From the NCBI RefSeq assembly GCF_025751515.1, contig NZ_JAOWLE010000002.1, positions 124,001 through 188,000 on the forward strand: a DNA stretch of 64,000 nucleotides, read 5' to 3'. Under the pieces are notes generated by a model. The model saw only the letters and a list, made by a program, of their open reading frames with translations. It was not told where the DNA came from and did not search any database. This DNA comes from Actibacterium sp. XHP0104 (GTDB lineage: Bacteria; Pseudomonadota; Alphaproteobacteria; Rhodobacterales; Rhodobacteraceae). Both the position numbers and the translations under genes were made by a program. Shown here piece by piece: positions 1 through 64,000 of this stretch; the stretch's first letter is position 1; the number at the start of each line of letters is the position of its first letter.

Positions 1-577
1 GCGCGGCACCCGACCCGGCGATACCAGCCAGCGCCAGCGCCGCCACGATAGCCGTCCAGAACACCGCGCCACCGGGCAGGGCGGCCAGCGACGTCACATC
101 ACCTAGCGGCAGGGTCACCTCTGCCAGCGCCACGCGGGCAGGGGCCAGAACGCCCTTCATCGTCGCATGAGCGGCCAGCGCGAACACGATCAGCACCAGC
201 ACGGCACGCAGGTTGCCCGACCCGGCCAGAACCGTCAGCCGCGAGGCACAGCCGCGCGTCAGCACCATGCCGGCGCCAAACAGCAGCCCGCCCGCCACGA
301 TGGCCAGACCCGGCAGATCGCCCGCCAGAAAGCGGTGGTCGTCAAACGCGATCAGCCCGGCCGCCACGGCGCCTTGGGTGCCGATCAACGCCGTCACCAG
401 CGCGGCCAGCCAGATACCGCCGGCGCGCTTGCGCTCGGCCACGGGACCGGTCACGGCGCGACGGAAACAAAACCCCGTGACCTCGGCCAGCAGGCCAAAG
501 GCCAACCCCAGCAGCAGGCCCAGCCAGATGGCGGCCTGCGGGGCAGTCAGATTTTCAAAGCCAAGGGTCTCGAACAT
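1..577 (-). CDS. YeeE/YedE family sulfur-compound transporter, partial (runs off the left edge)
   Basis: Inner-membrane protein of the YeeE/YedE (TsuA-like) family, which imports thiosulfate or other sulfur compounds. The visible 192 codons encode several hydrophobic helices and the two family signatures: GFCFRR with Cys37 and LTRGCASR with Cys110. Cysteines at these places relay the sulfur substrate in characterised members. The ATG at 575-577 is preceded by a GAGGA ribosome site. The C-terminus lies outside the window, so length cannot be judged and no stop is seen. The gene is divergent from the amidohydrolase at 891. Family assignment is firm; the substrate is inferred. Confidence 0.85.
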   Translation of the reverse strand, partial: MFETLGFENLTAPQAAIWLGLLLGLAFGLLAEVTGFCFRRAVTGPVAERKRAGGIWLAALVTALIGTQGAVAAGLIAFDDHRFLAGDLPGLAIVAGGLLFGAGMVLTRGCASRLTVLAGSGNLRAVLVLIVFALAAHATMKGVLAPARVALAEVTLPLGDVTSLAALPGGAVFWTAIVAALALAGIAGSGAA

Positions 578-890
578 GGCAGCGTCCTCGCGCGCGAAAG
601 AATTTTGTCCCATCTGGGGCCGAATCGCGGATGAATCAAGTTATGCGAATGCGTATTGGGCGCCTCGAGCAGAACGATTTCCTGCCATAACCGGTTGGCG
701 TGGTCTCGTGTCTTGCCCTCCGGGGGCTGGGGGCAACGCTGGTGGTCGAATTTCCCGCCACGGCGTCGGGCCGTCCTTATTAGCGCGATCCGCGCCAGGA
801 GGCGCCGAACAGGCCAATCCGATGGTGCTTGACCTTGCGGGCGCGGGCGATCACCCTGTGCGGCGGAACACGTCAAGGAATACCCCCCAA
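578..890. other. Intergenic region between divergent transporter and amidohydrolase genes
   Basis: These 313 bases must hold both divergent promoters. I see the ribosome site AAGGA (875-879) of the downstream gene and an AT-richer stretch near 638-660 containing a direct repeat of TCGCAT/CGCAT type on the minus strand, a possible regulator site for the transporter. On the plus strand 691-783 reads as a short open stretch ending in LGATLVVEFPATASGRPY, which resembles the C-terminal end of a histidine-kinase ATPase domain, without any start or upstream body. No intact gene is supported. Confidence 0.4.
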
Positions 891-2057
891 ATGCCGGTCA
901 GGAACCGCTTTGCCGAGCTGCACGATGAAATCACCGCCTGGAGGCATGATTTCCACACCCATCCCGAACTGATGTTCGACACTCACCGTACGGCGGCCCG
1001 CGTGGCCGCGCTGTTGACGGCGATGGGATGTGACGAAGTGGCCACCGGCATCGGGCGCACCGGCGTCGTGGGGGTGATCCACGGGCGCAATGGCGCCTCG
1101 GGCAAGGTGATCGGCCTGCGTGCCGACATGGATGCGTTGCCCATCACCGAGGCCACCGGCGCGGCCTATGCCTCGTCCGAGCCGGGCAAGATGCATGCCT
1201 GCGGCCATGACGGCCATAGCTCGATGCTGCTGGGCGCGGCGAAATACCTGGCCGAAACCCGTAATTTCGACGGCACCGCCGTGGTGATCTTTCAGCCCGC
1301 CGAAGAGGGCGGCGGCGGCGGACGCGAGATGGTCGAGGACGGGCTGATGGACCGGTTCGGCATCGACGAGGTCTATGCCCTGCACAACCTGCCGGGCCTG
1401 CCCGTGGGGCAGTTCGCCATTCGCCCCGGCGCGATCATGGCCGCGGCGGATGAATTCCACATCACCGTCACCGGACGGGGCGGCCATGCCGCCAAGCCGC
1501 AGGCGACGGTCGATACCACGCTGGTGGCCAGCCATATCGTGGTGGCGCTGCAATCCATCGTCAGCCGCAACACCGACCCCCTGCGCGAGGCCGTCCTGAC
1601 GGTCAGCGCCTTTCACACCGACAGCACCGCCTATAACGTCATCCCGCAAACCGCGGTCTTGCGCGGCACCGTCCGCAGCATGGACGAGACCACCCGCGAC
1701 CTGATCGTCAAGCGCCTGCATGAGGTCGCCCAGGGCATCGCCGCCAGTTTCGGCGCCCGTGCCGAGGTGAGTTACAACTACGGCTATCCGGTCACGGTGA
1801 ACGCGTCTGAGCAGACCGAATTCGCCGCCGAGGTGGCACGCGGGGTGGCTGGTGAGATCGACACCGAGGCCGACCCGATGATGGCCGCCGAGGATTTCAG
1901 CTATATGCTGAACGCGCGGCCCGGCGCCTATATCTTCCTGGGCAATGGCGACAGCGCGATGCTGCACCATCCCGAATATGATTTCGCCGATGAGGCCATT
2001 CCCTATGGGTGCAGCTGGTTCGCCAGTCTGATCGAGCAGCGCATGCCGCTGGGCTGA
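891..2057 (+). CDS. M20 family metallo-amidohydrolase (hippurate hydrolase-like)
   Basis: Zinc-dependent hydrolase of the M20 peptidase/aminoacylase family, which cleaves N-acyl amino acids or related amides in the cytoplasm. The 388-residue product has the family order: LRADMDALP (76-84), metal-binding MHACGHDGH (101-109), FQPAEEG with the catalytic and metal-binding glutamates 138-139, a central dimerisation domain (AKPQATVDTT, then VIPQTA), and a late AAEDFSYM metal segment. The frame is open further upstream, but the ATG at 891 with AAGGA eleven bases before it and the normal family N-terminus (FRHDFHTHPEL type) set the start. Substrate is unknown. Confidence 0.93.
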   Translation: MPVRNRFAELHDEITAWRHDFHTHPELMFDTHRTAARVAALLTAMGCDEVATGIGRTGVVGVIHGRNGASGKVIGLRADMDALPITEATGAAYASSEPGKMHACGHDGHSSMLLGAAKYLAETRNFDGTAVVIFQPAEEGGGGGREMVEDGLMDRFGIDEVYALHNLPGLPVGQFAIRPGAIMAAADEFHITVTGRGGHAAKPQATVDTTLVASHIVVALQSIVSRNTDPLREAVLTVSAFHTDSTAYNVIPQTAVLRGTVRSMDETTRDLIVKRLHEVAQGIAASFGARAEVSYNYGYPVTVNASEQTEFAAEVARGVAGEIDTEADPMMAAEDFSYMLNARPGAYIFLGNGDSAMLHHPEYDFADEAIPYGCSWFASLIEQRMPLG

Positions 2058-2120
2058 CGCGACATCGGGCCACGCAATCTGGGGCTTTATCCCGTGCCCG
2101 CGCGCCGCTAAGACAGCGCC

Positions 2121-2861
2121 ATGAAACCGTTTCTGATCCTGCAATTGCGCCCCGAGGCCGAGGCCTCGGATGACGAATACCAGGCCTTCCTGCGCAAGGG
2201 CGGGCTGGCCGAGGCCGACACCCATCGCATCCGGCTAGAGCGCGAGGATATCCCCGCCGATCTGAACCTCGACGACTATTCCGGCGTGATTGTCGGCGGC
2301 GGTCCGGGCTGCGTGTCGGATGACCCGGCCAAGAAAACCCCCGAAGAGGCCAAGATCGAGGCCGAGATCCTGGCGCTGATGCCGCAGATCACTGCGCGCG
2401 ACATCCCCTTCATGGGCTGTTGCTATGGCATTGGCGTGCTGGCCCACCATCTGGGCGCAGAGGTGAGTAAGACCCAATATGGCGAACCGGTCGGCACCGC
2501 CGATTGCAGTGTCACGGATGCCGGCCGCGATGACCCGCTGCTGGCCGGTTTGCCGGGCCGGTTCGATGCTTTCGTGGGCCATAAAGAGGCGGTGCAAAAC
2601 CTGCCCGAAGGCGCGGTGCACCTGCTGTCCTCGCCCACATGCCCCTATCAGATGATCCGCTACGGCCAGAACGTCTATGCCACCCAGTTTCACCCCGAGG
2701 CCGATGGCGACGGGTTCGAAACCCGGATCCGCATCTACAAGCACAAGGGCTATTTCCCGCCCGAAGAGGCCGACAGCCTGATCGCCATGTGCCGGGCCGC
2801 TGACGTGCATGTGCCCGAGCTGATCCTGCGCAATTTCGTGAAACGATACGTCACCGCCTGA
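2121..2861 (+). CDS. Class I glutamine amidotransferase (GMP synthase-like GATase domain)
   Basis: Stand-alone 246-residue GATase1 protein that would release ammonia from glutamine or act on a gamma-glutamyl compound. It shows the oxyanion strand GGGPG (59-63), the nucleophile elbow GCCYG with Cys101, and the QFHPE catalytic His-Glu near residue 190. There is no synthetase domain, so it is not GuaA; such free GATases include gamma-glutamyl-type hydrolases. It lies 63 bases after the amidohydrolase on the same strand, so co-transcription is possible. The acceptor or real substrate cannot be read from sequence. Confidence 0.9.
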   Translation: MKPFLILQLRPEAEASDDEYQAFLRKGGLAEADTHRIRLEREDIPADLNLDDYSGVIVGGGPGCVSDDPAKKTPEEAKIEAEILALMPQITARDIPFMGCCYGIGVLAHHLGAEVSKTQYGEPVGTADCSVTDAGRDDPLLAGLPGRFDAFVGHKEAVQNLPEGAVHLLSSPTCPYQMIRYGQNVYATQFHPEADGDGFETRIRIYKHKGYFPPEEADSLIAMCRAADVHVPELILRNFVKRYVTA

Positions 2862-3144
2862 GGTGCGGCTTGCCCGGGGAGTGTTCCGGCCCGTGGAGGG
2901 TGATCTCTGTTTCTGGCAATGGTCATTTCGCCCCCATCCCCAACTGGCAGAGCCGCCAGGCCTCTGACGCCGCCTGCCGCCCCACCCATGTCGCGGCGAA
3001 GGGGCAGGGTCGATGTGGGCTTTGACTATACGCGATACGAGAACTGACGCCGTGCGGCTTCGGCTGTTGCCCCGCAGGAAAAAATACCATTAGTTGAGCG
3101 TGGTGATAAAATATCGCCTTGTGGATTAACGGGAGTGGGAACTT

Positions 3145-3591
3145 ATGCGTTTGATAAAAAGCTTGACCGTCGCATTGTGCGTTTTCGGCGTTGCTGGCTG
3201 CATGCAGGATACGGCAACAGGTGGCGGACAGCAGGCCAAGCGGCAGGTGCCGTGGGATGAGACATTCACCTCCTTCGGGCTAGCCTCTTCCACCGACCGC
3301 GAAGCGTATCTTGCACTTTACAAGGTCGTCGAGTTCGACGGTCAGTTAGAGCTGTGCGGCGTCAGCAAGATCAGCTCGAACCTTGATGCAGGCATCAAGC
3401 GTGAGCTGTTGCGCAACATACGTCTGACGGCCAATGGCAGGCCAGTTGCGAACGACATCAATTTTTTCACTCGCATCACTGCCCGCGACCACCCGAGACT
3501 GGTGCTGGCAACCTGCAAACCGATCAATCTGCAAGCGGGCCCGGATTACGAATTCGACCTCGTTCTGGGCAAGAGCAGTTTCGCAACCTGA
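3145..3591 (+). CDS. Small lipoprotein of unknown function
   Basis: Predicted 148-residue lipoprotein. The N-terminus MRLIKS is followed by a hydrophobic stretch and a lipobox GVAGC with the lipidated cysteine at 19, so the mature protein would be membrane anchored. The rest is soluble and carries two further cysteines (ELCGV and ATCKP), which could form a disulfide in the periplasm. The ATG follows a GGGAG-like site. I recognise no family. It converges with moaA, whose stop lies five bases downstream. Confidence 0.75.
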   Translation: MRLIKSLTVALCVFGVAGCMQDTATGGGQQAKRQVPWDETFTSFGLASSTDREAYLALYKVVEFDGQLELCGVSKISSNLDAGIKRELLRNIRLTANGRPVANDINFFTRITARDHPRLVLATCKPINLQAGPDYEFDLVLGKSSFAT

Positions 3592-3596
3592 CCGGA

Positions 3597-4601
3597 CTAC
3601 CCGCCGGTGTGGCTCATGTGGCGGCTGACCTGGCCGTCGGCCTGTTGGCGGGAATAGTCGAAGTCATGGCCCTTGGGTTTCAGCCCGATCGCCTTGTGAA
3701 TGGCCTCGATCAGCGCGCTGTCGTCTTCGCTGATGCGCAGGGGCGCGCGCAGGTCGGCCATGTCTTCCTGGCCCAGGCACAGGTATAGCTGCCCGGTGCA
3801 GGTCATGCGCACGCGGTTGCAGCTTTCGCAGAAATTATGCGACAGCGGCGTGATGAACCCGATCTTTTGCCCGGTTTCCTCAAGGCGCACATAGCGGGCC
3901 GGGCCGCCGGTGCGCTCGGCCAGATCGGTCAGCGTATAGCGCCCCGCCAGTTCCGCCCGCACATCCGCCAGTGACCAGTACTGGCCCACGCGGTCCTCGT
4001 TGCCCAGATCGCCCATCGGCATGACCTCGATAAAGGTCAGGTCCATGTCGCGCTCGGCGCACCATTCGGCGATGCGGAACAGCTCGTCCTCGTTGAAATC
4101 CTTCAGCGCCACGACGTTGATCTTGACCCGCAGACCCGCCGCTTGGGCCGCATCAATCCCGCGCAGCACCTGCGGCAGGCGGCCCCAGCGGGTGATACGG
4201 GCGAATTTCTCGTCATCCAGCGTATCCAGCGACACGTTCACCCGCCGCACCCCGGCGGCATAAAGATCGGCCGCATAGCGTTCCAGCTGTGATCCGTTGG
4301 TGGTCAGCGTCAGCTCTTTCAACGCGCCGCTGTCCAGATGCCGCGACATGGCGTCAAAGAACGTCATGATCCCCTTGCGCACCAAAGGCTCGCCCCCGGT
4401 GATGCGCAGCTTTTCCACGCCCAGCCCGATAAAGGCGCTGCACATGCGGTCCAGCTCTTCCAGCGTCAAGAGTTCCGCCTTGGGCAGGAAGGTCATGTTT
4501 TCCGACATGCAATAGACGCAGCGAAAATCGCACCGGTCGGTGACCGATACCCGCAGGTAGGTGACCGCGCGTTGAAAGGGATCAATCAGCTGTGGAGTCA
4601 T
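3597..4601 (-). CDS. moaA: GTP 3',8-cyclase (molybdopterin precursor synthesis)
   Basis: Radical SAM enzyme that converts GTP to 3',8-cyclo-GTP, the first step of molybdenum cofactor synthesis. The 334-residue product has the SAM cluster motif CDFRCVYC (Cys24, 28, 31), the SAM-binding RITGGEPL, the C-terminal cluster [11 protein letters not shown] and the terminal GG that enters the active site. The start at 4601 gives the usual MoaA N-terminus; an upstream in-frame ATG at 4676 would overlap the neighbouring gene. It follows alkD by 43 bases at the end of the minus-strand run that starts with glmU. Confidence 0.97.
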
Positions 4602-4644
4602 AGGACAAAGGTAAGCCCGCGCGCGCGGAACGGCAAGCGGCGGC

Positions 4645-5319
4645 CTACAGGTATTTCGCCGCTTCCTTGCGGGCAAAGGGTTTCATCCGGTCGCCATGGG
4701 CCGCGATAAAAGCGCGCACCCGATCGGCGTCATGCTTGGACAGGTCGCGCAGCCACCAGGCCACGGCTTTCTGGATGAACCACTGCCGGTCATCCACATA
4801 GGTGGCGGCCCAGCCCAGCACCCGCTCGCGGATCGCCAGATCGGCGGGCTTGGGCGTGTTCATCTTGGCCCAGGGCAGGGTGATCACCAGCGCGGCGCGG
4901 CGGGTCCACAGGTGGTCCGAGGTCGTCCAGTCCGCAACCTGGTCCACCCGCGCCGGGTCGGCCAGCAGGCGTTTCTGCCCGGCCATGCAGACATGATCGG
5001 CTATCGCCCAGCTGTCGAAATCGGGCACCCATCGGGTGATCAGATCCCACACCGCATCATCGGGCCGTATGCGCGCCTGGGTCAGCAGCTTGGCGGCGGC
5101 GATGCGGGCCTCGAAGATATCGGTGCCCCACAGCGCCTCGGCCAGCGCCACGCGCTGATCGACAGACAGCGCCTGCCGCCAGTCCTTGGTCAGATCATTC
5201 AGCGCCGGGTTGGGCACGCCCAGATAGACGCGCGTCGCCTTGTGATAGGCGGCCGCCCCATCGGCGCGGCCCGGCTCGATATGCTGGTGCAGCGCGTCCA
5301 GCGCCTCGTCCAGCGTCAT
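4645..5319 (-). CDS. DNA alkylation repair protein (AlkD-like HEAT-repeat family)
   Basis: A 224-residue all-helical protein of the DNA_alkylation family, related to AlkD/AlkC glycosylases that remove N3- and N7-alkylpurines. It has tandem HEAT-like helices and the conserved [10 protein letters not shown] and FIQKAVAW segments (FIxKAxxWxLR pattern) near the C-terminus. The ATG at 5319 overlaps the stop of the preceding gene in an ATGA arrangement, which fixes the start. Family membership is clear; enzymatic activity is inferred. Confidence 0.88.
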
Positions 5320-5861
5320 TCGGGAACCGGAATGCCCGTCGGCGCGCCGTCGAGGGTTTCGCGATTTTTTTCCCAATAGGCGCGGACGCCCTCGGGGCCG
5401 CGTTTTTCGGCCCAGATTTGCAGCGTGTCGCGCTCGCCCACATGGTCGAAGAACGGCACCCCGAACCCGCAAGAGGTCTGCACCATCTCGACCGACATGT
5501 CGAAAATCTGCCGGGTGCCGATGAAACCCGGAAAATGCGCGGCCAGTTCGGCAAAACCCGCGTCATCCACATGCACGGTGCGCGCGGTGCCATAGGCCCG
5601 CATGATCATCGGTTGGGTCGTGAACGAGCACCACATCACCGTCATCCGGTTGGCCTGCAACAGATGGCCCGCGGTCTCATTGCCGCTGCCGGTCAGGTTC
5701 AGCCACAACAGGCGATTGGGGCCCAGAATGCGCAGGCTGTCCATCCCCTTGGGCGAGACATTCACCCGCCCCTCGGGCGCGGCGCTGCCCACGAAAAACA
5801 TGTGCTGTTTCTCGATGAATGCGATGTGGTGGTCTTCGAAGGCGTCAAACTGTTTGGCCAT
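5316..5861 (-). CDS. Pyridoxamine 5'-phosphate oxidase family (FMN-binding split-barrel) protein
   Basis: A 181-residue flavin split-barrel protein. The N-terminal FIEKQHMFFVGSAAPEGRVNVSPKG is the typical entry strand pair of this family, followed by NLTGSGNETAGHLLQ and the MWCSF strand. It is not PdxH itself, which is longer and has other motifs. Such proteins usually bind FMN or heme-like ligands and often lack a known substrate. Start ATG at 5861 lies three bases after glmS; the stop overlaps alkD by four bases, so the three are probably one transcript. Confidence 0.87.
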   Translation of the reverse strand: MAKQFDAFEDHHIAFIEKQHMFFVGSAAPEGRVNVSPKGMDSLRILGPNRLLWLNLTGSGNETAGHLLQANRMTVMWCSFTTQPMIMRAYGTARTVHVDDAGFAELAAHFPGFIGTRQIFDMSVEMVQTSCGFGVPFFDHVGERDTLQIWAEKRGPEGVRAYWEKNRETLDGAPTGIPVPE

Positions 5862-5864
5862 AAC

Positions 5865-7682
5865 TCACTCCACTGTGACGGATTTTGCCAGGTTGCGCGG
5901 CTGGTCGACATCGGTGCCCTTGGCCACGGCCGTGTGATAGGCCAGCAGCTGCGCGGGCAGGGCATAAAGCAGCGGCGCAAAGAGGTCGGGCACATCGGGC
6001 ATCTGCAGCACGTGCCACACCCCGTCGCCGGCCGCCTGGGCGCCCTTGGCATCGGTGATCAGCAGCACCTGACCGCCGCGCGCCAGAACCTCTTGCATGT
6101 TCGAAACGGTCTTGTCGAACAGCCGGTCATGGGGTGCCAACACCACCACCGGCACATGTTCGTCGACCAGCGCGATCGGCCCGTGCTTCAGCTCGCCCGA
6201 GGCATAGCCTTCGGCATGGATGTAGCTGATTTCCTTAAGCTTCAGCGCGCCTTCCAGCGCCAGCGGATACATCGCGCCGCGGCCCAGGAACAGCACGTCG
6301 CGGGCCTCGGACAGCTTGCGCGCCACGCCGTGGATCTCATCCTCCAGCGCCAGCGCGCCGCTCATCAGCCCGGGCAGGGCGCGCAGATCGTTCAGATGGG
6401 CGGTGCGGGCGGTGGCATCCATCCGGCCCAGATCGCCCGCCGCCTTGATCGCCAGCAGCGCCAGAACCGCCAACTGGCAGGTGAACGCCTTGGTCGAGGC
6501 CACACCGACCTCGACCCCCGCCAGGATCGGCAGGGCAATGTCGCTTTCACGCGCGATCGAGCTTTCCGACACGTTCACGATCGACAGGATCGCATCGGCC
6601 TTACCCGCGCAATAGCGCAGCGCCGCCAGCGTGTCGGCGGTTTCGCCCGACTGGCTGACGAACACCGCCAGGGTGCGGCCGGGCAGGGGTGGCTCGCGGT
6701 AACGGAACTCGGACGCGACATCCAGATCGACGGGCAGGCCAGCCAGTTGCTCGAACCAGTATTTCGCGGTGTAGCAGGCCAAATAGGCCGTGCCGCAGGC
6801 CACCATGGTGATCCGGTCAAACCGGGTGAAATCCAGCCCCTCGGGCAGTTTCAGCGATAGGTCAGAACCCAGGTAATGCTGGATCGCGTCGCCCAGAACG
6901 GCGGGCTGCTCGGCGATTTCCTTGGCCATGAAATGCTTGTGACCGGCCTTTTCGATCCGGGCCTCGGCCATCTGGATGCGGCGGATCTCGCGGTTGGCGG
7001 GGCGGCCTTCGGCGTCAAAGATCTGGGCGCCTTCGCGCGTGATCTCGGCCCGGTCGCCCTCTTCCAGATAGGTGATCTGATCGGTCAGCGGCGCCAGTGC
7101 AATGGCATCCGACCCCACGAACATCTCGCCCACGCCCCAGCCGATGGCCAACGGGCTGCCCTTGCGGGCGGCGATCAGCAGATCCTCTTCGCCATCAAAG
7201 AGGAAACACAGCGCAAAGGCGCCCTCAAGCCGGGTCAGCGTCTTGGCGGCTGCATCGCGCGGGGCCAGGCCCTGATCGAGGTAATGCCGCGCCAGCAGGG
7301 CCACGGTTTCGGTGTCGGTCTCGGTCTCGCAGGTCAGACCAACCTCGGCCAGTTCCTCGCGCAGTTCGCGGAAATTCTCGATAATGCCGTTATGCACCAC
7401 CGCCACCGGACCCGAGCGATGCGGATGCGCGTTGCCGACAGAGGGCGCACCATGGGTGGCCCAGCGGGTATGGCCGATGCCGGATTTGCCGGCCAGCGGG
7501 TCATGCACCAGCAGGTCGCTGAGATTGACCAGCTTGCCCACCGCGCGCCGCCGATCCAGCGTGCCATTGTTCACCGTCGCGATGCCAGCGCTGTCATAAC
7601 CGCGATATTCCAGCCGCTTCAGCGCCTCGACCAGAATGGGCGCAACCTCGTGATCGCCCAGAACACCGACAATACCGCACAT
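5865..7682 (-). CDS. glmS: Glutamine--fructose-6-phosphate aminotransferase (isomerizing)
   Basis: Makes glucosamine-6-phosphate from fructose-6-phosphate and glutamine, the entry to UDP-GlcNAc, peptidoglycan and lipid A. The 605 residues match the usual length. The N-terminal Ntn glutaminase begins MCGIVG with catalytic Cys2, followed by EYRGYDSAG and the TRWATHG loop; two SIS domains follow with FVSQSGETADT and the C-terminal KSVTVE end. The gene lies three bases after glmU. No glmS ribozyme precedes it and none would be expected in this group. Confidence 0.98.
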   Translation of the reverse strand: MCGIVGVLGDHEVAPILVEALKRLEYRGYDSAGIATVNNGTLDRRRAVGKLVNLSDLLVHDPLAGKSGIGHTRWATHGAPSVGNAHPHRSGPVAVVHNGIIENFRELREELAEVGLTCETETDTETVALLARHYLDQGLAPRDAAAKTLTRLEGAFALCFLFDGEEDLLIAARKGSPLAIGWGVGEMFVGSDAIALAPLTDQITYLEEGDRAEITREGAQIFDAEGRPANREIRRIQMAEARIEKAGHKHFMAKEIAEQPAVLGDAIQHYLGSDLSLKLPEGLDFTRFDRITMVACGTAYLACYTAKYWFEQLAGLPVDLDVASEFRYREPPLPGRTLAVFVSQSGETADTLAALRYCAGKADAILSIVNVSESSIARESDIALPILAGVEVGVASTKAFTCQLAVLALLAIKAAGDLGRMDATARTAHLNDLRALPGLMSGALALEDEIHGVARKLSEARDVLFLGRGAMYPLALEGALKLKEISYIHAEGYASGELKHGPIALVDEHVPVVVLAPHDRLFDKTVSNMQEVLARGGQVLLITDAKGAQAAGDGVWHVLQMPDVPDLFAPLLYALPAQLLAYHTAVAKGTDVDQPRNLAKSVTVE

Positions 7683-7685
7683 GAA

Positions 7686-9041
7686 CTACTTTGCCTCTTT
7701 CTGCTTGCGCGCCTTCTGTGCCCGCAGCCTATCAAACATTTTCCGGGCAAGCCCCGGTTTATTATCCTGTCGCGTCCGGGCCACCGCCAGCGCGCCCTCG
7801 GGCACGTCGCTGGTGATGACCGAGCCCGAGGCCGTCATCGCCTCGTCCCCCACCGTCACGGGCGCCACCAGCATGGTGTTCGAGCCGATAAAGGCCCGCG
7901 CCCCGATGGCGGTGTGGTGCTTGAACACCCCGTCATAATTGCAGGTGATCGTACCCGCGCCGATATTGGTGGCCTCGCCCACCGATGCGTCGCCAATATA
8001 GCTGAGGTGGTTGACCTTGGCGCCCTGGTCCAGCGTGGCGTTCTTGATCTCGACGAAATTGCCGACATGCACGTTTTCCGACAACTCGGCACCGGGGCGC
8101 AGGCGGGCATAGGGGCCGACGGTCGCCCCGCGCGAGACGTGACAGCCCTCCAGATGCGAAAACGCCCGGATGCGCGCGCCGCTTTCCACGGTGACCTCCG
8201 GGCCGAAGACGACGTTCTGCTCGATCACCGAGTCGCGGCCGATATAGGTGTCATGGCTGAAATGCACGGTCTCGGGGGCGATCAGCGTGACGCCGTTGTC
8301 CAGCGCCTCGGCGCGTTTGAAAGCCTGAAAGATGGCTTCGGCCGCGGCCAGTTCAGTGCGGGTGTTGATGCCCAAGGTCTCGGCCTCGGGGCAGGTGACG
8401 GCGGTGGCCGACAGCCCGCGCGCATTGGCCAGACCGACGATGTCGGTGAGGTAATATTCGCCCGAGGCATTGTCGTTGCCGACCGCGTCGATCAGGCTGA
8501 AGAGTGTATCGGCGTCAGCACAGATAACGCCTGAATTACAAAGTGTTATCGCCCGTTCTTCGGGAGAGGCGTCCTTGAATTCCACGATCCGGTCAAGCCG
8601 CGCGCCATCCATCACAAGCCGCCCATAGCGGCCCGGATCGCCGGCCTCAAACCCCAGCACCACCACCGCGTGATCGCGCCGGGCCTCGGCCATGGCCATC
8701 AGCGTCTCAGCCCGGATAAAGGGCGTGTCGCCATAAAGAACGAACACATCGCCCGCAAACCCGTCCAGCGCCGCGCGCGCCTGGGCCACGGCATGGGCGG
8801 TGCCCAGCTGTTCGGATTGCTCGGCGATGGCGATTGTGTCGTCATAGTCAGCAGCGGCCGCGCGCACCGCGTCGGCCCCATGGCCCACCACCAGCACCGC
8901 GCGCGCGGGGTCCAGCGCGGCACCAGCGGCCAGCGCATGGGCGAAAAGCGGTGCGCCCCCCAGCGGGTGCAGCACCTTGGGCAGGTCCGAATTCATCCGG
9001 GTTCCCTGGCCCGCGGCCAGAACGATCAGCGCGGTCGACAT
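7686..9041 (-). CDS. glmU: Bifunctional UDP-N-acetylglucosamine pyrophosphorylase/glucosamine-1-phosphate N-acetyltransferase
   Basis: Catalyses the last two steps to UDP-GlcNAc in the cytosol. The 451-residue product starts with the nucleotidyltransferase loop LAAGQGTRM (8-16), then LYGDTPF (metal-binding Asp) and the N-terminal domain, and from about residue 250 has the left-handed beta-helix hexapeptide repeats with NFVEIKN and the acetyltransferase GAGTITCNYDG segment. The ATG at 9041 is chosen because upstream in-frame sequence is not conserved in type. First gene of the glmU-glmS-PPOX-alkD-moaA run; divergent from gph. Confidence 0.98.
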   Translation of the reverse strand: MSTALIVLAAGQGTRMNSDLPKVLHPLGGAPLFAHALAAGAALDPARAVLVVGHGADAVRAAAADYDDTIAIAEQSEQLGTAHAVAQARAALDGFAGDVFVLYGDTPFIRAETLMAMAEARRDHAVVVLGFEAGDPGRYGRLVMDGARLDRIVEFKDASPEERAITLCNSGVICADADTLFSLIDAVGNDNASGEYYLTDIVGLANARGLSATAVTCPEAETLGINTRTELAAAEAIFQAFKRAEALDNGVTLIAPETVHFSHDTYIGRDSVIEQNVVFGPEVTVESGARIRAFSHLEGCHVSRGATVGPYARLRPGAELSENVHVGNFVEIKNATLDQGAKVNHLSYIGDASVGEATNIGAGTITCNYDGVFKHHTAIGARAFIGSNTMLVAPVTVGDEAMTASGSVITSDVPEGALAVARTRQDNKPGLARKMFDRLRAQKARKQKEAK

Positions 9042-9170
9042 GCGTGCAGCCCCTTTTCCTTTGGCTTTGCACCTTTTATCGGGGATATGGGCATTCGCAA
9101 GGGAAAGCCGATCAAAAGGCGTTACGCCAGATTTCAACCTGTCGGCAAAGTGTTGCCGGGAAAGGGTGCC

Positions 9171-9836
9171 ATGCGCACGGTAATCTTCGATCTCGACGGC
9201 ACGCTGGCCGACACCAGTGGCGACCTGATCGCCGCCGCCAATGCCTGTTTCCAGGGGCTGGGTCTGGGCACGCCGCTGGACCCGGTGCGGGATCAGTCCA
9301 CGGCCTTTCACGGCGGGCGGGCGATGCTGCGCCTGGGGTTCGACCGCATCGGTCCCGGCTATGGCGAGGCCGATATCGACCGGCAGTTTCCGCTGCTGCT
9401 GGACGCCTATGACGCCGAGATCGACCGGCACACGGTTCTGTATCCGGGGGTGATGGACGCGATCGAGGCCCTGCGGCGCGAGGGCACGGCGGTTGGTATC
9501 TGCACCAACAAGCCCGAATACCTGGCCGAAAAGCTGTTGCAGCGGCTGGGGGTGCGGGATGTGTTCGCCTCGCTGGTGGGGGCCGATACCCTGCCGCAGC
9601 GCAAGCCCGACCCGACGCCCTATCGCGCGGCGGTCGAGCGCGCGGGCGGGATCTTTGAGCGCTCGGTGCTGATTGGAGACACGGTCACCGACCGCGACAC
9701 CGCACGCAATGCGGGGGTGCCTTGTGTGCTGGTCACCTTTGGCCCCGAGGGGCGCGCGGTGGCCGATCTGGCGCCTGAGGCGCTGTTGGATCACTACGAC
9801 GATCTGGGGCGGGTTGTGGGCCTGCTGTTACCCTGA
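9171..9836 (+). CDS. gph: Phosphoglycolate phosphatase-type HAD hydrolase
   Basis: HAD superfamily phosphatase of 221 residues. Motif I FDLDGTLADT (6-15) carries the nucleophile, CTNKPE is motif II, the lysine of RKPDP is motif III and IGDTVTDRDTA is motif IV. The pattern and length fit Gph, which removes 2-phosphoglycolate produced by oxidative DNA repair or oxygenation reactions; exact substrate is inferred. The ATG at 9171 begins directly before motif I as usual. It shares a 129-base divergent promoter region with glmU, and a palindromic repeat follows its stop. Confidence 0.87.
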   Translation: MRTVIFDLDGTLADTSGDLIAAANACFQGLGLGTPLDPVRDQSTAFHGGRAMLRLGFDRIGPGYGEADIDRQFPLLLDAYDAEIDRHTVLYPGVMDAIEALRREGTAVGICTNKPEYLAEKLLQRLGVRDVFASLVGADTLPQRKPDPTPYRAAVERAGGIFERSVLIGDTVTDRDTARNAGVPCVLVTFGPEGRAVADLAPEALLDHYDDLGRVVGLLLP

Positions 9837-9845
9837 GCAGGATGA

Positions 9846-9928
9846 GCGCCTGCGGCGCGGTCTGGTCCTCGCGGCCCCGGGGGGCCGCTCAGGCGCCTCC
9901 GGCGGAGGTATTTGTACCAAGATGAAGG
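9846..9928. repeat. Palindromic intergenic repeat, copy 1
   Basis: After the gph stop lies a GC-rich block of nested hairpins. GCGCCTG (9846-9852) pairs with CAGGCGC (9890-9896), enclosing an 8-bp hairpin GCGGCCCC/GGGGCCGC (9871-9888). A small CCTCC/GGAGG hairpin then leads into the motif GGAGGTATTTGTACCAAG with GATGAAGG (9904-9928). The last 25 bases recur, with four differences, at 15881-15905 next to other hairpins. I believe similar elements are common between genes in Rhodobacteraceae, but copy number beyond this window cannot be seen here. Confidence 0.65.
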
Positions 9929-9977
9929 GGGCAGTTCACGCTTGCGCGCGGGTTGGCGGATCGGACAAGGTGGGCGC

Positions 9978-11177
9978 ATGAGCGAGCGGTTCACAGGCAG
10001 TTTCACACAGCAGGAGCCGATCCCCGACGAGGGGATCGCGGCGGCGCTGGAGGTCATGCGGCACGGGCGGTTGCATCGCTATAACCTGGCCGATGGAGAG
10101 GCGGGCGAGGTCGCGCTGTTGGAGTGCGAATTCGCGGCGTTCACCGGGGCGCGCTATTGCCTGGCGGTGGCGTCGGGCGGTTATGCTTTGGGCTGCGCCT
10201 TGCGGGCGCTTGGGGTTGGTGCCGGCGACAGGGTGTTGACCAACGCGTTCACCCTGGCGCCGGTGCCGGGGGCGATCGCCAGTGTCGGCGCCGTGCCGGT
10301 GTTCGTCGAGGTGACCGAGGATCTGGTGATCGATCTGGCGCATCTGGAGCGCGCGATCGCGCAGAGCGGGGCGCGGGTTCTGCTGCTGAGCCACATGCGC
10401 GGGCATATCTGCGACATGGAGGCGCTGATGGCGCTGTGCGATGGCGCGGGCGTGCGAGTGATCGAGGATTGCGCCCACACGATGGGGGCTCGCTGGGGGG
10501 ATGTGCCATCGGGGCGGCACGGGGTGATCGGCTGTTATTCGACCCAGACCTACAAGCATATGAACTCGGGCGAGGGCGGGCTGCTGGTGTCGGATGATGC
10601 CGAGGTGATGGCGCGGGCCATTCTGCTGTCGGGGTCTTACATGCTGTATGACCGGCATCTGGCCGCGCCGGGCCCCGAGGCGTTCGAGGGGTTGCGGCTG
10701 GATGTGCCGAACATATCGGGGCGGATGGACAATCTGCGCGCGGCCATCCTGCGGCCGCAGTTGCGGGCGTTGCCGGGCCAGGTGGCACGGTGGAATGCGC
10801 TTTATGCGGTGGTCGAGGAGGGGTTGCGCGATCTGCCCGGTCTGCGCCTGATCGCGCGGCCTGGTGCCGAGGCATTCGTGGGGTCGTCGTTTCAGTTTTT
10901 GCTGCCAGACTGGCCTGCGGGGCGGGTGCGCGATCTGTTGGCGCGCTGTGCCGCGCGCGGGGTCGAACTGAAATGGTTCGGGGCCGAAGATCCGGTCGGG
11001 TTCACCTCGCGCTATGCGCATTGGCGCTATGCCGCGCCGCCCGAGTTGCCGCAGACCGACCGGGTGCTGGCGGGGCTGATCGACATGCGGTTGCCGCTGA
11101 CATTTTCCGCGGAGGACTGCGCCTTGATCGCGCGGATCATCCGGGCCGAGGTTGGCGCAGCGTGGCAGGCGGGTTGA
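9978..11177 (+). CDS. DegT/DnrJ/EryC1/StrS family PLP-dependent aminotransferase
   Basis: A 399-residue sugar-aminotransferase-type enzyme. PLP-binding features are seen: SGGYALGCALRALGVGAGD near 67-84, Asp164 in VIEDCAHTMGA, and the Schiff-base Lys193 in YSTQTYKHMNSGEGG. Members usually aminate keto-sugars for polysaccharide or antibiotic sugars, but no sugar pathway genes adjoin it, so the substrate is open. The ATG at 9978 is preferred because the in-frame ATG at 9912 falls inside the repeat element. Confidence 0.92.
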   Translation: MSERFTGSFTQQEPIPDEGIAAALEVMRHGRLHRYNLADGEAGEVALLECEFAAFTGARYCLAVASGGYALGCALRALGVGAGDRVLTNAFTLAPVPGAIASVGAVPVFVEVTEDLVIDLAHLERAIAQSGARVLLLSHMRGHICDMEALMALCDGAGVRVIEDCAHTMGARWGDVPSGRHGVIGCYSTQTYKHMNSGEGGLLVSDDAEVMARAILLSGSYMLYDRHLAAPGPEAFEGLRLDVPNISGRMDNLRAAILRPQLRALPGQVARWNALYAVVEEGLRDLPGLRLIARPGAEAFVGSSFQFLLPDWPAGRVRDLLARCAARGVELKWFGAEDPVGFTSRYAHWRYAAPPELPQTDRVLAGLIDMRLPLTFSAEDCALIARIIRAEVGAAWQAG

Positions 11178-11310
11178 TGCTGTTCCTTGTGCGTCATTGC
11201 GCAGTCATGCCATGACATCTTTGATTTTCGCACATATGCTGTTCACGCCCGCGCGTTGACCGAAACCGCGGCAAGGCGCACATTCCGGGCAACAAAACCG
11301 GAGACCCATC

Positions 11311-12108
11311 ATGTCCAGATTGCCGACCTATTTCATCTCGCACGGGGGCGGGCCGTGGCCCTGGATTCCCGATATGCGCAAGATGTTCGTCAACCTCGAG
11401 GCCTCGCTGGCGCGGATGCCTGAAGAGATCGGCGAAATCCCCAAGGCCATTCTGATGGTATCGGGTCACTGGGAGGCCCCCGAATTCGCGGTAATGAGCA
11501 GCCCGAAACCGCCGATGGTCTATGACTATTCCGGCTTTCCGGCCCATACCTATGACATCACCTATCCCGCGCCCGGCGCGCCCGATCTGGCGCAACGCAC
11601 CGCCGATCTGTTGGCGCAGGCGGGGCTGCCCACGCGGCTGGACGCGGCGCAGGGCTTTGACCACGGCACCTTTGTGCCAGCCTATATCATGTATCCCGAG
11701 GCCAATGTGCCGGTCTACCAGGTGTCGTTGCAGCACGGCTATGACCCGCAGGCGCATTTCGCGCTGGGCCGGGCGCTGGCGCCGTTGCGGGACGAGGGCG
11801 TGCTGATTGTCGGATCGGGGCTGAGCTATCACAACCTGCGCCTGTTCGGCCCCGGTGCCAAGGATCCCTCGACCGCGTTTGATACGTGGCTGCAAGAGGT
11901 TCTGGCCCGCGACCCCGAGGCCCGCACACAGGCCCTGTTGAACTGGGAAGAGGCCCCCTATGCGCGGGTCTGCCACCGCGAAGAAGACCACCTGGTGCCG
12001 CTGTTCGCCGCACTGGGCGCCGCCGAGGGCGCACGCGCCACGCAGGTCTATCATGACGAGGGCCTGTTTGGCGGGGTCACCGCATCCAGCTATCGGTTCG
12101 ACGGCTGA
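11311..12108 (+). CDS. Extradiol ring-cleavage dioxygenase, class III (4,5-DOPA dioxygenase/LigB-like)
   Basis: A 265-residue protein of the YgiD/4,5-DOPA-dioxygenase type. It starts with the family FISHGGGPWPW, then SGHWEA, FDHGTFVPA, GSGLSYHNL and HREEDHLVP; the His residues in the first three and in HNL supply the metal site and acid-base catalyst in homologues. Length fits the family (about 260). Bacterial members cleave catecholic compounds, but the physiological substrate is generally unknown. It has its own 133-base upstream region and converges with the next minus-strand gene. Confidence 0.9.
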   Translation: MSRLPTYFISHGGGPWPWIPDMRKMFVNLEASLARMPEEIGEIPKAILMVSGHWEAPEFAVMSSPKPPMVYDYSGFPAHTYDITYPAPGAPDLAQRTADLLAQAGLPTRLDAAQGFDHGTFVPAYIMYPEANVPVYQVSLQHGYDPQAHFALGRALAPLRDEGVLIVGSGLSYHNLRLFGPGAKDPSTAFDTWLQEVLARDPEARTQALLNWEEAPYARVCHREEDHLVPLFAALGAAEGARATQVYHDEGLFGGVTASSYRFDG

Positions 12109-12112
12109 ACGG

Positions 12113-12988
12113 TCAGGGCGTGATGAAGGTCACGCCCGGCATCCGCTCGATCTCGAACAGGTCTTCCTCGTAAAGCTCGGTGATGTCCTCGACCAGGTCT
12201 TCGGTCCAGCCGGGCATGTCCAGCTCCATCTCGATCTCGTCGGTCAGGGCGTATTTGTCCAGAAAGGCCGCGATGACGCGACGGCGCTGGATCTCATTCT
12301 CGGGCGGGTGGCCGGCCAGATAGGCCTGCATCCGCTTGAACCCCTCTGGCGCCATCAGCGAGGCGACGAAATCGTCGATGCCATCCAGCATCGTCTGCGG
12401 CTCGTGCCCGGCCAGATCGGCGAGCAACTGCCCCCAGATCAGCGGCGTGTCCTCGTTGCTCCAGACGGTGATCTCGGCCTCGGGATTGGCCTCGCGCAGG
12501 TCGCGTACGACCTCTGACCAGCGCAACTCGCGCGGGTCGGCGCCATCCATGAAGGTCTCGAGCGAGGTTTCGCCCGAATTGTGGAACACGGTCGGCACAA
12601 AAGTCGCGGGGTTGCGGACCGCCAGGAAGAACTCGATCTGGGCCTGCGGAAACAGCTGCGCCAGGGCCAGGGCTTTTTGCCCCGCATCGGCATAAAGCCG
12701 ACCGCCGCGCAACACCCGTGGCGGGATGCACAGGAAGGTCTGGTTGGAAAACACGACCCGCCCGGCATCGGTATCGTCGAGGATGCGATCCAGCATTTCC
12801 TCTTGCAGCGCCAGCGGCGCGGGCTGGCCGCGCAGCTTGTTCCGCGCCTCGCGCAAAAGCGCCCGATAGCGCCCCGGACCGGGCACCACGATGCCCTGAT
12901 GCGCCAGTGTGTCGCGATTCTTGAGCAGGCATTTCAGCAGCCGATCCTCGTCTGTGAAATGCGCCCCAAGATGATAGACGACCTGCAT
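12113..12988 (-). CDS. Sulfotransferase-like protein of unknown function
   Basis: A 291-residue protein whose opening, VVYHLGAHFTDEDRLLKCL, resembles the 5'-PAPS phosphate loop of bacterial sulfotransferases (usually HIGxxKTGTT), but the GT/GS residues are replaced by DEDR. Later segments FFLAVRNPATFVPTVFHN and FMDGADPRELRW resemble the LRxPxxRxxSxY region of that fold. I infer a sulfotransferase-derived protein that may have lost PAPS binding. The start is the only sensible ATG. It sits alone on this strand, converging with the dioxygenase gene and divergent from the permease. Confidence 0.65.
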   Translation of the reverse strand: MQVVYHLGAHFTDEDRLLKCLLKNRDTLAHQGIVVPGPGRYRALLREARNKLRGQPAPLALQEEMLDRILDDTDAGRVVFSNQTFLCIPPRVLRGGRLYADAGQKALALAQLFPQAQIEFFLAVRNPATFVPTVFHNSGETSLETFMDGADPRELRWSEVVRDLREANPEAEITVWSNEDTPLIWGQLLADLAGHEPQTMLDGIDDFVASLMAPEGFKRMQAYLAGHPPENEIQRRRVIAAFLDKYALTDEIEMELDMPGWTEDLVEDITELYEEDLFEIERMPGVTFITP

Positions 12989-13074
12989 TCGCCCCGTTTT
13001 CCCCCTATCGGTCTTTCCCCATGGATATACGAGGATTTCTGGACAGTAAAACGGCTTTGCTGTAACCCGGCCTC

Positions 13075-14745
13075 ATGACCGAGCAAAACACTCAGATACC
13101 GGGCGCCCCGGCCATGCCCCGCCTGCTGCGCCAGCTGGCCAACCCGTGGTCGGTGGGGGCGGTGGTGATCGCCGCGCTGGTTCTGATGCCGATCCTGTCG
13201 GTGGTCTGGATGGCCGCCACGCCCGAGGCCAATATCTGGCCGCATCTCGTGTCGACCACCTTGCCGCGTTACCTGGAAAATACCGGGGTGATGATGGCGG
13301 CGGTGGCGCTGTTGTCGGCCTCGATGGGCACGGGCGCGGCCTGGCTGGTGACGATGTATCGCTTTCCGGGCGTGCGGGTGCTGGAATGGCTGCTGCTCTT
13401 GCCGCTGGCGATCCCGGCCTATGTGGGCGCCTATGCGCTGGTCGATTTCCTGGAATATGCGGGGCCGGTGCAAACCGCGCTGCGCGAGCTCTTTGGCTGG
13501 CAATCGGCGCGCGACTATTGGTTCCCCGAGATCCGGTCGCGCGGGGCTGCGGTGCTGGTGCTGTCGGCGGCGATGTACCCTTATGTCTACCTGCTGACCC
13601 GCGCCGCGTTCCGCGAACAGTCGGGCGGCGTGTACGAGGTTGCCCGCGCGCTGGGCGCCGGGCCGTTCGGGCGGTTCTTTCGCGTGGGCCTGCCGCTGGC
13701 GCGCCCGGCCATCGCGGCAGGCGCGGCCATCGTGATGATGGAAACCGTCAATGATTTCGGCGTGGTCGATTATTTCGCCGTGCAGACCCTGACCACCGGT
13801 ATCTTCAGCGTCTGGCTAGAGGGCGGCAACGCCGGCGGCGCGGCGCAGATCGCGGTGGTGATCCTGGTGCTGATCCTTGCGCTGGTGGTGCTGGAAAAGA
13901 TCAGCCGGCGGCGGATGAGGTTCTACAACCCCTCGCGCCACAGCCGCCCCGTGACGCGCATCAGACTGACCGGCCTGCCGGCGGTGCTGGCGGTGCTGGC
14001 CTGTGTCATCCCGTTCCTGATCGGCTTTGCCCTGCCGGTGGGCGTGATCCTGAGCCATGCGCTGGATGCCTCGGACGGCTGGCTGGCGCCGGGTCTGCTG
14101 GCGGCGCTGGGCAATACGGTGATGGTCGGCGGGATCGCGGCGCTGGCCACGGTGCTGGCGGCGCTGTTCCTGGTCTATGGCGTGCGCCTCAGCGGCCACG
14201 CGCTGCCGCGTCTGCTGATGCCCGCGACCACGATCGGCTATGCCGCGCCCGGCGCGGTGCTGGCGGTGGGGCTGCTGATCCCGATGGCGGCGGCCGACAA
14301 CGCGCTGGCCGACATGATCGAGGCCGCCACCGGGGCCGATATCGGGCTGATCATGACCGGCTCGGCCTTTGCGGTGATCTTTGCCTATTGCGTGCGCTTT
14401 TTTGCCATTGCCCAGGGCGCGGCGGATGGGGCCATGGGCCGCGTCACGCCCAGCCTGCCGATGGCGGCGCGCTCGCTGGGCCGTACGGCGCGGGGCACGC
14501 TGCGTGCTGTTTACCTGCCGCTGATCCGGGGATCGGTCGGCACGGCGCTGTTGCTGGTCTTTGTCGATTGCGTCAAGGAACTGCCCGCCACGCTGCTGCT
14601 GCGGCCCTTCGGGTTCAACACACTGGCGACGCGGGTCTATGACAAGGCGTCGCTGGAAAACCTGTCCGACGCCTCGCCTGCGGCGCTGCTGGTGATCGGG
14701 GTGGGGTTGGTCGCGGTGCTGTTCCTGGCCCGCACCAGCCGCTAA
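13075..14745 (+). CDS. ABC transporter permease, iron(III)/thiamine type (FbpB-like double-domain)
   Basis: A 556-residue inner-membrane permease with two fused binding-protein-dependent transport domains and about twelve hydrophobic helices. Each half has the cytoplasmic EAA-type loop that contacts the ATPase: EVARALGAGPFGRFFRVGLPLARPAI near 205 and AARSLGRTARGTLRAVYLPLIRGS near 465. The layout matches the FbpB/ThiP group, mostly Fe3+ importers. No ATPase or binding-protein gene is adjacent, so partner and substrate are inferred. Its last four bases overlap the convergent hisE stop. Confidence 0.88.
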   Translation: MTEQNTQIPGAPAMPRLLRQLANPWSVGAVVIAALVLMPILSVVWMAATPEANIWPHLVSTTLPRYLENTGVMMAAVALLSASMGTGAAWLVTMYRFPGVRVLEWLLLLPLAIPAYVGAYALVDFLEYAGPVQTALRELFGWQSARDYWFPEIRSRGAAVLVLSAAMYPYVYLLTRAAFREQSGGVYEVARALGAGPFGRFFRVGLPLARPAIAAGAAIVMMETVNDFGVVDYFAVQTLTTGIFSVWLEGGNAGGAAQIAVVILVLILALVVLEKISRRRMRFYNPSRHSRPVTRIRLTGLPAVLAVLACVIPFLIGFALPVGVILSHALDASDGWLAPGLLAALGNTVMVGGIAALATVLAALFLVYGVRLSGHALPRLLMPATTIGYAAPGAVLAVGLLIPMAAADNALADMIEAATGADIGLIMTGSAFAVIFAYCVRFFAIAQGAADGAMGRVTPSLPMAARSLGRTARGTLRAVYLPLIRGSVGTALLLVFVDCVKELPATLLLRPFGFNTLATRVYDKASLENLSDASPAALLVIGVGLVAVLFLARTSR

Positions 14746-15050
14746 CGCGCGGCTTTCTCGGCAATGCCCGAGGTGCCCTGGCGGCGTTCCAGCTCGGCCA
14801 GCACATCCGACAGCGGCACGTCGCGCGCAGCCAGCATCACCAGCAGGTGATAGAGCACATCCGCGGCCTCGTAGGTCAGGTTCTCGCGATCATCCTTGAC
14901 GGCGGCGATGATCGCCTCGATCGCCTCTTCCCCGAATTTCTCGGCGCATTTTTCCGGACCCTTGGCCAGCAGCTTGGCAGTCCAGCTGCTGTCGGGGTCG
15001 GCGGCTTTGCGGGCCTCTATCGTGGCGGCCAGTTGGTCGAGAATGCTCAT
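14742..15050 (-). CDS. hisE: Phosphoribosyl-ATP diphosphatase
   Basis: Second enzyme of histidine synthesis, hydrolysing phosphoribosyl-ATP to phosphoribosyl-AMP. The 102-residue product is the stand-alone HisE form with MazG-like helices and the metal-binding [14 protein letters not shown] plus the [14 protein letters not shown] signature. ATG at 15050 overlaps the hisF stop by four bases. Last gene of the his operon; hisI and hisG/D/C are elsewhere. Confidence 0.96.
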
Positions 15051-15808
15051 GTCAGCCTCACGGGGATGCCGGCGGCGGCCATGTGTTGCTTGGCCTCGCC
15101 GATGGTGTAGGTGCCGAAATGGAAGATCGAGGCGGCCAGCACAGCGCTGGCATGGCCCTCGGTCACGCCTTCGACCAGGTGATCAAGCGTGCCCACGCCG
15201 CCAGAGGCAATGACCGGCACATCGACCGCATCGGCAATCGCGCGGGTCAAGGGCAGGTTGAACCCGGCCTTGGTGCCGTCGCGATCCATGCTGGTCAGCA
15301 GGATCTCGCCCGCGCCCTTGGAGACGACCAGTTTCGCGAATTCCACCGCGTCGATGCCGGTGGGCTTGCGCCCGCCATGGGTGAAGATTTCCCATTTGCC
15401 GGGGGCCACGGTCTTGGCGTCGATGGCGCAGACGATGCATTGGCTGCCGAACTGGTCGGCGGCCTCGGCGATCACGTCGGGATTGGCGACGGCGGCCGAG
15501 TTGAACGACACCTTGTCGGCGCCCGCCAGCAGCAGGGCGCGCACATCGTCCACAGTGCGCACGCCACCGCCCACGGTCAGCGGGATATAGCATTGCTCGG
15601 CCGTGCGGGTGACGAGATCGAACATCGTGCCACGGTTTTCATGGGTGGCGTGGATGTCGAGAAAGCACAGCTCGTCCGCGCCGGCGGCGTCATAGGCCTT
15701 GGCGGCCTCGACCGGGTCGCCGGCGTCGATCAGGTCGACGAAGTTCACGCCCTTGACCACGCGGCCATCGGCGACATCAAGGCAGGGGATGATGCGGATT
15801 TTCAGCAT
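15047..15808 (-). CDS. hisF: Imidazole glycerol phosphate synthase cyclase subunit
   Basis: A (beta/alpha)8 barrel of 253 residues that takes ammonia from HisH and forms imidazole glycerol phosphate and AICAR. It opens with [16 protein letters not shown], where Asp11 is catalytic, and has the second catalytic Asp in [12 protein letters not shown], with phosphate-binding VIASGGVG. Operates as a heterodimer with HisH encoded two genes upstream. A 98-base gap to hisA holds the second repeat element. Confidence 0.98.
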
Positions 15809-15844
15809 AGAAGCGTGTTACCTTTGATACGTGCCGTGGCGCAA

Positions 15845-15905
15845 GGGGGCGCTGCCCCCGTCGCCTGGGGCGACTCCCCCGAGGTATTGGTGCCAAGATG
15901 AAAGG
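15845..15905. repeat. Palindromic intergenic repeat, copy 2, inside the his operon
   Basis: Between hisA and hisF are two tight hairpins, GGGGGC-gct-GCCCCC (15845-15859) and GTCGCC-tgg-GGCGAC (15860-15874), then the 25-base motif at 15881-15905 shared with 9904-9928 (GAGGTATT, CCAAGATGAA core). The motif abuts the hisA stop. Relative to transcription of the his operon the motif comes first and the hairpins second, the reverse of copy 1 relative to gph. The hairpins could stabilise the hisA end or attenuate hisFE. Confidence 0.65.
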
Positions 15906-15906
15906 G

Positions 15907-16629
15907 TCAGCCTTTCAGGATCGCCAGGGCCTCGGCCAGGTCGATGGCGCCGTCGTAAAGGGCGCGGCCCGAGATGGCACCGTCTAGCGGCGCGCCGCAG
16001 GCTTTCAGTGCGCGCAGGTCATCCAGCGAGCTGACGCCGCCCGAGGCGATCACGGGAATCGAGACCGCATGGGCCAGCGCGGCGGTTTCGGCCACGTTGG
16101 GGCCCTGCATCGCGCCGTCGCGGTTGATGTCGGTATAGATGATGGCCGAGACGCCGGCGTCCTCGAACGATTTGGCGAGGTCGGTGGCGGTGACGTTGGT
16201 TGCTTCGGCCCAGCCCTTGGTGGCGACCATGCCGTTGCGGGCGTCGATGCCCACGGCGACATGGCCGGGGAAGGTGCGGCAGGCCTGGCGCACAAGGTCG
16301 GGGTTTTCGACGGCGACGGTGCCAAGGATGACGCGGGTCAGGCCCTTGGAGAGCCACATTTCGATTGTGGCCATGTCGCGGATGCCGCCGCCCAGCTGGG
16401 CGGGGACGCTGACGGTTTTGAGGATCGCCTCGACCGCGGCGGCGTTGACGGGTTCGCCCGCGAAGGCGCCGTTGAGGTCAACCAAGTGCAGCCATTCGCA
16501 GCCCGCGTCCTGGAACGCCTTGGCCTGGGCGGCGGGGTTGTCGTTGAACACCGTGGCCTGATCCATTTCGCCTTTGTAGAGGCGCACGCAATTGCCGTCT
16601 TTGAGGTCGATGGCGGGGTAGAGGATCAT
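15907..16629 (-). CDS. hisA: Phosphoribosyl-formimino-AICAR-ribotide isomerase
   Basis: Fourth histidine-pathway step, an Amadori-type isomerisation giving PRFAR. The 240-residue half-barrel duplicate starts [19 protein letters not shown] with catalytic Asp8 and has the second Asp in [15 protein letters not shown], with phosphate-binding IASGGVSS. Length is normal. 64 bases separate it from the upstream Dph6-like gene, so it remains within the his transcript. Confidence 0.98.
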
Positions 16630-16693
16630 GGTCGGTCTCCGATGGTTGCTTGGGCGTCGTTATGCATCTTGGGGCGCGGAATGCAATGCGGGC

Positions 16694-17362
16694 CTAGCAG
16701 GGGATGAGGTCGGCATAGGCGAAACCGTCGCGGGTGGTGGTTTCGCCGGTTTGCACCGGGATGGGGGCGTCAAAGATCGGGCCGGCCACGACGGCGGTGT
16801 GGAATTCGCCGTTTTCGCCGCAGGGGTCGATGCCGGGGGGCAGGTCGGCCAGGAAGCTTTCGTCGAATTTGCGGCCCGCGAATGAGGCGTCGAGCTTGGC
16901 GAGGTCGACAGTGACGATGCGGGTGTCAAAGCCCTGGGCGATCATCTCGCGGGCAAGAGCGGCCGTGTCGCGGCCCCAGAGCGGAAAGAGCGGGGTGATG
17001 CCGGTGCCGGCCAGTTTGGCCTCGCGATACTGGCGCACGTCTTCGAGAAAGAGATCGCCAAAGATCATATGGGTGATGCCGTGCGATTTCAGCTGGGCCA
17101 CGGCGGTTTCCATCCGCGCCTCATAGTCGGCGTTGCTGCACGGCCAGGGCAGGGGCACGGTGATCTGTTCCAGCCCCATCGCGGCCACCTGCCGGGTCAG
17201 CAATTCGTTGCGGGTGCCGTGCATGGCGACGGTGCCGGTGGCGTCATGGGTGGTGGTCAGCGCGGCCACCACATCGGCCAGGCCCTGGCGGCGCGTCTCA
17301 TGCAAGGCAAAGGCGCAATCCTTGCCCGATGACCAGGACAGGGCCGCGCGGGGCGCGCTCAC
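16694..17362 (-). CDS. ATP-PPase of the Dph6/DUF71 family (diphthine--ammonia ligase-like)
   Basis: A 222-residue N-type ATP pyrophosphatase. The P-loop LSWSSGKDCAFAL lies at residues 8-20, and later FGDLFLEDVRQYRE and FPLWGRD match the Dph6 family, which in archaea and eukaryotes amidates diphthine on EF-2. Bacteria lack diphthamide, so the bacterial substrate is unknown. No ATG is available; a GTG at 17360-17362 overlaps the hisH stop as GTGA and fixes the start by translational coupling. Its place between hisH and hisA suggests it is expressed with histidine synthesis. Confidence 0.88.
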   Translation of the reverse strand: MSAPRAALSWSSGKDCAFALHETRRQGLADVVAALTTTHDATGTVAMHGTRNELLTRQVAAMGLEQITVPLPWPCSNADYEARMETAVAQLKSHGITHMIFGDLFLEDVRQYREAKLAGTGITPLFPLWGRDTAALAREMIAQGFDTRIVTVDLAKLDASFAGRKFDESFLADLPPGIDPCGENGEFHTAVVAGPIFDAPIPVQTGETTTRDGFAYADLIPC

Positions 17363-17997
17363 GGGCGCCAGGTCAGGAAATTGCCGAGGATGCGCAGGCC
17401 GACGGCCTGGCTTTTCTCGGGGTGGAACTGGGCGCCGACCATGTTGTCGCGGCCGACGATGGCGGTGATCTTGCCGCCGTAATCGCAATGAGCGACCAGA
17501 TGGGCGGGGTCGGCCACCTTGAAGTGGTAGGAATGCACGAAATAGGCGTGGTCGCCCGTCGATACGCCATCCAGCACCGGGTGCGGGTTGTCGATCACCA
17601 GATCGTTCCAGCCCATATGCGGCACTTTCAGCGTGTCGTCGCTGGGGGTGATTTTCACCACCTCGCCGCCGATCCAGTCGAAACCGGGGGTCGGTTCATA
17701 TTCCAGCCCGCGCGTGGCCAGCATCTGCATGCCGATGCAGATGCCCATGAAGGGCTGGCCGTTTCGGATCACCACCTCTTCGATGGCTTCGAACACGCCG
17801 CGATGGTCAAAGAGTTCCTTGCGGCAGGCCGGGAAGGCGCCGTCGCCGGGCAGGACCACGCGGTCGGCCTTGCGGATGGTGTCGGGTTCCGAGGTGACGA
17901 TCACGTCGCCCGCGTTCAGCTCGCGGGCGACGCGCTCAAAAGCCTTTTGCGCCGAGTGCAGGTTGCCTGACTCGTAATCGACAATCGCGGTCAGCAT
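17359..17997 (-). CDS. hisH: Imidazole glycerol phosphate synthase glutaminase subunit
   Basis: Class I glutamine amidotransferase of 212 residues that feeds ammonia through the HisF barrel. It has the oxyanion strand VLPGDGAF (48-55), nucleophile Cys87 in MGICIGMQML, and the catalytic His-Glu in QFHPEKS. The stop overlaps the start of the Dph6-like gene; hisB ends five bases upstream. Normal length and complete. Confidence 0.97.
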   Translation of the reverse strand: MLTAIVDYESGNLHSAQKAFERVARELNAGDVIVTSEPDTIRKADRVVLPGDGAFPACRKELFDHRGVFEAIEEVVIRNGQPFMGICIGMQMLATRGLEYEPTPGFDWIGGEVVKITPSDDTLKVPHMGWNDLVIDNPHPVLDGVSTGDHAYFVHSYHFKVADPAHLVAHCDYGGKITAIVGRDNMVGAQFHPEKSQAVGLRILGNFLTWRP

Positions 17998-18002
17998 GCC
18001 GG

Positions 18003-18590
18003 TTACAGCGCCCCCTTGGTCGACGGGATGGCGTCGGCCTTGCGCGGGTCGGTCTCGACCGCGTCGCGCAGGGCGCGGGCCACGGATTTGAAGGCCGCCT
18101 CGGCGATGTGGTGGCTGTTGATGCCGTGCAGCGCGTCGACATGCAGCGTGATGCCGCCATGGGTGCTGAGCGCCTGGAAGAATTCGCGCACCAGCTCGGT
18201 GTCAAACGTGCCGATCTTGGCAGTGGGCAGATCGACATTCCACACCAGATAGGGCCGGCCCGACAGGTCGAGCGCGGCGCGCACCAGCGCGTCATCCATC
18301 GGCAACAGGCAGCTGCCATAGCGGCGGATGCCTTTCTTGTCGCCCAGCGCCTGCACCAGCGCCTGACCCAGCGCGATGCCGGTGTCTTCGACGGTGTGGT
18401 GGTCGTCGATGTGATAGTCGCCCTTGGCGCGGATGGTGAAATCGATCAGCGAGTGGCGCGACAACTGGTCCAGCATGTGGTCAAAGAACCCCACGCCGGT
18501 CTGGTTGTCATAGGCACCGGTGCCGTCGAGATTGATCTCGACGGTGATCTCGGTCTCTGCCGTCTTGCGCGTGATCTTTGCCGTCCGCAT
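18003..18590 (-). CDS. hisB: Imidazoleglycerol-phosphate dehydratase
   Basis: Monofunctional HisB of 195 residues, as in most alphaproteobacteria, removing water from imidazole glycerol phosphate. The manganese motifs [10 protein letters not shown] (residues about 57-66) and [13 protein letters not shown] are complete. It is the first gene of the hisB-hisH-(Dph6-like)-hisA-hisF-hisE run; the promoter should lie in the 72 bases before the thioesterase gene, but I cannot identify it. Confidence 0.97.
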
Positions 18591-18662
18591 GGGGGCCTCC
18601 GCTTGTGGTTTCAGCGGCTTATACGCCGCGTGTCCGGTTCGGCCAAGAGGGCGGCGGCGTTT

Positions 18663-19055
18663 TTAGCCGGCCTGTTGCTGAACCGGGCGCGGGTTGCCGT
18701 GCTCGTCGATGGCGACAAAGGTGAAAATGCCGGATGTGACCTGTTCGCTGACCTCGTCAGAGGCCAGCCGGCGCCAGGCCCGGACCTCGACCTTCATCGA
18801 GGTGCGCCCGACCGACAAGAGCCGCGCATAAAGCGTGACCTCGTCGCCGACCTTGACGGGGCGGTGAAACTGCATCGCATCGACCGCGATGGTCGCCGCG
18901 CGCCCGCGCGAGGTGCGCAGCGCGACCGACCCGGCCGCAAGGTCCATCTGCGACATCAGCCAGCCGCCGAAGATATCACCCTGGGCGTTGGTATCCGCGG
19001 GCATGGCGATGGTGCGGATCACGGGTTGCAGGTCTTTGGGGGGCTGCTCGGTCAT
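18663..19055 (-). CDS. Acyl-CoA thioesterase, YciA-like hotdog-fold
   Basis: A 130-residue hotdog thioesterase that hydrolyses acyl-CoA. Recognisable elements are PADTNAQGDIFGGWLMSQMD, with the catalytic Asp, and FHRPVKVGDEVTLYA, followed by VFxAIDE-like TFVAIDEHGNPRPV. ATG at 19055 is preceded by GGAG. Substrate chain length cannot be told. It is the gene immediately after the tRNA-Gly pair on the same strand, with no clear terminator between. Confidence 0.92.
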   Translation of the reverse strand: MTEQPPKDLQPVIRTIAMPADTNAQGDIFGGWLMSQMDLAAGSVALRTSRGRAATIAVDAMQFHRPVKVGDEVTLYARLLSVGRTSMKVEVRAWRRLASDEVSEQVTSGIFTFVAIDEHGNPRPVQQQAG

Positions 19056-19129
19056 GGGATCTCCTTGAGGTCGTCCCAAAGGTGTAGGCGCCCCGAAGGG
19101 GCACCGCAAGCCGGTGATGGTGGTGAAAT

Positions 19130-19204
19130 TGGAGCGGGCGATGAGATTCGAACTCACGACCCTAACCTTGGCAAGGTTATGCTCTACCCCTGAGCTACGC
19201 CCGC
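19130..19204 (-). tRNA. tRNA-Gly(GCC), copy 2 of a tandem pair
   Basis: A 75-base tRNA. The acceptor GCGGGCG pairs with CGCCCGC, the anticodon arm is TAACC-TTGCCAA-GGTTA with anticodon GCC, the T-arm GTGAG-TTCGAAT-CTCAT is intact, and CCA is encoded (19130-19132). The sequence is identical to the copy at 19352-19426. It has its own promoter. Confidence 0.97.
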
Positions 19205-19221
19205 GTCCGTGGGTGAGCGGT

Positions 19222-19250
19222 GATTTAGCGCCCCGCGCCGGGGGGTGCAA
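19222..19250 (-). promoter_or_regulatory. Housekeeping promoter of tRNA-Gly copy 2
   Basis: On the minus strand a -35 TTGCAC (19245-19250) and a -10 TAAATC (19222-19227) are separated by exactly 17 bases, preceded by the extended element CCTC before TTGC. The same arrangement stands before the other tRNA genes in this window. Transcription would start about 10 bases before the tRNA. Confidence 0.7.
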
Positions 19251-19300
19251 GAGGGGGTACGCGAAAAATTTCCGGGGGCGGATCTGCGAGGCGAAAACGA

Positions 19301-19327
19301 AAAAACGCGGGCCAGGCCCGCGTTTTT
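19301..19327 (-). terminator. Perfect palindromic terminator between the two tRNA-Gly genes
   Basis: A 27-base perfect palindrome: AAAAACGCGGGCC, a single A, then GGCCCGCGTTTTT. With A and T runs at both ends it would terminate transcription in either direction; for the minus strand it ends the transcript of tRNA-Gly copy 1. Confidence 0.88.
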
Positions 19328-19351
19328 CGAAAGCTCCCGTGAGGGAGAAAT

Positions 19352-19426
19352 TGGAGCGGGCGATGAGATTCGAACTCACGACCCTAACCTTGGCAAGGTT
19401 ATGCTCTACCCCTGAGCTACGCCCGC
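19352..19426 (-). tRNA. tRNA-Gly(GCC), copy 1 of a tandem pair
   Basis: Identical in all 75 bases to the copy at 19130-19204, including encoded CCA (19352-19354). Anticodon GCC in loop TTGCCAA. The upstream flank (GGGTGAGCGGTGATTTAGCG on plus) is also shared, so the duplicated unit included the promoter -10 region. Confidence 0.97.
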
Positions 19427-19444
19427 ATCCTTTGGGTGAGCGGT

Positions 19445-19473
19445 GATTTAGCGGCAGCGGCGCGGGGCCGCAA
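19445..19473 (-). promoter_or_regulatory. Housekeeping promoter of tRNA-Gly copy 1
   Basis: Minus strand -35 TTGCGG (19468-19473), 17-base spacer, -10 TAAATC (19445-19450), with CCTC directly before TTGC as in the other tRNA promoters here. Confidence 0.7.
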
Positions 19474-19510
19474 GAGGAAAAACCGCGCCCGCCTCATTTT
19501 TCTGACGGGC

Positions 19511-20194
19511 TTAAACCAGCCGCATGAATTGCGACCGCTCGCCCGAATTGTCGAAGAACGGCACGCTGGGCGGCGGCAAGCCCTTGCTGACCAGCCCGGT
19601 CACCTCGGCCAGCACCACCTCGGTGATGAAGGGCAGGTTGTAGCTGCGGACCTCGGGAAGGGGGATCCATTGCAGGTGGCTCAGCTCATCCTCGGCGCGG
19701 CTGAAATCATCCAGATCGCCGACGACGCGATCGGCCTCGACCAGGAAGAACCGCGCGTCAAACCGGCGCGGGCGTCCCGGCGGGGTGATGGCGCGAAAGA
19801 TGAAGTGAAAGCCCTCGGCGCTGGGCAGGTGGCCGGTCTGGGCAAAGTCGTGCCAGTCTTGCGGCGGCTCGCCGGGCCAGGTGCCGGGCGTGCCCAGGAT
19901 CAGGCCGGTTTCTTCCCAGACCTCGCGGATCGCCCCGGCCACCAGCGCGCGGGCGCGGCCGGTATCGGCATGCATGTCCAGCCGCTGCGAACAGGCGGCG
20001 GGCAAGGGCGGCTCGACCGGAATCGCGGCATCGGCCGGATCAACGGCCCCGCCGGGAAAGACGAACTTGTTGGGCATGAACGCCGCGCTGGCCCCGCGCT
20101 GGCCCATCAGAACACGCGGGTTGGTCTCGGCATCGCGCAGCAGGATGACGCTGGACGCGTCGCGGATGGCGGTCTTGTCGATGGTCACGGTCAC
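19511..20194 (-). CDS. NUDIX hydrolase
   Basis: A 227-residue NUDIX protein cleaving nucleoside diphosphate-linked substrates. The FVFPGGAVDPAD strand is followed by the NUDIX box remnant GAIREVWEETGLILG (G-x5-E-x-W-E-E-T-G, the REXXEE core being REVWEE). The N-terminal VILLRD/VLMGQRG and length fit the CoA pyrophosphatase/NUDT7-19-like group in this lineage. No ATG fits; GTG at 20192-20194 overlaps the DUF983 stop as GTGA, which supports a coupled start. A second GTG two codons later is the alternative. Confidence 0.88.
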   Translation of the reverse strand: MTVTIDKTAIRDASSVILLRDAETNPRVLMGQRGASAAFMPNKFVFPGGAVDPADAAIPVEPPLPAACSQRLDMHADTGRARALVAGAIREVWEETGLILGTPGTWPGEPPQDWHDFAQTGHLPSAEGFHFIFRAITPPGRPRRFDARFFLVEADRVVGDLDDFSRAEDELSHLQWIPLPEVRSYNLPFITEVVLAEVTGLVSKGLPPPSVPFFDNSGERSQFMRLV

Positions 20195-20577
20195 GATCTC
20201 ACACTGCTGAACCCATGCATCCGCTTGGCCCATTGCAGGGCGACAAAGGCGCCCTTGAAGCGCGGCAGCAGATACAGCGACAGCGCCACGCAACCGACCG
20301 AGAACACGGTCGCCAGGATCAGCGGATCGGGCCGGTAGGCCGTGAACACCCACAGGATCAGCGGCGCCATCAGGTGCCCGACGACCAGGATCGTCATATA
20401 GGCCGGGCCGTCATCGGCGCGCTGGTGGTGCAGCTCTTCGTGGCAGACCGGGCAGCTTTCGCGCACTTTCAGATAGCCACGCAGCAGCGGGCCAGAGCCG
20501 CAGCTGGGGCAGCGGCGTTTCCATCCGCGCATCAGGGCGGGGCCCACGGGCCGGTCTTGGGTGGTTTGCGTCGTCAT
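20191..20577 (-). CDS. DUF983 family zinc-ribbon membrane protein
   Basis: A 128-residue protein of the DUF983 family. Two CxxC pairs near the N-terminus (CPSC and CPVC, about residues 22-45) should form a zinc ribbon, followed by two transmembrane segments (YMTILVVGHLMAPLILWVF and LATVFSVGCVALSLYLL). Often found beside cytochrome oxidase or NUDIX genes; function unknown. The stop overlaps the NUDIX start. Divergent from the EF-hand gene across 204 bases. Confidence 0.88.
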   Translation of the reverse strand: MTTQTTQDRPVGPALMRGWKRRCPSCGSGPLLRGYLKVRESCPVCHEELHHQRADDGPAYMTILVVGHLMAPLILWVFTAYRPDPLILATVFSVGCVALSLYLLPRFKGAFVALQWAKRMHGFSSVRS

Positions 20578-20781
20578 GTGTGTTTCCCGTTTTCTGCGCA
20601 TCCCTCCATGCGCAACCCGGCCATAATATACATTCCGGCCATCTGTTACAGGGGGGGCGGGACGATTGCGGCGCGATGTCGCAAAATATTCGCGGTTGCG
20701 GCGACGGAACCCGCGCAGTGGCGCGTTGATACCTGTGAAGACGGGCAGCCCGGCCCGGTGATCATACAGGAGATACAAGAC

Positions 20782-21357
20782 ATGACCCGCAAGACGATTC
20801 TCACCACCCTGTCGGTTCTGGCCCTTGGTGGCGCGGCGGCCGTGACGGCCCTGCCGGCCATGGCCAGCGGCCCCAAAGGCGGCCAGATGGGCGCCATGAT
20901 GATGCAGCGCTTTGACGCCGACAATGACGGCAAGATCACCCGCGAGGAATTCCTGACCCCGATGCAGGACCGCTTTGCCGCCTCTGACTCTGATGGCGAT
21001 GGCGTGCTGAGCGCCGAAGAACTGGCCTCTGCCCGCCCGATGGGCATGCAGGGCGGTGATATGGAATGCGAGCGCGGCGAGCGCATGGGTCGTGGCTATG
21101 ACGACGATGACGACGATTATGGCCGCAAGCACATGAAGCACATGCGCGACCATGCCCGCATGACCCCCGAGGACCGTGCCGATCGGGCGCAGCGCATGAT
21201 CGCGATGATGGATGCCGACGGTGACGGCGCCCTCAGCGCCGAGGAACTGTCCGCCGGCCCCAATGCCGAACGCGCCTTTTCGCGGCTCGATGCCGATGGC
21301 GACGGCAATGTGACGCTTGAGGAATTCAAGGCCGCCAAGCGCCCCGCCGCCCAGTAA
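20782..21357 (+). CDS. Exported EF-hand calcium-binding protein with four EF loops
   Basis: A 191-residue protein with a signal peptide (basic MTRKT, hydrophobic core to ALPAMA-SG). Four canonical EF-hand loops begin at Asp45 (DADNDGKITREE), Asp69 (DSDGDGVLSAEE), Asp144 (DADGDGALSAEE) and Asp170 (DADGDGNVTLEE), with the two pairs separated by a Met/His/Asp-rich linker including a run of six Asp. It should bind calcium in the periplasm. ATG at 20782 follows AGGAGAT. First gene of a plus-strand group with an ECF sigma factor, suggesting a sensing or effector role in that system. Confidence 0.92.
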   Translation: MTRKTILTTLSVLALGGAAAVTALPAMASGPKGGQMGAMMMQRFDADNDGKITREEFLTPMQDRFAASDSDGDGVLSAEELASARPMGMQGGDMECERGERMGRGYDDDDDDYGRKHMKHMRDHARMTPEDRADRAQRMIAMMDADGDGALSAEELSAGPNAERAFSRLDADGDGNVTLEEFKAAKRPAAQ

Positions 21358-21368
21358 CGAAAACAGCG

Positions 21369-21396
21369 ATCGGCCCGACCCCACGGGCGGGCCGAT
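21369..21396 (+). other. Hairpin between EF-hand and sigma factor genes
   Basis: Nine-base inverted repeat ATCGGCCCG (21369-21377) and CGGGCCGAT (21388-21396) around a ten-base loop, without a following T run. It may stabilise or attenuate the message rather than end it, which would make the EF-hand transcript more abundant than the sigma factor part. Confidence 0.5.
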
Positions 21397-21434
21397 TGTG
21401 AAACCCCGCAGGACAGGCTAGGCCTTTGGGCACG

Positions 21435-22019
21435 ATGAACATGGCTCTGGACGCGCAAAGCGAGTTTTCCGACGAGGCATTGCTGGTGCTCTATGGCAAC
21501 GGCGATGACAGGGCGGCGCGTGCGTTGGCGGCCCGGCTGCTGCCCCGGGTTCTGTCCTATGCCACGCGGGTGCTGCGCGATCCGGCCGAGGCCGAGGACG
21601 TCGCGCAAGAGGCCATGTTGCGGCTGTGGCGCATCGCGCCCGAGTGGCGGCAGGGCGAGGCCAAGGTGTCGACCTGGCTCTATCGCGTGGTGGCCAACCT
21701 GTGCACCGACCGGCTGCGCAAGGGGCGGATGGCCGATATCGACGCCGTGACCGAGCCCGCCGATGACAGCCCCGGCGCCGAGGCGCAGCTGCAACAGGCG
21801 GCGCGGCTGGCGGCACTGGACGGGGCGCTGGCAGAGCTGCCAGAACGACAGCGGCAGGCCGTGGTTTTGCGGCATATCGAGGGGCTGGCAAACCCCGAGA
21901 TTGCCGAAATACTTGAGATAAGCGTCGAGGCGGTGGAAAGTCTGACTGCCCGGGGCAAACGGGCGCTGGCCGCGGCCTTGGCCGGGCGGCGCGAAGAGTT
22001 GGGGTATGACGATGGCTGA
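21435..22019 (+). CDS. ECF-family RNA polymerase sigma factor
   Basis: A 194-residue group IV sigma factor. Region 2 includes DPAEAEDVAQEAMLRLWRIAPEWR with the usual sigma-2 core, and region 4 is LPERQRQAVVLRHIEGLANPEIAEILEISVEAVESLTARGKRAL with its helix-turn-helix. Starts are possible at ATG 21435 or 21441 (a TTG at 21426 also fits); a GGACAGG site favours the first ATG. Its stop overlaps the next gene, a small one-helix protein likely to be its anti-sigma factor. The target promoter is unknown. Confidence 0.92.
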   Translation: MNMALDAQSEFSDEALLVLYGNGDDRAARALAARLLPRVLSYATRVLRDPAEAEDVAQEAMLRLWRIAPEWRQGEAKVSTWLYRVVANLCTDRLRKGRMADIDAVTEPADDSPGAEAQLQQAARLAALDGALAELPERQRQAVVLRHIEGLANPEIAEILEISVEAVESLTARGKRALAAALAGRREELGYDDG

Positions 22020-22386
22020 TGAACGGATGACCGATACGGACGAGCTGGAGCTCTTGTTCGCCGCTGCGCGCGACGCGGCGCCGGTGCCGTCGGACGGGCT
22101 GTTGGCCCGCGTTCTGGCGGATGCCGAGGCCGAACAGGCCCGCCCCGCACCCGCGCTCATACGCCCCGAAGGCGGGCTGCTGGCCCGCGCCATGCGCCAG
22201 ATCGGCGGCTGGCCCGCCCTGGCGGGGCTGGCCACGGCCACGCTGGCCGGGGTCTGGATCGGCTATGCCCAGCCCGCCGGGCTGGACGGGCTGACCGATA
22301 CGGTCTGGCAGGGTGATGCGGCCGGCTATGACTTGGTGGAAATGATCCCGTCGCTGGACGGATACCTGACGGAGGGTGGCGTATGA
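22006..22386 (+). CDS. Putative anti-sigma factor, single transmembrane helix
   Basis: A 126-residue acidic protein overlapping the sigma gene by 14 bases and the following gene by four. Residues 1-45 are soluble and acidic with a LLFAAARDAAPVPSDGLLARVLADAEAE helix, typical of the sigma-binding part of small anti-sigma factors; a transmembrane segment (LAGLATATLAGVWIGYA) lies near 72-88, leaving about 35 residues outside. There is no zinc HxxxCxxC motif. Role inferred from position and layout; I recognise no named family. Confidence 0.7.
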   Translation: MTMADERMTDTDELELLFAAARDAAPVPSDGLLARVLADAEAEQARPAPALIRPEGGLLARAMRQIGGWPALAGLATATLAGVWIGYAQPAGLDGLTDTVWQGDAAGYDLVEMIPSLDGYLTEGGV

Positions 22387-22892
22387 GCGGCGAAGGCGGA
22401 AAACCGGCAGGCAAGTTCCGCTGGGGGCGGGTGGTTCTGGTGCTGTCGCTGGGGCTGAACCTGCTGGTGTTCGGGCTGATCGGCGGCGCGATCCTGAAAC
22501 ATGGCGGCCCGCCATCACGCGCTGCGGGGCAGGTCGATTTCCTGGGCTATAGCGGCCCCTATGCGCGCGCGCTGGATCACGAACAGCGCGAACATCTGCG
22601 TGACCGGCTGGGCCAGAGCGCCGACACCTGGCGCGAGAACCGCGCCGCCGTGCGCCGTGATTTCCAGCTGATCCTGACGGCCCTGCGCGCGCGCCCCTAT
22701 GATGCGGCCGCGCTTGAGGCCGCGCTTGAGGCTCAGCAGGCCCGCGTCGATGCCCATGCCCGCCAGATCCGCGCCGAGATGCTGGCCCAGATCGCCGCCA
22801 TGGATGACCACGACCGGCATGAATTCGCGGAACGTCTGGAACGGATGCTGCGCCGGGGTGCGCGCCACGGTCACGACCGCGACGACGACTAG
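22383..22892 (+). CDS. Periplasmic heavy-metal sensor-like protein (Spy/CpxP/ZraP-type helical)
   Basis: A 169-residue protein with an N-terminal membrane anchor (VVLVLSLGLNLLVFGLIGGAIL, about 17-38) and a long-helix periplasmic domain rich in Arg and Ala, ending in a His/Asp-rich tail (RHGHDRDDD). This resembles the heavy-metal resistance/CnrX-Spy group, where a membrane-anchored sensor partners an ECF sigma and anti-sigma. ATG overlaps the upstream stop. The convergent diguanylate cyclase gene overlaps its last four bases. Confidence 0.75.
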   Translation: MSGEGGKPAGKFRWGRVVLVLSLGLNLLVFGLIGGAILKHGGPPSRAAGQVDFLGYSGPYARALDHEQREHLRDRLGQSADTWRENRAAVRRDFQLILTALRARPYDAAALEAALEAQQARVDAHARQIRAEMLAQIAAMDDHDRHEFAERLERMLRRGARHGHDRDDD

Positions 22893-24262
22893 GCGGCGTT
22901 GGGGGCGCTGCGCACCTTGTTGCGACCCTCGGATTTCGCCCGGTAAAGCGCGCCGTCCGCCAGCGCCAGCAGGCGATCCACGTCGCGCTCCAGCCCGGTC
23001 GGGCTGATGGCCATGCCGATGCTGACCGACACAGTGATCGAGCCACGCCCCTCGGGCAGCAGGATCGGCAGGGTGCCGATGGTCTGGCGCAGCCGTTCGG
23101 CCATGCGCCGGGCGAGATCGGGCGCGGTGTCGGGCATGGCCACCAGGAATTCCTCGCCCCCGATCCGCGCCACCAGGTCCGAGGGCCGCAGATTGGCGGT
23201 GATCTGCCGCGCCACCCGTTCCAGCACCGTGTCGCCGGCGGCATGACCGTGGCGGTCATTCACGGCCTTGAAATGGTCGATATCCAGCAGCATCACCGCG
23301 AAACTGCGGTCCGTCTGCGCCGCCCGATCACCCATCTGTTGCAGATGCGGCAGCGCGTAACGGCGGTTGAACAGCCCAGTCAGCGGGTCGGTCACCGCCA
23401 TGCGCAGCCCGTCCTTGACCGAGGCGCGCAGCCTGTCAGCCTGATGCTTGCGGCGCAGTTGCACCTCTAGCCGATGCGCCAGCTCGGCCGGGTCGAACGG
23501 GGTGGCCAGCAGGTCATTCGCGCCCAGATCCAGCGCCATGGCGGCGGTGTCATGGGCGGTCTCGGGCACCACGATCAGAACCGCGCTGTGGCGCGTCGCG
23601 GCGCGGGCCCGCAGGTCGGTCAACAGCCGCAGACCATCGCCCGGCCGGTCCAGATCGGCGGCGATCACGAACAGATCGGGCGCGGCCCCGGCATCGCCCA
23701 GGGCCTGTGCGCGCGTCATTACCTCTAGCGTCGCATGCACCTGTGAACGCAGCGCGGTCTTCCAGGCCAGCGCCTGTTCCCGCCGCGCCGCAACCAGGGC
23801 GACGCGCCCCTGCCGGGCAAAGGTTTCGGGCGGTTCGGCAAAGCCCAGCACCCGGCGGGTGCTGTCGCGCAGGGCCAGTTCCTGGGTGGTCTCGCGCGCC
23901 CGAAGCAGGCTGCGCACACGCGCCAGCAGGGTGGTTTCATCCAGCGGCTTGGGCAGAAACTCATCCGCGCCGGCCTGTAGCGCGCGCATCTTCTGGCCCG
24001 GGTTGCGATCGGCCGAGAAGATGATGATCGGGATATCGGCGGTCTCGGCATCGGCGCGAAGGCGGCGGCAGACCTCGATTCCATCCATATCGGCCATGAT
24101 CATATCCAGCAGAATCAGATCGGGCCGCTCGCGCCGCGCCACCGCCAGCGCATCCTGCCCGCCGCTGGCTTGCAGCACCTCATAGCACGCCTCGCTCAGC
24201 CGGACCTTCATCACGATGCGGTTTGTCGCGATATCGTCTGCGACGAGGATTCTCCCCGGCAT
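22889..24262 (-). CDS. PleD-like two-receiver diguanylate cyclase
   Basis: Cytoplasmic response regulator of 457 residues making c-di-GMP. The first receiver has VADD (7-10), phospho-acceptor Asp53 in LILLDMIMADMDG and the switch lysine in LPKPLDE; the second receiver is degenerate. The C-terminal GGDEF domain has the signature GGEEF, with the inhibitory I-site RPSD five residues before it, so product feedback is expected. The ATG at 24262 has a strong GGAG ribosome site. This matches Caulobacter PleD in architecture; no kinase is adjacent. Confidence 0.92.
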   Translation of the reverse strand: MPGRILVADDIATNRIVMKVRLSEACYEVLQASGGQDALAVARRERPDLILLDMIMADMDGIEVCRRLRADAETADIPIIIFSADRNPGQKMRALQAGADEFLPKPLDETTLLARVRSLLRARETTQELALRDSTRRVLGFAEPPETFARQGRVALVAARREQALAWKTALRSQVHATLEVMTRAQALGDAGAAPDLFVIAADLDRPGDGLRLLTDLRARAATRHSAVLIVVPETAHDTAAMALDLGANDLLATPFDPAELAHRLEVQLRRKHQADRLRASVKDGLRMAVTDPLTGLFNRRYALPHLQQMGDRAAQTDRSFAVMLLDIDHFKAVNDRHGHAAGDTVLERVARQITANLRPSDLVARIGGEEFLVAMPDTAPDLARRMAERLRQTIGTLPILLPEGRGSITVSVSIGMAISPTGLERDVDRLLALADGALYRAKSEGRNKVRSAPNAA

Positions 24263-24325
24263 TGAGGTCACTCCTTGCCTCTGATTTCTGGTGCTCGTAT
24301 CCAGTTCAGATATGGCCAAGAAGTC

Positions 24326-24340
24326 TTAACAAACCCTTTA
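24326..24340. promoter_or_regulatory. Possible CtrA site between pleD-like and DUF3572 genes
   Basis: TTAA-N7-TTTA differs by one base from the CtrA consensus TTAA-N7-TTAA and lies in the 102-base divergent region. CtrA controls c-di-GMP and cell-cycle genes in alphaproteobacteria. A single near match is weak evidence. Confidence 0.3.
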
Positions 24341-24364
24341 GCGTTTACAGCGGAGTTGAAACGA

Positions 24365-24643
24365 ATGCAGCGGATCGAGGCGGAAACCATCGCGTTGCAG
24401 GCCCTGGCCTGGCTGGCCGGGCAGGACGATCTGCTGGGCGTGTTCCTGGGCGCCAGCGGTGCATCGGTGGGTGATCTGGCAGCCCAGGCGGCCTCGGCCG
24501 AATTTCAGGGCGCGGTGCTGGATTTCCTGACGATGGACGACGCCTGGGTGATCGCGTTCTGCGATGCGCATGGCCTGAAATACGAGGCTCCGATGATGGC
24601 GCGGCAGGCGCTGCCGGGCGGCGCACAGATCAACTGGACCTAG
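24365..24643 (+). CDS. DUF3572 family protein
   Basis: A 92-residue helical protein of the DUF3572 family, which is restricted to alphaproteobacteria and has no known function. The typical opening AETIALQALAWLAGQDDLLGVFLGASG and the later FLTMDDAWVIAFCDAHGL are present. ATG at 24365 follows a GGAG site; an in-frame upstream ATG at 24275 lacks one. It is divergent from the pleD-like gene and converges with the MarR gene one base apart. Confidence 0.85.
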   Translation: MQRIEAETIALQALAWLAGQDDLLGVFLGASGASVGDLAAQAASAEFQGAVLDFLTMDDAWVIAFCDAHGLKYEAPMMARQALPGGAQINWT

Positions 24644-24644
24644 A

Positions 24645-25100
24645 TCAGATCTGCGTCAGGCCGCGTTCTTTGCCCTCCACCGATTTCCGCAGCAAACGGT
24701 AAAGCTCCGCCCGTTCGGTCTCATCCAGGCTGTCGGTGATCAGGCTGTTGTTCTCCTCGGCCAGCGGCGTGCCCTCGATCACCAGCTGCTGCGCCTTGGG
24801 GCTGAGCGACACTTCGGTCATCCGCCGGTCGGTCGAGGCCGACTTGCGTGAGATCAGCCCCTCGGCCTCCATCTGGCGCAGCGCGCGCGAGGTGGCGGTG
24901 CGGTCGATGCCGACAAAGTCGGCAATCTCGGAGGGGCGGGTCAGATTCTCATTCGCCACGGCCAGCAGGATGCACCAAGTGGTGCGGGTCAGGCCCATGG
25001 GTCGCATCCAGCCATCCAGCCGCCGTTCTTGCAGGCGGGCCGCAAGGGACAAGTGATAGCCGATCGAGTGGTGCAGGCGGTACTTGGAATGCGCAGTCAT
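24645..25100 (-). CDS. MarR family transcriptional regulator
   Basis: A 151-residue winged-helix regulator. The recognition part RPSEIADFVGIDRTATSRALRQMEAEGLISRKSASTDRRMTEVSLSPKAQ is the classic MarR helix-turn-helix and wing with the conserved DxR of the wing (DRRMTEV). Flanking helices form the dimer. It faces a divergent HAD gene over 104 bases containing GC-rich dyad GCCGTGACGGC, a possible operator. Ligand unknown. Confidence 0.92.
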   Translation of the reverse strand: MTAHSKYRLHHSIGYHLSLAARLQERRLDGWMRPMGLTRTTWCILLAVANENLTRPSEIADFVGIDRTATSRALRQMEAEGLISRKSASTDRRMTEVSLSPKAQQLVIEGTPLAEENNSLITDSLDETERAELYRLLRKSVEGKERGLTQI

Positions 25101-25204
25101 TGGGCGAATTTCCGCCGTGACGGCGGATGTGTCAATCTGTCGGTTGGAATTCGTTGACCCCGGTGCGTTTCATCCCGCATACCCAATAGTGGGGAGGATC
25201 AACA

Positions 25205-25906
25205 ATGCATGATGTCGGCGGAATCATTTTCGACAAGGACGGGACGCTTTTCGATTTCAACGCGACCTGGACAGCCTGGGCCGTGACGTTTCTGACAGAG
25301 CTGGCCTGCGGCGATCCGGCCCGCGCGCAGGTTCTGGGCGGCGCGATCGGGTTCGACACCGAGGCCCGCGCCTTTGCCCCCGACAGCCCCGCAATCGCCG
25401 GCACCCCGCACGAGGTTGCCGAATGCCTGCTGCCCCATGTGCCCGGCGCAACGCCCGCGGCGCTGATCATGCGGATGAACGTGGCCGCGGCCGAGGCGCC
25501 GATGCAAGAGGCGGTGCCGCTGGCGGCGCTGTTGGATCGGCTGGCCGGGCAGGGGCTGCGTCTGGGTGTGGTCACCAACGATGCCGAAGGCCCCGCCCGC
25601 GCGCATCTGGGCGCCACCGGCATCACCGACCGGTTCGATTTCATCGCCGGTTGCGACAGCGGCTATGGCGCCAAGCCCGCGCCCGGCCCCTTGCTGGCCT
25701 GCGCCGCCTATATGGGCCTGCCCCCCGCGCAGGTGCTGATGGTGGGCGACAGCCGCCATGATCTGGCGGCGGGCCACGCGGCGGGCATGCGCACCGTGGG
25801 CGTGCTGACCGGCCTGGCCACCGAGGCCGAACTGCGGCCCTATGCCGATCTGGTCCTGCCCGATATCGGCCATCTGCCCGAGCACCTCTTCGCCATGGCA
25901 GCCTGA
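25205..25906 (+). CDS. HAD family hydrolase
   Basis: A 233-residue HAD phosphatase with motif I IIFDKDGTLFDFN (7-19), motif II VVTNDAE, a lysine in YGAKPAPGP (motif III) and motif IV MVGDSRHDLAAG. The FDKDGTL start and alpha-helical cap resemble phosphoglycolate phosphatase-like proteins, but this is a different branch from the gph at 9171. ATG is preceded by GGGAGG. Substrate not determinable. Confidence 0.9.
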   Translation: MHDVGGIIFDKDGTLFDFNATWTAWAVTFLTELACGDPARAQVLGGAIGFDTEARAFAPDSPAIAGTPHEVAECLLPHVPGATPAALIMRMNVAAAEAPMQEAVPLAALLDRLAGQGLRLGVVTNDAEGPARAHLGATGITDRFDFIAGCDSGYGAKPAPGPLLACAAYMGLPPAQVLMVGDSRHDLAAGHAAGMRTVGVLTGLATEAELRPYADLVLPDIGHLPEHLFAMAA

Positions 25907-25957
25907 GACACCGCGCGATGTGACGCGACGGGGCGGGGTTTCCTGTCTGGAATCCCC

Positions 25958-25995
25958 AAGGGCGCGCCCTTAACTTGCTGACAACGAGCAGCAAG
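25958..25995. repeat. Two adjoining inverted repeats upstream of the DUF4153 gene
   Basis: AAGGGCGCGCCCTT (25958-25971) is a perfect 14-base palindrome, followed by CTTGCTG (25974-25980) and CAGCAAG (25989-25995) around an 8-base spacer. They end just before the ribosome site of the gene at 26009, so they could be operators or a leader hairpin. Confidence 0.5.
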
Positions 25996-26008
25996 AAGGA
26001 GCAGGCCC

Positions 26009-27748
26009 ATGTCCGACAAGGTCGCCGAGGGGCGTATCACCATGGCAACGATCGGCGCGCTGGCCGGTTTGTGCCAGTGGTATCTGATCGACATACTGAC
26101 CGATCTGTTGTCGGACAACTTGACGCTTTTGTTGTTTATTACAGCAAATTACGGTGTGTTCTTCGTGTCGCTTCTGGCGTTGATCGGCCCGTTGCGCATC
26201 GGCCCGGCGGCGCTGTGGTCGACATGGCAGGCGCTGGCGGTTGCGGGGTTGCTGACCTGGGCCAGCCTGCGCTTTGAACAGCTCGATGATTTTCTGCAAA
26301 CGCCCTACGCACTGGCCGCTTCCGCCATCATCGCGCTGATACCGCTGCCCTTCATCATCACCCGCCGGGTCGAAGGCCGCTGGCTCGACTACTCCGGCCT
26401 GTTCAATCACAGCTGGAACATCGTCGTGCGCTATGCGGCGTCCTGGGTGTTCGTTGGCGTGGTCTGGGGCGTGATCATGTTGTCGGACGCGTTGTTTCAG
26501 CTCATCGGCATCGACGCGATCGAGCAACTGCTCGACCTGGACCCGGTGCCCTTCATGCTGACTGGCGCAATCCTGGGCCTTGGCCTGGCCGTGGTGAACG
26601 AGCTGTCGGATTACGTGTCGCCCTTCCTGGTGCTGCGCCTGTTGCGGCTGCTGCTGCCGGTGGTGCTGGTGGTCAGCGTGGTCTTTCTGATCGCATTGCC
26701 GATCCGTGGCCTGTCACAGCTCTTTGGCGCCTTTTCGGCGGCGGGCACGCTGATGGCCATGGCGATGGGCGCGGCGACCCTGGTGACCACGGCGCTGGAT
26801 AGAGACGAGACCCATGCCGTGCGGTCACCCGCGATGCGTGCCATGACACAGCTGACCGCGCTGGTTATTCCGGCGCTCGGGGCGCTGGCGGTCGCGGCGA
26901 TCTGGATGCGCGTGGCCCAATACGGCTGGACGCCGACCCGGCTGTTGGCGGCCACGAGCGCGGCGCTGGTCATGGGCTATGGCCTGTCCTACGCGCTGGC
27001 GGTGGCGCTGCGCCGCAACTGGGGCGCCCGGATTCGTGCCGCCAATACCTGGATGGCGCTGGTGCTGGTCGCGGTGGCGGTGCTGTGGCTGAGCCCGGTG
27101 ATGAACCCCGAACGCATTGCCACCAACAGCCAGATCGCCCGCTACGAGGCCGGCAAGGTCAGTGCCGAAGATATCGACCTGTGGAGCATCGGCCGCGAAT
27201 GGGGTCGCGCCGGCGAGGCCGGGCTGGATCGTCTGGCTGCACTTGAGGGTTCGGATGCCGATCAGCTGAAACAGCGCCTGACCGCCCTGGCCGAGGCCGA
27301 CAACAAATACGCCTTTCACGATGCCGAGGCCCAGCCGAAGAACGAAAAGGCCGCCCTGGCCCTGCACGAGCTGATCCCTGTTCTGCCCGAGGGTCTCAGC
27401 CTGCCGGACGAGGCCCTGCTGACGCTGAACCGATGGGATGTGAATAACATCGTCGAAAGCTGCGCCAAGCCCACGCCTGCCGGCAATCCGGGCTGTCTGG
27501 CGATCTTCCTTGATCTGACGGATACGCATGAGGGCGACGAGATCGTGTTGGCCTATATCGGCAGGCCCGGCGAACTGTTGGTTCGGGCGCTTTATCCCAA
27601 TGGCGCGGGCGGTTTCGACACACATGGCCACAACTCCATCAAAAACCCGGATGCGCTGGACCTGTTGTTCGAAGGTCAGTTCGAGCTGGCCCCGGTTCCG
27701 GCCCGAATGCTGCGCCTTGATGGGACGGATCTGTTCTTTGGCCGCTGA
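26009..27748 (+). CDS. DUF4153 domain multi-spanning membrane protein
   Basis: A 579-residue protein with about ten hydrophobic segments between residues 12 and 375, then a soluble C-terminal domain of about 200 residues containing an LTLNRWDVNNIVESCAKP segment. This matches the DUF4153 family, whose function is unknown. ATG at 26009 has an AAGGAG site seven bases away. It stands alone, 60 bases before the H-NOX gene; no enzymatic motif is visible. Confidence 0.82.
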   Translation: MSDKVAEGRITMATIGALAGLCQWYLIDILTDLLSDNLTLLLFITANYGVFFVSLLALIGPLRIGPAALWSTWQALAVAGLLTWASLRFEQLDDFLQTPYALAASAIIALIPLPFIITRRVEGRWLDYSGLFNHSWNIVVRYAASWVFVGVVWGVIMLSDALFQLIGIDAIEQLLDLDPVPFMLTGAILGLGLAVVNELSDYVSPFLVLRLLRLLLPVVLVVSVVFLIALPIRGLSQLFGAFSAAGTLMAMAMGAATLVTTALDRDETHAVRSPAMRAMTQLTALVIPALGALAVAAIWMRVAQYGWTPTRLLAATSAALVMGYGLSYALAVALRRNWGARIRAANTWMALVLVAVAVLWLSPVMNPERIATNSQIARYEAGKVSAEDIDLWSIGREWGRAGEAGLDRLAALEGSDADQLKQRLTALAEADNKYAFHDAEAQPKNEKAALALHELIPVLPEGLSLPDEALLTLNRWDVNNIVESCAKPTPAGNPGCLAIFLDLTDTHEGDEIVLAYIGRPGELLVRALYPNGAGGFDTHGHNSIKNPDALDLLFEGQFELAPVPARMLRLDGTDLFFGR

Positions 27749-27751
27749 TCT

Positions 27752-27765
27752 TTAACATTTGTTAA
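27752..27765. promoter_or_regulatory. TTAAC-containing inverted repeat before H-NOX
   Basis: TTAACATTTGTTAA has two TTAA half sites six bases apart. CtrA needs seven, so this is off by one; it may instead be a promoter element or an operator for the H-NOX pair, which starts at 27809. Confidence 0.3.
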
Positions 27766-27808
27766 CGCCTCGTCCCTAGGCTGATCCAGTACGGTTTCGA
27801 GGTTTGGG

Positions 27809-28402
27809 ATGCACGGTCTGATCAACAGGTCCATCCAGTGTTTTGTGCAGGATACCTATGGCGCGCAGGCCTGGCAGCAGGTCGCCGAGGCGGCCGAGGT
27901 GTCGCCCGACGGGTTTGAGGCGATGCTGCGCTATGACGATGTGGTGACCACAAACATGCTGGAATGCCTGTCCGAGCGGCTGTCCAAGCCGCTGGATGTG
28001 CTGCTTGAGGATCTGGGAACCTATCTTGTCGCCAATCCCCGGCTCGAGGCCACGCGCCGCCTGCTACGGTTCGGGGGTGAGGATTTTCTTGAATTCCTGC
28101 ATTCACTCGAGGATCTGCCCGGCCGCGCCCGACTTGCCGTGCCCGACCTCGAACTGCCCGAGCTTGAGGTGCGCGAAGATGGCGCATCGTGCTTTCGGTT
28201 GGTCTGCAACTGGCGCTTTCCGGGCGCCTGCAACCTGATGAGCGGCATCCTGCGGGCCATGGCCGATGACTACGGCGCGCTGGTGGTCCTGGATGTCGAA
28301 TACGGCTATCGCCCCTATGTCCGGATCGAGCTGCTGGATGGCGCCTATGCCGAAGGCCGCCAGTTCGATCTGGCCCGCAAGACGGGGGCTGCCAATGCCT
28401 GA
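27809..28402 (+). CDS. H-NOX heme sensor protein with altered YxSxR motif
   Basis: A 197-residue heme-nitric oxide/oxygen binding protein. The opening MHGLINRSIQCFVQDTYG and the helix EDFLEFLHSL with the proximal heme ligand His98 are typical. The YxSxR motif that grips the heme propionates is, by my alignment, V-C-N-W-R at 132-136: the Arg is kept, while Tyr and Ser are replaced by Val and Asn. Heme may therefore bind less tightly or in another pose. The next gene encodes an HNOBA-GGDEF protein and overlaps the stop by eight bases, so NO sensing is presumably coupled to c-di-GMP. Confidence 0.9.
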   Translation: MHGLINRSIQCFVQDTYGAQAWQQVAEAAEVSPDGFEAMLRYDDVVTTNMLECLSERLSKPLDVLLEDLGTYLVANPRLEATRRLLRFGGEDFLEFLHSLEDLPGRARLAVPDLELPELEVREDGASCFRLVCNWRFPGACNLMSGILRAMADDYGALVVLDVEYGYRPYVRIELLDGAYAEGRQFDLARKTGAANA

Positions 28403-29408
28403 TCGCCTGATTCTGCACCCCGATGCCGTGGCGCGGCTGATGCCGCTGCATCTGTGGTTGACGCCTGATGGCATGATCCGCCAGGTCGGGCCGACATTGC
28501 AAAAGCTGCGCCCCGGGATCGAGATGCCGGGGGGCGAGTTCGACGATCTGTTCGACCTGCGCCGCCCGCGCGATGCGGGTCCGATCTGGCGGCTGGGCGA
28601 CGGGGCCACGATGCGGGTGCAACTGGCCTTTCGCGGCACGTCGGGCACAGCGCTCAAGGGGCTGGCGATCGGGCTGGGCAAGGGGCGGGGCGTGCTGATC
28701 AACCTGTCTTTCGGCATCTCGGTGGTCGACGCCGTGGCGCAGTTCGGGCTGACGCTGGGTGACTTTGCCGCAACCGACCTGGCGGTCGAGATGCTCTATC
28801 TGGTCGAGGCGAAAACCGCGGTCGAGGCCGAAACCCGCCGCCTGACGCAGCGCCTGCAACTGGCCCGGATCGCGGCAGAGGAACAGGCCTATACCGACAC
28901 GCTGACCGGGCTGAAAAACCGCCGCGCGCTGCAGCCGGTCATGGCGCGGCTGCTGGAACAGCCCGCCGCCTTTGGCGTGATGCATGTCGACCTGGATTAT
29001 TTCAAAGAGGTGAACGACACCCATGGCCACGCGGCCGGCGATCACGTGCTGCAACAGGCGGCGCAGATCCTGCAGCAGGAAACGCGCGCGAGCGATACGG
29101 TTATCCGGCTTGGGGGCGACGAATTCGTGCTGCTGCTCGACGGGCCGATGACCATGGCCAGAATGCGCGCCATCGCCCAACGGATCATCGAAAGGCTCCA
29201 GGAACCGATCCCGTTCGAGGGAAACCTGTGCCGCATCTCGGCCAGCATCGGCGCGGCCCTGTCGTCGGATTACGACCACCCGGAACCCGAGCAACTGCTG
29301 CATGACGCCGATATGGCGCTTTACGCGTCGAAACGTGCCGGTCGCGCGCGGCTGAGCATGGCAAATGGGCAGGAACAGGCGACGGCCGGCTGGGGTACTT
29401 TGGGGTAA
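28395..29408 (+). CDS. HNOBA-GGDEF diguanylate cyclase partner of H-NOX
   Basis: A 337-residue protein. Residues 1-130 form an H-NOX-associated PAS-like domain (HPDAVARLMPLHLWLTPDGMIRQVGPTLQKL), then a coiled-coil around 135-170, then a GGDEF domain with TDTLTGLKNRRAL, DLDYFKEVND and the intact active site GGDEF, plus the inhibitory I-site RASD five residues before it. It should make c-di-GMP, with activity set by the H-NOX protein. Start ATG at 28395 lies inside the H-NOX end. No EAL domain is present, unlike many H-NOX partners. Confidence 0.92.
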   Translation: MPDRLILHPDAVARLMPLHLWLTPDGMIRQVGPTLQKLRPGIEMPGGEFDDLFDLRRPRDAGPIWRLGDGATMRVQLAFRGTSGTALKGLAIGLGKGRGVLINLSFGISVVDAVAQFGLTLGDFAATDLAVEMLYLVEAKTAVEAETRRLTQRLQLARIAAEEQAYTDTLTGLKNRRALQPVMARLLEQPAAFGVMHVDLDYFKEVNDTHGHAAGDHVLQQAAQILQQETRASDTVIRLGGDEFVLLLDGPMTMARMRAIAQRIIERLQEPIPFEGNLCRISASIGAALSSDYDHPEPEQLLHDADMALYASKRAGRARLSMANGQEQATAGWGTLG

Positions 29409-29418
29409 TACAGGGGAG

Positions 29419-29493
29419 TGGCAGCCCGTAGGGGAATCGAACCCCTCTTTCCAGGTTGAAAACCTGGCGTCCTAACCGATAGACGAACGGGCC
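29419..29493 (-). tRNA. tRNA-Glu(TTC), second of a tandem pair
   Basis: A 75-base tRNA with acceptor GGCCCGT/ACGGGCT, anticodon arm CCAGG-TTTTCAA-CCTGG (anticodon TTC), T-arm GGGGTTCGATTCCCC and encoded GCCA 3' end. Identical to the copy at 29525-29599. The 31-base gap holds no promoter, so both are co-transcribed. Confidence 0.97.
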
Positions 29494-29524
29494 ACATCCT
29501 ATGCCCGGAAAACCTTGTGAAAGG

Positions 29525-29599
29525 TGGCAGCCCGTAGGGGAATCGAACCCCTCTTTCCAGGTTGAAAACCTGGCGTCCTAACCGATAGACGAACGGGCC
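29525..29599 (-). tRNA. tRNA-Glu(TTC), first of a tandem pair
   Basis: Identical 75-base copy, anticodon TTC, encoded CCA at 29525-29527. It is nearest to the promoter at 29619-29647. Confidence 0.97.
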
Positions 29600-29618
29600 A
29601 TATCAAGGCGTGACGCGG

Positions 29619-29647
29619 TAATTAGGGAAATTGCCGCAGCAGCGCAA
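29619..29647 (-). promoter_or_regulatory. Housekeeping promoter of the tRNA-Glu pair
   Basis: Minus strand -35 TTGCGC (29642-29647), exactly 17 bases, -10 TAATTA (29619-29624), with CCTC before TTGC as in the tRNA-Gly and tRNA-His promoters. Confidence 0.7.
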
Positions 29648-29678
29648 GAGGATTCTGGGAAAAATTCGCGGGGGTTGG

Positions 29679-31433
29679 TCACTGGGCGGGCGCGGCGTCT
29701 TCCAGCCGCAGTTGCACCCGCTGCCGGCCGCCCCAGCTGTTGATTTCCAGCCGCCCGGCCAGGTGGAATCGTGCGCCGCCATGGCCCATCAGCATCGGTC
29801 CCAGCCCGCTGTCGAAGGCGCCAAAGGCAATCGCATCCAGCCGCGGCCCCATCCCGTCGCCAAAGGCGATTTTCAGATGGGTTTCACCGACTTGCTTGGC
29901 AAAGCCGATCTGCATGTCGGCAAAGGCAAAGCGCGGGGCGGGGGCGCTGGCGCCAAAGGGTCCGGCGGCCTCGATCTGTTCGATCAGCTCGATCGTGGCG
30001 GCCCCCGGCATCAGCATCCCCGACAGGCGCAGATCCGCCGGGCCCGCGTCGCCCGCGCCCTGTTTTTCCAACAGTTCGGCCAGCCGCGCCATCGCCGGTT
30101 CCAGCTGATCGCGCGCCACGGTCAGGCCGGCCGCCATGCGATGCCCGCCGCCCTTGAGCAACAACCCCTCGGCTGTCAGCCGATGCACCGATGCGCCCAG
30201 ATCGACGCCCGAGATCGACCGGCCCGAGCCTTTGCCCTCGTCCCCGTCCAGCCCGATGACCACGGCGGGACGGTTGGTGGCCTCTTTCAGGCGGCTGGCG
30301 ACGATGCCCACGACGCCCGGATGCCAGCCTTCGCCCGCCGCCCAGACCAGCGGCGCATCAAGCCCGCGTGCCTCGGCCTGGGCCAGGGCGGCGTCGCGCA
30401 CGGCGTTTTCGATCTCGCGGCGTTCGGTGTTGAGCTGGTCCAGCCGTTCGGCCAGCGCAGCGGCCTCGTGCGGGTCGGCGGTGGACAGCAGCCGCGCACC
30501 CAGATCGGCCTGGCCGATCCGCCCGCCCGCGTTGACGCGCGGCCCCAGCAGAAACCCCAGGTGATAGGGCGTGGGCGCGGTGTCCATTCGTGCCACATCC
30601 GCCAGCGCCACCAGCCCCGGTCGCGCGCGACGTGCCATCACCGTCAGCCCCTGGCGCACCAGCGCGCGGTTTACTCCGATCAGAGGCGCCACGTCGGCCA
30701 CGGTGGCCAGCGCCACAAGGTCGAGATAGCCCAGCATATTCGGCCCGGTCGTGCCGTCGGCACGCAGCTGCCGCCCGGCCTCGACCAGCATCAGGAATAC
30801 CACGCCCGCCGCGCAGAGATGGCCCAGATCGCCGCTTTCGTCCTGACGGTTGGGGTTCACGACTGCCAGCGCGGGCGGCAGGGTTTCGGCGCCCAGGTGG
30901 TGATCCAGCACCACCACGTCGGCGCCTTCGGCGGCGGCGATGGGCTCGTGGCTTAGCGTGCCGCAATCGACACAGATGATCAGGTCGTGATCGCGCGCCA
31001 GCGCCTGCATGGCGGGCACGTTGGGGCCATAGCCCTCGTCGATGCGGTCGGGAATGTAGAGGGTTGCGCGGTGGCCCATCTCGCGCAGCCAGGTCAGGAT
31101 CAGCGCCGCCGAGGCGCCGCCATCGACATCGTAATCGGCAAAGACGGCGATGCGTTCGCGGGCCTTGAGCGCGGCCACGAACCGTTCCGCCGCCTTGCCC
31201 ATGTCGCGCAGGGTCAGCGGGTCGGGCAGCAGGTCGCGCAGGGCAGGGGCCAGATAGGCCTCGGCCGCGTCGGGCGCGACGCCACGCTGTGCCAGCACCC
31301 GGCAGACCGGGGCGGGCAGGCGGGTGATCTGGGCCATGGCCTCGGCCTGGCGGTCCTGTTCGGCATCGGGGCCGACCCAGCGCCGCCCCGTGGCCGAAGC
31401 CTCGACCCCCAGAAAGGCGGGTTTGGCCGTCAC
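29679..31433 (-). CDS. recJ: Single-stranded-DNA-specific exonuclease RecJ
   Basis: 5'-3' exonuclease for recombination and mismatch repair, 584 residues. DHH-family motifs are present: FADYDVDGGASA (motif I), CVDCGT, VLDHHLG (motif III) and the DHHA1 part with GRSISGVDLG and KGGGHRMAAG. The natural N-terminus FLGVEASATGRRW precedes the first ATG, so the GTG at 31431-31433, which overlaps the glpX stop as GTGA, is chosen as start. Usual partner order glpX-recJ in this group. Confidence 0.96.
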   Translation of the reverse strand: MTAKPAFLGVEASATGRRWVGPDAEQDRQAEAMAQITRLPAPVCRVLAQRGVAPDAAEAYLAPALRDLLPDPLTLRDMGKAAERFVAALKARERIAVFADYDVDGGASAALILTWLREMGHRATLYIPDRIDEGYGPNVPAMQALARDHDLIICVDCGTLSHEPIAAAEGADVVVLDHHLGAETLPPALAVVNPNRQDESGDLGHLCAAGVVFLMLVEAGRQLRADGTTGPNMLGYLDLVALATVADVAPLIGVNRALVRQGLTVMARRARPGLVALADVARMDTAPTPYHLGFLLGPRVNAGGRIGQADLGARLLSTADPHEAAALAERLDQLNTERREIENAVRDAALAQAEARGLDAPLVWAAGEGWHPGVVGIVASRLKEATNRPAVVIGLDGDEGKGSGRSISGVDLGASVHRLTAEGLLLKGGGHRMAAGLTVARDQLEPAMARLAELLEKQGAGDAGPADLRLSGMLMPGAATIELIEQIEAAGPFGASAPAPRFAFADMQIGFAKQVGETHLKIAFGDGMGPRLDAIAFGAFDSGLGPMLMGHGGARFHLAGRLEINSWGGRQRVQLRLEDAAPAQ

Positions 31434-32395
31434 TTCACCGGGTTGCGGTAGACCATGCGCCGCACCGATCCGGTTTTCGAACGCATCAGGATGGTTTCGG
31501 TGGTCAGATAGCCGGGCTCGCGCTTGATGCCGCGCACGACCGAGCCGTCGGTCACGCCGGTGGCGGCAAAGATCACGTCCTGGGTGACCAGCTCGTCGCG
31601 GGCATAGACCTTGTCGAGATCCTGGATGCCGGCGCGGCGGGCGCGGGCGACCTCGTCTTCGTTGCGGAAGACCAGCTTGCCCCACATCTGGCCGCCCATG
31701 CATTTCAGGGCCGAGGCCGCCAGCACGCCCTCGGGCGCGCCGCCGGTGCCCATATACATGTCGATGCCGGTGATGTCGGCCTCGGCGCAGTGGATCACGC
31801 CGGCCACGTCGCCATCGGTGATCAGGCGGATCGCGGCGCCGGTTTCGCGGATCTCGGCGATCATGTCTTCGTGGCGCGGACGTTCCAGCACGCAGACGGT
31901 GATGTCGCTGTCGTCACAGCCGCGGGCCTTGGCCAGGGCGCGCACGCGCTCAGAGGGGCTCATGTCCAGGCTGACCACATCGGTGGGATAGCCCGGCCCG
32001 ATGGCCAGCTTTTCCATATAGGTGTCGGGCGCGTGCAGCAGGGTGCCGCGCGGCGCCATCGCGATGACGGTCAGCGCGTTCGGCATGTCCTTGGCGGTCA
32101 GGGTGGTGCCTTCCAGCGGGTCCAGCGCGATATCGACCGCGGGGCCGTAACCGGTGCCGACCTCTTCGCCGATATAGAGCATCGGCGCCTCGTCGCGCTC
32201 GCCCTCGCCGATGACGACGACGCCCGAGATATCCAGCAGGTTCAGCTGGTCGCGCATGGCGTTGACGGCGGCCTGGTCGGCGGCTTTCTCGTCACCGCGG
32301 CCCACCAGCTTGGCCGAGGCCATCGCGGCCGCCTCGGAAACACGGGCCAGACCCAGCGAAAGCATGCGGTCGTTAAAGGCGGCGGTATCGGGCAT
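31430..32395 (-). CDS. glpX: Class II fructose-1,6-bisphosphatase
   Basis: Gluconeogenic phosphatase of 321 residues. GlpX signatures are GEGERDEAPMLYIGEEVG (metal-binding, near 74-91), DPLEGTT, and GTGGAPEGVLAASALKCMGG. ATG at 32395 follows AGGA. The only fructose bisphosphatase gene in view; coupled to recJ downstream by a four-base overlap and 82 bases after hom on the same strand. Confidence 0.97.
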   Translation of the reverse strand: MPDTAAFNDRMLSLGLARVSEAAAMASAKLVGRGDEKAADQAAVNAMRDQLNLLDISGVVVIGEGERDEAPMLYIGEEVGTGYGPAVDIALDPLEGTTLTAKDMPNALTVIAMAPRGTLLHAPDTYMEKLAIGPGYPTDVVSLDMSPSERVRALAKARGCDDSDITVCVLERPRHEDMIAEIRETGAAIRLITDGDVAGVIHCAEADITGIDMYMGTGGAPEGVLAASALKCMGGQMWGKLVFRNEDEVARARRAGIQDLDKVYARDELVTQDVIFAATGVTDGSVVRGIKREPGYLTTETILMRSKTGSVRRMVYRNPVK

Positions 32396-32477
32396 GGGAA
32401 AATCCTGTCTGGGTCGGTTTGATAAATCGTTAAGTATTCCTAGCCCGTGTCGGGCCGGTGACACAAGGCGGCGAGGC

Positions 32478-33764
32478 TCAGACCTCTTCGATGCGGATGG
32501 CCACGGGTTCGCCCTCGACCACGCCGGTGGCGGCAAAGCCGGCCATGGCATGATCCAGCGCGTCGCGCGTGGTTTTATGGGTGACGATCAGCACGGGGGC
32601 GGTCTCGTTCGAGTGGCCATACTGGCGCATCCGGTCGATCGAGATCCCGGCCTCGCCCAGGGCGGCGGCGACCTTGGCCAGAGCGCCGGGTTTGTCGAAC
32701 AGGCGCATCCGCAGGTAATAGGGCGCGGGCACGGCGGCCTTGGCGGGGGGCGCGGGTTCCAGTTGCGCGGCGGGCACGCCAAAGGTGGGCACGCGGATGC
32801 CTCGGGCAATGTCGATCACATCGGACATCACCGCGCTGGCGGTCGGGCCTTCGCCGGCTCCGGCGCCGCGCAGCACGATTTGGCCGACGCTGTCACCTTC
32901 GAGAACGACCATGTTGGTGCCGCCGTCCAGCTGGCCCAGCGGGCTGGTGTCGGGCACCAGGCAGGGCGACATGCGCTGTTCCAGGCCGCGCCCGGTCATC
33001 TGGGCCACGCCCAGCAGCTTGATCTTAAAGCCCATGTCGGCGGCGTGGCGGATATCCTGGATCGAGATCCGCTCGATCCCCTCCAGCTCGACCGCGTCAA
33101 AGGCCACGCGGGTGCCAAAGGCCACCGAGGCCAGCAGCGACAGCTTGTGCCCGGCGTCGATCCCGCCCACGTCCAGCGTGGGGTCGGCCTCGAGATAGCC
33201 CAGCTGATTGGCCTCCTCAAAAACGTCCGCATAAGGCAGGCCCGAGCTTTCCATCCGGGTCAGGATATAGTTGCAGGTGCCATTCATCACGCCCATCACG
33301 CGGCGGATGGCATTGCCGGCCAGGCCTTCGGTCAGGGCCTTGACCACCGGGATGCCGCCAGCGACGGCGGCCTCGAACCGGATGACCACATCGGCGGCCT
33401 CGGCCTGTTCGGCCAGGTCCTGCCCGTGCAGCGCCAGCATCGCCTTGTTGGCGGTGACCACATCCTTGCCGGCGGCGATGGCGGCCTGGGTGGCGTCTTT
33501 GGCGGGGCCCTCGGCGCCGCCCATCAGCTCGACGAACACGTCCACATCATCGCGGGTGGCCAGGGCGACGGGGTCGTCCTCCCACGCATAGGCCGACAGA
33601 TCGGCGCCGCGATCCTTGTCGCGCGACCGCGCCGAGACCGCCGTGATCACCACGGGGCGGCCCGAACGGGCGGCCAGCAGATCGCCATGGGCCTGAATGA
33701 TTTTCACGACGCCGATGCCGACAGTGCCAAGCCCGGCAATGCCAAGGCGCAGAGGGGTGGTCAT
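32478..33764 (-). CDS. hom: Homoserine dehydrogenase
   Basis: Reduces aspartate semialdehyde to homoserine for threonine, methionine and isoleucine. The 428-residue product has the NAD(P) loop GLGTVG (11-16), VTANKAML, the catalytic-domain GVMNGTCNYIL and EADPTLDVGGIDAGHKL, and a C-terminal ACT domain (YYLRMRLFDKPGALAKVAAALGEAGISIDRM) for feedback by threonine. Complete and of normal length. Confidence 0.97.
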   Translation of the reverse strand: MTTPLRLGIAGLGTVGIGVVKIIQAHGDLLAARSGRPVVITAVSARSRDKDRGADLSAYAWEDDPVALATRDDVDVFVELMGGAEGPAKDATQAAIAAGKDVVTANKAMLALHGQDLAEQAEAADVVIRFEAAVAGGIPVVKALTEGLAGNAIRRVMGVMNGTCNYILTRMESSGLPYADVFEEANQLGYLEADPTLDVGGIDAGHKLSLLASVAFGTRVAFDAVELEGIERISIQDIRHAADMGFKIKLLGVAQMTGRGLEQRMSPCLVPDTSPLGQLDGGTNMVVLEGDSVGQIVLRGAGAGEGPTASAVMSDVIDIARGIRVPTFGVPAAQLEPAPPAKAAVPAPYYLRMRLFDKPGALAKVAAALGEAGISIDRMRQYGHSNETAPVLIVTHKTTRDALDHAMAGFAATGVVEGEPVAIRIEEV

Positions 33765-33838
33765 GGAGGGCTCCAGATCAACAGAATTCCGCGCGTCTGT
33801 TACCCTGTCATGCGCAAGCTTGCAACGTGTCGCGGCGC

Positions 33839-34102
33839 TTATTCCGGGCTGATCTTGCGCAGTGCCGCCGCCCGCGCCCGCAGCCCGGCCGCGCGCCGCT
33901 GCAGATCGCTGCCCGAGTCCTCGTCAAGCCGGGGGTCGTGCAGGTCGCCCATGACATGCTCGATCGGGATCAATTCGGGGTAGGGGCCGGTGGTGCCGGT
34001 ATCGCGCATGGCGGCATCGACCTGCGGAAAATCGGCACAGCCCGCCAGCATCGCAACTATCAAAACCAACCCGGCCGCGCGCATCATGTTCCCCTTTTGC
34101 AT
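33839..34102 (-). CDS. Small lipoprotein of unknown function
   Basis: Up to 87 residues, with a hydrophobic stretch ending in lipobox AMLAGC (Cys22 if the first ATG is used, Cys16 from the ATG at 34084). The mature part is charged and ends in a helix rich in Arg and Ala (LQRRAAGLRARAAALRK). I recognise no family; similar small lipoproteins are frequent in Rhodobacteraceae. Divergent from the TetR gene over 84 bases. Confidence 0.72.
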   Translation of the reverse strand: MQKGNMMRAAGLVLIVAMLAGCADFPQVDAAMRDTGTTGPYPELIPIEHVMGDLHDPRLDEDSGSDLQRRAAGLRARAAALRKISPE

Positions 34103-34158
34103 GGCCGCACCCTAGACCCGGGCGCAATCCTCGGCAAGCGCTGCGCGGGGGATTGAAC

Positions 34159-34172
34159 TGAACGCACGTTCA
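34159..34172. promoter_or_regulatory. Inverted-repeat operator before the TetR gene
   Basis: TGAACG-CA-CGTTCA, six-base arms around two bases, ends 14 bases before the TetR start codon. Position and symmetry suit autorepression by the TetR protein. Confidence 0.6.
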
Positions 34173-34186
34173 TATAGTCTGGGGGC

Positions 34187-34774
34187 ATGGCACGAAAGAC
34201 TGGTTCGCATTCCGAGATCACTGGCCCGGCGGTTCAGCGCGCGGCGGAAAAGCTGTTTGCGCGCCATGGCTTTGCGGCCGTCTCGATGCGCCAGATCGCG
34301 GCCGAGGTCGGGGTGCAGGCCGGGGCGCTGTATAATTACACCGCCGACAAGCAAAGCCTGCTGTTCGACCTGATGAAGACCCATCTGGATGAGCTGCTTG
34401 CCGCCTGGGAAGAGACCCCGAAAGGCGACACCGCCACGGATCGGCTAGAGGCCTTTTGCCGGTTCCACATCTCGTATCACCTTGACCGGCCCGACGCGGT
34501 GTTCATCGCCTATATGGAACTGCGCAACCTTGAACCCGACAATTTCGCGGTGATCGAGGGGCTGCGCAAAACCTATGAAACCACGCTGGAAGACATCCTG
34601 CGCGCCGGGAAAGAGGCGGGCGAGTTCACCTTGCCCGACACGAAATTGGCCACGCTGGCAGTGATCGCCATGCTGACCGGCGTGACGACCTGGTATCGCG
34701 ACGATGGCCGCCTGAGCCGCGATCGGGTAGAGCGGATCTATTGGAACATGGTGCGCAAGGCCGTCGCCGCCTGA
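34187..34774 (+). CDS. TetR/AcrR family transcriptional regulator
   Basis: A 195-residue regulator. The N-terminal helix-turn-helix is AAEKLFARHGFAAVSMRQIAAEVGVQAGALYNYTADKQSLLFDLM (about residues 17-61), with a helical ligand domain after it. The FRFH-like FHISYHLDRPD segment and RNLEPDN resemble regulators of fatty acyl-CoA metabolism, but this is only a hint. An operator-like inverted repeat stands directly upstream. The nearest possible targets are its own gene, the divergent lipoprotein, or the downstream endonuclease-like gene. Confidence 0.92.
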   Translation: MARKTGSHSEITGPAVQRAAEKLFARHGFAAVSMRQIAAEVGVQAGALYNYTADKQSLLFDLMKTHLDELLAAWEETPKGDTATDRLEAFCRFHISYHLDRPDAVFIAYMELRNLEPDNFAVIEGLRKTYETTLEDILRAGKEAGEFTLPDTKLATLAVIAMLTGVTTWYRDDGRLSRDRVERIYWNMVRKAVAA

Positions 34775-34840
34775 CGCACACAACCTTTTCGGGAATCGCC
34801 GCTTGGGGCATGCTGGGCCTGTCTTGAGCAGGAATATCCC

Positions 34841-36043
34841 GTGGCCCAACAGTTTTCGCCCGCCGAATGGCAGCAGATCAACGCCCATCTTGATGCCAAC
34901 CCTGCCGGTTATGGCATGCCCGAACGCCGCGCCGGGTCGGTGGTGATCGCGTCGTGGAACATCCGCAAGTTCGGCGCGCTGGCAGATCAGGACGGCCCCA
35001 AGAAAAGCGCCGGCGCCTTTGCCATGATCGAACGGCTCTGCGCGGCCTGCGACCTGGTGGCGATCCAGGAGGTGCAGGCCGACACCGCCTCGATCGAGGC
35101 GCTGCGCGACCGGTTGAACGCCGGCGGCGGGGTGTATGAGATCCTCTATTCCGACGTCACGGGCCGGGTGCCGGGCTATGACGGCATGTCGGAACGCTTT
35201 GCCTTTCTCTACAACACCGCGCGGGTGCGGCGGGGCGAGATGGCGTCGGATCTGTCCTATGACCGCTCGGCGGTGGTGGATCGCGTGAATGCCGCCATGG
35301 CCGCCTCGATCGCCAAGGAACTGCCGCCGCAAGACGACCCCGGCTTTCTGGAAAAGGCGATCCAGTGGATCTCGGGCACGACGCGGCTGGCGGGGGCGCG
35401 GATCAAGTCTTTTGTGCAATTCATCCGCGCGCCGCATGTGGCCGAATTCATCATCGACGGCCCCGGCGGGGCCTATGAGATCTATTGCGTCAACGCGCAT
35501 CTGGTGTCGGGCGAAAGCAAGCGCGAAAGATCACAGGAATTCTTTGCATTGTTGGAATGGTTATTGCTGGACAGCCCGAAAACGGTGGTCGAACGGGGCA
35601 AGATCTACCTGCTGCTGGCCGACCTGAACCTCGATTTCGAGTCCAGCATCGACAAGCGCAAGCGCGGAATCGAGACCTATGTCACCGATCTGAACGCCGA
35701 GAGGGGGCTGGACGCCAAGGTGAATTTCCCTTTCCTTGACCGGGGTTATCAAACCAACGCCCGCAAGGACGAAACATTCGACCATATCGCATGGGTGGCC
35801 GAGGACACGCGGCTGCCGCGCGGGCGTCATAACGATCTGGCCGGAACGCTGGGCCCGGATCAGTTCGACTTTGGAATGTTCGATTTTTCTGCTCTCTTCG
35901 TTGATGCCGGACCGGGAAAATCCCCCGATGGCAGCCCCGATTATCCCCGGTTCGAGCATGATCTCTCGGACCACATGCCGATCTGGATCCGCCTGCCGAT
36001 CCCATCGGATCAGCAGCATCGCTTTCACGTGGGCGGCGGCTGA
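34841..36043 (+). CDS. Endonuclease/exonuclease/phosphatase (DNase I-like) family protein
   Basis: A 400-residue protein of the EEP fold. Diagnostic residues are SWNIRKFG (metal-proximal Asn), AIQEVQ with the metal-binding Glu near residue 81, ADLNLDF and the C-terminal FEHDLSDHMPIWI with the catalytic Asp-His. A central insertion of about 100 residues separates the halves. No signal peptide is seen. The only start in frame is GTG at 34841 with AGGAA eight bases before. DNA, phosphoester or lipid phosphate could be the substrate. Confidence 0.85.
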   Translation: MAQQFSPAEWQQINAHLDANPAGYGMPERRAGSVVIASWNIRKFGALADQDGPKKSAGAFAMIERLCAACDLVAIQEVQADTASIEALRDRLNAGGGVYEILYSDVTGRVPGYDGMSERFAFLYNTARVRRGEMASDLSYDRSAVVDRVNAAMAASIAKELPPQDDPGFLEKAIQWISGTTRLAGARIKSFVQFIRAPHVAEFIIDGPGGAYEIYCVNAHLVSGESKRERSQEFFALLEWLLLDSPKTVVERGKIYLLLADLNLDFESSIDKRKRGIETYVTDLNAERGLDAKVNFPFLDRGYQTNARKDETFDHIAWVAEDTRLPRGRHNDLAGTLGPDQFDFGMFDFSALFVDAGPGKSPDGSPDYPRFEHDLSDHMPIWIRLPIPSDQQHRFHVGGG

Positions 36044-36081
36044 GATCTCTGCTAAACGGGTCTGAATTGCAGGAGACTCTG

Positions 36082-36555
36082 ATGAGCGACACCCCGATTG
36101 CCACCCTGTCCGTTTCGCCCATGCGCCGCTGGTTCGGCGTGGGTTGCCTGATGCTGCTGGGCGGTTTGCTGCTGGCCGTCGGGCTGGGGCGGGGTCATGC
36201 CGCGCCAGGCTGGCAGATGTTCCTGATCGTCTTTGGGCTGGTCTGTGTGATGATGGGCGAATTCATGCGCCGCGCCACCGCCGGCCGGATCGAGCTGACC
36301 GAAGACGGGCTGCGTGATGGCGACGGCAATGTGATCGCGGCGCTGAACCAGATCGACAAGGTCAGCCGCGGCACATTTGCCGCCAAGCCGTCGAACGGGT
36401 TTGTTCTGGTTCTCAAACAGCCGATGCCCCGGCGCTGGGCTCCGGGGATGTGGTGGCGGCTGGGGAACAGGGTAGGGGTTGGCGGCGTGACCGCCCCGGC
36501 GCAGACCCGCGCGCTGGCCGAAACGATCGAGGCCATGCTGCGCGCGGGTGGCTAG
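36082..36555 (+). CDS. Two-helix membrane protein with PH-like domain
   Basis: A 157-residue protein with two hydrophobic helices (GVGCLMLLGGLLLAVGLG and MFLIVFGLVCVMMGEFM) and a C-terminal beta-rich part (RIELTEDGLRDGDGNVIAALNQIDKVSRGTFA) like bacterial PH domains. The ATG at 36082 follows CAGGAG. No known function. It converges with the pilus-assembly operon three bases downstream. Confidence 0.7.
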   Translation: MSDTPIATLSVSPMRRWFGVGCLMLLGGLLLAVGLGRGHAAPGWQMFLIVFGLVCVMMGEFMRRATAGRIELTEDGLRDGDGNVIAALNQIDKVSRGTFAAKPSNGFVLVLKQPMPRRWAPGMWWRLGNRVGVGGVTAPAQTRALAETIEAMLRAGG

Positions 36556-36558
36556 TTA

Positions 36559-37164
36559 TTACATCGTGTTGACCAGACCGAGGTCTTCGCAGTTGACGCC
36601 CAGATAGCAGATGGTCGGCACGAAACGCGGGCGGGTGACGACGATATTCTGAAAATCCTCGTCGCTGAGGCCCACGTTGAACGGCGGCGAGTAGCTGGAC
36701 CAGGTCTCGACGATGACCGCACGGTCGCCCAGGGTCATGATCGGCACATACTTGTTAAAGGACATTACGCCCTCGGCCGTGACGACGGCGCGGCCCGTGG
36801 TGCCATAGGACCAATCCACGCTCAGTTCACGGCTGTCGCCGCTGGTGTTGCAGTTCTTCGAGCAATAAACCTGAGTTACGCGAATGGCCTGGTCGAAACC
36901 CTCGTCGTCGGTGAGGTATTTGAAGACCTTGTAGAGGCCATCCATATAGCTGTCGTCGACAAACTTGTCCTCGCGGCTCAGCATGTCGCTGATCGTGTAG
37001 GCGGCCTTGATGTTGACGTTCTTGGCCTCGTAGGCCTGAAAGAAGGTCAAGCTGCCGACATACCACCAGGCCAGGATCGGCAGGGTCATCACGCCCTCGG
37101 CGATCATGCTCGCGTCTTCTTCGCGCCAAAACCTCGTCAGCTCATATTTGATTCCGGTCCACAT
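36559..37164 (-). CDS. TadE/TadG-type pilus assembly protein
   Basis: A 201-residue membrane protein that begins with a cytosolic basic stretch and a TadE-like entry AEGVMTLPILAWWYVGSLTFFQAYEAKN, with the conserved Glu23 preceding the helix. The large exported part has paired cysteines (CSKNC near 100, CYLGVNC near 185), implying disulfides. It is the last gene of three related ones; the gap from the preceding gene is three bases. Confidence 0.78.
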   Translation of the reverse strand: MWTGIKYELTRFWREEDASMIAEGVMTLPILAWWYVGSLTFFQAYEAKNVNIKAAYTISDMLSREDKFVDDSYMDGLYKVFKYLTDDEGFDQAIRVTQVYCSKNCNTSGDSRELSVDWSYGTTGRAVVTAEGVMSFNKYVPIMTLGDRAVIVETWSSYSPPFNVGLSDEDFQNIVVTRPRFVPTICYLGVNCEDLGLVNTM

Positions 37165-37167
37165 GGC

Positions 37168-37737
37168 TTACAGTTCTCCCAGAATGGGCTCGTTGACGAA
37201 GCCCGAGGTTGCGATCAGCGCGATGCCGTCGCCCTCGTTCTCTTCCAGCATCAAGGCCAGCTTGGTGCCGGGGAAGAACGGGTCGATCAGCAGGCAGGCC
37301 CGCACGATCATCATCTCGTTCTCGCCGCCCTGATTGAACGAGACGGTCGGTTCGACGGTGCTGCCACGATCAACGCAGTTGGCGCCGGCGGCGGGAACGG
37401 TCCAGCTGTCGCGCGGAACCGGGGTCAGCTCCAGCATCAGCTGGCTTTCGCAATTGGCGATGATGCCCGCGGTGCGGCCGCACAGGTCGGCCTTGATGAT
37501 GGCGGGGGTCGGGTTGGGCCAGGTGCCCAGCCGCAACTCTCGTACCGTCTTGTCCAGCGCCTGGTCCAGCATGCCCTGGCGGATGTTGATCACGGCCACC
37601 TCGAACGAGCTGACGAACATGAACACAAACACCGGCACGAAGACGACGAACTCTACTGTGGCAGACCCTTCCCGGTTGCGGACAAGCCGCCGGAAAGGTG
37701 CGCACACCTTTCGCAGGATATGTTTTGCGTCCATCAT
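37168..37737 (-). CDS. TadE-like pseudopilin
   Basis: A 189-residue protein with the TadE pattern: basic leader, then EGSATVEFVVFVPVFVFMFVSSFE with Glu29 five residues into the hydrophobic helix, the hallmark of prepilin-peptidase-processed pseudopilins in Flp/Tad systems. The periplasmic part has several cysteines. ATG overlaps the stop of the vWA gene. No other tad genes (cpaB-F, flp) are in the window. Confidence 0.85.
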   Translation of the reverse strand: MMDAKHILRKVCAPFRRLVRNREGSATVEFVVFVPVFVFMFVSSFEVAVINIRQGMLDQALDKTVRELRLGTWPNPTPAIIKADLCGRTAGIIANCESQLMLELTPVPRDSWTVPAAGANCVDRGSTVEPTVSFNQGGENEMMIVRACLLIDPFFPGTKLALMLEENEGDGIALIATSGFVNEPILGEL

Positions 37738-39488
37738 TGGGTCAGCCTCAGTTTGTTGATCGAGCTCGCGATCACGGCAAAGGTCTGATAGATATCCACC
37801 CCGTCAGACGAGAAGTGGTGGCCCGGCGTGCTGGCGCATTGGGCCAGCAGGGTGTTGGTGGCCGAGGTGGTCTCGAAGCCGATGGTGTAGATATGCACAC
37901 CCTCACGCTTGGCCGCGGCGCAGACGTTCAGCAGGCGCTCGTCCTTTTCGGTGCGATAGACATAATCCAGCGGATCTTCCAGCCAGCTCCAGCCGGTGTA
38001 CCAGTCGATCGGGAAGGTTTCCCAGACCTCGGGGTAGGTCATTTGCACCGCGATACTGCCGTTGGTGACGGTGCCCGAGCTGGTGGTCTCTTTGCAGGTG
38101 CGTCCGCGCCACCAGTTGCCCGTGCAGGTCACGGTGACAACGCTGTATTCGGTGCCCTTGCCATAGGCATCGTCATACCATTCGCCGTCGCCGGTGTAGT
38201 AATACTTGTCAATTTCGGCGTTGTAGATCGAGTAGGACGACTTGTTCGAGTTGTCGACATAGCGCCACACCGGCGAGTCGCCGTAGCGATAGTTTTGTTT
38301 CAGCTGGTGCTGGGTGGTGTTGGCACCATCGGTCATCAGCACGACGATCTTCATCGAGCCGGGCGTTTCATAGTTGTAGGGCCGGTCGGTGAATTCGGGG
38401 TCGACCGAGACCGCGCCGCCAGCGCGCGCCGGGTCAGCGATCAGCTGCATAGCCGGGCGCAGGTCGGGGTCCAGCAGGCCGGCGCCCCATTTCATGCCCA
38501 GGTCGATCGAGGTGTTGCCGCCTGCACGCAGGTTGTTGATCAGGTGGTTCAGGTCAGAATGGTGCGCGACCATCGGGCGCACGATGCGCCAGTCGTCGGT
38601 CTTGCAGACCAGATCTTCGACAGGCTCGTCGGCATTGTTCCACGGGTCGAAGTGGCCGGTGCGTTTGATGTCGTCCGAAACCGACAGCACGGCGGTGCCG
38701 AAGTCTTCGGAATCGAAGGTGGCACAGGCCGAATAGCGGTGTTCGCGGCTGATGTCATAACGCGAGTTTTCTGCCTCGTTCACGGCATCGAACACGTCGT
38801 TATGCACGGTCACCTGCTCGGCGTAGGGCACCAGCGAGATCGACACGGTGCCTTGTTCGACGTTGCAGTTACCGCTGCTGCTGACCGGGGCGTGGGGGTT
38901 GCACAGCATGTGGAAGCCAAACTGCTTGGCCGCCTCTTGCAGGTCAAAGAGCTTGGTCTTGCCGGATGCGGTCGACGGATCGCCCATCGAGCCCGACACG
39001 TCCACGACCAGCGAGATTTCCAGTTTCTCGATACCCTGTTCGGCCGCGCCACCCGCGGCGGCGAAGAGGGTGTCATAGCCCAGCATGTCCATGAAGAAGC
39101 TGTTGACCGGGATCGTCGCCGAGGCCGTCACCTTGCGATAGGACAGGGATTTAGCGCTGCCGCTGACGTTCGGTGTGGTGACGGATACGTCGGTCAGATA
39201 GCCCGACAGGCCCGCCTTGTCGAAATAGTCGGTCACGACCGCCTTGGCGTCTTCGTCCTGGGTCAGGTCGGCCGCGGCCAGAACGGCGCGGTCCAATGTG
39301 TTTTGCAGGTGGGTGCGCTGCGACTCAAGGCGCATCATGTCCACCGCCATGCCGCCACCCCACAACATCAGGATGAGCATGCACAGGGCGAACAGCAGGA
39401 TCGAACCGCCTTCGTCTTGCCTGAAGGCGTCGATTTGCCGTCGCATATTCCTTGCGGAAATGAGTTTGCGTTCGAATTTTCCAGACAT
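37734..39488 (-). CDS. TadG-like pilus assembly protein with von Willebrand factor A domain
   Basis: A 584-residue protein. After a short cytosolic part and one transmembrane helix (29-48, preceded by EGGSI) it carries a vWA domain beginning LEISLVVDVSGSMGDPS, with the complete MIDAS motif DVSGSM at 163-168 and the later TDGAN metal residue. Long Tyr/Trp-rich insertions (RYGDSPVWRYVDN, WETFPIDWYTGWSW) and paired cysteines mark an exported adhesive or assembly protein. ATG at 39488 follows GAGGAA. First gene of the three-gene operon. Confidence 0.87.
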   Translation of the reverse strand: MSGKFERKLISARNMRRQIDAFRQDEGGSILLFALCMLILMLWGGGMAVDMMRLESQRTHLQNTLDRAVLAAADLTQDEDAKAVVTDYFDKAGLSGYLTDVSVTTPNVSGSAKSLSYRKVTASATIPVNSFFMDMLGYDTLFAAAGGAAEQGIEKLEISLVVDVSGSMGDPSTASGKTKLFDLQEAAKQFGFHMLCNPHAPVSSSGNCNVEQGTVSISLVPYAEQVTVHNDVFDAVNEAENSRYDISREHRYSACATFDSEDFGTAVLSVSDDIKRTGHFDPWNNADEPVEDLVCKTDDWRIVRPMVAHHSDLNHLINNLRAGGNTSIDLGMKWGAGLLDPDLRPAMQLIADPARAGGAVSVDPEFTDRPYNYETPGSMKIVVLMTDGANTTQHQLKQNYRYGDSPVWRYVDNSNKSSYSIYNAEIDKYYYTGDGEWYDDAYGKGTEYSVVTVTCTGNWWRGRTCKETTSSGTVTNGSIAVQMTYPEVWETFPIDWYTGWSWLEDPLDYVYRTEKDERLLNVCAAAKREGVHIYTIGFETTSATNTLLAQCASTPGHHFSSDGVDIYQTFAVIASSINKLRLTQ

Positions 39489-39765
39489 TTCGCTGTTCCT
39501 CGGTAACTGGTGGCGACAACCCCACAACAGACACTTGGCCTGCTCCGCATGATATTCATGGAACATGTGACCAAATTGGGGCGCGCCAGTGCAGAAACTG
39601 CGCCGATGCTTTCGGGGTGGCATCAGCGAGGGGGATCGGCGGCCATTGACGCCCTGGCGGAAACAGTTGGGCCGCAAAGCCAGCTACGAAAAGGCTTAGA
39701 CATTAACGTTTTTTGGTTAGGCTCATCGGGTGAGTCTGTGTTCACCAGATTAGGGAGAGATGATC
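39489..39765. other. Divergent control region between tad-like operon and gdh
   Basis: These 277 bases separate two strong divergent genes. The right part has AT-rich sequence (ATTAACGTTTTTTGG near 39701-39715), probably the core promoter of the dehydrogenase gene, and a ribosome site AGGGAG at 39752-39757. A plus-strand open frame of 89 codons crosses the region but lacks a ribosome site and runs into gdh, so I do not call it. Confidence 0.45.
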
Positions 39766-41196
39766 GTGGCAGTACATAAAGAGCCCAGTTTCCGGGAATC
39801 CGTCGACCTGATGTTCAACCACGCCGTGGCGCTGATGCGCCTGCCGCCGGGGCTGGAGGAAAAGATCAGGGTCTGCAACGCCACCTATACCGTGCGCTTC
39901 GGGGTGCGGTTGCGCGGTCAAATCTTCACCTTCACCGGCTACCGATCGGTTCATTCCGAACATATGGAACCGGTCAAGGGCGGCATCCGCTACGCCACCG
40001 CCGTCAACCAGGACGAGGTCGAGGCCCTGGCCGCGCTGATGACCTATAAATGCGCGCTGGTCGAGGCGCCCTTTGGCGGGTCAAAGGGCGGCCTCTGCAT
40101 CGATCCCCGCGCCTGGGAAGAGCATGAGCTGGAACAGATCACCCGCCGTTTCGCCTATGAGCTGGCCAAGCGCGACCTGATCAATCCCAGCCAGAACGTG
40201 CCCGCCCCCGACATGGGCACGGGCGAGCGCGAAATGGCCTGGATCGCCGATCAGTACAAACGCATGAACACCACCGATATCAACGCCAATGCCTGTGTCA
40301 CCGGCAAGCCCGCCAATGCCGGCGGCATCCAGGGCCGGGTCGAGGCCACCGGCCGCGGCGTCCAATACGCCCTGCGCGAATTCTTCCGCCACCCCGAGGA
40401 CAAGGCGATCGCCGGCCTGACCGGAACGCTGGACGGTAAAACCGTCATCGTGCAGGGGCTGGGCAATGTCGGCTATCACGCTGCCAAGTTCCTGTCGCAA
40501 GAGGATGGCGCCCGCATCATCGCGGTGATCGAACATGACGGCGGGTTGATCAATCCTGACGGTTTGGATGTCGACATGGTGTCGCAATGGATCCGCCAGC
40601 ATGGCGGTATCTCGGGCTGCCCCGCGGGCGAGTTCATCGCCGATGGCGCGTCGCTGTTTCATATGGAGTGCGACATCCTGATCCCCGCTGCGATCGAGGG
40701 CGTGATCAACCTGGACAATGTCGACGGCATCAGGGCGCAGCTGATCATCGAGGCCGCCAACGGCCCGATCACCTATGGCGCCGACCAGGTGCTGCGCAAA
40801 CGGGGCACGGTGATCATCCCCGACCTCTACGCCAATGCGGGCGGCGTGACCGTGTCGTATTTCGAATGGGTCAAGAACCTCAGCCACATTCGTTTCGGCC
40901 GCATGCAGCGACGCCAGGAAGAGGCGCGCCACCAACTGCTTGTGGACGAGCTGGAACGGCTTGACCGCTACCTGAACGATGCCTGGTCCCTGACCCCGCA
41001 TTTCAAAGAGAAATACCTGCGCGGCGCCGACGAGCTGGAGCTGGTGCGCTCGGGTCTGGATGACACGATGCGCACCGCCTATCAGTCGATGCGCGAGGTC
41101 TGGCATGGCCGTGATGACGTGCCCGACCTGCGCACGGCGGCCTATATCGTGGGCATCAGCCGGGTTGCCAGCAGCTATCGCGCCAAGGGGCTTTAG
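39766..41196 (+). CDS. Glu/Leu/Phe/Val (glutamate) dehydrogenase
   Basis: Oxidative deamination of an amino acid, most likely glutamate, with NAD(P). The 476-residue product has the substrate-binding GGIRY, catalytic lysine in APFGGSKGG (near residue 108), the PAPDMGTGEREMAWI segment and the nucleotide loop GLGNVG. The ATG at 39760 is only two bases from the AGGGAG site; the GTG at 39766, eight bases away, has normal spacing and is preferred. The enzyme is the approximately 475-residue form common in Rhodobacteraceae. Confidence 0.93.
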   Translation: MAVHKEPSFRESVDLMFNHAVALMRLPPGLEEKIRVCNATYTVRFGVRLRGQIFTFTGYRSVHSEHMEPVKGGIRYATAVNQDEVEALAALMTYKCALVEAPFGGSKGGLCIDPRAWEEHELEQITRRFAYELAKRDLINPSQNVPAPDMGTGEREMAWIADQYKRMNTTDINANACVTGKPANAGGIQGRVEATGRGVQYALREFFRHPEDKAIAGLTGTLDGKTVIVQGLGNVGYHAAKFLSQEDGARIIAVIEHDGGLINPDGLDVDMVSQWIRQHGGISGCPAGEFIADGASLFHMECDILIPAAIEGVINLDNVDGIRAQLIIEAANGPITYGADQVLRKRGTVIIPDLYANAGGVTVSYFEWVKNLSHIRFGRMQRRQEEARHQLLVDELERLDRYLNDAWSLTPHFKEKYLRGADELELVRSGLDDTMRTAYQSMREVWHGRDDVPDLRTAAYIVGISRVASSYRAKGL

Positions 41197-41256
41197 CACC
41201 CGCCGCGGCCGCCGATCCACTGGACTTTGGCGGCCGCTGCACCGATATAATGCGGC

Positions 41257-43206
41257 ATGAGCCTGCCCCCCGGATTCCTTGATGAACTGCGTACGCGCAC
41301 GTCCCTGTCTCAGGTCGTGGGCCGCAAGGTCATGTGGGATCAGCGCAAGTCGAACCCCGGCAAGGGCGACATGTGGGCGCCGTGCCCCTTTCACCAGGAA
41401 AAGACCGCCAGCTTTCACGTCGATGACCGCAAGGGCTATTACTATTGCTTTGGCTGCCACGCCAAGGGCGACGCGATCAGCTTTGTCCGCGAGACCGAGA
41501 ACGTCGAGTTCATGGAGGCGATCGAGATCCTGGCCGGCGAGGCCGGGATGCAGATGCCCGCGCGCGACCCGCGTGCCGCCGAAAAGGCCGACCGCCGCAG
41601 CCAGCTGATCGAGGTGACGGAACAGGCGGTCAAATTCTTTCGCCTGCAACTGAAAACCGCCGCCGGGGCCGAGGCGCGCGCCTATCTGCAACGCCGGGGC
41701 CTGTCGGATGCCGCACTTGATCGCTGGGAAATCGGTTTTGCGCCGCCGGGCTGGCAAAACCTGTGGGATCACCTGACCGGCAAGGGCGTCGCGCCCGACC
41801 TGATCCTGGCCGCCGGGCTGGCGAAACCGTCCGATAAGGGCCGCAACCCCTATGACGTGTTCCGCGACCGGATCATGTTCCCCATCCGCGACCCGCGCGG
41901 GCGCGCCATCGCCTTTGGCGGCCGCGCGATGGACCCCAACGACAACGCCAAATACCTCAACAGCCCCGAAACAGACCTGTTCGACAAGTCCCGCACCCTG
42001 TTCAATTACGGCCCCGCGCGCGAGGCCGCCGGCAAGGGTCAGCCGCTGATCGTGGCCGAGGGCTATATGGACGTGATCGCCCTGTCCGAGGCGGGGTTTG
42101 GCGCCACCGTGGCCGGGCTGGGCACCGCGATCACCGACCACCACCTGCACATGCTGTGGCGCGTCGCGCCCGAACCGATCGTGGCGCTGGACGGCGACAA
42201 GGCCGGGACCAACGCCGCGATGCGCGCGATGGACCTTGCGCTGCCGCTGCTGGAGGCCGGGCAAAGCCTGCGTTTTGCCATCATGCCCGCGGGCCAAGAC
42301 CCCGATGATGTGATCCGCGCCGGCGGGGCAGGGGCGATGCAGAAACTGTTGGACGCCGCCCAACCGATGGTGCGCCTGCTGTGGCAGCGGGAAACCGAAG
42401 GCCGCGTGTTCGACAGCCCCGAACGCAAGGCCGCACTCGACAAGGATCTGCGCGCCGCGCTGAAACGGATCAGCGATGCCTCGATCCGCGGCCACTACGC
42501 CGACGAAATCAAGCAACTGCGGTGGGAACTGTTCGGACAGCGCAAGCCCGGGACGCGCCCGGGGCGGCGAGGCGCAAAGGCCGACCCCGCGAGAGCAATG
42601 CCCTCGACCAAGCATTCGGCCCTTGTGGCCGCGAACGAAGCCTTTACCCAGGAATTGCGCGAGGCGGTGATCCTGGCGACGTTGATCACCCATCCGGCGC
42701 TGATGGAGGATTTCCTGGGCGAGCTCGAGCGCATGGAATGCCTCACGCCCGATCATCGGCGCATTCAAACCGCTCTGCTGACCCATGTCGGCGAGACCGA
42801 CCCCGAGCGGCTGAGACAGGCCATCGACGCCACACTGGGCCCGGCCCCCCTTGAAAAGCTGATGTCGCTTAGCCATGTGCGGATTGCGCCCCCGATGCAG
42901 GATCCCGCCAATACCGAAAAGGCCGTGATGTGCCTGGCCGAGGAATTGGCCAAGCTGGATGCCGAACGCGGCGCCGCGCGAGAGATCGAAGAGGCGGTGC
43001 ATGACATGCAGGGGCTGGTCGATGAGGGCCTGACATGGCGCCTGGGCCAGGTGGCCGAGGCGCGCCACCGTGCCGGTCGCGGTGACACCGAAGACAAGGG
43101 AGAATACGACCTCGCCCCCAACGGCGCCCGTCTCAGCCGGGACGAGCGAAACGCCTTTGACGCGCTGCTGACCAAGATCGGTTTTGGCAAGCCGGGGCAA
43201 CGATGA
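41257..43206 (+). CDS. dnaG: DNA primase
   Basis: Synthesises RNA primers at the replication fork, 649 residues. The zinc-binding domain has Cys43, His46, Cys64 and Cys67 (CPFH...CFGC), the RNA polymerase domain includes [19 protein letters not shown], and the Toprim motifs are [11 protein letters not shown] and LDGDKAG. The C-terminal helicase-binding part is divergent as usual. 124 bases later comes rpoD, the common dnaG-rpoD arrangement. Confidence 0.98.
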
Positions 43207-43235
43207 CCGTGACGCCGATAGCAGAAATGATGAAA

Positions 43236-43305
43236 GAATCACCGCTACACGGGTGTGCATCCGCGTGATTCGCGCTATTGATTCGTTTCCGGAGTGGGAC
43301 GAATC
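43236..43305. promoter_or_regulatory. Cluster of four GANTC sites in the rpoD leader
   Basis: GAATC at 43236, GATTC at 43267, GATTC at 43280 and GAATC at 43301, i.e. four CcrM-type methylation sites in 70 bases. Pairs of them form inverted repeats (GAATCAC with GTGATTC, GATTCG with CGAATC). In alphaproteobacteria the methylation state of such sites can time transcription in the cell cycle. Confidence 0.6.
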
Positions 43306-43330
43306 AGCACCCCGCCGCAAGGAGCAGAGA

Positions 43331-45337
<2,007 letters not shown>

Positions 45338-45339
45338 TC

Positions 45340-45365
45340 AAAACGCCCCCGCAAGGGGGCGTTTT
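45340..45365 (+). terminator. rpoD intrinsic terminator
   Basis: AAAACGCCCCC-GCAA-GGGGGCGTTTT, an 11-base perfect stem with a GCAA tetraloop and T tail, beginning two bases after the rpoD stop. Confidence 0.93.
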
Positions 45366-45383
45366 CGTTTGGGATGATGTTTC

Positions 45384-45461
45384 GCCCGGGCGTCAGCCCG
45401 GGCAGCGCCCGACCCGCCCCATGGGCGGGCGCTTCTCGCCCACCCCGGATCGGGCGCTGCC
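45384..45461. repeat. Complex palindromic intergenic element after rpoD
   Basis: A block of competing hairpins. GCCCGGGC-gtca-GCCCGGGC (45384-45403) is one 8-base stem. GGCAGCGCCCGA (45401-45412) pairs perfectly over 12 bases with TCGGGCGCTGCC (45450-45461), enclosing CCCGCCC-cat-GGGCGGG (45413-45429). The first and second stems share bases 45401-45403 and cannot fully form together. I think this type recurs in Rhodobacterales genomes, but there is only one copy here. Confidence 0.6.
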
Positions 45462-45475
45462 CTTGGTGTTCTGAT

Positions 45476-46579
45476 TTAATCCCGCCGCACCCAGCGGTGC
45501 ATCACATCGACGCCCACCACCTGCGTTTCGATCAAGTCGAACCGGGGGGCCTCGTGCAGGGTGTCCAGCCCCATCGCGCCGATGGCGGGGCGGCCCTCGG
45601 CGCCGATGGCCAGCCCGGCGGTAAAGCCCACCAGCTCGTCCACCAGCCCGGCCCCCAGCAAGGATGCCGCCATCGCGCCGCCGCCTTCGCAGAAGACCCG
45701 TGTCAACCCGGCCTGACCCAGCGCGGCCAGCAGGCCTGCGGGATCAAGCGTGCCGCCCGGTGCCACCGCTACCGGCACCAGTCGCGCGCCAAGGTCAGCC
45801 CATTGGGCGATCAGATCGGCATCGGCACCATCGCCGTGGCAGATCCACACCGGCACGTCGCGCGCCGAGCGGGCCAACGTGCCTTCCAGCGGCAGGTCCA
45901 GCCGCCGCGAACAGACCACCCGAACCGGTTGCCGCGCAACGCCAAGGCCCCGCACGGTCAGCGACGGGTCATCCGCCCGCGCCGTGCCACCGCCCACCAT
46001 CACCGCGTCATGCCGGGCGCGCATCGCGTGGACCATGCGCCGGGCGTCTGGCCCAGTGATCCACTGGCTTTCGCCGCTGGCCGTGGCAATGCGCCCGTCG
46101 AATGAGGTCGCCAGTTTCAGCGTGACCATCGGGCGCCCAATGGTGCGCGCCAGCAAAAACCCCTTGTGATCCGCGTGCGCCTGATCCGCCAGCATGTCGG
46201 TCGTAACAGTGATACCCGCCGCGCGCAGCATCGCATGACCGCCACCCGCGACGCGCGGGTCAGGGTCGGTCAGCGCCGTCACCACCCGCGCCACCCCGGC
46301 CGTGATCAGCGCCTCGGCGCAGGGCGGGGTCTTGCCGTGATGGGCGCAGGGTTCAAGCGTGACATAGGCCGTGGCCCCGCACGCCGCCGCGCCGGCCTGG
46401 GCCAGGGCGACCACTTCGGCATGGGGGCGGCCGCCGGGCTGAGTCCAGCCGCGGCCCACGATCCGGCCATCTTTGACGATCACACAGCCCACGGCCGGGT
46501 TGGGCCAGCATTGCCCCATCCCGCGCTGCCCAAGGGACAGCGCAAGCGCCATGAAACGCGTATCGACGGCCTGGGTCAC
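45476..46579 (-). CDS. ribD: Bifunctional riboflavin deaminase/reductase
   Basis: Second and third steps of riboflavin synthesis from the GTP branch. The 367-residue product has an N-terminal zinc deaminase domain with HAEVVAL and [13 protein letters not shown], and a C-terminal reductase domain with [24 protein letters not shown] and [13 protein letters not shown], then CEGGG. Coupled to nrdR by a four-base ATGA overlap, a conserved pairing. Confidence 0.97.
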
Positions 46580-47043
46580 TCTTCGGGCTGAGAGGGCGGA
46601 CGCAGCTCGCTGACGAATTTGTCGAAATCGTCAGCCGCCTGGAAGTTCTTGTAAACGCTGGCAAATCGCACATAGGCCACGGTGTCGATCCGGGCCAGGC
46701 TTTCCATCACGATCTCGCCGATGGTTTTCGACGGGATGTCGGTCTCGCCCATGCTTTCCAGCCGCCGGACGATGCCCGAGATCATCTGATCCATGCGCTC
46801 GGGCTCGACCGGGCGTTTCTGCAACGAGATGCGGACCGAACGCTCCAGCTTGTCGCGGTCGAAATCCTCGCGCCGGCCGTTCGATTTGATGACAACGAGG
46901 TCGCGCAGCTGCACCCGTTCATAGGTGGTGAACCGGCCGCCACAGGCGGGGCAAAGGCGCCGACGCCGGATCGCGACATGATCCTCGGCGGGGCGCGAGT
47001 CTTTCACCTGGGTGTCGATATTTCCGCAAAACGGGCAGCGCAT
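46576..47043 (-). CDS. nrdR: Transcriptional repressor NrdR
   Basis: ATP/dATP-sensing repressor of ribonucleotide reductase genes, 155 residues. A zinc ribbon MRCPFCG...[14 protein letters not shown] at the N-terminus is followed by the ATP-cone domain ([33 protein letters not shown]). The C-terminal tail is typical. No nrd genes are in the window. ATG at 47043 begins with the zinc ribbon, as in homologues. Confidence 0.97.
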
Positions 47044-47117
47044 GGCCTCTCCCTTGAGATGGTTCCGAAGTTATCCACAGCCACTATAGGTCAGCCGCTA
47101 GGGTTTGGGTAGGGGGT

Positions 47118-47143
47118 AAAAATGACCCGACATGTTGGGGTCA
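47118..47143 (-). terminator. yjbQ terminator overlapping its stop codon
   Basis: On the minus strand TGACCC (47138-47143), a nine-base loop, GGGTCA (47123-47128), then five Ts (47118-47122). The first three bases of the stem are the TGA stop codon of the yjbQ-like gene, so stop and terminator are one structure. Confidence 0.75.
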
Positions 47144-47551
47144 GGTCAGGTGCGCTACCACCTCTCGGCGGTGGGGCGCATCCCGATGTTCGAACAGGTA
47201 AATCCCCTGCCAGGTGCCCAGAACAGGCCGCCCCGCCGTCACCGGAATCGACAGGCTGACCGGCAGCAGCGCCGCCTTGATATGGGCGGGCATGTCGTCG
47301 GGGCCCTCATAGGTATGGGTGAGGTAAGACATCGACGGATCGGTCGTCGGCGGCACCAGCCGGGCAAAGAAATTGCGCAGATCGGTGCGCACCTCGGGGT
47401 CGGCATTTTCCTGGATGGCCAGCGAGCACGAGGTATGCCGCACGAACAGAGTCAACAGCCCATCATCATGCCCCGCGCACCAGCGCGTGACATCGCGGGT
47501 GAATTCGTAAAGGCCCTGGCCGCGGGTCTGGATCGTGAAAACCGTCTGCAT
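47141..47551 (-). CDS. YjbQ/UPF0047 family protein (secondary thiamine-phosphate synthase-like)
   Basis: A 136-residue member of the YjbQ family. Typical features are VRHTSCSLAIQENADPEVRTDL, with the conserved His-Thr-Ser-Cys and Glu, and GTWQGIYLFEHRDAPHRREV at the end. E. coli YjbQ has weak thiamine phosphate synthase activity; the physiological role is unsure. Single gene with its own terminator. Confidence 0.92.
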   Translation of the reverse strand: MQTVFTIQTRGQGLYEFTRDVTRWCAGHDDGLLTLFVRHTSCSLAIQENADPEVRTDLRNFFARLVPPTTDPSMSYLTHTYEGPDDMPAHIKAALLPVSLSIPVTAGRPVLGTWQGIYLFEHRDAPHRREVVAHLT

Positions 47552-47596
47552 GGCGGCACCCTAGCGTAGGCGCGTCTCACTGGCGATGGGTATTGG

Positions 47597-48034
47597 TTAC
47601 TCGAACCTCATAACCGAATGGCAGTCCGGCCCAAAGAAAAACGCGCTTAGATTTGCGCCGCGTTTCTTAAGGGTCAGGAACAGGCTGTCGGGCAGGGCGG
47701 CGGCCTCGGCCAGCAGATCGGCATCTGGGGCAACAGTAAAGCCCACAACACGGGTGCGCGGCTGGTTTGCGGCAGGGCCGACAGGCTCGGAAAGATAGAT
47801 GCGGGTTTCGGGCGGCAGGCGCAGTTCGTGACGCACATAATCGGTCGCGGCGCACCAAATATGATGGTTTCCGGCGCCCGGGACACTGCGCACAACAAAG
47901 CTGTTGGCGTCATCGGCGGCGGGCGTGACCCACAGCTCGTTATTGGCGTGATAGGGTTGCGGCGCGTCCCCGGTCTGGGGCAGGGCGCAGGCGGCGGTCA
48001 GGCCAAGGCAGAGGATCAGTGCATGGTGTTTCAT
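47597..48034 (-). CDS. Small exported protein, possible lipoprotein
   Basis: A 145-residue protein starting with a short basic segment and hydrophobic helix and a possible lipobox LTAAC (Cys16). The mature part contains two cysteines (IWCAATDYV and PDCHSVM) and ends soon after. I recognise no family. It may be a periplasmic protein conserved in the group. The gap to kpsC is 50 bases downstream on the same strand and holds no clear terminator. Confidence 0.7.
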   Translation of the reverse strand: MKHHALILCLGLTAACALPQTGDAPQPYHANNELWVTPAADDANSFVVRSVPGAGNHHIWCAATDYVRHELRLPPETRIYLSEPVGPAANQPRTRVVGFTVAPDADLLAEAAALPDSLFLTLKKRGANLSAFFFGPDCHSVMRFE

Positions 48035-48084
48035 GACGTGACTTTCTGCCTGATTGGCGGGCGGTGCAAGTCACTTTACGGCGA

Positions 48085-50106
48085 TCAGCGCCGCCACAGA
48101 TGCGCCTGGGTGGCCAGCAGCCCTTGCAGCTTGGCCAGCAGGCGGTTGCCCGCGCCCGGATGCGGGATCGCGCCACTGGCCAGCCGGTCCAGCGCCACTT
48201 CGGGCGGGCAGGGCTGGCGGGTAACCGGATCGAAATAGCGCGGATAGCCGATCAGGGCTGCATGGGCCAGTTGCGCCAGGCTGGGCCGGGCGCGGCGGCG
48301 GTCGGGCATCGGAGCCAGGTCACGGGTCAGCCCCCAGCCCGCGTAAAACGGTGCGCCCAGACAGGTCACTGGCACGCCGCGCAAAAGCGCCTCGAACCCC
48401 AGTGTCGATGTCAGCGTCCAGACCTCGTTCACCGCCAGGATCAGGGCAGCGGGGTCGGCGCCCGGGGCCACCAGATCGGCCAGCCCGCTTGCATCAATGG
48501 CGCCGGGGCGCAGACCGGCCTCGACATCGGGATGGGGTTTGTAGATCAGCACCGCGTCGGGGTTCTCGGCGCGCACGCGTTGCAATAGCTCAAGATTGGT
48601 GCGTTCCGCCGGACAGCCCAGCCGGACCGAGGCGTCATCTTCGACCTGGCCCGGCACCAGAATGCGGTGGCCCGCGGGCAGGTCGGGTAGGGCGCCGCCC
48701 AGATTGTATTTGCTGATCCCGTCGCGGCTCAGCCGCGTGATCAGGCGCTCGGCGCGCGCCAGTTCGCCCTCGGGCAGGGCGGGGCTGGCGGCGATCAGGC
48801 GTTCCAGCCGGCTTTCGCGCGTGGGGTCGTAATAGATGCCCAGATCGTCCAGCGCCAGCGACAGCGGCGGCACCAGCTTAGCCCCCAACCCGCGCGAGCG
48901 CAGGAACCCGTCCTCGACCCGCACCGTGCCGGGCTGCGCACCCTCGGCCCGGTTGGCCCAGACCATGGCGCGACGCCCGGTTTGTGCGGCCTGTGCCTCG
49001 GCCCGGGGCAGGGGATCGGCAAAGCGCATGTCGCCAAAGGCCTGCCGCAGCGGTGCGCGTTTCCAAAGCCGCATCCCGCTGGCGACCCAGCCGCGATGAT
49101 CGTCACGCCAGGCGCGGGCCTCGGCCTCGAGCGTGGCGATCGCCTGCTCCAATTCGCACAGCCGGTCGCGATACGGGTCATACCAACTGGGCGCCAGGAT
49201 CATCGCCCCGGCAAACAGTTGCGCGCGGGTCAGGCGGCGCTCGCGCCGGGGCACGGGGTTTTCGTCCTGTGTCAGGCCCCAGCCGCCATAGAACGGCTGA
49301 CCGAAAACGCGCGGCTTGTGCCCGGCCATGATCGCCTCGAACCCCATCTGCGACGACACGGTATAGACCGCAATCGCCCCGTCCAGCAGGTGCCAGGGCG
49401 ACACTGGAGCGTCAAAGAATTCGACCAGCCCGCCGGCCTGATCGGCCGAGAAATAGCCGCCGCGCTGGCCCGCGACGGTTTCGGGGTGGCTTTTGATCAG
49501 GATGCGCGCGCCGGGGTTTTCGATCTGCGCAAAGGCCAGCATCTCGCGGAACGTGGCGCGCGTGGCCCCCGAGGCCGTGACCGAGGCGTCGCCCTCGGTC
49601 TGGTCGATCACCAGCACATAACCCGGATCGGGCGCGGGCAGGGAGGGGTCAAAGGCATTGTATTTCGACAGGTGCAGATGCCGCAGCCGGGCGGCGGCAT
49701 CGCGGGCACGGTTCAAGAGCGCCGTGTCATCCAACGGATGCGTGGCCAAGAGATGTTCCAGATCGCTGGGACGCGACGGGTCGAAATGCACGCCACGCCC
49801 GTCCAGCATCAGCCCCAGCGGCGCACCGCCCCCCGCGCGCCCCGGCAGGACCGAGCGCAAGAACGCATCCTCGACCCGCAGCACGGGGGCATCGGTGTGG
49901 CGGGCCACGGCCTCGCCGCGCGGGCTGGTGGGCGACTGGCCCCAGACGCCGATCATGTCATCCGCGCCGGGCTTGCCCAGGCTGATGCGATAGCCCGCCA
50001 GTTCCAGAATGCGCCGCACGCGGCCCTGGGTCAGAAAGCCGCCATTGTAAACGAAAAGCCGCCGCAGAGACGGGTCTCTACGGCGGTTTTCATCTGTGTC
50101 GGACAT
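48085..50106 (-). CDS. kpsC: Capsular polysaccharide beta-Kdo transferase KpsC
   Basis: A 673-residue two-domain protein. The duplicated halves each contain a VEDxFLRS segment (LRVEDAFLRSVLPG and VRVEDGFLRSRGLG) and the HPxxE/D motif (IKSHPETVAGQRGGY and YKPHPDVEAG), with GFEAIMAGHKPRVFGQPFYGGWG and GFEALLRGVPVTCLGAPFYAGWG repeats. KpsC links Kdo residues onto the lipid anchor of group 2 capsules. ATG at 50106. It follows the Wza-like gene by seven bases. Confidence 0.94.
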   Translation of the reverse strand: MSDTDENRRRDPSLRRLFVYNGGFLTQGRVRRILELAGYRISLGKPGADDMIGVWGQSPTSPRGEAVARHTDAPVLRVEDAFLRSVLPGRAGGGAPLGLMLDGRGVHFDPSRPSDLEHLLATHPLDDTALLNRARDAAARLRHLHLSKYNAFDPSLPAPDPGYVLVIDQTEGDASVTASGATRATFREMLAFAQIENPGARILIKSHPETVAGQRGGYFSADQAGGLVEFFDAPVSPWHLLDGAIAVYTVSSQMGFEAIMAGHKPRVFGQPFYGGWGLTQDENPVPRRERRLTRAQLFAGAMILAPSWYDPYRDRLCELEQAIATLEAEARAWRDDHRGWVASGMRLWKRAPLRQAFGDMRFADPLPRAEAQAAQTGRRAMVWANRAEGAQPGTVRVEDGFLRSRGLGAKLVPPLSLALDDLGIYYDPTRESRLERLIAASPALPEGELARAERLITRLSRDGISKYNLGGALPDLPAGHRILVPGQVEDDASVRLGCPAERTNLELLQRVRAENPDAVLIYKPHPDVEAGLRPGAIDASGLADLVAPGADPAALILAVNEVWTLTSTLGFEALLRGVPVTCLGAPFYAGWGLTRDLAPMPDRRRARPSLAQLAHAALIGYPRYFDPVTRQPCPPEVALDRLASGAIPHPGAGNRLLAKLQGLLATQAHLWRR

Positions 50107-50113
50107 GCGGCCG

Positions 50114-51247
50114 TCAGTTGCCGGCAAGGCTGGAAATGGCATTGGCCGAACCCGCCGTGCCGGTCAGCACGCTAAGGGTCTTGGTCCATTGCACATAGGG
50201 TGCCTCGGTCACGTAAACCGTATCGCCATCGCGGATCAGGAAGTCGCGCGCCTGGAACATGCCGTTGGGTTCGGTCAGGTCCAGCACATAGACAAAACGC
50301 TGATCGCCGATCAGATCGCCCCGGCCCAGAACGGCATTGGCGATCTCGGCAGGTTCGTTGCGGAACACGAAAACACCGGTCGGATCGGCCAGGCCCGATT
50401 GCAGGCCGCCGACCTGGGCGATGGCCTCGATCGCCGACAGGGTCTGGGTGTCAAACGGCACGCGGGTCTGGCGGCCGGTCGCGCCAAGCGCGGTGAACGA
50501 GCGGCTGTCTTCCTCGACCAGGATGCGGTCGCCGCCGCGCAGCGGGATATCCATCTGCGGGTTGTCGTAAAGATCCTCGAACCAGATCTCGCCCTTCTCG
50601 GTGCCGCGCATGACGGTGATCTGCGCCACCTCGGTGGGGATCGCAATGCCGCCGGCGATGGCCAGCATCGATGACAGGGTGCGGGTCGGGCGTTCGATCG
50701 GATAGACGCCTTGCGCCCCCACGCCGCCCATCACCGAGACCGTAGCACCGTTGCCCGCAACGCGGCGCACCACGACCTGCGGGTCAGGCGTCTGGGCATC
50801 CAGCTTTTCGGTGATGATCTGGCGCAGGCGCTCGGGCGTGTTGCCCGCCGCGCGGATACGGCCCGCGTAGGGAATGAAGATGAACCCGGCGCCATCGACC
50901 TGCACCTCGTCCAGCACGCTGGAATTGGTGCCGTTTTCGGCCAACAGCCCGTCATCGACGTTTTCATAGATCGTCAGGCCCAGCGTATCGCCGGGGTGGA
51001 TCGTATCCGACCCCGTCAGCCCGGCATTCATGAAGCGCGACGAGAACCCCAGCGCCGGCAGCGACGAGGTGCTGCGGGTCACGCGGTCATTGACGGTGAC
51101 GATATAGGCGTCGCCTTCCTTCTGCACCGAGCCCTGATAGATCTCGCGCTTATTGGGCCCCGAGCGGGGCAGGCCACAGGCCGCAACGGTGGCCGTAATG
51201 GCCAGAAGGGCCACGAAACGGGCCCCACGGGATGCCATGATACTCAC
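50114..51247 (-). CDS. Polysaccharide export outer-membrane lipoprotein (Wza/KpsD-like)
   Basis: A 377-residue outer-membrane polysaccharide export protein. The N-terminus has a signal and lipobox TVAAC (Cys24); the poly-export segment HPGDTLGLTIYENVDDG is followed by SLBB domains. It would form the exit channel for the capsule made by KpsC/KpsS. The GTG at 51247 has a GAGGAA site eight bases upstream, better than the ATG at 51238, so GTG is preferred. Confidence 0.9.
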   Translation of the reverse strand: MSIMASRGARFVALLAITATVAACGLPRSGPNKREIYQGSVQKEGDAYIVTVNDRVTRSTSSLPALGFSSRFMNAGLTGSDTIHPGDTLGLTIYENVDDGLLAENGTNSSVLDEVQVDGAGFIFIPYAGRIRAAGNTPERLRQIITEKLDAQTPDPQVVVRRVAGNGATVSVMGGVGAQGVYPIERPTRTLSSMLAIAGGIAIPTEVAQITVMRGTEKGEIWFEDLYDNPQMDIPLRGGDRILVEEDSRSFTALGATGRQTRVPFDTQTLSAIEAIAQVGGLQSGLADPTGVFVFRNEPAEIANAVLGRGDLIGDQRFVYVLDLTEPNGMFQARDFLIRDGDTVYVTEAPYVQWTKTLSVLTGTAGSANAISSLAGN

Positions 51248-51341
51248 TGCTCTGTTTCCTCGAGGTTTATTCTGTCTGAGGTTTTGAGAGTAACCCTACA
51301 GAATCCCGCCTGAAAAAGCCAGCACAGGTTGTAGGGCAGGG

Positions 51342-52634
51342 CTATCCGACGACCTGCAACTGTTGCTCTGCTGCCGCGCTGGGCGGGGTGAGGGCGGCAT
51401 AGCAATCCTCGGGCGCCAGCATTCGGTCGACCACAAGGCGCAGCAATTCCTGCCGTCCGCGGGCCGAATAGAACCCTCCGGCCAGCTGCGAGGTTTCCAG
51501 CAGGTAGCGGCGATAGACGCGATAGGCGGCCAGGTCGGGCCGCTGTGGATCGGCAAAAAACTGGGCCAGCGGCTGGGGTGACACGAATTCGGGCTTGGCA
51601 TAGACCGCCTCGCCGAACACCTTGAGGGGGATGCCGCGCCACAGCACCTGCTGGGCCGCGGTCGAGTTCACAGTCACGGCCGAACGCGCCGGGTCAAGCA
51701 GTCGCGCCAGCTTGCCGCCATGCACGAAATGCACCCGGTCCGACAGGCCGTGCTGGGCCGCCAGGCGGGCGATGTCGCGGCTGAGCGGTGCGCGGCCATC
51801 CTCCAACGGATGGGCCTTGAACACCAGGTGATGATGCGCGGGCGCCCCCTTGGCAAAGCCTTCGATGCACAGCTCTAGAAACTCGGCCATGGTCGAGAAC
51901 CGGCTATGCGCCTGAAAGCTGGCGTCATGTTCCAGCTGCAGCAGCACCAGGTGATAGGGAAAACCGCCATGGCGGATGCGCCGCGTCGCGATCAGGCGGC
52001 GGGTGGCTATCGCCGGGATCATCAGCAGCCGCTTGAGATACAGGGCGAATTCGCGCCGGACAGGCAGGGCGCGGTGCGGGCGGAAATGGGCATAGTCGCG
52101 ATTTCGCGCCAGCACACAGAAATGATAGAGCGCGCCGTAAAAGATATGCTGGCGCATGTCGCCCCAGTGGGCGGGGGCGTGGGGCTGTTCGACATCGGCC
52201 TCGGCCAGCGCGGCGCGCATGTCGTCGACCGACAGCTGCATCAGCCGCGAATGGCCGTTGCTGCCGTCGCGCTCATAGGTGACCCAATAGGGCCGCAGGT
52301 AACCCTCTTCGAACACATGCACGCGGATACCGGCGCGCTGGGCGATCTCGACCGCCTGCGCGTGCACCGGGCGGGTGTCGCCATACAGCACGATATCGGT
52401 GATCTCGTGCCGATAGGTCAGGCGGGTGAATTCGGTGGGCCAATCCTCGGGGCGGCCACGATAGGGGATATAGCTGGCCTGGTCGAACCAGAACGCCTGA
52501 TCGCCACGGTTGAAGCCCACGCGCCAGACCTCGGCCCCCGCATGGCGCAGCATCCGCGCAATCCCGTCAAAGAACGGCCCGTGCGGCCCCTGCAAAAACA
52601 GGAATTTGCGCTCTTGTCCCGGCGTCGTGCTCAT
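51342..52634 (-). CDS. kpsS: Capsule polysaccharide synthesis/export protein KpsS
   Basis: A 430-residue Kdo transferase of the capsule type. It begins FLFLQGPHGPFFDGIARMLRHAG and has VFEEGYLRPYWVTYERDG, FKAHPLEDG and VNSTAAQQVLWRGIPLKVFG, the KpsS signature. KpsS adds the first Kdo to phosphatidylglycerol before KpsC extends. ATG at 52634 after GAGG. First gene of the kpsS/Wza-like/kpsC set; 94 bases separate it from the second gene. Confidence 0.93.
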   Translation of the reverse strand: MSTTPGQERKFLFLQGPHGPFFDGIARMLRHAGAEVWRVGFNRGDQAFWFDQASYIPYRGRPEDWPTEFTRLTYRHEITDIVLYGDTRPVHAQAVEIAQRAGIRVHVFEEGYLRPYWVTYERDGSNGHSRLMQLSVDDMRAALAEADVEQPHAPAHWGDMRQHIFYGALYHFCVLARNRDYAHFRPHRALPVRREFALYLKRLLMIPAIATRRLIATRRIRHGGFPYHLVLLQLEHDASFQAHSRFSTMAEFLELCIEGFAKGAPAHHHLVFKAHPLEDGRAPLSRDIARLAAQHGLSDRVHFVHGGKLARLLDPARSAVTVNSTAAQQVLWRGIPLKVFGEAVYAKPEFVSPQPLAQFFADPQRPDLAAYRVYRRYLLETSQLAGGFYSARGRQELLRLVVDRMLAPEDCYAALTPPSAAAEQQLQVVG

Positions 52635-52812
52635 CTGCCTCGTTACTCTGCCCGTGTCACCCCGTCGCATCCACGCGGGGCTTGTCTTATTTATCGGCAC
52701 GATAAAGTTAAAAAAAGGCGGATTTGCGTCGCGGCATGTCCCATCTGGCATTGCCTTGCGCGCCCGGGGCGCGATAGCTATCGCAAAAGGCCTGAAAAGG
52801 AAGGGCGATTTC

Positions 52813-53418
52813 ATGTTCACTGGCATCATCACCGATATCGGCACCATTCGCAGCCTGACGCAAAAAGGCGACCTGACCGCGCGGATCGGAACCGCCTATG
52901 CGCCGCAAGGCATCGACATGGGCGCCTCGATCGCCTGTGACGGCGTCTGCCTGACCGTGGTCGCCAAGGGCACCGACGACCGAGGCAACTGGTTCGATGT
53001 CGATATCTCGGCCGAGACCGTCAGCAAGACCAATATCGGCGCCTGGGCCGAGGGCCGCCGCATCAACCTCGAGCGCGCACTGAAACTGGGCGACGAGCTG
53101 GGCGGCCATATCGTGTCGGGCCATGTCGATGGCGTGGCCGAGGTCGTGGCCGTACGGGCCGAGGGCGACAGCACCCGCGTCACCTTTCGCGCGCCCGAGG
53201 CGCTGGCGAAATTCGTCGCGCCCAAGGGCTCGGTGGCGCTGAACGGCACCTCGCTGACCGTGAACGAGGTCAATGGCCGCGAATTCGGCGTCAACTTCAT
53301 CCCGCACACCAAAGAGGCCACCACCTGGGGCGACGTGGCCGAGGGCGACAAGGTCAATCTTGAGATCGACACGCTGGCGCGCTATGTGGCCCGCCTGGCC
53401 GAATGGCAGGCCGCCTAA
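52813..53418 (+). CDS. ribE: Riboflavin synthase alpha chain
   Basis: Dismutates two 6,7-dimethyl-8-ribityllumazines to riboflavin. The 201-residue product has two lumazine-binding repeats: MFTGIITDIGTIRS and the second starting GGHIVSGHVDGVA, with catalytic-loop CDGVCLTVV and NGTSLTVN. The 178-base leader shows no FMN riboswitch motifs. First of the ribE-ribBX-ribH-nusB cluster. Confidence 0.97.
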   Translation: MFTGIITDIGTIRSLTQKGDLTARIGTAYAPQGIDMGASIACDGVCLTVVAKGTDDRGNWFDVDISAETVSKTNIGAWAEGRRINLERALKLGDELGGHIVSGHVDGVAEVVAVRAEGDSTRVTFRAPEALAKFVAPKGSVALNGTSLTVNEVNGREFGVNFIPHTKEATTWGDVAEGDKVNLEIDTLARYVARLAEWQAA

Positions 53419-53485
53419 GCGGATGCTCTGGCCAAGCCCGGCCACATGCAGTAAGCCCACGCCCAACCGAACACAGGCAGAGCAC

Positions 53486-54583
53486 ATGACCGATACATAT
53501 GCCGATGCGATCAGCCCGATCGAAGAGATCATCGAAGACGCGCGCAACGGGCGCATGTTCATCCTGGTCGATCACGAAGACCGCGAGAACGAAGGTGACC
53601 TGGTGATCCCCGCCCAGATGGCGACCCCCGAGGCGATCAACTTCATGGCCACCTACGGGCGCGGGCTGATCTGTCTCAGCCTGCCGGGCGAACGGATCGA
53701 CGCGCTGGGCCTGCCCTTGATGGCGTCCTACAACTCGTCGCGGCATGAGACCGCCTTTACCATCTCGATCGAGGCGCGCGAGGGCGTGACCACCGGCATT
53801 TCCGCCCATGACCGCGCCCGCACCGTGGCCGTGGCCATCGACCAGGGCAAAGGCGCCGCCGATATCGCCACGCCGGGCCATGTGTTTCCGCTGCGCGCCC
53901 GTGATGGCGGTGTGCTGGTCCGGGCCGGCCATACCGAGGCCGCCGTTGATGTCAGCCGCCTGGCCGGGCTGAACCCGTCGGGCGTGATCTGCGAGATCAT
54001 GAACGAGGACGGCACCATGGCGCGGCTGCCCGACCTGGTCAGCTTTGCGCAGAAACATAATCTCAAGATCGGCACGATTTCCGACCTGATCGCCTATCGC
54101 CGCCGCCACGACAACCTGGTGAACGAGGCGCTGGTGAAATCGGTCACCTCGGCCTATGGCGGCGACTGGATGATGCGGATCTTTACCGACGAGACCCAGA
54201 ATGCCGAACATATCGTCCTGACCAAGGGCGATCTCAGCACCCCCGAGCCGGTGCTGGTGCGCATGCACGCGCTGAACCCGCTGCCCGACGCGCTGGGCCT
54301 TGGCCCCAGCCCGCATGACGAACTGCCCCGCGCGATGGAAACCATCGCCGCCGAGGGCCGCGGCGCCGTGGTGCTGCTGCGCGATCCGTCGATGCGGCTG
54401 GCCGATGCCGATGGCGCTTCGCCGCAAAAGCTGCGCCAATACGGTCTGGGCGCCCAGATCCTGGCCGCGCTGGGCCTGCACGAGGTGATCCTGGTGACCA
54501 ACTCGCCCCTGCCCAAGGTGGTGGGGCTGGAAGGTTACGGCCTGTCGATCACCGGCACCCGCAAGATCGAACGAGAGGGCTGA
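53486..54583 (+). CDS. RibBX: 3,4-dihydroxy-2-butanone 4-phosphate synthase with degenerate GTP cyclohydrolase II-like domain
   Basis: The first about 205 residues form the RibB domain converting ribulose-5-phosphate, with DHEDRENEGDL (29-39), HVFPLRARDGGVL and HTEAAVDV. The C-terminal half aligns with GTP cyclohydrolase II but lacks the three zinc-binding cysteines that normally stand in the GEC..SLRCDCG region; here the sequence is NPLPDALGLGPSPHDELPRAM. This is the RibBX type known from Proteobacteria. A working RibA must lie elsewhere. The function of the C-terminal domain is unclear. Confidence 0.93.
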   Translation: MTDTYADAISPIEEIIEDARNGRMFILVDHEDRENEGDLVIPAQMATPEAINFMATYGRGLICLSLPGERIDALGLPLMASYNSSRHETAFTISIEAREGVTTGISAHDRARTVAVAIDQGKGAADIATPGHVFPLRARDGGVLVRAGHTEAAVDVSRLAGLNPSGVICEIMNEDGTMARLPDLVSFAQKHNLKIGTISDLIAYRRRHDNLVNEALVKSVTSAYGGDWMMRIFTDETQNAEHIVLTKGDLSTPEPVLVRMHALNPLPDALGLGPSPHDELPRAMETIAAEGRGAVVLLRDPSMRLADADGASPQKLRQYGLGAQILAALGLHEVILVTNSPLPKVVGLEGYGLSITGTRKIEREG

Positions 54584-54586
54584 GCC

Positions 54587-55135
54587 ATGGCCGGACACGA
54601 AACCCATTACACCCTGCCGCTGCCCAGCTTTGACAAGCCGGCCAAGGTGCTGATCGTCGTCGCGCCCTATTACAAGGATATCGCCGACAACCTGATCAAG
54701 GGCGCCCGCGCCACTCTGGATCAGGCCGGTGTGGCCCATGACCTGATCGAGGTGCCCGGCGCGCTGGAAGTGCCGACCGCGATCGCGCTGGCGCATCGTC
54801 AGTCGAACTATGACGGCTATGTCGCGCTGGGCTGCGTCATCCGTGGCGAAACCACCCATTACGACACGGTCTGCAACGACAGCTCGCGCGGGATCACCTT
54901 GCTGGGGTTGCAGGGCGCCTGCATCGGCAACGGTATCCTGACCGTGGAAAACCGCCCTCAGGCCGAGGTCCGCGCCAACCCCGACGAGATGAACAAGGGC
55001 GGCGGCGCAGCTGCGGCGGCGCTGCACCTGATCGCGCTGGGCCGCAAATGGGCCGGCACGACCAAGGGCGTGGGCTTTCGCCCCGCCGGGTCATTCCAGA
55101 TTGCAGGCGACAGCGAAGGACCGGCCGGCGCATGA
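54587..55135 (+). CDS. ribH: 6,7-dimethyl-8-ribityllumazine synthase
   Basis: Condenses the RibB and RibD products. The 182-residue protein has VVAPYYKDIADNLIKGA, VPGALEVPTAI, LGCVIRGETTHYDTVC and NGILTVENRPQAE, all lumazine synthase motifs. It is about 25 residues longer than the usual 155, mainly at the C-terminus. Overlaps nusB by four bases. Confidence 0.97.
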   Translation: MAGHETHYTLPLPSFDKPAKVLIVVAPYYKDIADNLIKGARATLDQAGVAHDLIEVPGALEVPTAIALAHRQSNYDGYVALGCVIRGETTHYDTVCNDSSRGITLLGLQGACIGNGILTVENRPQAEVRANPDEMNKGGGAAAAALHLIALGRKWAGTTKGVGFRPAGSFQIAGDSEGPAGA

Positions 55136-55584
55136 ACAAGCGACAGATGAGATCGGCCGCCCGCCTTTACGCGGTGCAGGCGCTGTTCCAGATGGAACAT
55201 TCGGGCCAGGGTGTGGACGAGGTCCGCAAAGAGTTTGAGACCCACCGTTTTGGCGCGGTCTATGACGGCGACGAGATGGCCGAGGCCGACCGTGACCTCT
55301 TTCGCCTGGCGCTGGAAGAGGCGGTGAACTGGCAGGCCAAGATCGACCAGATGACCGACCGCGCGCTGGTGGCCAAATGGCCCATCGCCCGCATCGACCC
55401 GACGCTGCGCGCACTGTTCCGCGCCGCGGGGGCCGAGCTGGTCGCCGGCGACGCCCCGCCCAAGGTGGTGATCACCGAATATGTCGACGTGGCCAAGGCG
55501 TTCTTCCCCGAAGGCCGCGAGCCGAAATTCGTCAACGCGGTGCTGGATCACATGGCGCGCGAGGCCAAACCCGAGGCATTCTGA
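55132..55584 (+). CDS. nusB: Transcription antitermination protein NusB
   Basis: A 150-residue NusB, which joins NusE/S10 on boxA RNA to antiterminate rRNA transcription. [18 protein letters not shown] and the C-terminal [32 protein letters not shown]-type helix with the conserved FVNAVLD are present. ATG at 55132 overlaps the ribH stop as ATGA. The ribH-nusB pairing is widely conserved. Confidence 0.96.
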   Translation: [150 protein letters not shown]

Positions 55585-55682
55585 CCCCTGACGCGGCGGT
55601 AATCTGCCTGCGGCAAGCTGAACGGTTGGCATTTTTCGGGTCCGGTTTCATACTTGTGTCACGCAAGCAAGGAATCGGTGCC

Positions 55683-55994
55683 ATGCCTCCTCTCGTTCGT
55701 CTTTACATCCGCCAGGTTCTGATCGGCTTTGGCCTGTCGGCTATTTTCGTGGCCGGTCTGTTCTGGTTCAACGTGGGCAACCTGTGGCACTTGGTCAGCA
55801 CCTCGGATATGGGCATCGTGGCAGCGGTGATGCTGTTCATGTTCAACGGCATCGTGTTTTCGGGCGTGCAGTTCGGCATCGCGATCATGCGCCTTGCCGA
55901 TCATGACGACGACCGCAGTGGTGGCAAACGCCAACCGCAACCGGTACTGAACCCCGCCATGTTGCCCGTCCGGGTCGAGAACGACCGCCGCTAG
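55683..55994 (+). CDS. Small two-helix membrane protein of unknown function
   Basis: A 103-residue protein. Two hydrophobic helices (QVLIGFGLSAIFVAGLFWF and MGIVAAVMLFMFNGIVFSGVQFGIAIM) precede a charged tail with His/Asp (LADHDDDRSGGK). Start is ATG at 55683, 98 bases after nusB. I recognise it as a type often seen next to nusB in this group, without known role. Confidence 0.72.
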   Translation: MPPLVRLYIRQVLIGFGLSAIFVAGLFWFNVGNLWHLVSTSDMGIVAAVMLFMFNGIVFSGVQFGIAIMRLADHDDDRSGGKRQPQPVLNPAMLPVRVENDRR

Positions 55995-56076
55995 GGCAGG
56001 GCCCACCCCCGACTCATGACAAATTCAGGCCGTGCCCATCAGGCGCGGCCGCGCGCATGTCTTGCCGGAGAAACGT

Positions 56077-56241
56077 GTGGCGGGAACCGCAGCAGCCGTA
56101 GGGGCAACGAATTCCCGAGGACCTGTATATACAGGTGGGCGCCAGGTAACCGGACCAGGATCCGGACAGAGCCAGCTCCCTCGGAATTGCTTAAGGCCAC
56201 CGGAATTTGACCCCGGCACGAGAAGAGCAGAAACCCGCCAC
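56077..56241 (-). ncRNA. Candidate structured RNA, about 165 nt, possibly 6S RNA
   Basis: No protein is supported here, but the region folds into a rod. On the minus strand the RNA would begin GTGGCGGG (56241-56234) and close perfectly with CCCGCCAC at 56084-56077. Inside, GCC(C)C-type pairs (56211-56217 with 56095-56104) and a ten-base stem with one bulge (56179-56188 with 56110-56120) continue the rod, with large internal bubbles and an apical hairpin ACCTGTATATACAGGT (56121-56136). A 17-spaced promoter lies directly upstream. 6S RNA is the best guess from size, rod form and bubbles; no sequence match could be tested. A weak T-rich tail follows. Confidence 0.5.
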
Positions 56242-56247
56242 CGCCGA

Positions 56248-56276
56248 TACCTAGGATGACCGCCCTGCCGCGACAA
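56248..56276 (-). promoter_or_regulatory. Promoter of the candidate structured RNA
   Basis: Minus strand -35 TTGTCG (56271-56276), exactly 17 bases, -10 TAGGTA (56248-56253). Transcription would start about seven bases further, at the first base of the RNA closing stem. Confidence 0.55.
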
Positions 56277-56313
56277 GGGGAAGCGCGCGGTCGGATGAAA
56301 AATCTTGCCAAAT

Positions 56314-56328
56314 GTTCACTAATTGTTC
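56314..56328. promoter_or_regulatory. LexA (SOS) box upstream of mmcB
   Basis: GTTC-ACTAATT-GTTC matches the alphaproteobacterial LexA consensus GTTC-N7-GTTC exactly and ends five bases before the mmcB start. Confidence 0.82.
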
Positions 56329-56333
56329 ACGAT

Positions 56334-56795
56334 ATGCAAATGACCCAAACCCTGCAACCCGGCCAGATCCTGGCCCGCGGCGTCTGCCGTCACCTGCGCG
56401 GCCATGATTTCGTGACCGTCGAGGAACTGGTGCCCGTGCGCGGGTTGCGGGTCGATGTCATGGCGCTGGGCCCGAAGTCCGAGATCTGGGTGATCGAGTG
56501 CAAATCCTCGCGCGCCGACTACATGGCCGACGGCAAATGGCAGGGCTATCTCGAGTGGTGCGACCGGTTCTTTTGGGCGGTCGATGCCGAATTTCCGACC
56601 GAGCTTTTGCCCGATCAGACCGGGCTGATCCTGGCCGATGGCTATGATGCCGAGATCATCCGAATGGCGCCCGAAGCCCGGCTGGCCCCGGCGCGGCGCA
56701 AGGCGGTGATGCAGAAATTTGCCCGCCACGCCGCATTGCGCCTGCAATCGCTGCGTGATCCGGGCCCGGCTCAGCTGCTAATCCGCGGGATCTGA
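56334..56795 (+). CDS. mmcB: MmcB-family DNA repair putative endonuclease, SOS regulated
   Basis: A 153-residue protein of the MmcB family with a PD-(D/E)xK nuclease core: RVDVMALGPKSEIWVIECKSSRADY contains the catalytic Asp and the ExK pair. Caulobacter MmcB acts in DNA damage tolerance. Starts are ATG 56334 or 56340; the upstream ATG at 56295 would put the LexA box inside the gene, so it is rejected. No ribosome site is visible, so a near-leaderless message is possible. Ends one base before the convergent DUF6324 gene. Confidence 0.87.
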   Translation: MQMTQTLQPGQILARGVCRHLRGHDFVTVEELVPVRGLRVDVMALGPKSEIWVIECKSSRADYMADGKWQGYLEWCDRFFWAVDAEFPTELLPDQTGLILADGYDAEIIRMAPEARLAPARRKAVMQKFARHAALRLQSLRDPGPAQLLIRGI

Positions 56796-57002
56796 TTACT
56801 TTTTCTTGCCCTTACCAGGGGTCATCGCCCGTGCGCTAGCAGCTGCGGCACGGATTTCCTCGGCGATCTCTTCGGCCTCTTCGGGGTCGAAATCCAGCGG
56901 CAGTTCCAGCCCCTCGGCCTCGATATAGATCCGCACCATGCCCAGCGTGGTGGGGCCGATCTGAAGATTGGCGGCGATGTCGCTTTCCTTGTCGATGCTC
57001 AT
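56796..57002 (-). CDS. DUF6324-like small protein
   Basis: A 68-residue acidic protein with a Lys-rich tail (GKGKKK). The part LQIGPTTLGMVRIYIEAEGLELPLDFDPEEAEEIAEEIRAAA looks like a small beta-alpha fold conserved in Rhodobacteraceae beside mmcB. Function unknown. ATG at 57002 with an AGGAGG-like site. Confidence 0.75.
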   Translation of the reverse strand: MSIDKESDIAANLQIGPTTLGMVRIYIEAEGLELPLDFDPEEAEEIAEEIRAAAASARAMTPGKGKKK

Positions 57003-57092
57003 GATCGGCCTCCTGTTTGCTGGCTGTCAGGTATCGCGTCGCGGCGCGTTAGACAAGACCGGCCCGGCATGCGATTTCCGGGCAATCGCCTC

Positions 57093-57121
57093 TTGCAATG
57101 CGACGGCGCAGGGGGTAAATC
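57093..57121 (+). promoter_or_regulatory. Housekeeping promoter of tRNA-His
   Basis: -35 TTGCAA (57093-57098), exactly 17 bases, -10 TAAATC (57116-57121), with CCTC before TTGC. Ends ten bases before the tRNA. Confidence 0.72.
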
Positions 57122-57131
57122 GCCCCGCAGT

Positions 57132-57208
57132 GCCGCCTTAGCTCAGTTGGTTAGAGCGCTGGATTGTGGATCCAGAGGTCCCCTGTTCAAGCCAGGGAGG
57201 CGGTACCA
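57132..57208 (+). tRNA. tRNA-His(GTG), without encoded G-1
   Basis: A 77-base tRNA. Acceptor GCCGCCT faces AGGCGGT, anticodon arm CTGGA-TTGTGGA-TCCAG (anticodon GTG), T-arm CCCTG-TTCAAGC-CAGGG, and ACCA is encoded. The base before G1 is T, the discriminator is A73 and the first pair is G1:U72. Most bacteria have G-1:C73; this variant is known in alphaproteobacteria. Confidence 0.97.
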
Positions 57209-57298
57209 TCTCCTCACATTCGCTTGCAATCGTATGCCAGCCCCTTGTGCGCGCGGCCGTTTTCGCGGGAAATCATCCCGAACGAGAAAGGACCGCCC

Positions 57299-57913
57299 AT
57301 GCTGGACGCTGCCATGCGTAAACTGATCGATCCGCCGCTGAACCGTCTGGGCGCGCGCCTGGCGCGGGCCGGGATCGGGGCCGATACCGTCACGCTGGCG
57401 GGGCTGGCGCTGGGGCTGCTGGCGGCGGCGGTGATCGCCCTGGGCGCGCCGGGTCTGGCGCTGGTTCCGCTTTTGGCCAGCCGTCTGGCCGACGGGCTGG
57501 ACGGCGCCGTGGCGCGCGCCACGCAGAAAACCGATTTCGGCGGCTATCTGGATATCACCGCCGATTTCCTGTTCTACGGCGCGGTGCCGATGGGGTTTGT
57601 CTGGCTTGATCCGGGCATGAACGGCGCGGCCGGGGCGTTTCTGCTGACCAGCTTTTACGTCAACGGCGCCAGCTTTCTGGGCTATGCGATCCTGGCCGAA
57701 CGGGCAGGGATGCAGACCACAGCCCGCGGCGCCAAGTCGCTGTATTTCACCGGCGGGCTGCTTGAGGGCACCGAGACCATCGCGTTTTTCGTGATTCTGT
57801 GCCTGTGGCCGGGCGGGTTCGTGCCGCTGGCCTGGGGCTTTGGCGCGCTGTGCTTTATCACCGCTGCCTCGCGCGTGCTGTTGGCGCGGCAGGTGTTTCG
57901 CGGCACCAGCTAG
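57299..57913 (+). CDS. CDP-alcohol phosphatidyltransferase family protein
   Basis: A 204-residue integral membrane enzyme of the CDP-OH-P family, which transfers phosphatidyl groups to an alcohol. The active-site motif is DGLDGAVARATQKTDFGGYLDITAD (near residues 67-91), with the final two Asp catalytic; there are seven residues between AR and G instead of the usual eight, as read here. ATG at 57299 with GAAAGGA. Alcohol substrate unknown. Its last four bases overlap the convergent TfoX-like gene. Confidence 0.9.
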   Translation: MLDAAMRKLIDPPLNRLGARLARAGIGADTVTLAGLALGLLAAAVIALGAPGLALVPLLASRLADGLDGAVARATQKTDFGGYLDITADFLFYGAVPMGFVWLDPGMNGAAGAFLLTSFYVNGASFLGYAILAERAGMQTTARGAKSLYFTGGLLEGTETIAFFVILCLWPGGFVPLAWGFGALCFITAASRVLLARQVFRGTS

Positions 57914-58245
57914 GCTTTGCGGGCCGGGATCACGCCGATCTCGTTCAGGATTTTCTCGATGCCGGGTGGGGTGTCGGGGTTCGATGCCGCCTTGAGCGCG
58001 TCGAAACGCCGACGCAGGGCCTTTTTCTCGTCGCCTGCACAATCGTTCCATGGCCGCCCTTGCAGACCCATGACCAGCGCGTAATAGCCAATGAAATGTG
58101 GGGAATGGCCCGAGGCCAGCAGCCGCGCGTAACCCGCATCGGCGCCCATCTCGCGCAGCTCTTCGGCGGTGTGGATGCCCGCGCGCTCAAAGGCCTCTTG
58201 CATGGCCGGGCCAAGATTGCGGATGCTGGATACGGGCGTTGTCAT
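57910..58245 (-). CDS. TfoX/Sxy C-terminal domain protein
   Basis: A 111-residue protein whose first half (IRNLGPAMQEAFERAGIHTAEELREMGADAGYARLLASG) is the helix-hairpin-helix TfoX C-terminal domain; the N-terminal TfoX domain is absent. Similar single-domain proteins are common in alphaproteobacteria and probably not competence regulators. A 43-codon gene lies just upstream on the same strand. Confidence 0.85.
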   Translation of the reverse strand: MTTPVSSIRNLGPAMQEAFERAGIHTAEELREMGADAGYARLLASGHSPHFIGYYALVMGLQGRPWNDCAGDEKKALRRRFDALKAASNPDTPPGIEKILNEIGVIPARKA

Positions 58246-58308
58246 TGGGGCTCTTCAGTGACGAGGCCCTAGTGTATCCAGCATCGCGCAAAGGTGAAGC
58301 CATACCAC

Positions 58309-58440
58309 TCAGATACTGGCGAAATCGCTGTATGTGACGGGTTTGGGTTCAGGCTTGGTCGTTCCCTCATGCTGGGGGCTGGCATTGGCCTGGCCCTGCT
58401 GCGGCGAGGGGGGGGTATGTGTGCTCTCGTTACTATTCAT
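58309..58440 (-). CDS. Candidate small protein, 43 residues, Pro/Gln-rich
   Basis: A 43-codon frame on the minus strand starts with ATG at 58438-58440, has a strong AGGGAG ribosome site eight bases before, and ends with TGA at 58309. The hydrophilic product begins MNSNESTHTPPSPQQ and ends VTYSDFASI. Upstream sequence is AT-rich compared with the surroundings, as for a promoter. No family is recognised. It precedes the TfoX-like gene by 63 bases. Codons such as AAT, AGT and ACA are less typical of neighbouring genes. Confidence 0.45.
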   Translation of the reverse strand: MNSNESTHTPPSPQQGQANASPQHEGTTKPEPKPVTYSDFASI

Positions 58441-58796
58441 CGGATGTCTCCCTAACAGGCTGATACACTGCCCATTGCCATCCAAACGTTGTTACCGTTT
58501 AGGAATATGTTCATTTTTCCACGCGTTCGTGGCAAAAATATGGCGAATTAACAGGGATTTACGCAACAATCCTGATGTGCGGTGCGGGATTGTTTCGCGA
58601 TGCGGCACAAGCGGCCGCTGCTCCTCTTTTTCTAGCCGATCTGCGACTCATTGGCAAATGCCCTGTTTTCCACTGCGATACATGTGCCCAACCGATATGG
58701 GGCGCCGGCGCGCCGGGGCCATCCGGGTTCACGAAACAGTTGCAAAGCGCGAGCATAGTTGAGTCACCACATGCGGATCTGGGCTGGTAACGGGTA
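58441..58796. other. Lower-GC intergenic region upstream of the ars operon
   Basis: About 355 bases without a convincing gene. Local AT-richness near 58495-58570 probably marks the promoter of the small minus-strand gene; TTAA-N7-TTAC at 58548-58562 is a poor CtrA-like match. Short frames on both strands lack ribosome sites. It may be the junction of an acquired arsenic operon. Confidence 0.4.
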
Positions 58797-58825
58797 TATA
58801 ATTCCAGTATTCATGAATTATGGAA
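58797..58825 (+). promoter_or_regulatory. ars promoter -10 and ArsR operator covering the start codon
   Basis: A -10 TATAAT (58797-58802) is followed directly by a 24-base inverted repeat: TTCCA (58802-58806), ATTCATGAAT core (58809-58818) and TGGAA (58821-58825). The start ATG of arsR-arsC at 58820 lies inside it. Binding would block both polymerase and initiation, and the message would have a leader of only about ten bases. Confidence 0.7.
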
Positions 58826-59668
58826 ATAGATAGGGCATCATCGATTCTCTCAACCCTCGGGCACCCGGGGCGGCTGGCGGTTTTCCGGCTGCTGGTGCGC
58901 CGTGGCCCGCAAGGCGCGCGGCCCGGCGACATGGCGGGCGCGCTTGGGCTGAAACCCAACACGCTGTCGGTCTATCTGGCGGCGCTGGAGGGGGCGGGGC
59001 TGATCGATGCGCGGCGCGAGGGGCGGGCGATACATTACAGCGCCCGTATGGCCGAGATGGGTGCCCTTGTCGATTTCCTGGTGTCCGATTGCTGTCGGGG
59101 GCGGCCCGACCTGTGCCTGCCGCATGTGGCTGATCCAAAACCCAAGAGGGCTGACATGTCTGACACACCGTTCAACGTTCTGTTCATCTGCACCGGCAAT
59201 TCCGCCCGGTCGATCTTTGCCGAGGCGCTGCTGCGCGAGCTGGGCGGCGACCGGTTCCGGGCCTATTCGGCGGGCACGCGGCCGTTCTCCACGCTCAACC
59301 CCTTTGCGGTCGAGCTGTTGCACCGCAATGGCCATGACATCTCGCCCCTGCGCGCCAAGACCATCGCAGAATTCCAGGATGGCGACGCGCCACTGATGGA
59401 TTTCGTCTTTACCGTTTGCGACGCCGCCGCGAACGAGGATTGCCCGCCCTGGCCGGGTCAGCCGATCAGCGCCCATTGGGGCCTGCCCGATCCGGTGAAA
59501 CGCGAGGGCACGGATGCCGAAAAGGCGCTGGCCTTTGCCCAGGCCTATGCGCAGATGCGCCAGCGCGTGCAGGCCTTTGCCGCGCTGCCGATTGATCAAC
59601 TTGACCGCCTCAGCCTGCAACGCCGGCTAGATGATATCGGGCGGATGAACACGGCCGAACCGGCCTGA
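58820..59668 (+). CDS. ArsR-ArsC fusion: arsenic-responsive repressor fused to arsenate reductase
   Basis: A 282-residue fusion. Residues 1-100 are an ArsR winged helix (SILSTLGHPGRLAVFRLLVRRGPQGARPGDMAGALGLKPNTLSVYLAAL), with a C-terminal cysteine set C91, C92, C99 (DCCRGRPDLC) that resembles the As(III) site of the Acidithiobacillus-type ArsR. Residues 117-275 are a thioredoxin/glutathione-type LMW-phosphatase-like arsenate reductase with LFICTGNSARS (Cys124, Arg130). Sensing and reduction are thus in one polypeptide. No separate ArsB/Acr3 gene is present. The gap to gapdh is 17 bases. Confidence 0.93.
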   Translation: MEIDRASSILSTLGHPGRLAVFRLLVRRGPQGARPGDMAGALGLKPNTLSVYLAALEGAGLIDARREGRAIHYSARMAEMGALVDFLVSDCCRGRPDLCLPHVADPKPKRADMSDTPFNVLFICTGNSARSIFAEALLRELGGDRFRAYSAGTRPFSTLNPFAVELLHRNGHDISPLRAKTIAEFQDGDAPLMDFVFTVCDAAANEDCPPWPGQPISAHWGLPDPVKREGTDAEKALAFAQAYAQMRQRVQAFAALPIDQLDRLSLQRRLDDIGRMNTAEPA

Positions 59669-59685
59669 CGACTTAGGGGAAGACA

Positions 59686-60696
59686 ATGGTGAATATCGCG
59701 ATCAACGGCATGGGCCGTATGGGGAAACTGGTGCTGCGCGCGCTTTTTGACGCCGGGGTGCCGGGCAATATCGTTCTGATCAACGATCTGGCCGGCACGC
59801 CCGAACAGCACGCGCTGTTGCTGGAATTCGATACGGTTCATGGCCGCTGGCCCGCCGAGATCAGCCATGACGCGGACAGCATCACCGTGAACGGCCAGCA
59901 GATGCGCGTGACGAATGTGTCGCGGATCGAGGATCTGCCGCTGGCCGAGCTGGGCGTCGATCTGGTGATCGAGACCACCGGCGTGTTCAAGACCGAGGCC
60001 AAGATCGCCCCCTATTTCGCGGCGGGCGTGAAAAAGGTTGTGGTCGGCGCCCCGGTCAAGGACGAGGGCGTGCTGAACATCGTCTATGGCGTGAACCACG
60101 ACCTCTATGATCCGGCGCGTCATCACCTGGTGACGGCGGCGTCCTGCACCACCAACTGTATCGCGCCGGTGGTCAAGGTCATACATGAAGAAATCGGTAT
60201 TAAGCACGGATCAATAACGACAATTCATGATGTTACCAACACGCAGACCATCGTCGATAAGCCCGCCAAGGACATGCGCCGTGCGCGCTCGGCACTGAAC
60301 TCGCTGATCCCCACCACCACCGGATCGGCCACCGCGATCACGCTGATCTACCCGGAACTCAAGGGCCGCCTGAATGGCCACGCCGTGCGGGTGCCGCTGT
60401 TGAATGCATCCCTGACCGACCTGGTGTTCGAGCTGGAGCGCGACGTCACCGCCGATGAGGTGAACGCCCTGTTCAAGACCTATGCCGAAGGGCCGCTCAA
60501 GGGCATCCTGGGCTATGAGGAACGCCCGCTTGTGTCCTGCGACTATACCAACGACCCGCGCAGCACGATTGTGGATGCCCTGTCGACCATGGTGGTCAAC
60601 GGCACTCATCTGAAAATCTATGCCTGGTATGACAATGAATGGGGCTATGCCTGCCGTCTGGGCGATGTGACCCGCATGGTGGCCGACAGCCTATGA
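59686..60696 (+). CDS. ArsJ-associated glyceraldehyde-3-phosphate dehydrogenase
   Basis: A 336-residue GAPDH with NAD loop INGMGRMG (6-13), catalytic Cys154 in SCTTNC, and [10 protein letters not shown] at the end. In ars operons with ArsJ this enzyme uses arsenate in place of phosphate to make 1-arseno-3-phosphoglycerate, which ArsJ exports. Position and overlap with arsJ support that role over glycolysis. Coupled by ATGA overlap. Confidence 0.94.
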
Positions 60697-61961
60697 GTGA
60701 CGCACAGCCCCGCGCGCTGGCGGCCTATGGGGCCGTAACGGCGGCCTATTGGGCCTTCATGCTCAGCGACGGGGCGCTGCGCATGCTGGTTCTGCTGCAT
60801 TTCCACACGCTGGGCTTTTCGGCCCTGCAACTGGCCTGGCTGTTCCTGCTGTATGAATTCATGGGCATGGTCACCAACCTGTCGGCGGGCTGGCTGGCGG
60901 CGCGGTTCGGGCTGACCAGCACGCTTTATGCCGGGCTGGGCATCCAGATCGTGGCGCTGGCGGCGCTGGCGCAGCTTGACCCGGCCTGGGGCCTGGGCGC
61001 CTCGGTCGCCTATGTGATGGCGGTGCAGGGCGCGTCGGGCGTGGCCAAGGACCTGGCCAAGATGTCATCGAAATCGGCGGTCAAGCTGTTGGCGCCCAAG
61101 GGCGACGGCGCGTTGTTCAGATGGGTGGCGGTGCTGACCGGATCGAAAAACGCGGTCAAGGGGCTGGGCTTTCTGCTGGGCACGGTGCTGCTGGGCGCGC
61201 TGGGGTTCACAGCGTCGGTTTGGGCCATGGCGGCGGTGCTGGCGGTGATCTTGGCAGGCGTGGCGCTGTTCATGCCGCCGGGCCTGCCGCAGGGCAAGAA
61301 AGGCGCCAAGTTCACCGAGGTGTTCTCGAAAGACCCCGCTATCAACCGCCTGTCGGCGGCGCGGCTGTTCCTGTTCGGGGCGCGCGACGTGTGGTTCGTG
61401 GTCGGCATTCCCATCTATTTCTACGCGGTCCTCTCGGACGGGTCCGAGGCCGGCAACCGCGCGGCGTTTTTCCAGATCGGCACCTTCATGGCGCTGTGGA
61501 TCATCGCATATGGCGTGGTGCAGGCCAGCGCGCCAAAACTCTTGGGCGCGAAATCGAAACCGCTGGGTCAGATCAGCCGGATGGCCACGCGATGGGTGGC
61601 CGGGCTGACGGTGATCCCGCTGGCGCTGGCCGGGCTGTCGCTGATGGCCGACGGGCCGCAGGGCTGGCTGACCGGGGCGCTGATTGCCGGGCTGATGGTG
61701 TTCGGGTTCGTGTTCGCGGTGAACTCGTCCCTGCATTCCTACCTGATCCTCGCGCTGACCAGTGCCGAGCGCGTGACCATGGATGTGGGGTTCTATTACA
61801 TGTCGAACGCGGCCGGGCGGCTGGTCGGCACGCTGTTGTCGGGCCTCAGCTATCAGATCGGCGGGCTGCCCCTGTGCCTGGCCACGGCGGGGGCCATGGC
61901 GGGGCTCAGCGCGATCTGCATTCGCGGCCTGCGCCCCGCGGATCAGTCGGCGGTGACCTGA
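60693..61961 (+). CDS. arsJ: Organoarsenical efflux MFS permease ArsJ
   Basis: A 422-residue major facilitator with about twelve helices, of the ArsJ type: [30 protein letters not shown] at the start and [23 protein letters not shown], a signature of this family. It exports 1-arseno-3-phosphoglycerate, which then breaks down to arsenate and phosphoglycerate outside. ATG at 60693 overlaps the gapdh stop. It converges with the next gene by 19 bases. Confidence 0.94.
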
Positions 61962-62254
61962 ACGCTTTGGCGCAGCTCGCCCGTGCCCGCGTCATAGATC
62001 AATATCTGCTGGTCCTCGGTCACCACCGCCCACCAGCCGCGCCCCTTGGTGAAGGCGCTGACCTCGGCTCCCTCGGGCAGGGCAATGCCATCGGGCAGGG
62101 TGAATTCGTCTTTTCCGCCATAGCGGATGACAATCAGCGCGATGATGATTACAACGCCCGCGATCATCGTGGCGGTCAGCACCGTGACCAGCACACGCAG
62201 GAACCGCAGGTTGGGGGGCTCTTCCCCGTATTCAGAGGTATCGTCCATGTCCAT
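61943..62254 (-). CDS. DUF6476 family single-helix membrane protein
   Basis: A 103-residue protein with one transmembrane helix (LRVLVTVLTATMIAGVVIIIALIVI, about 20-44) and a small soluble domain ([26 protein letters not shown]). Known only as a conserved family of Rhodobacteraceae. ATG at 62254 with AAAGGCGG; a second ATG at 62248. Its start codon region overlaps that of rluD on the other strand. Confidence 0.83.
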   Translation of the reverse strand: MDMDDTSEYGEEPPNLRFLRVLVTVLTATMIAGVVIIIALIVIRYGGKDEFTLPDGIALPEGAEVSAFTKGRGWWAVVTEDQQILIYDAGTGELRQSVQVTAD

Positions 62255-63275
62255 CACGCGCCGCCTTTCGGTGGTTATCGGGCCAAACCCGCCCGCACGC
62301 CTTGATAAGGCGCTTTCGCGCGATGTGCCAGAGGAGGAGGGCCTGTCGCGCTCGCGCCTGGCCAAGCTGATCGCCGAGGGCGGGGTGCGTCTGGCCGGTG
62401 CGGTCGAAACCAATCCGCGTGCCAAGGTTGCCGAGGGCGATGTGCTGGAGCTGGTCTTTGAAGAGGCCAGTGATGTGGAAACCCGCCCCGAGGATATTCC
62501 TCTGGATGTGGTCTATGAAGATGCCTCGCTGATCGTCGTCAACAAGCCCGTGGGCATGGTCGTGCATCCCGCGCCCGGCTCGCCCGGCGGCACGCTGGTG
62601 AACGCCCTGCTGCATCACTGCGGCGACAGCCTGTCGGGCATCGGCGGCGAAAAACGCCCCGGCATCGTGCACCGGATCGACAAGGACACGTCCGGCCTGC
62701 TGGTCGTGGCCAAGACCGACAAGGCCCATACCGGCCTGGCCGCCCAGTTCGAGGCCCACAGCGTGCACCGCCATTACAAGGCCGTGGTGTACGGCGTGCC
62801 CGATGCCGGTGATCCGCGCCTGCGCGGGGTGCGGGGCGTCAGTTTCGAGGCCGGCAACATCTTGAAAGTGACCACCCAGTTGGCGCGCCACAAGCACGAC
62901 CGCCAGAAACAGGCGGTGCTGTTCCAGGGCGGGCGCCACGCCATCACCCGCGCCCGCATCGAAGAGGCATTCGGCACTCCAGCCGTCGCTGCGCTGTTGG
63001 ACTGCTGGCTGGAAACCGGGCGCACGCACCAGATCCGCGTGCATATGGCCCATGCGGGCTTTGGCCTGATCGGCGATCAGACCTATGGCGGGCGGCGCAA
63101 GCTGTCGGACAAGGCCGTGGGGCAGGCGGGCGCACAGGCGGTGGCCGATTTTCCGCGCCAGGCGCTGCATGCCGCCACCTTGGGCTTTATCCACCCCGAA
63201 ACCGGCGAAGAGCTGGCATTCGAGGCCCCGATCGCGCCCGACATGCAGGCCCTGATTGACGCCCTTCGCGGCTGA
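62247..63275 (+). CDS. rluD: RluA-family 23S rRNA pseudouridine synthase (RluD-like)
   Basis: A 342-residue pseudouridine synthase with an N-terminal S4 domain (SRSRLAKLIAEGGVRLAGAVETNPRAKVAEGD) and the catalytic motif GIVHRIDKDTSGLLVVAK with Asp145, plus ETGRTHQIRVHMAH. S4 plus this length fits RluD, which modifies helix 69 sites; RluC is the alternative. ATG at 62247 has AGAGG eight bases before, inside the divergent gene. Confidence 0.92.
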   Translation: MSITRRLSVVIGPNPPARLDKALSRDVPEEEGLSRSRLAKLIAEGGVRLAGAVETNPRAKVAEGDVLELVFEEASDVETRPEDIPLDVVYEDASLIVVNKPVGMVVHPAPGSPGGTLVNALLHHCGDSLSGIGGEKRPGIVHRIDKDTSGLLVVAKTDKAHTGLAAQFEAHSVHRHYKAVVYGVPDAGDPRLRGVRGVSFEAGNILKVTTQLARHKHDRQKQAVLFQGGRHAITRARIEEAFGTPAVAALLDCWLETGRTHQIRVHMAHAGFGLIGDQTYGGRRKLSDKAVGQAGAQAVADFPRQALHAATLGFIHPETGEELAFEAPIAPDMQALIDALRG

Positions 63276-63297
63276 CATTCGCGCAAATCGCCGTGAG

Positions 63298-63320
63298 AAA
63301 CGGTTACATTCACCGTTTTT
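63298..63320 (+). terminator. rluD intrinsic terminator
   Basis: AAACGGT, a seven-base loop, ACCGTTT followed by two more Ts. Lies 22 bases after the rluD stop. Confidence 0.85.
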
Positions 63321-63368
63321 CGACGGAAATCGCGAAAAACCCGGTTTAATGGATGTCAGGATGAAAAA

Positions 63369-63399
63369 CTTGAACCGATCGGTTCAGGTTCTACATATA
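63369..63399 (+). promoter_or_regulatory. rpoH promoter with a 16-base palindrome in the spacer
   Basis: -35-like CTTGAA (63369-63374) and -10-like TACATATA (63392-63399). The perfect palindrome TGAACCGATCGGTTCA (63371-63386) covers the -35 box and half the spacer, so a dimeric regulator could block rpoH transcription. Confidence 0.55.
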
Positions 63400-63428
63400 C
63401 CCTGATCGAAGGGAGCAAAGGATCATCA

Positions 63429-64000
63429 ATGAGTAGCTACGCCAATCTTCCCGCGCCCAGTCCCGAACAGGGGCTGAACCGGTATCTGCAGGAGATTCGC
63501 AAGTTTCCGCTGTTGGAACCGGAACAGGAATACATGCTGGCCAAACGCTGGGTCGACCACCAGGACACCGAGGCCGCGCATCAGATGGTGACCAGCCACC
63601 TGCGTCTGGCCGCCAAGATCGCCATGGGCTATCGCGGCTATGGCCTGCCGCAGGCCGAGGTGATCTCTGAGGCCAACGTCGGTCTGATGCAGGCGGTCAA
63701 ACGCTTTGACCCCGAAAAGGGCTTTCGCCTGGCGACCTATGCCATGTGGTGGATCCGCGCCTCGATCCAGGAATATATCCTGCGGTCGTGGTCGCTGGTG
63801 AAACTGGGCACGACCTCGGCGCAGAAAAAGCTGTTCTTCAACCTGCGCAAGGCCAAGGCCCGGATCGGCGCGCTGGAAGACGGCGACCTGCGCCCCGAGC
63901 ACGTCGAACGGATCGCCCATGATCTGAACGTGACCGAGGACGAGGTGATCTCGATGAACCGCCGCCTGTCGGGGGGCGACGCGTCGCTGAACGTGACCGT
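63429..64000 (+). CDS. rpoH: RNA polymerase heat-shock sigma factor RpoH, partial (runs off the right edge)
   Basis: The first 190 residues of a sigma-32 type factor. It opens LPAPSPEQGLNRYLQEIRKFPLLEPEQEYMLAKRW, then region 2 with SHLRLAAKIAMGYRGYGLPQAEVISEANVGLMQAVKRFDPEKGFRLATYAMWWIRASIQEYILRSWSLVKLGTT, containing the RpoH box region. An AAGGGAG site precedes ATG 63429. The end lies beyond the window. Rhodobacteraceae often have two rpoH genes; which this is cannot be told. Confidence 0.95.
   Translation, partial: MSSYANLPAPSPEQGLNRYLQEIRKFPLLEPEQEYMLAKRWVDHQDTEAAHQMVTSHLRLAAKIAMGYRGYGLPQAEVISEANVGLMQAVKRFDPEKGFRLATYAMWWIRASIQEYILRSWSLVKLGTTSAQKKLFFNLRKAKARIGALEDGDLRPEHVERIAHDLNVTEDEVISMNRRLSGGDASLNVT

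Follow-up and report, generated by a model that had tools for sequence, protein, structure and literature searches.

A Rhodobacterales H-NOX-like protein, encoded in overlap with a diguanylate cyclase, that by alignment lacks the known heme-holding residues

H-NOX proteins of the Rhodobacterales are annotated and treated as NO sensors. The window analysed here, a stretch of 64,000 nucleotides from Actibacterium sp. XHP0104, encodes one whose gene overlaps that of a diguanylate cyclase, and raises the question of whether this protein can hold heme and, if it does not, what it may do for the cyclase. The initial annotation had described an H-NOX with a canonical N-terminus and a proximal His98 that lacks the Tyr and Ser of the YxSxR motif. 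It had suggested altered heme affinity or geometry, a zinc or redox sensor, or a partly heme-independent regulator of the cyclase.

The protein belongs to the H-NOX / HNOB fold family by both profile and fold. It matches Pfam HNOB (PF07700) with an E-value of 9.7e-21 (74.8 bits, cut-off 25.5) and PDB H-NOX chains with an E-value of 5e-15, and it is the only HNOB match in the genome; a search of NCBIfam assigned no family to it. Its structure was predicted with AlphaFold (pLDDT 89.8), and the model superimposes on sGC beta and Nostoc H-NOX with Z of 21-22 and rmsd of 2.0-2.3. The N-terminus is indeed canonical. The protein starts at M1 of the fold, and the open frame of 205 amino acids leaves it without an N-terminal extension able to plug the pocket. 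The model was also considered as a possible NO-activated state. The nearest human sGC beta structures are activated ones (Z 21.9, 21.6 and 21.1), against 20.3 and 20.1 for inactive or unliganded ones and 21.4 for Nostoc H-NOX, a difference too weak for that reading. Upstream of the gene lies a DUF4153 membrane protein (26009-27748, + strand; match 2.9e-11).

Nostoc H105, the axial heme ligand, which has the same number as H105 of sGC beta, was used to locate the heme-holding positions. In canonical H-NOX the helix equivalent to residues 93-110 is tied to the heme iron. Nostoc H105 falls opposite P104 of the window protein in both a single-sequence and a 68-sequence profile alignment, and a 248-sequence alignment also supports this position, leaving helix F with no proximal His. 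His98 sits six residues away and was rejected as the ligand on the Nostoc and 248-sequence alignments. Of 173 relatives, 114 have His at position 98, and Tyr, Phe, Gln, Leu or Asp also occur there; the D. shibae residue is Asp, that of P. denitrificans Glu. The pairwise and profile alignments likewise place Nostoc Y134, S136 and R138 opposite C133, W135 and F137. The Tyr and Ser are therefore missing as first described, and the Arg is gone too: the V-C-N-W-R stretch proposed as the motif (residues 132-136) is one residue out of register, and R136 lies one residue from the conserved Arg position. The alignment offers no other Tyr/Ser pair at the propionates. With P104 at the axial site and C133-W135-F137 at the propionate clamp, all four heme-holding residues are lost by alignment. 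The idea of altered heme affinity or geometry took the proximal His to be intact, and it is absent.

A zinc or redox sensor of the known form is also unsupported. Heme-free and zinc-site H-NOX proteins are described in PMC7108781 and PMC12329717, and the zinc site of the So protein is given there as Cys 139, C164, C172 and His161, with C164 and C172 in the C-terminal part. That kind of site, of the V. cholerae, S. oneidensis and C. crescentus type, takes three Cys and a His or Gln. The window protein has Cys at 11, 53, 128, 133 and 141 only, with none past residue 141 to supply the C-terminal part of the site, and the zinc site was ruled out.

Table 1. Features of the H-NOX-like gene, its product and the overlapping cyclase gene
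Feature	Position	Strand	Remark
H-NOX-like protein, 197 aa	27809..28402	+	Without proximal His and Y/S/R of YxSxR
H2	27812..27814	+	156/175 in clade, about 3% in canonical H-NOX
R83-F88 (RRLLRF)	28055..28072	+	Nearly invariant, clade only
H98	28100..28102	+	Mistaken for proximal His; by alignment
P104 (CCC) at proximal-His position	28118..28120	+	Within predicted helix 93-110
C133-N-W135-R-F137	28205..28219	+	Register equivalent of YxSxR; by alignment
M151-L158 (MADDYGAL)	28259..28282	+	High conservation in clade, mostly absent from canonical H-NOX
8-base overlap, H-NOX stop / cyclase start (ATG 28395)	28395..28402	+	
Diguanylate cyclase, 337 aa	28395..29408	+	HNOBA-type PAS ~6-101, helix 129-170, GGDEF 165-318

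Related proteins were surveyed across the Rhodobacterales and beyond. The sample joined the 80 best-ranking of 533 related loci from named genomes, all 123 matches in an even draw of 149 genomes from this family, and the best-scoring loci from draws of the order, class and phylum. Two of the 260 hits were too short, and the set came to 248 distinct sequences: 72 canonical H-NOX and a clade of 176 related Rhodobacterales proteins that includes the window protein. Three divergent sequences (L194, L200 and L202) were scored as canonical and then placed in the clade because they carry the clade motifs. A branch with SH-aLRT support of 97 (99 with more rows) separates the 72 canonical rows from the rest, in quick LG+G4 trees that have a few long rows and in which many branches lack support (105 of 245 open).

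The two groups differ sharply at the heme-holding positions. The axial His is present in 69/72 canonical sequences and 11/176 clade members, the Tyr of YxSxR in 72/72 and 1/176, the Ser in 71/72 and 34/176, and the Arg in 69/72 and 8/175. All four occur together in 66 of the 72 canonical sequences and in none of the 176 clade members, 126 of which have none of them. The fold landmarks G3, Y42, G70, P117 and G146 persist at 97-100% in both groups; with this contrast in residues, the counts indicate that the loss exceeds chance and is a family trait. The even family draw agrees: among its 103 readable clade copies, position 104 is His in 7 and Pro in 77, Tyr133 is found in 1 and all four residues in none. 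Clamp positions 135 and 137 vary across the clade, most members lacking Arg or Lys at 137; C133 is clade-specific (108/176). Two single loci are of note. L097 (genome G086) is a canonical-type H-NOX with YxSxR intact and Gln for the axial His, apparently an independent loss, and sits beside a clade-type copy; in L201 (G036) the clade H-NOX spans two overlapping frames, possibly a frameshift.

The clade proteins appear to be maintained. Among 14 non-overlapping pairs without His104, dN/dS ranged from 0.025 to 0.19 with a median of 0.059 (a Nei-Gojobori-type count in which some dS exceed 1, near saturation), and 27 columns are invariant among 68 sequences. The dN/dS values show strong purifying selection on the clade H-NOX. 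In one genus (code g24) several genomes give only very weak HNOB matches (E 1e-5 to 1e-8), a sign that the protein diverges fast there; His104 is present in one copy of that genus (L275, genome G360).

The axial position switches repeatedly within the clade. For a tree of this residue, 13 His loci found by a DNA pattern and 7 relatives were added, giving His104 in 25 of 194 distinct clade sequences, which is not a frequency since His loci were sought. The tree requires 15 changes of His104, at least 8 of them forced on well-supported branches, with the direction of gain or loss unreadable. In one genus (code g121, which includes L100), H104 goes together with Y-x-F-x-K in three copies, and the two copies with N104 lack the Tyr, the pattern expected if both vanish once heme goes. 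Where a genome of the 149-genome draw carries both a canonical and a clade copy (13 genomes), the clade copy always lacks His104; in the order draw, however, genome G347 pairs a canonical copy (L216) with a clade copy that has it, which counts against a strict division of labour between the two types.

Two correlates of His104 were tried and dropped. His104 goes with Lys or Arg at 137 (7/25 with it, 10/169 without, p=0.002) and with Phe, Trp, Tyr or His at 135 (15/25 and 29/169, p=1.5e-5), and in a comparison of 8 phylogenetically independent pairs this link vanishes (median p 1). NO-forming nitrite reductase was found in 6/7 genomes with His104 and 29/73 without in a first set of 80 of 106 genomes (p=0.039), where the 73 include G017 and G101, neither of which has a clade copy. 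A second, non-overlapping set, in which "no His" means only that the DNA pattern is absent, gave 7/13 and 55/159 (p=0.23), and the union 13/20 and 84/232 (p=0.016). From the second set G237, whose pattern hit lay outside the H-NOX, was dropped, and six canonical-only genomes were excluded. Genomes G200 and G280 have His104 though the pattern missed both. After they were reclassified, the second set stood at 7/15 and 55/157 (p=0.41) and the union at 13/22 and 84/230 (p=0.064), and the association was not established. In the window genome, the PF02239 and TIGR02376 models found no NirS and no NirK, a point in favour of the reading given below that still leaves other sources of NO possible.

The partner cyclase looks intact. 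Its GGDEF motif is complete (match 3.6e-43), and it has an RxxD that we take to be the I-site. Its HNOBA match (1.4e-4) is just under the cut-off, with Pfam HNOBA found in 44 of 55 partners, and its profile matches the H-NOXA domain of PDB 2p04 at 3e-6 and sGC beta1 206-382 at 3e-5; the helix between PAS and GGDEF is 42 residues long. The adjacent HNOBA-GGDEF gene makes the locus an H-NOX/HNOBA-cyclase operon. A same-strand GGDEF gene comes next at 171 of 172 testable clade loci (3 more loci end too early), compared with 11 of 69 canonical H-NOX loci, and the first ATG of the partner lies no more than 20 nt from the stop of the H-NOX gene in 139/163 relatives. The window genome has two EAL matches and three GGDEF matches; the latter number suggests a very small c-di-GMP network. 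The best of the three belongs to a diguanylate cyclase at 22889-24319 (- strand) with what we take to be a PleD-like receiver part. Just downstream of the partner cyclase are two tandem tRNA-Glu (ttc) genes (29419-29493 and 29525-29599, - strand), and a second tandem pair, tRNA-Gly (gcc), lies at 19130 and 19352.

Altogether this suggests that the window protein is, rather probably, a pseudo-H-NOX: an intact fold that would hold no heme through His or YxSxR and would act as a regulatory subunit for the diguanylate cyclase whose gene overlaps its own. The residue loss, the predicted fold, the purifying selection and the near-universal pairing with an HNOBA-PAS/helix/GGDEF protein all support this reading at the level of sequence, and the strong deletion phenotype of the P. 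denitrificans H-NOX, which also has P104, is counted for a regulatory role (PMC5588039). A partly heme-independent regulator was thus the best supported of the options first proposed, and an understated one: with the axial His missing as well as YxSxR, the evidence favours action wholly independent of heme. The protein would hold no stable heme. By analogy with sGC beta, it would dock on the PAS domain and helix of the cyclase and damp c-di-GMP synthesis either constitutively or on a non-heme input. Without an Fe-His bond restraining helix F, its default may be the inhibiting state. In the His-bearing minority, D. shibae included, the His would have been retained or gained anew, and these proteins may sense NO. 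A further possibility, though less likely than not, is that throughout the order a former NO sensor came to respond to a non-heme signal. The clade would then have gained a near-invariant surface of its own (H2, RRLLRF, MADDYGAL) for controlling the cyclase and dropped heme, with single lineages regaining or keeping the His; NO sensing would be switched on or off within a genus by maybe a one-base change.

Three other explanations were weighed. Heme might still be bound by a substitute ligand (H2, H98 or C133), with NO or redox state sensed at altered affinity. We consider this unlikely, though the presence of these candidate ligands counts against the pseudo-H-NOX reading. In its favour, H2 and C133 are clade-specific, and the P. 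denitrificans H-NOX is termed an NO-binding heme protein in PMC5588039, from genome annotation. H98, however, is not conserved, C133 is Ala in P. denitrificans, the Arg or Lys at 137 is gone in most members, and H2 is about as frequent with H104 (19/25) as without it (150/169); retained regardless of H104, H2 does not act like a substitute ligand. The emptied pocket might instead bind another small hydrophobic ligand that switches the cyclase, a reading to which we give little credence. The fold and hinge glycines are retained, the pocket has no plug, and among much weaker fold neighbours is Bet3, with palmitate bound in one chain (Z 8.7). No such ligand is known, however, a Z near 8.7 may reflect a common arrangement only, and residues 135 and 137 of the clamp vary without having re-specialised. 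That the protein is a decaying, functionless remnant of an NO sensor is very improbable. The weak HNOB matches in some g24 genomes would fit decay, but a pseudogene was rejected on the dN/dS values of the 14 pairs, and the invariant columns, the retained operon and the deletion phenotype in P. denitrificans (PMC5588039, PMC12582929) tell the same way.

Most of the Rhodobacterales H-NOX proteins surveyed here, and likewise the well-studied one of P. denitrificans, lack the known heme-holding residues, and the scattered state of the His, even within a genus, offers natural pairs for asking about NO sensing; L267 and L280 (genus code g155) are one pair with and without His104. Part of this is already in print. 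Kumar and Spiro 2017 (PMC5588039) report H-NOX without the axial His in P. denitrificans and R. sphaeroides, and Lee-Lopez and Yukl 2022 (PMC8738867) describe a "group 5" H-NOX whose sensing mode is unexplained there; what the His-less members sense is left open in that text. The window protein, 42.9% identical to its P. denitrificans relative (E 2e-34) with P104 in both, fits this group by these features, and its value is that of a clean natural experiment. As section 10 of that paper presents it, group 5 is a cluster seeded from P. denitrificans and resembles the clade in having a proximal His in under 10% and mostly Pro, and in retaining the hinge Gly without zinc-type Cys. It is said to have no conserved Cys, whereas C133 is frequent here, and the section is silent on YxSxR, on repeated His switching and on D. 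shibae membership. No published account of YxSxR loss or of repeated His changes in the clade was found in a search that left the subscription literature mostly uncovered. What the present analysis adds as new is that the YxSxR clamp is lost as a whole, that the axial His has switched repeatedly and that the D. shibae protein falls in the His-bearing minority.

The P. denitrificans H-NOX (Pden_3719) / DgcA pair, read from NZ_CP141053.1, is like that of the window in having P104, no Y133 or R137 (A133, S135, Q137; 43% identity) and a GGDEF partner downstream, with the first partner start found in that record 8 bases past the H-NOX stop, where the window genes overlap. Its hnoX mutants make less biofilm and a mutant without both cyclases makes more, and H-NOX was proposed to inhibit DgcA (PMC5588039); Islam 2025 (PMC12582929) found that the deletion reshapes metabolism, with c-di-GMP under detection. 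The D. shibae H-NOX (L136) and Dgc1 share the clade and operon of the window pair, with H104 and C-x-W-x-R instead of P104 and C-x-W-x-F. This pair is said to be the subject of a 2018 study by Bedrunka. NO-bound D. shibae H-NOX is stated to inhibit Dgc1 in the later papers PMC7232146, PMC8846402 and PMC6473078, and a review table lists it as an NO sensor with heme; because this protein is reported as a sensor, loss of Tyr and Ser alone does not end sensing. The pseudo-H-NOX of sGC alpha, as described in PMC8196705, likewise has the fold without the His and/or YxSxR, is part of a cyclase and binds no heme. Its pocket, however, is filled by an N-terminal extension that the window protein lacks, and it belongs to a class III cyclase, whereas the window H-NOX is a separate polypeptide with a GGDEF partner. 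Compared with sGC beta, the window pair keeps the layout but divides it between two genes and uses a different type of cyclase.

Follow-up and report, generated by a model that had tools for sequence, protein, structure and literature searches.

The minus strand just upstream of the DNA repair gene mmcB in Actibacterium sp. XHP0104 contains a segment resembling a gene for a structured RNA, raising the question of which RNA, if any, it encodes. The window analyzed here is the whole 64,000-nucleotide stretch of contig NZ_JAOWLE010000002.1 that holds this locus. The segment and its predicted structural elements are as follows:

56076–56242, minus strand: predicted 6S RNA (SsrS) gene of ~165 nt; RF00013 match at 56236–56080, match of the family model R1 (described below) at 56242–56075
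56234–56241, minus strand: 5′ half of the closing stem, perfect complement of 56077–56084; helix 1, covarying
56077–56084, minus strand: 3′ half of the closing stem, perfect complement of 56234–56241; helix 1, covarying
56181–56196, minus strand: 5′ side of the central bulge, CCUUAAGCAAUUCCGA, placed by the RF00013 alignment; TGGCC-TTAA near-invariant in relatives
56121–56136, minus strand: hairpin facing the central bulge, formed by the palindrome ACCTGTATATACAGGT; helix 7
56150–56165, minus strand: apical hairpin CCGGAT/GTCCGG; helix 6

A permissive Rfam scan of 501 bases returned the 6S/SsrS family (RF00013) on the minus strand at 56236–56080, covering the whole model (1–187 of 187) with 45.1 bits and E = 6.1e-8; the sole other family match in these 501 bases is a chance one (E 5.6). 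The leading candidate of the original prediction, 6S RNA, is thus matched end to end and proves right. The score lies 1.3 bits below the Rfam gathering score of 46.4, which is why the default Rfam scan of the 64-kb window returned tRNAs only and missed the segment, and why such a 6S gene is easily overlooked in annotation. This cut-off is a curation threshold and no biological feature, and orthologues at the same locus exceed 46.4 bits. Elsewhere in the 2.69-Mb genome RF00013 has no match, and the segment is single copy.

Several other classes were considered and rejected: a repeat element, given the one genomic copy; tmRNA, as ARAGORN finds none in the window; and SRP RNA and RNase P RNA, both absent from the matches of the default window scan and the permissive segment scan. 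The tRNA genes of the window include tandem pairs, Gly(gcc) ×2 and Glu(ttc) ×2, at 19130–19426 and 29419–29599, all on the minus strand.

Searching 198 genomes of Rhodobacteraceae, one per genus, with RF00013 gave a match in 176, nearly always one per genome. The gathering score was reached in 45 of these 176, and the remaining 131 fall below it, as the window does. When named mmcB loci were scanned with Rfam, RF00013 appeared at the same place in five of six. We also built a covariance model, R1, from an alignment of 31 relatives that has the window among its members; R1 scores the window, itself part of the model, at 179.7 bits (56242–56075, minus strand), and an R1 search of the genome yielded no second full match. 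Among the 22 genomes lacking an RF00013 match R1 recovers 12, with E-values of 1e-17 to 1e-34. The 10 genomes still without a 6S match include draft or incomplete assemblies, plus a few nearly complete ones.

A score just below the curated cut-off would also be compatible with another rod-shaped regulatory RNA, 6S-like in fold only and acting on a different target. We regard this as highly improbable: the whole model is matched, including the conserved bulge of the 6S family and its flanks, the genome contains no other 6S gene, and relatives carrying the RNA at the same locus pass the cut-off.

The proposed 6S structure agrees in most parts with the fold originally drawn for the segment. The 8-bp closing stem, GTGGCGGG (56077–56084) with CCCGCCAC (56234–56241), consists of perfect reverse complements, and the internal stems and rod-shaped fold of the minus-strand segment are real. 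A palindrome had been placed at the apex; the 16-base palindrome ACCTGTATATACAGGT does exist but is not apical; it forms the hairpin that faces the 5′ side of the central bulge. Canonical 6S RNA possesses a hairpin at the same place (PMC8414754). In the alignment of relatives, 98.7% of the cells of this helix 7 are paired, with compensatory changes in one pair, and helix 6 shows compensatory changes in five of its six pairs.

The fold energy of the segment is unremarkable on either strand (z = −1.56 minus, −1.62 plus); these values are not significant, so the case for a structured RNA rests on comparison with relatives. Compensatory changes, whose absence from the stems the original prediction had named as grounds for its own refutation, were found in 13 of the 38 consensus pairs of the 31-sequence alignment and support a rod made up of a closing stem, a central bulge and an apical stem. 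None of 500 shuffles reaches as high, and 52 cells are changed on both sides (shuffle mean 10.7), a control that may be inflated by the relatedness of the sequences. Paired cells amount to 97.6%, falling to at most 57% when partners are slid by 1 to 3 columns; this comparison is biased in favor of the structure, which was derived from the same alignment. Because both controls lean in the structure's favor, the independent Rfam model is the main support. A coding segment was likewise considered, with mechanical open reading frames on both strands, and rejected: the structure covaries, and the alignment contains indels whose lengths are not divisible by three.

Upstream of the RNA lie two putative promoter elements:

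56271–56276, minus strand: −35 element TTGTCG, called from sequence; TTG and the 17-nt spacing conserved in 29 of 31 relatives
56248–56253, minus strand: −10 element TAGGTA, separated by 17 nt from the −35 element; TA conserved at this place in 29 of 31 relatives

The originally described minus-strand promoter, TTGTCG-N17-TAGGTA, is present, and its predicted start, about 7 nt past the −10, falls on 56241, exactly where the closing stem begins. The 5′ end of the RNA is likely at 56241 and its 3′ end near 56077; strand, promoter and approximate ends had all been called correctly. A generic sigma-70 consensus scan misses this promoter. The pattern TTG-N17-TA stands upstream of 29 of the 31 6S copies, against a mean of 1.4 in shuffled sequence, and because of this conservation together with the covariation we consider the segment to be more than chance. 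No convincing terminator was found for the gene; the one weak site, at 56038–56026, comes in a number similar to that in shuffles.

The position of the segment relative to mmcB invites a different reading. The neighboring features are:

56340–56795, plus strand: mmcB, encoding a DNA repair protein MmcB-like (PF06319, E 9e-47); divergent neighbor of the 6S gene, conserved in relatives
56314–56328, plus strand: candidate GTTCN7GTTC site of the alphaproteobacterial LexA type, GTTCACTAATTGTTC, upstream of mmcB; pattern match

Lying directly upstream of mmcB, containing a 16-base palindrome and folding about equally well on both strands, the segment could be a plus-strand structured leader or a regulatory DNA element of mmcB, for instance a palindromic repressor site. 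The chance of this appears close to negligible, since both Rfam and R1 place their matches firmly on the minus strand (R1 gives 179.7 bits there and 12.7 bits on the plus strand), the element retains a minus-strand promoter of its own, and more than 1 kb separates it from mmcB in some relatives.

Based on the match in sequence and structure, the covariation, the promoter, the single copy and the conserved place, we conclude with a probability of about 97% that the segment is the single ssrS (6S RNA) gene of this Rhodobacteraceae-type alphaproteobacterium, predicted to be read from its own minus-strand housekeeping promoter and divergent from mmcB.

We infer transcription, polymerase binding and product-RNA synthesis from the 6S family, in which the RNA acts as a mimic of an open promoter, binds to the housekeeping polymerase and is freed by synthesis of a product RNA from the central bulge (PMC8414754, PMC9130861). 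The RNA of the window is predicted to fold into a long rod whose central bulge would imitate an open promoter, and by analogy would bind the housekeeping RNA polymerase holoenzyme. As growth slows, bound 6S RNA would keep polymerase off promoters, and its release would come with the synthesis of a short product RNA by the polymerase, the bulge serving as template. Product RNAs of Gram-negatives carry GG at positions 4/5 (PMC8414754), a rule by which the start of the product RNA may be placed near 56192–56194 on the plus strand. The TGGCC-TTAA edge of the bulge is conserved in the alignment of relatives.

The RNA matches the RF00013 model over its full length and resembles that family in having a closing stem, a central bulge faced by a hairpin and an apical stem, as well as in its predicted size, its single copy and its putative own promoter; it differs in the score lying 1.3 bits under the gathering cut-off. 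The original prediction had called it undescribed, which is wrong given this full-length match and given that 6S RNA is known in Rhodobacteraceae, that of Rhodobacter sphaeroides being already characterized according to PMC8414754 (citing Elkina et al. 2017, RNA Biol. 14:1627). That species belongs to the same bacterial family as the window. Cereibacter johrii, of the genus into which R. sphaeroides has since been moved, carries a 6S RNA (L119) that scores 145 bits with R1 and, unlike the gene of the window, is found on the opposite flank of mmcB, pointing in the same direction as mmcB. A literature search for 6S RNA in roseobacters found nothing specific. The Ms1 RNA of actinobacteria is similarly a rod with a central bubble that binds RNA polymerase, but it is ~300 nt long, has extra end hairpins, binds the core polymerase and belongs to another phylum (PMC9130861).

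The RNA of the window is an ordinary 6S orthologue of an already known kind. 6S RNA belongs to the housekeeping RNAs that one expects to find in almost all bacteria, and the biological import of this copy is small. Its use lies in annotation: of the 176 family genomes with a recognizable 6S RNA, only 45 clear the curated Rfam cut-off, and a family-specific model recovers more.

The neighborhood itself is well conserved. Among 80 named mmcB loci of Rhodobacteraceae (nearly all named loci being Rhodobacteraceae or Paracoccaceae by title), 79 have the 6S RNA within the flanks that were covered, 77 of them on the strand opposite mmcB. It shares the mmcB strand in C. johrii (L119, 5184–5350) and Jhaorihella thermophila (L116, 2733–2898), an order that is a local rearrangement.

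The GTTCN7GTTC pattern has two matches in the window where 1.3 are expected, and most relatives also have the motif upstream of their mmcB match, no more than 150 bases away. Such a recurrent LexA-type site fits SOS control of mmcB. One could speculate that the conserved divergent pairing of 6S RNA with a LexA-site-bearing mmcB is functional, linking DNA damage and 6S RNA output in Rhodobacteraceae; we consider this very improbable.

On the other flank of the 6S gene, a protein of 103 aa that matches no Pfam family (55683–55994, plus strand) is present in about half of the examined relatives. Following mmcB, a DUF6324 protein (56796–57002, minus strand) is kept in that place in many relatives.
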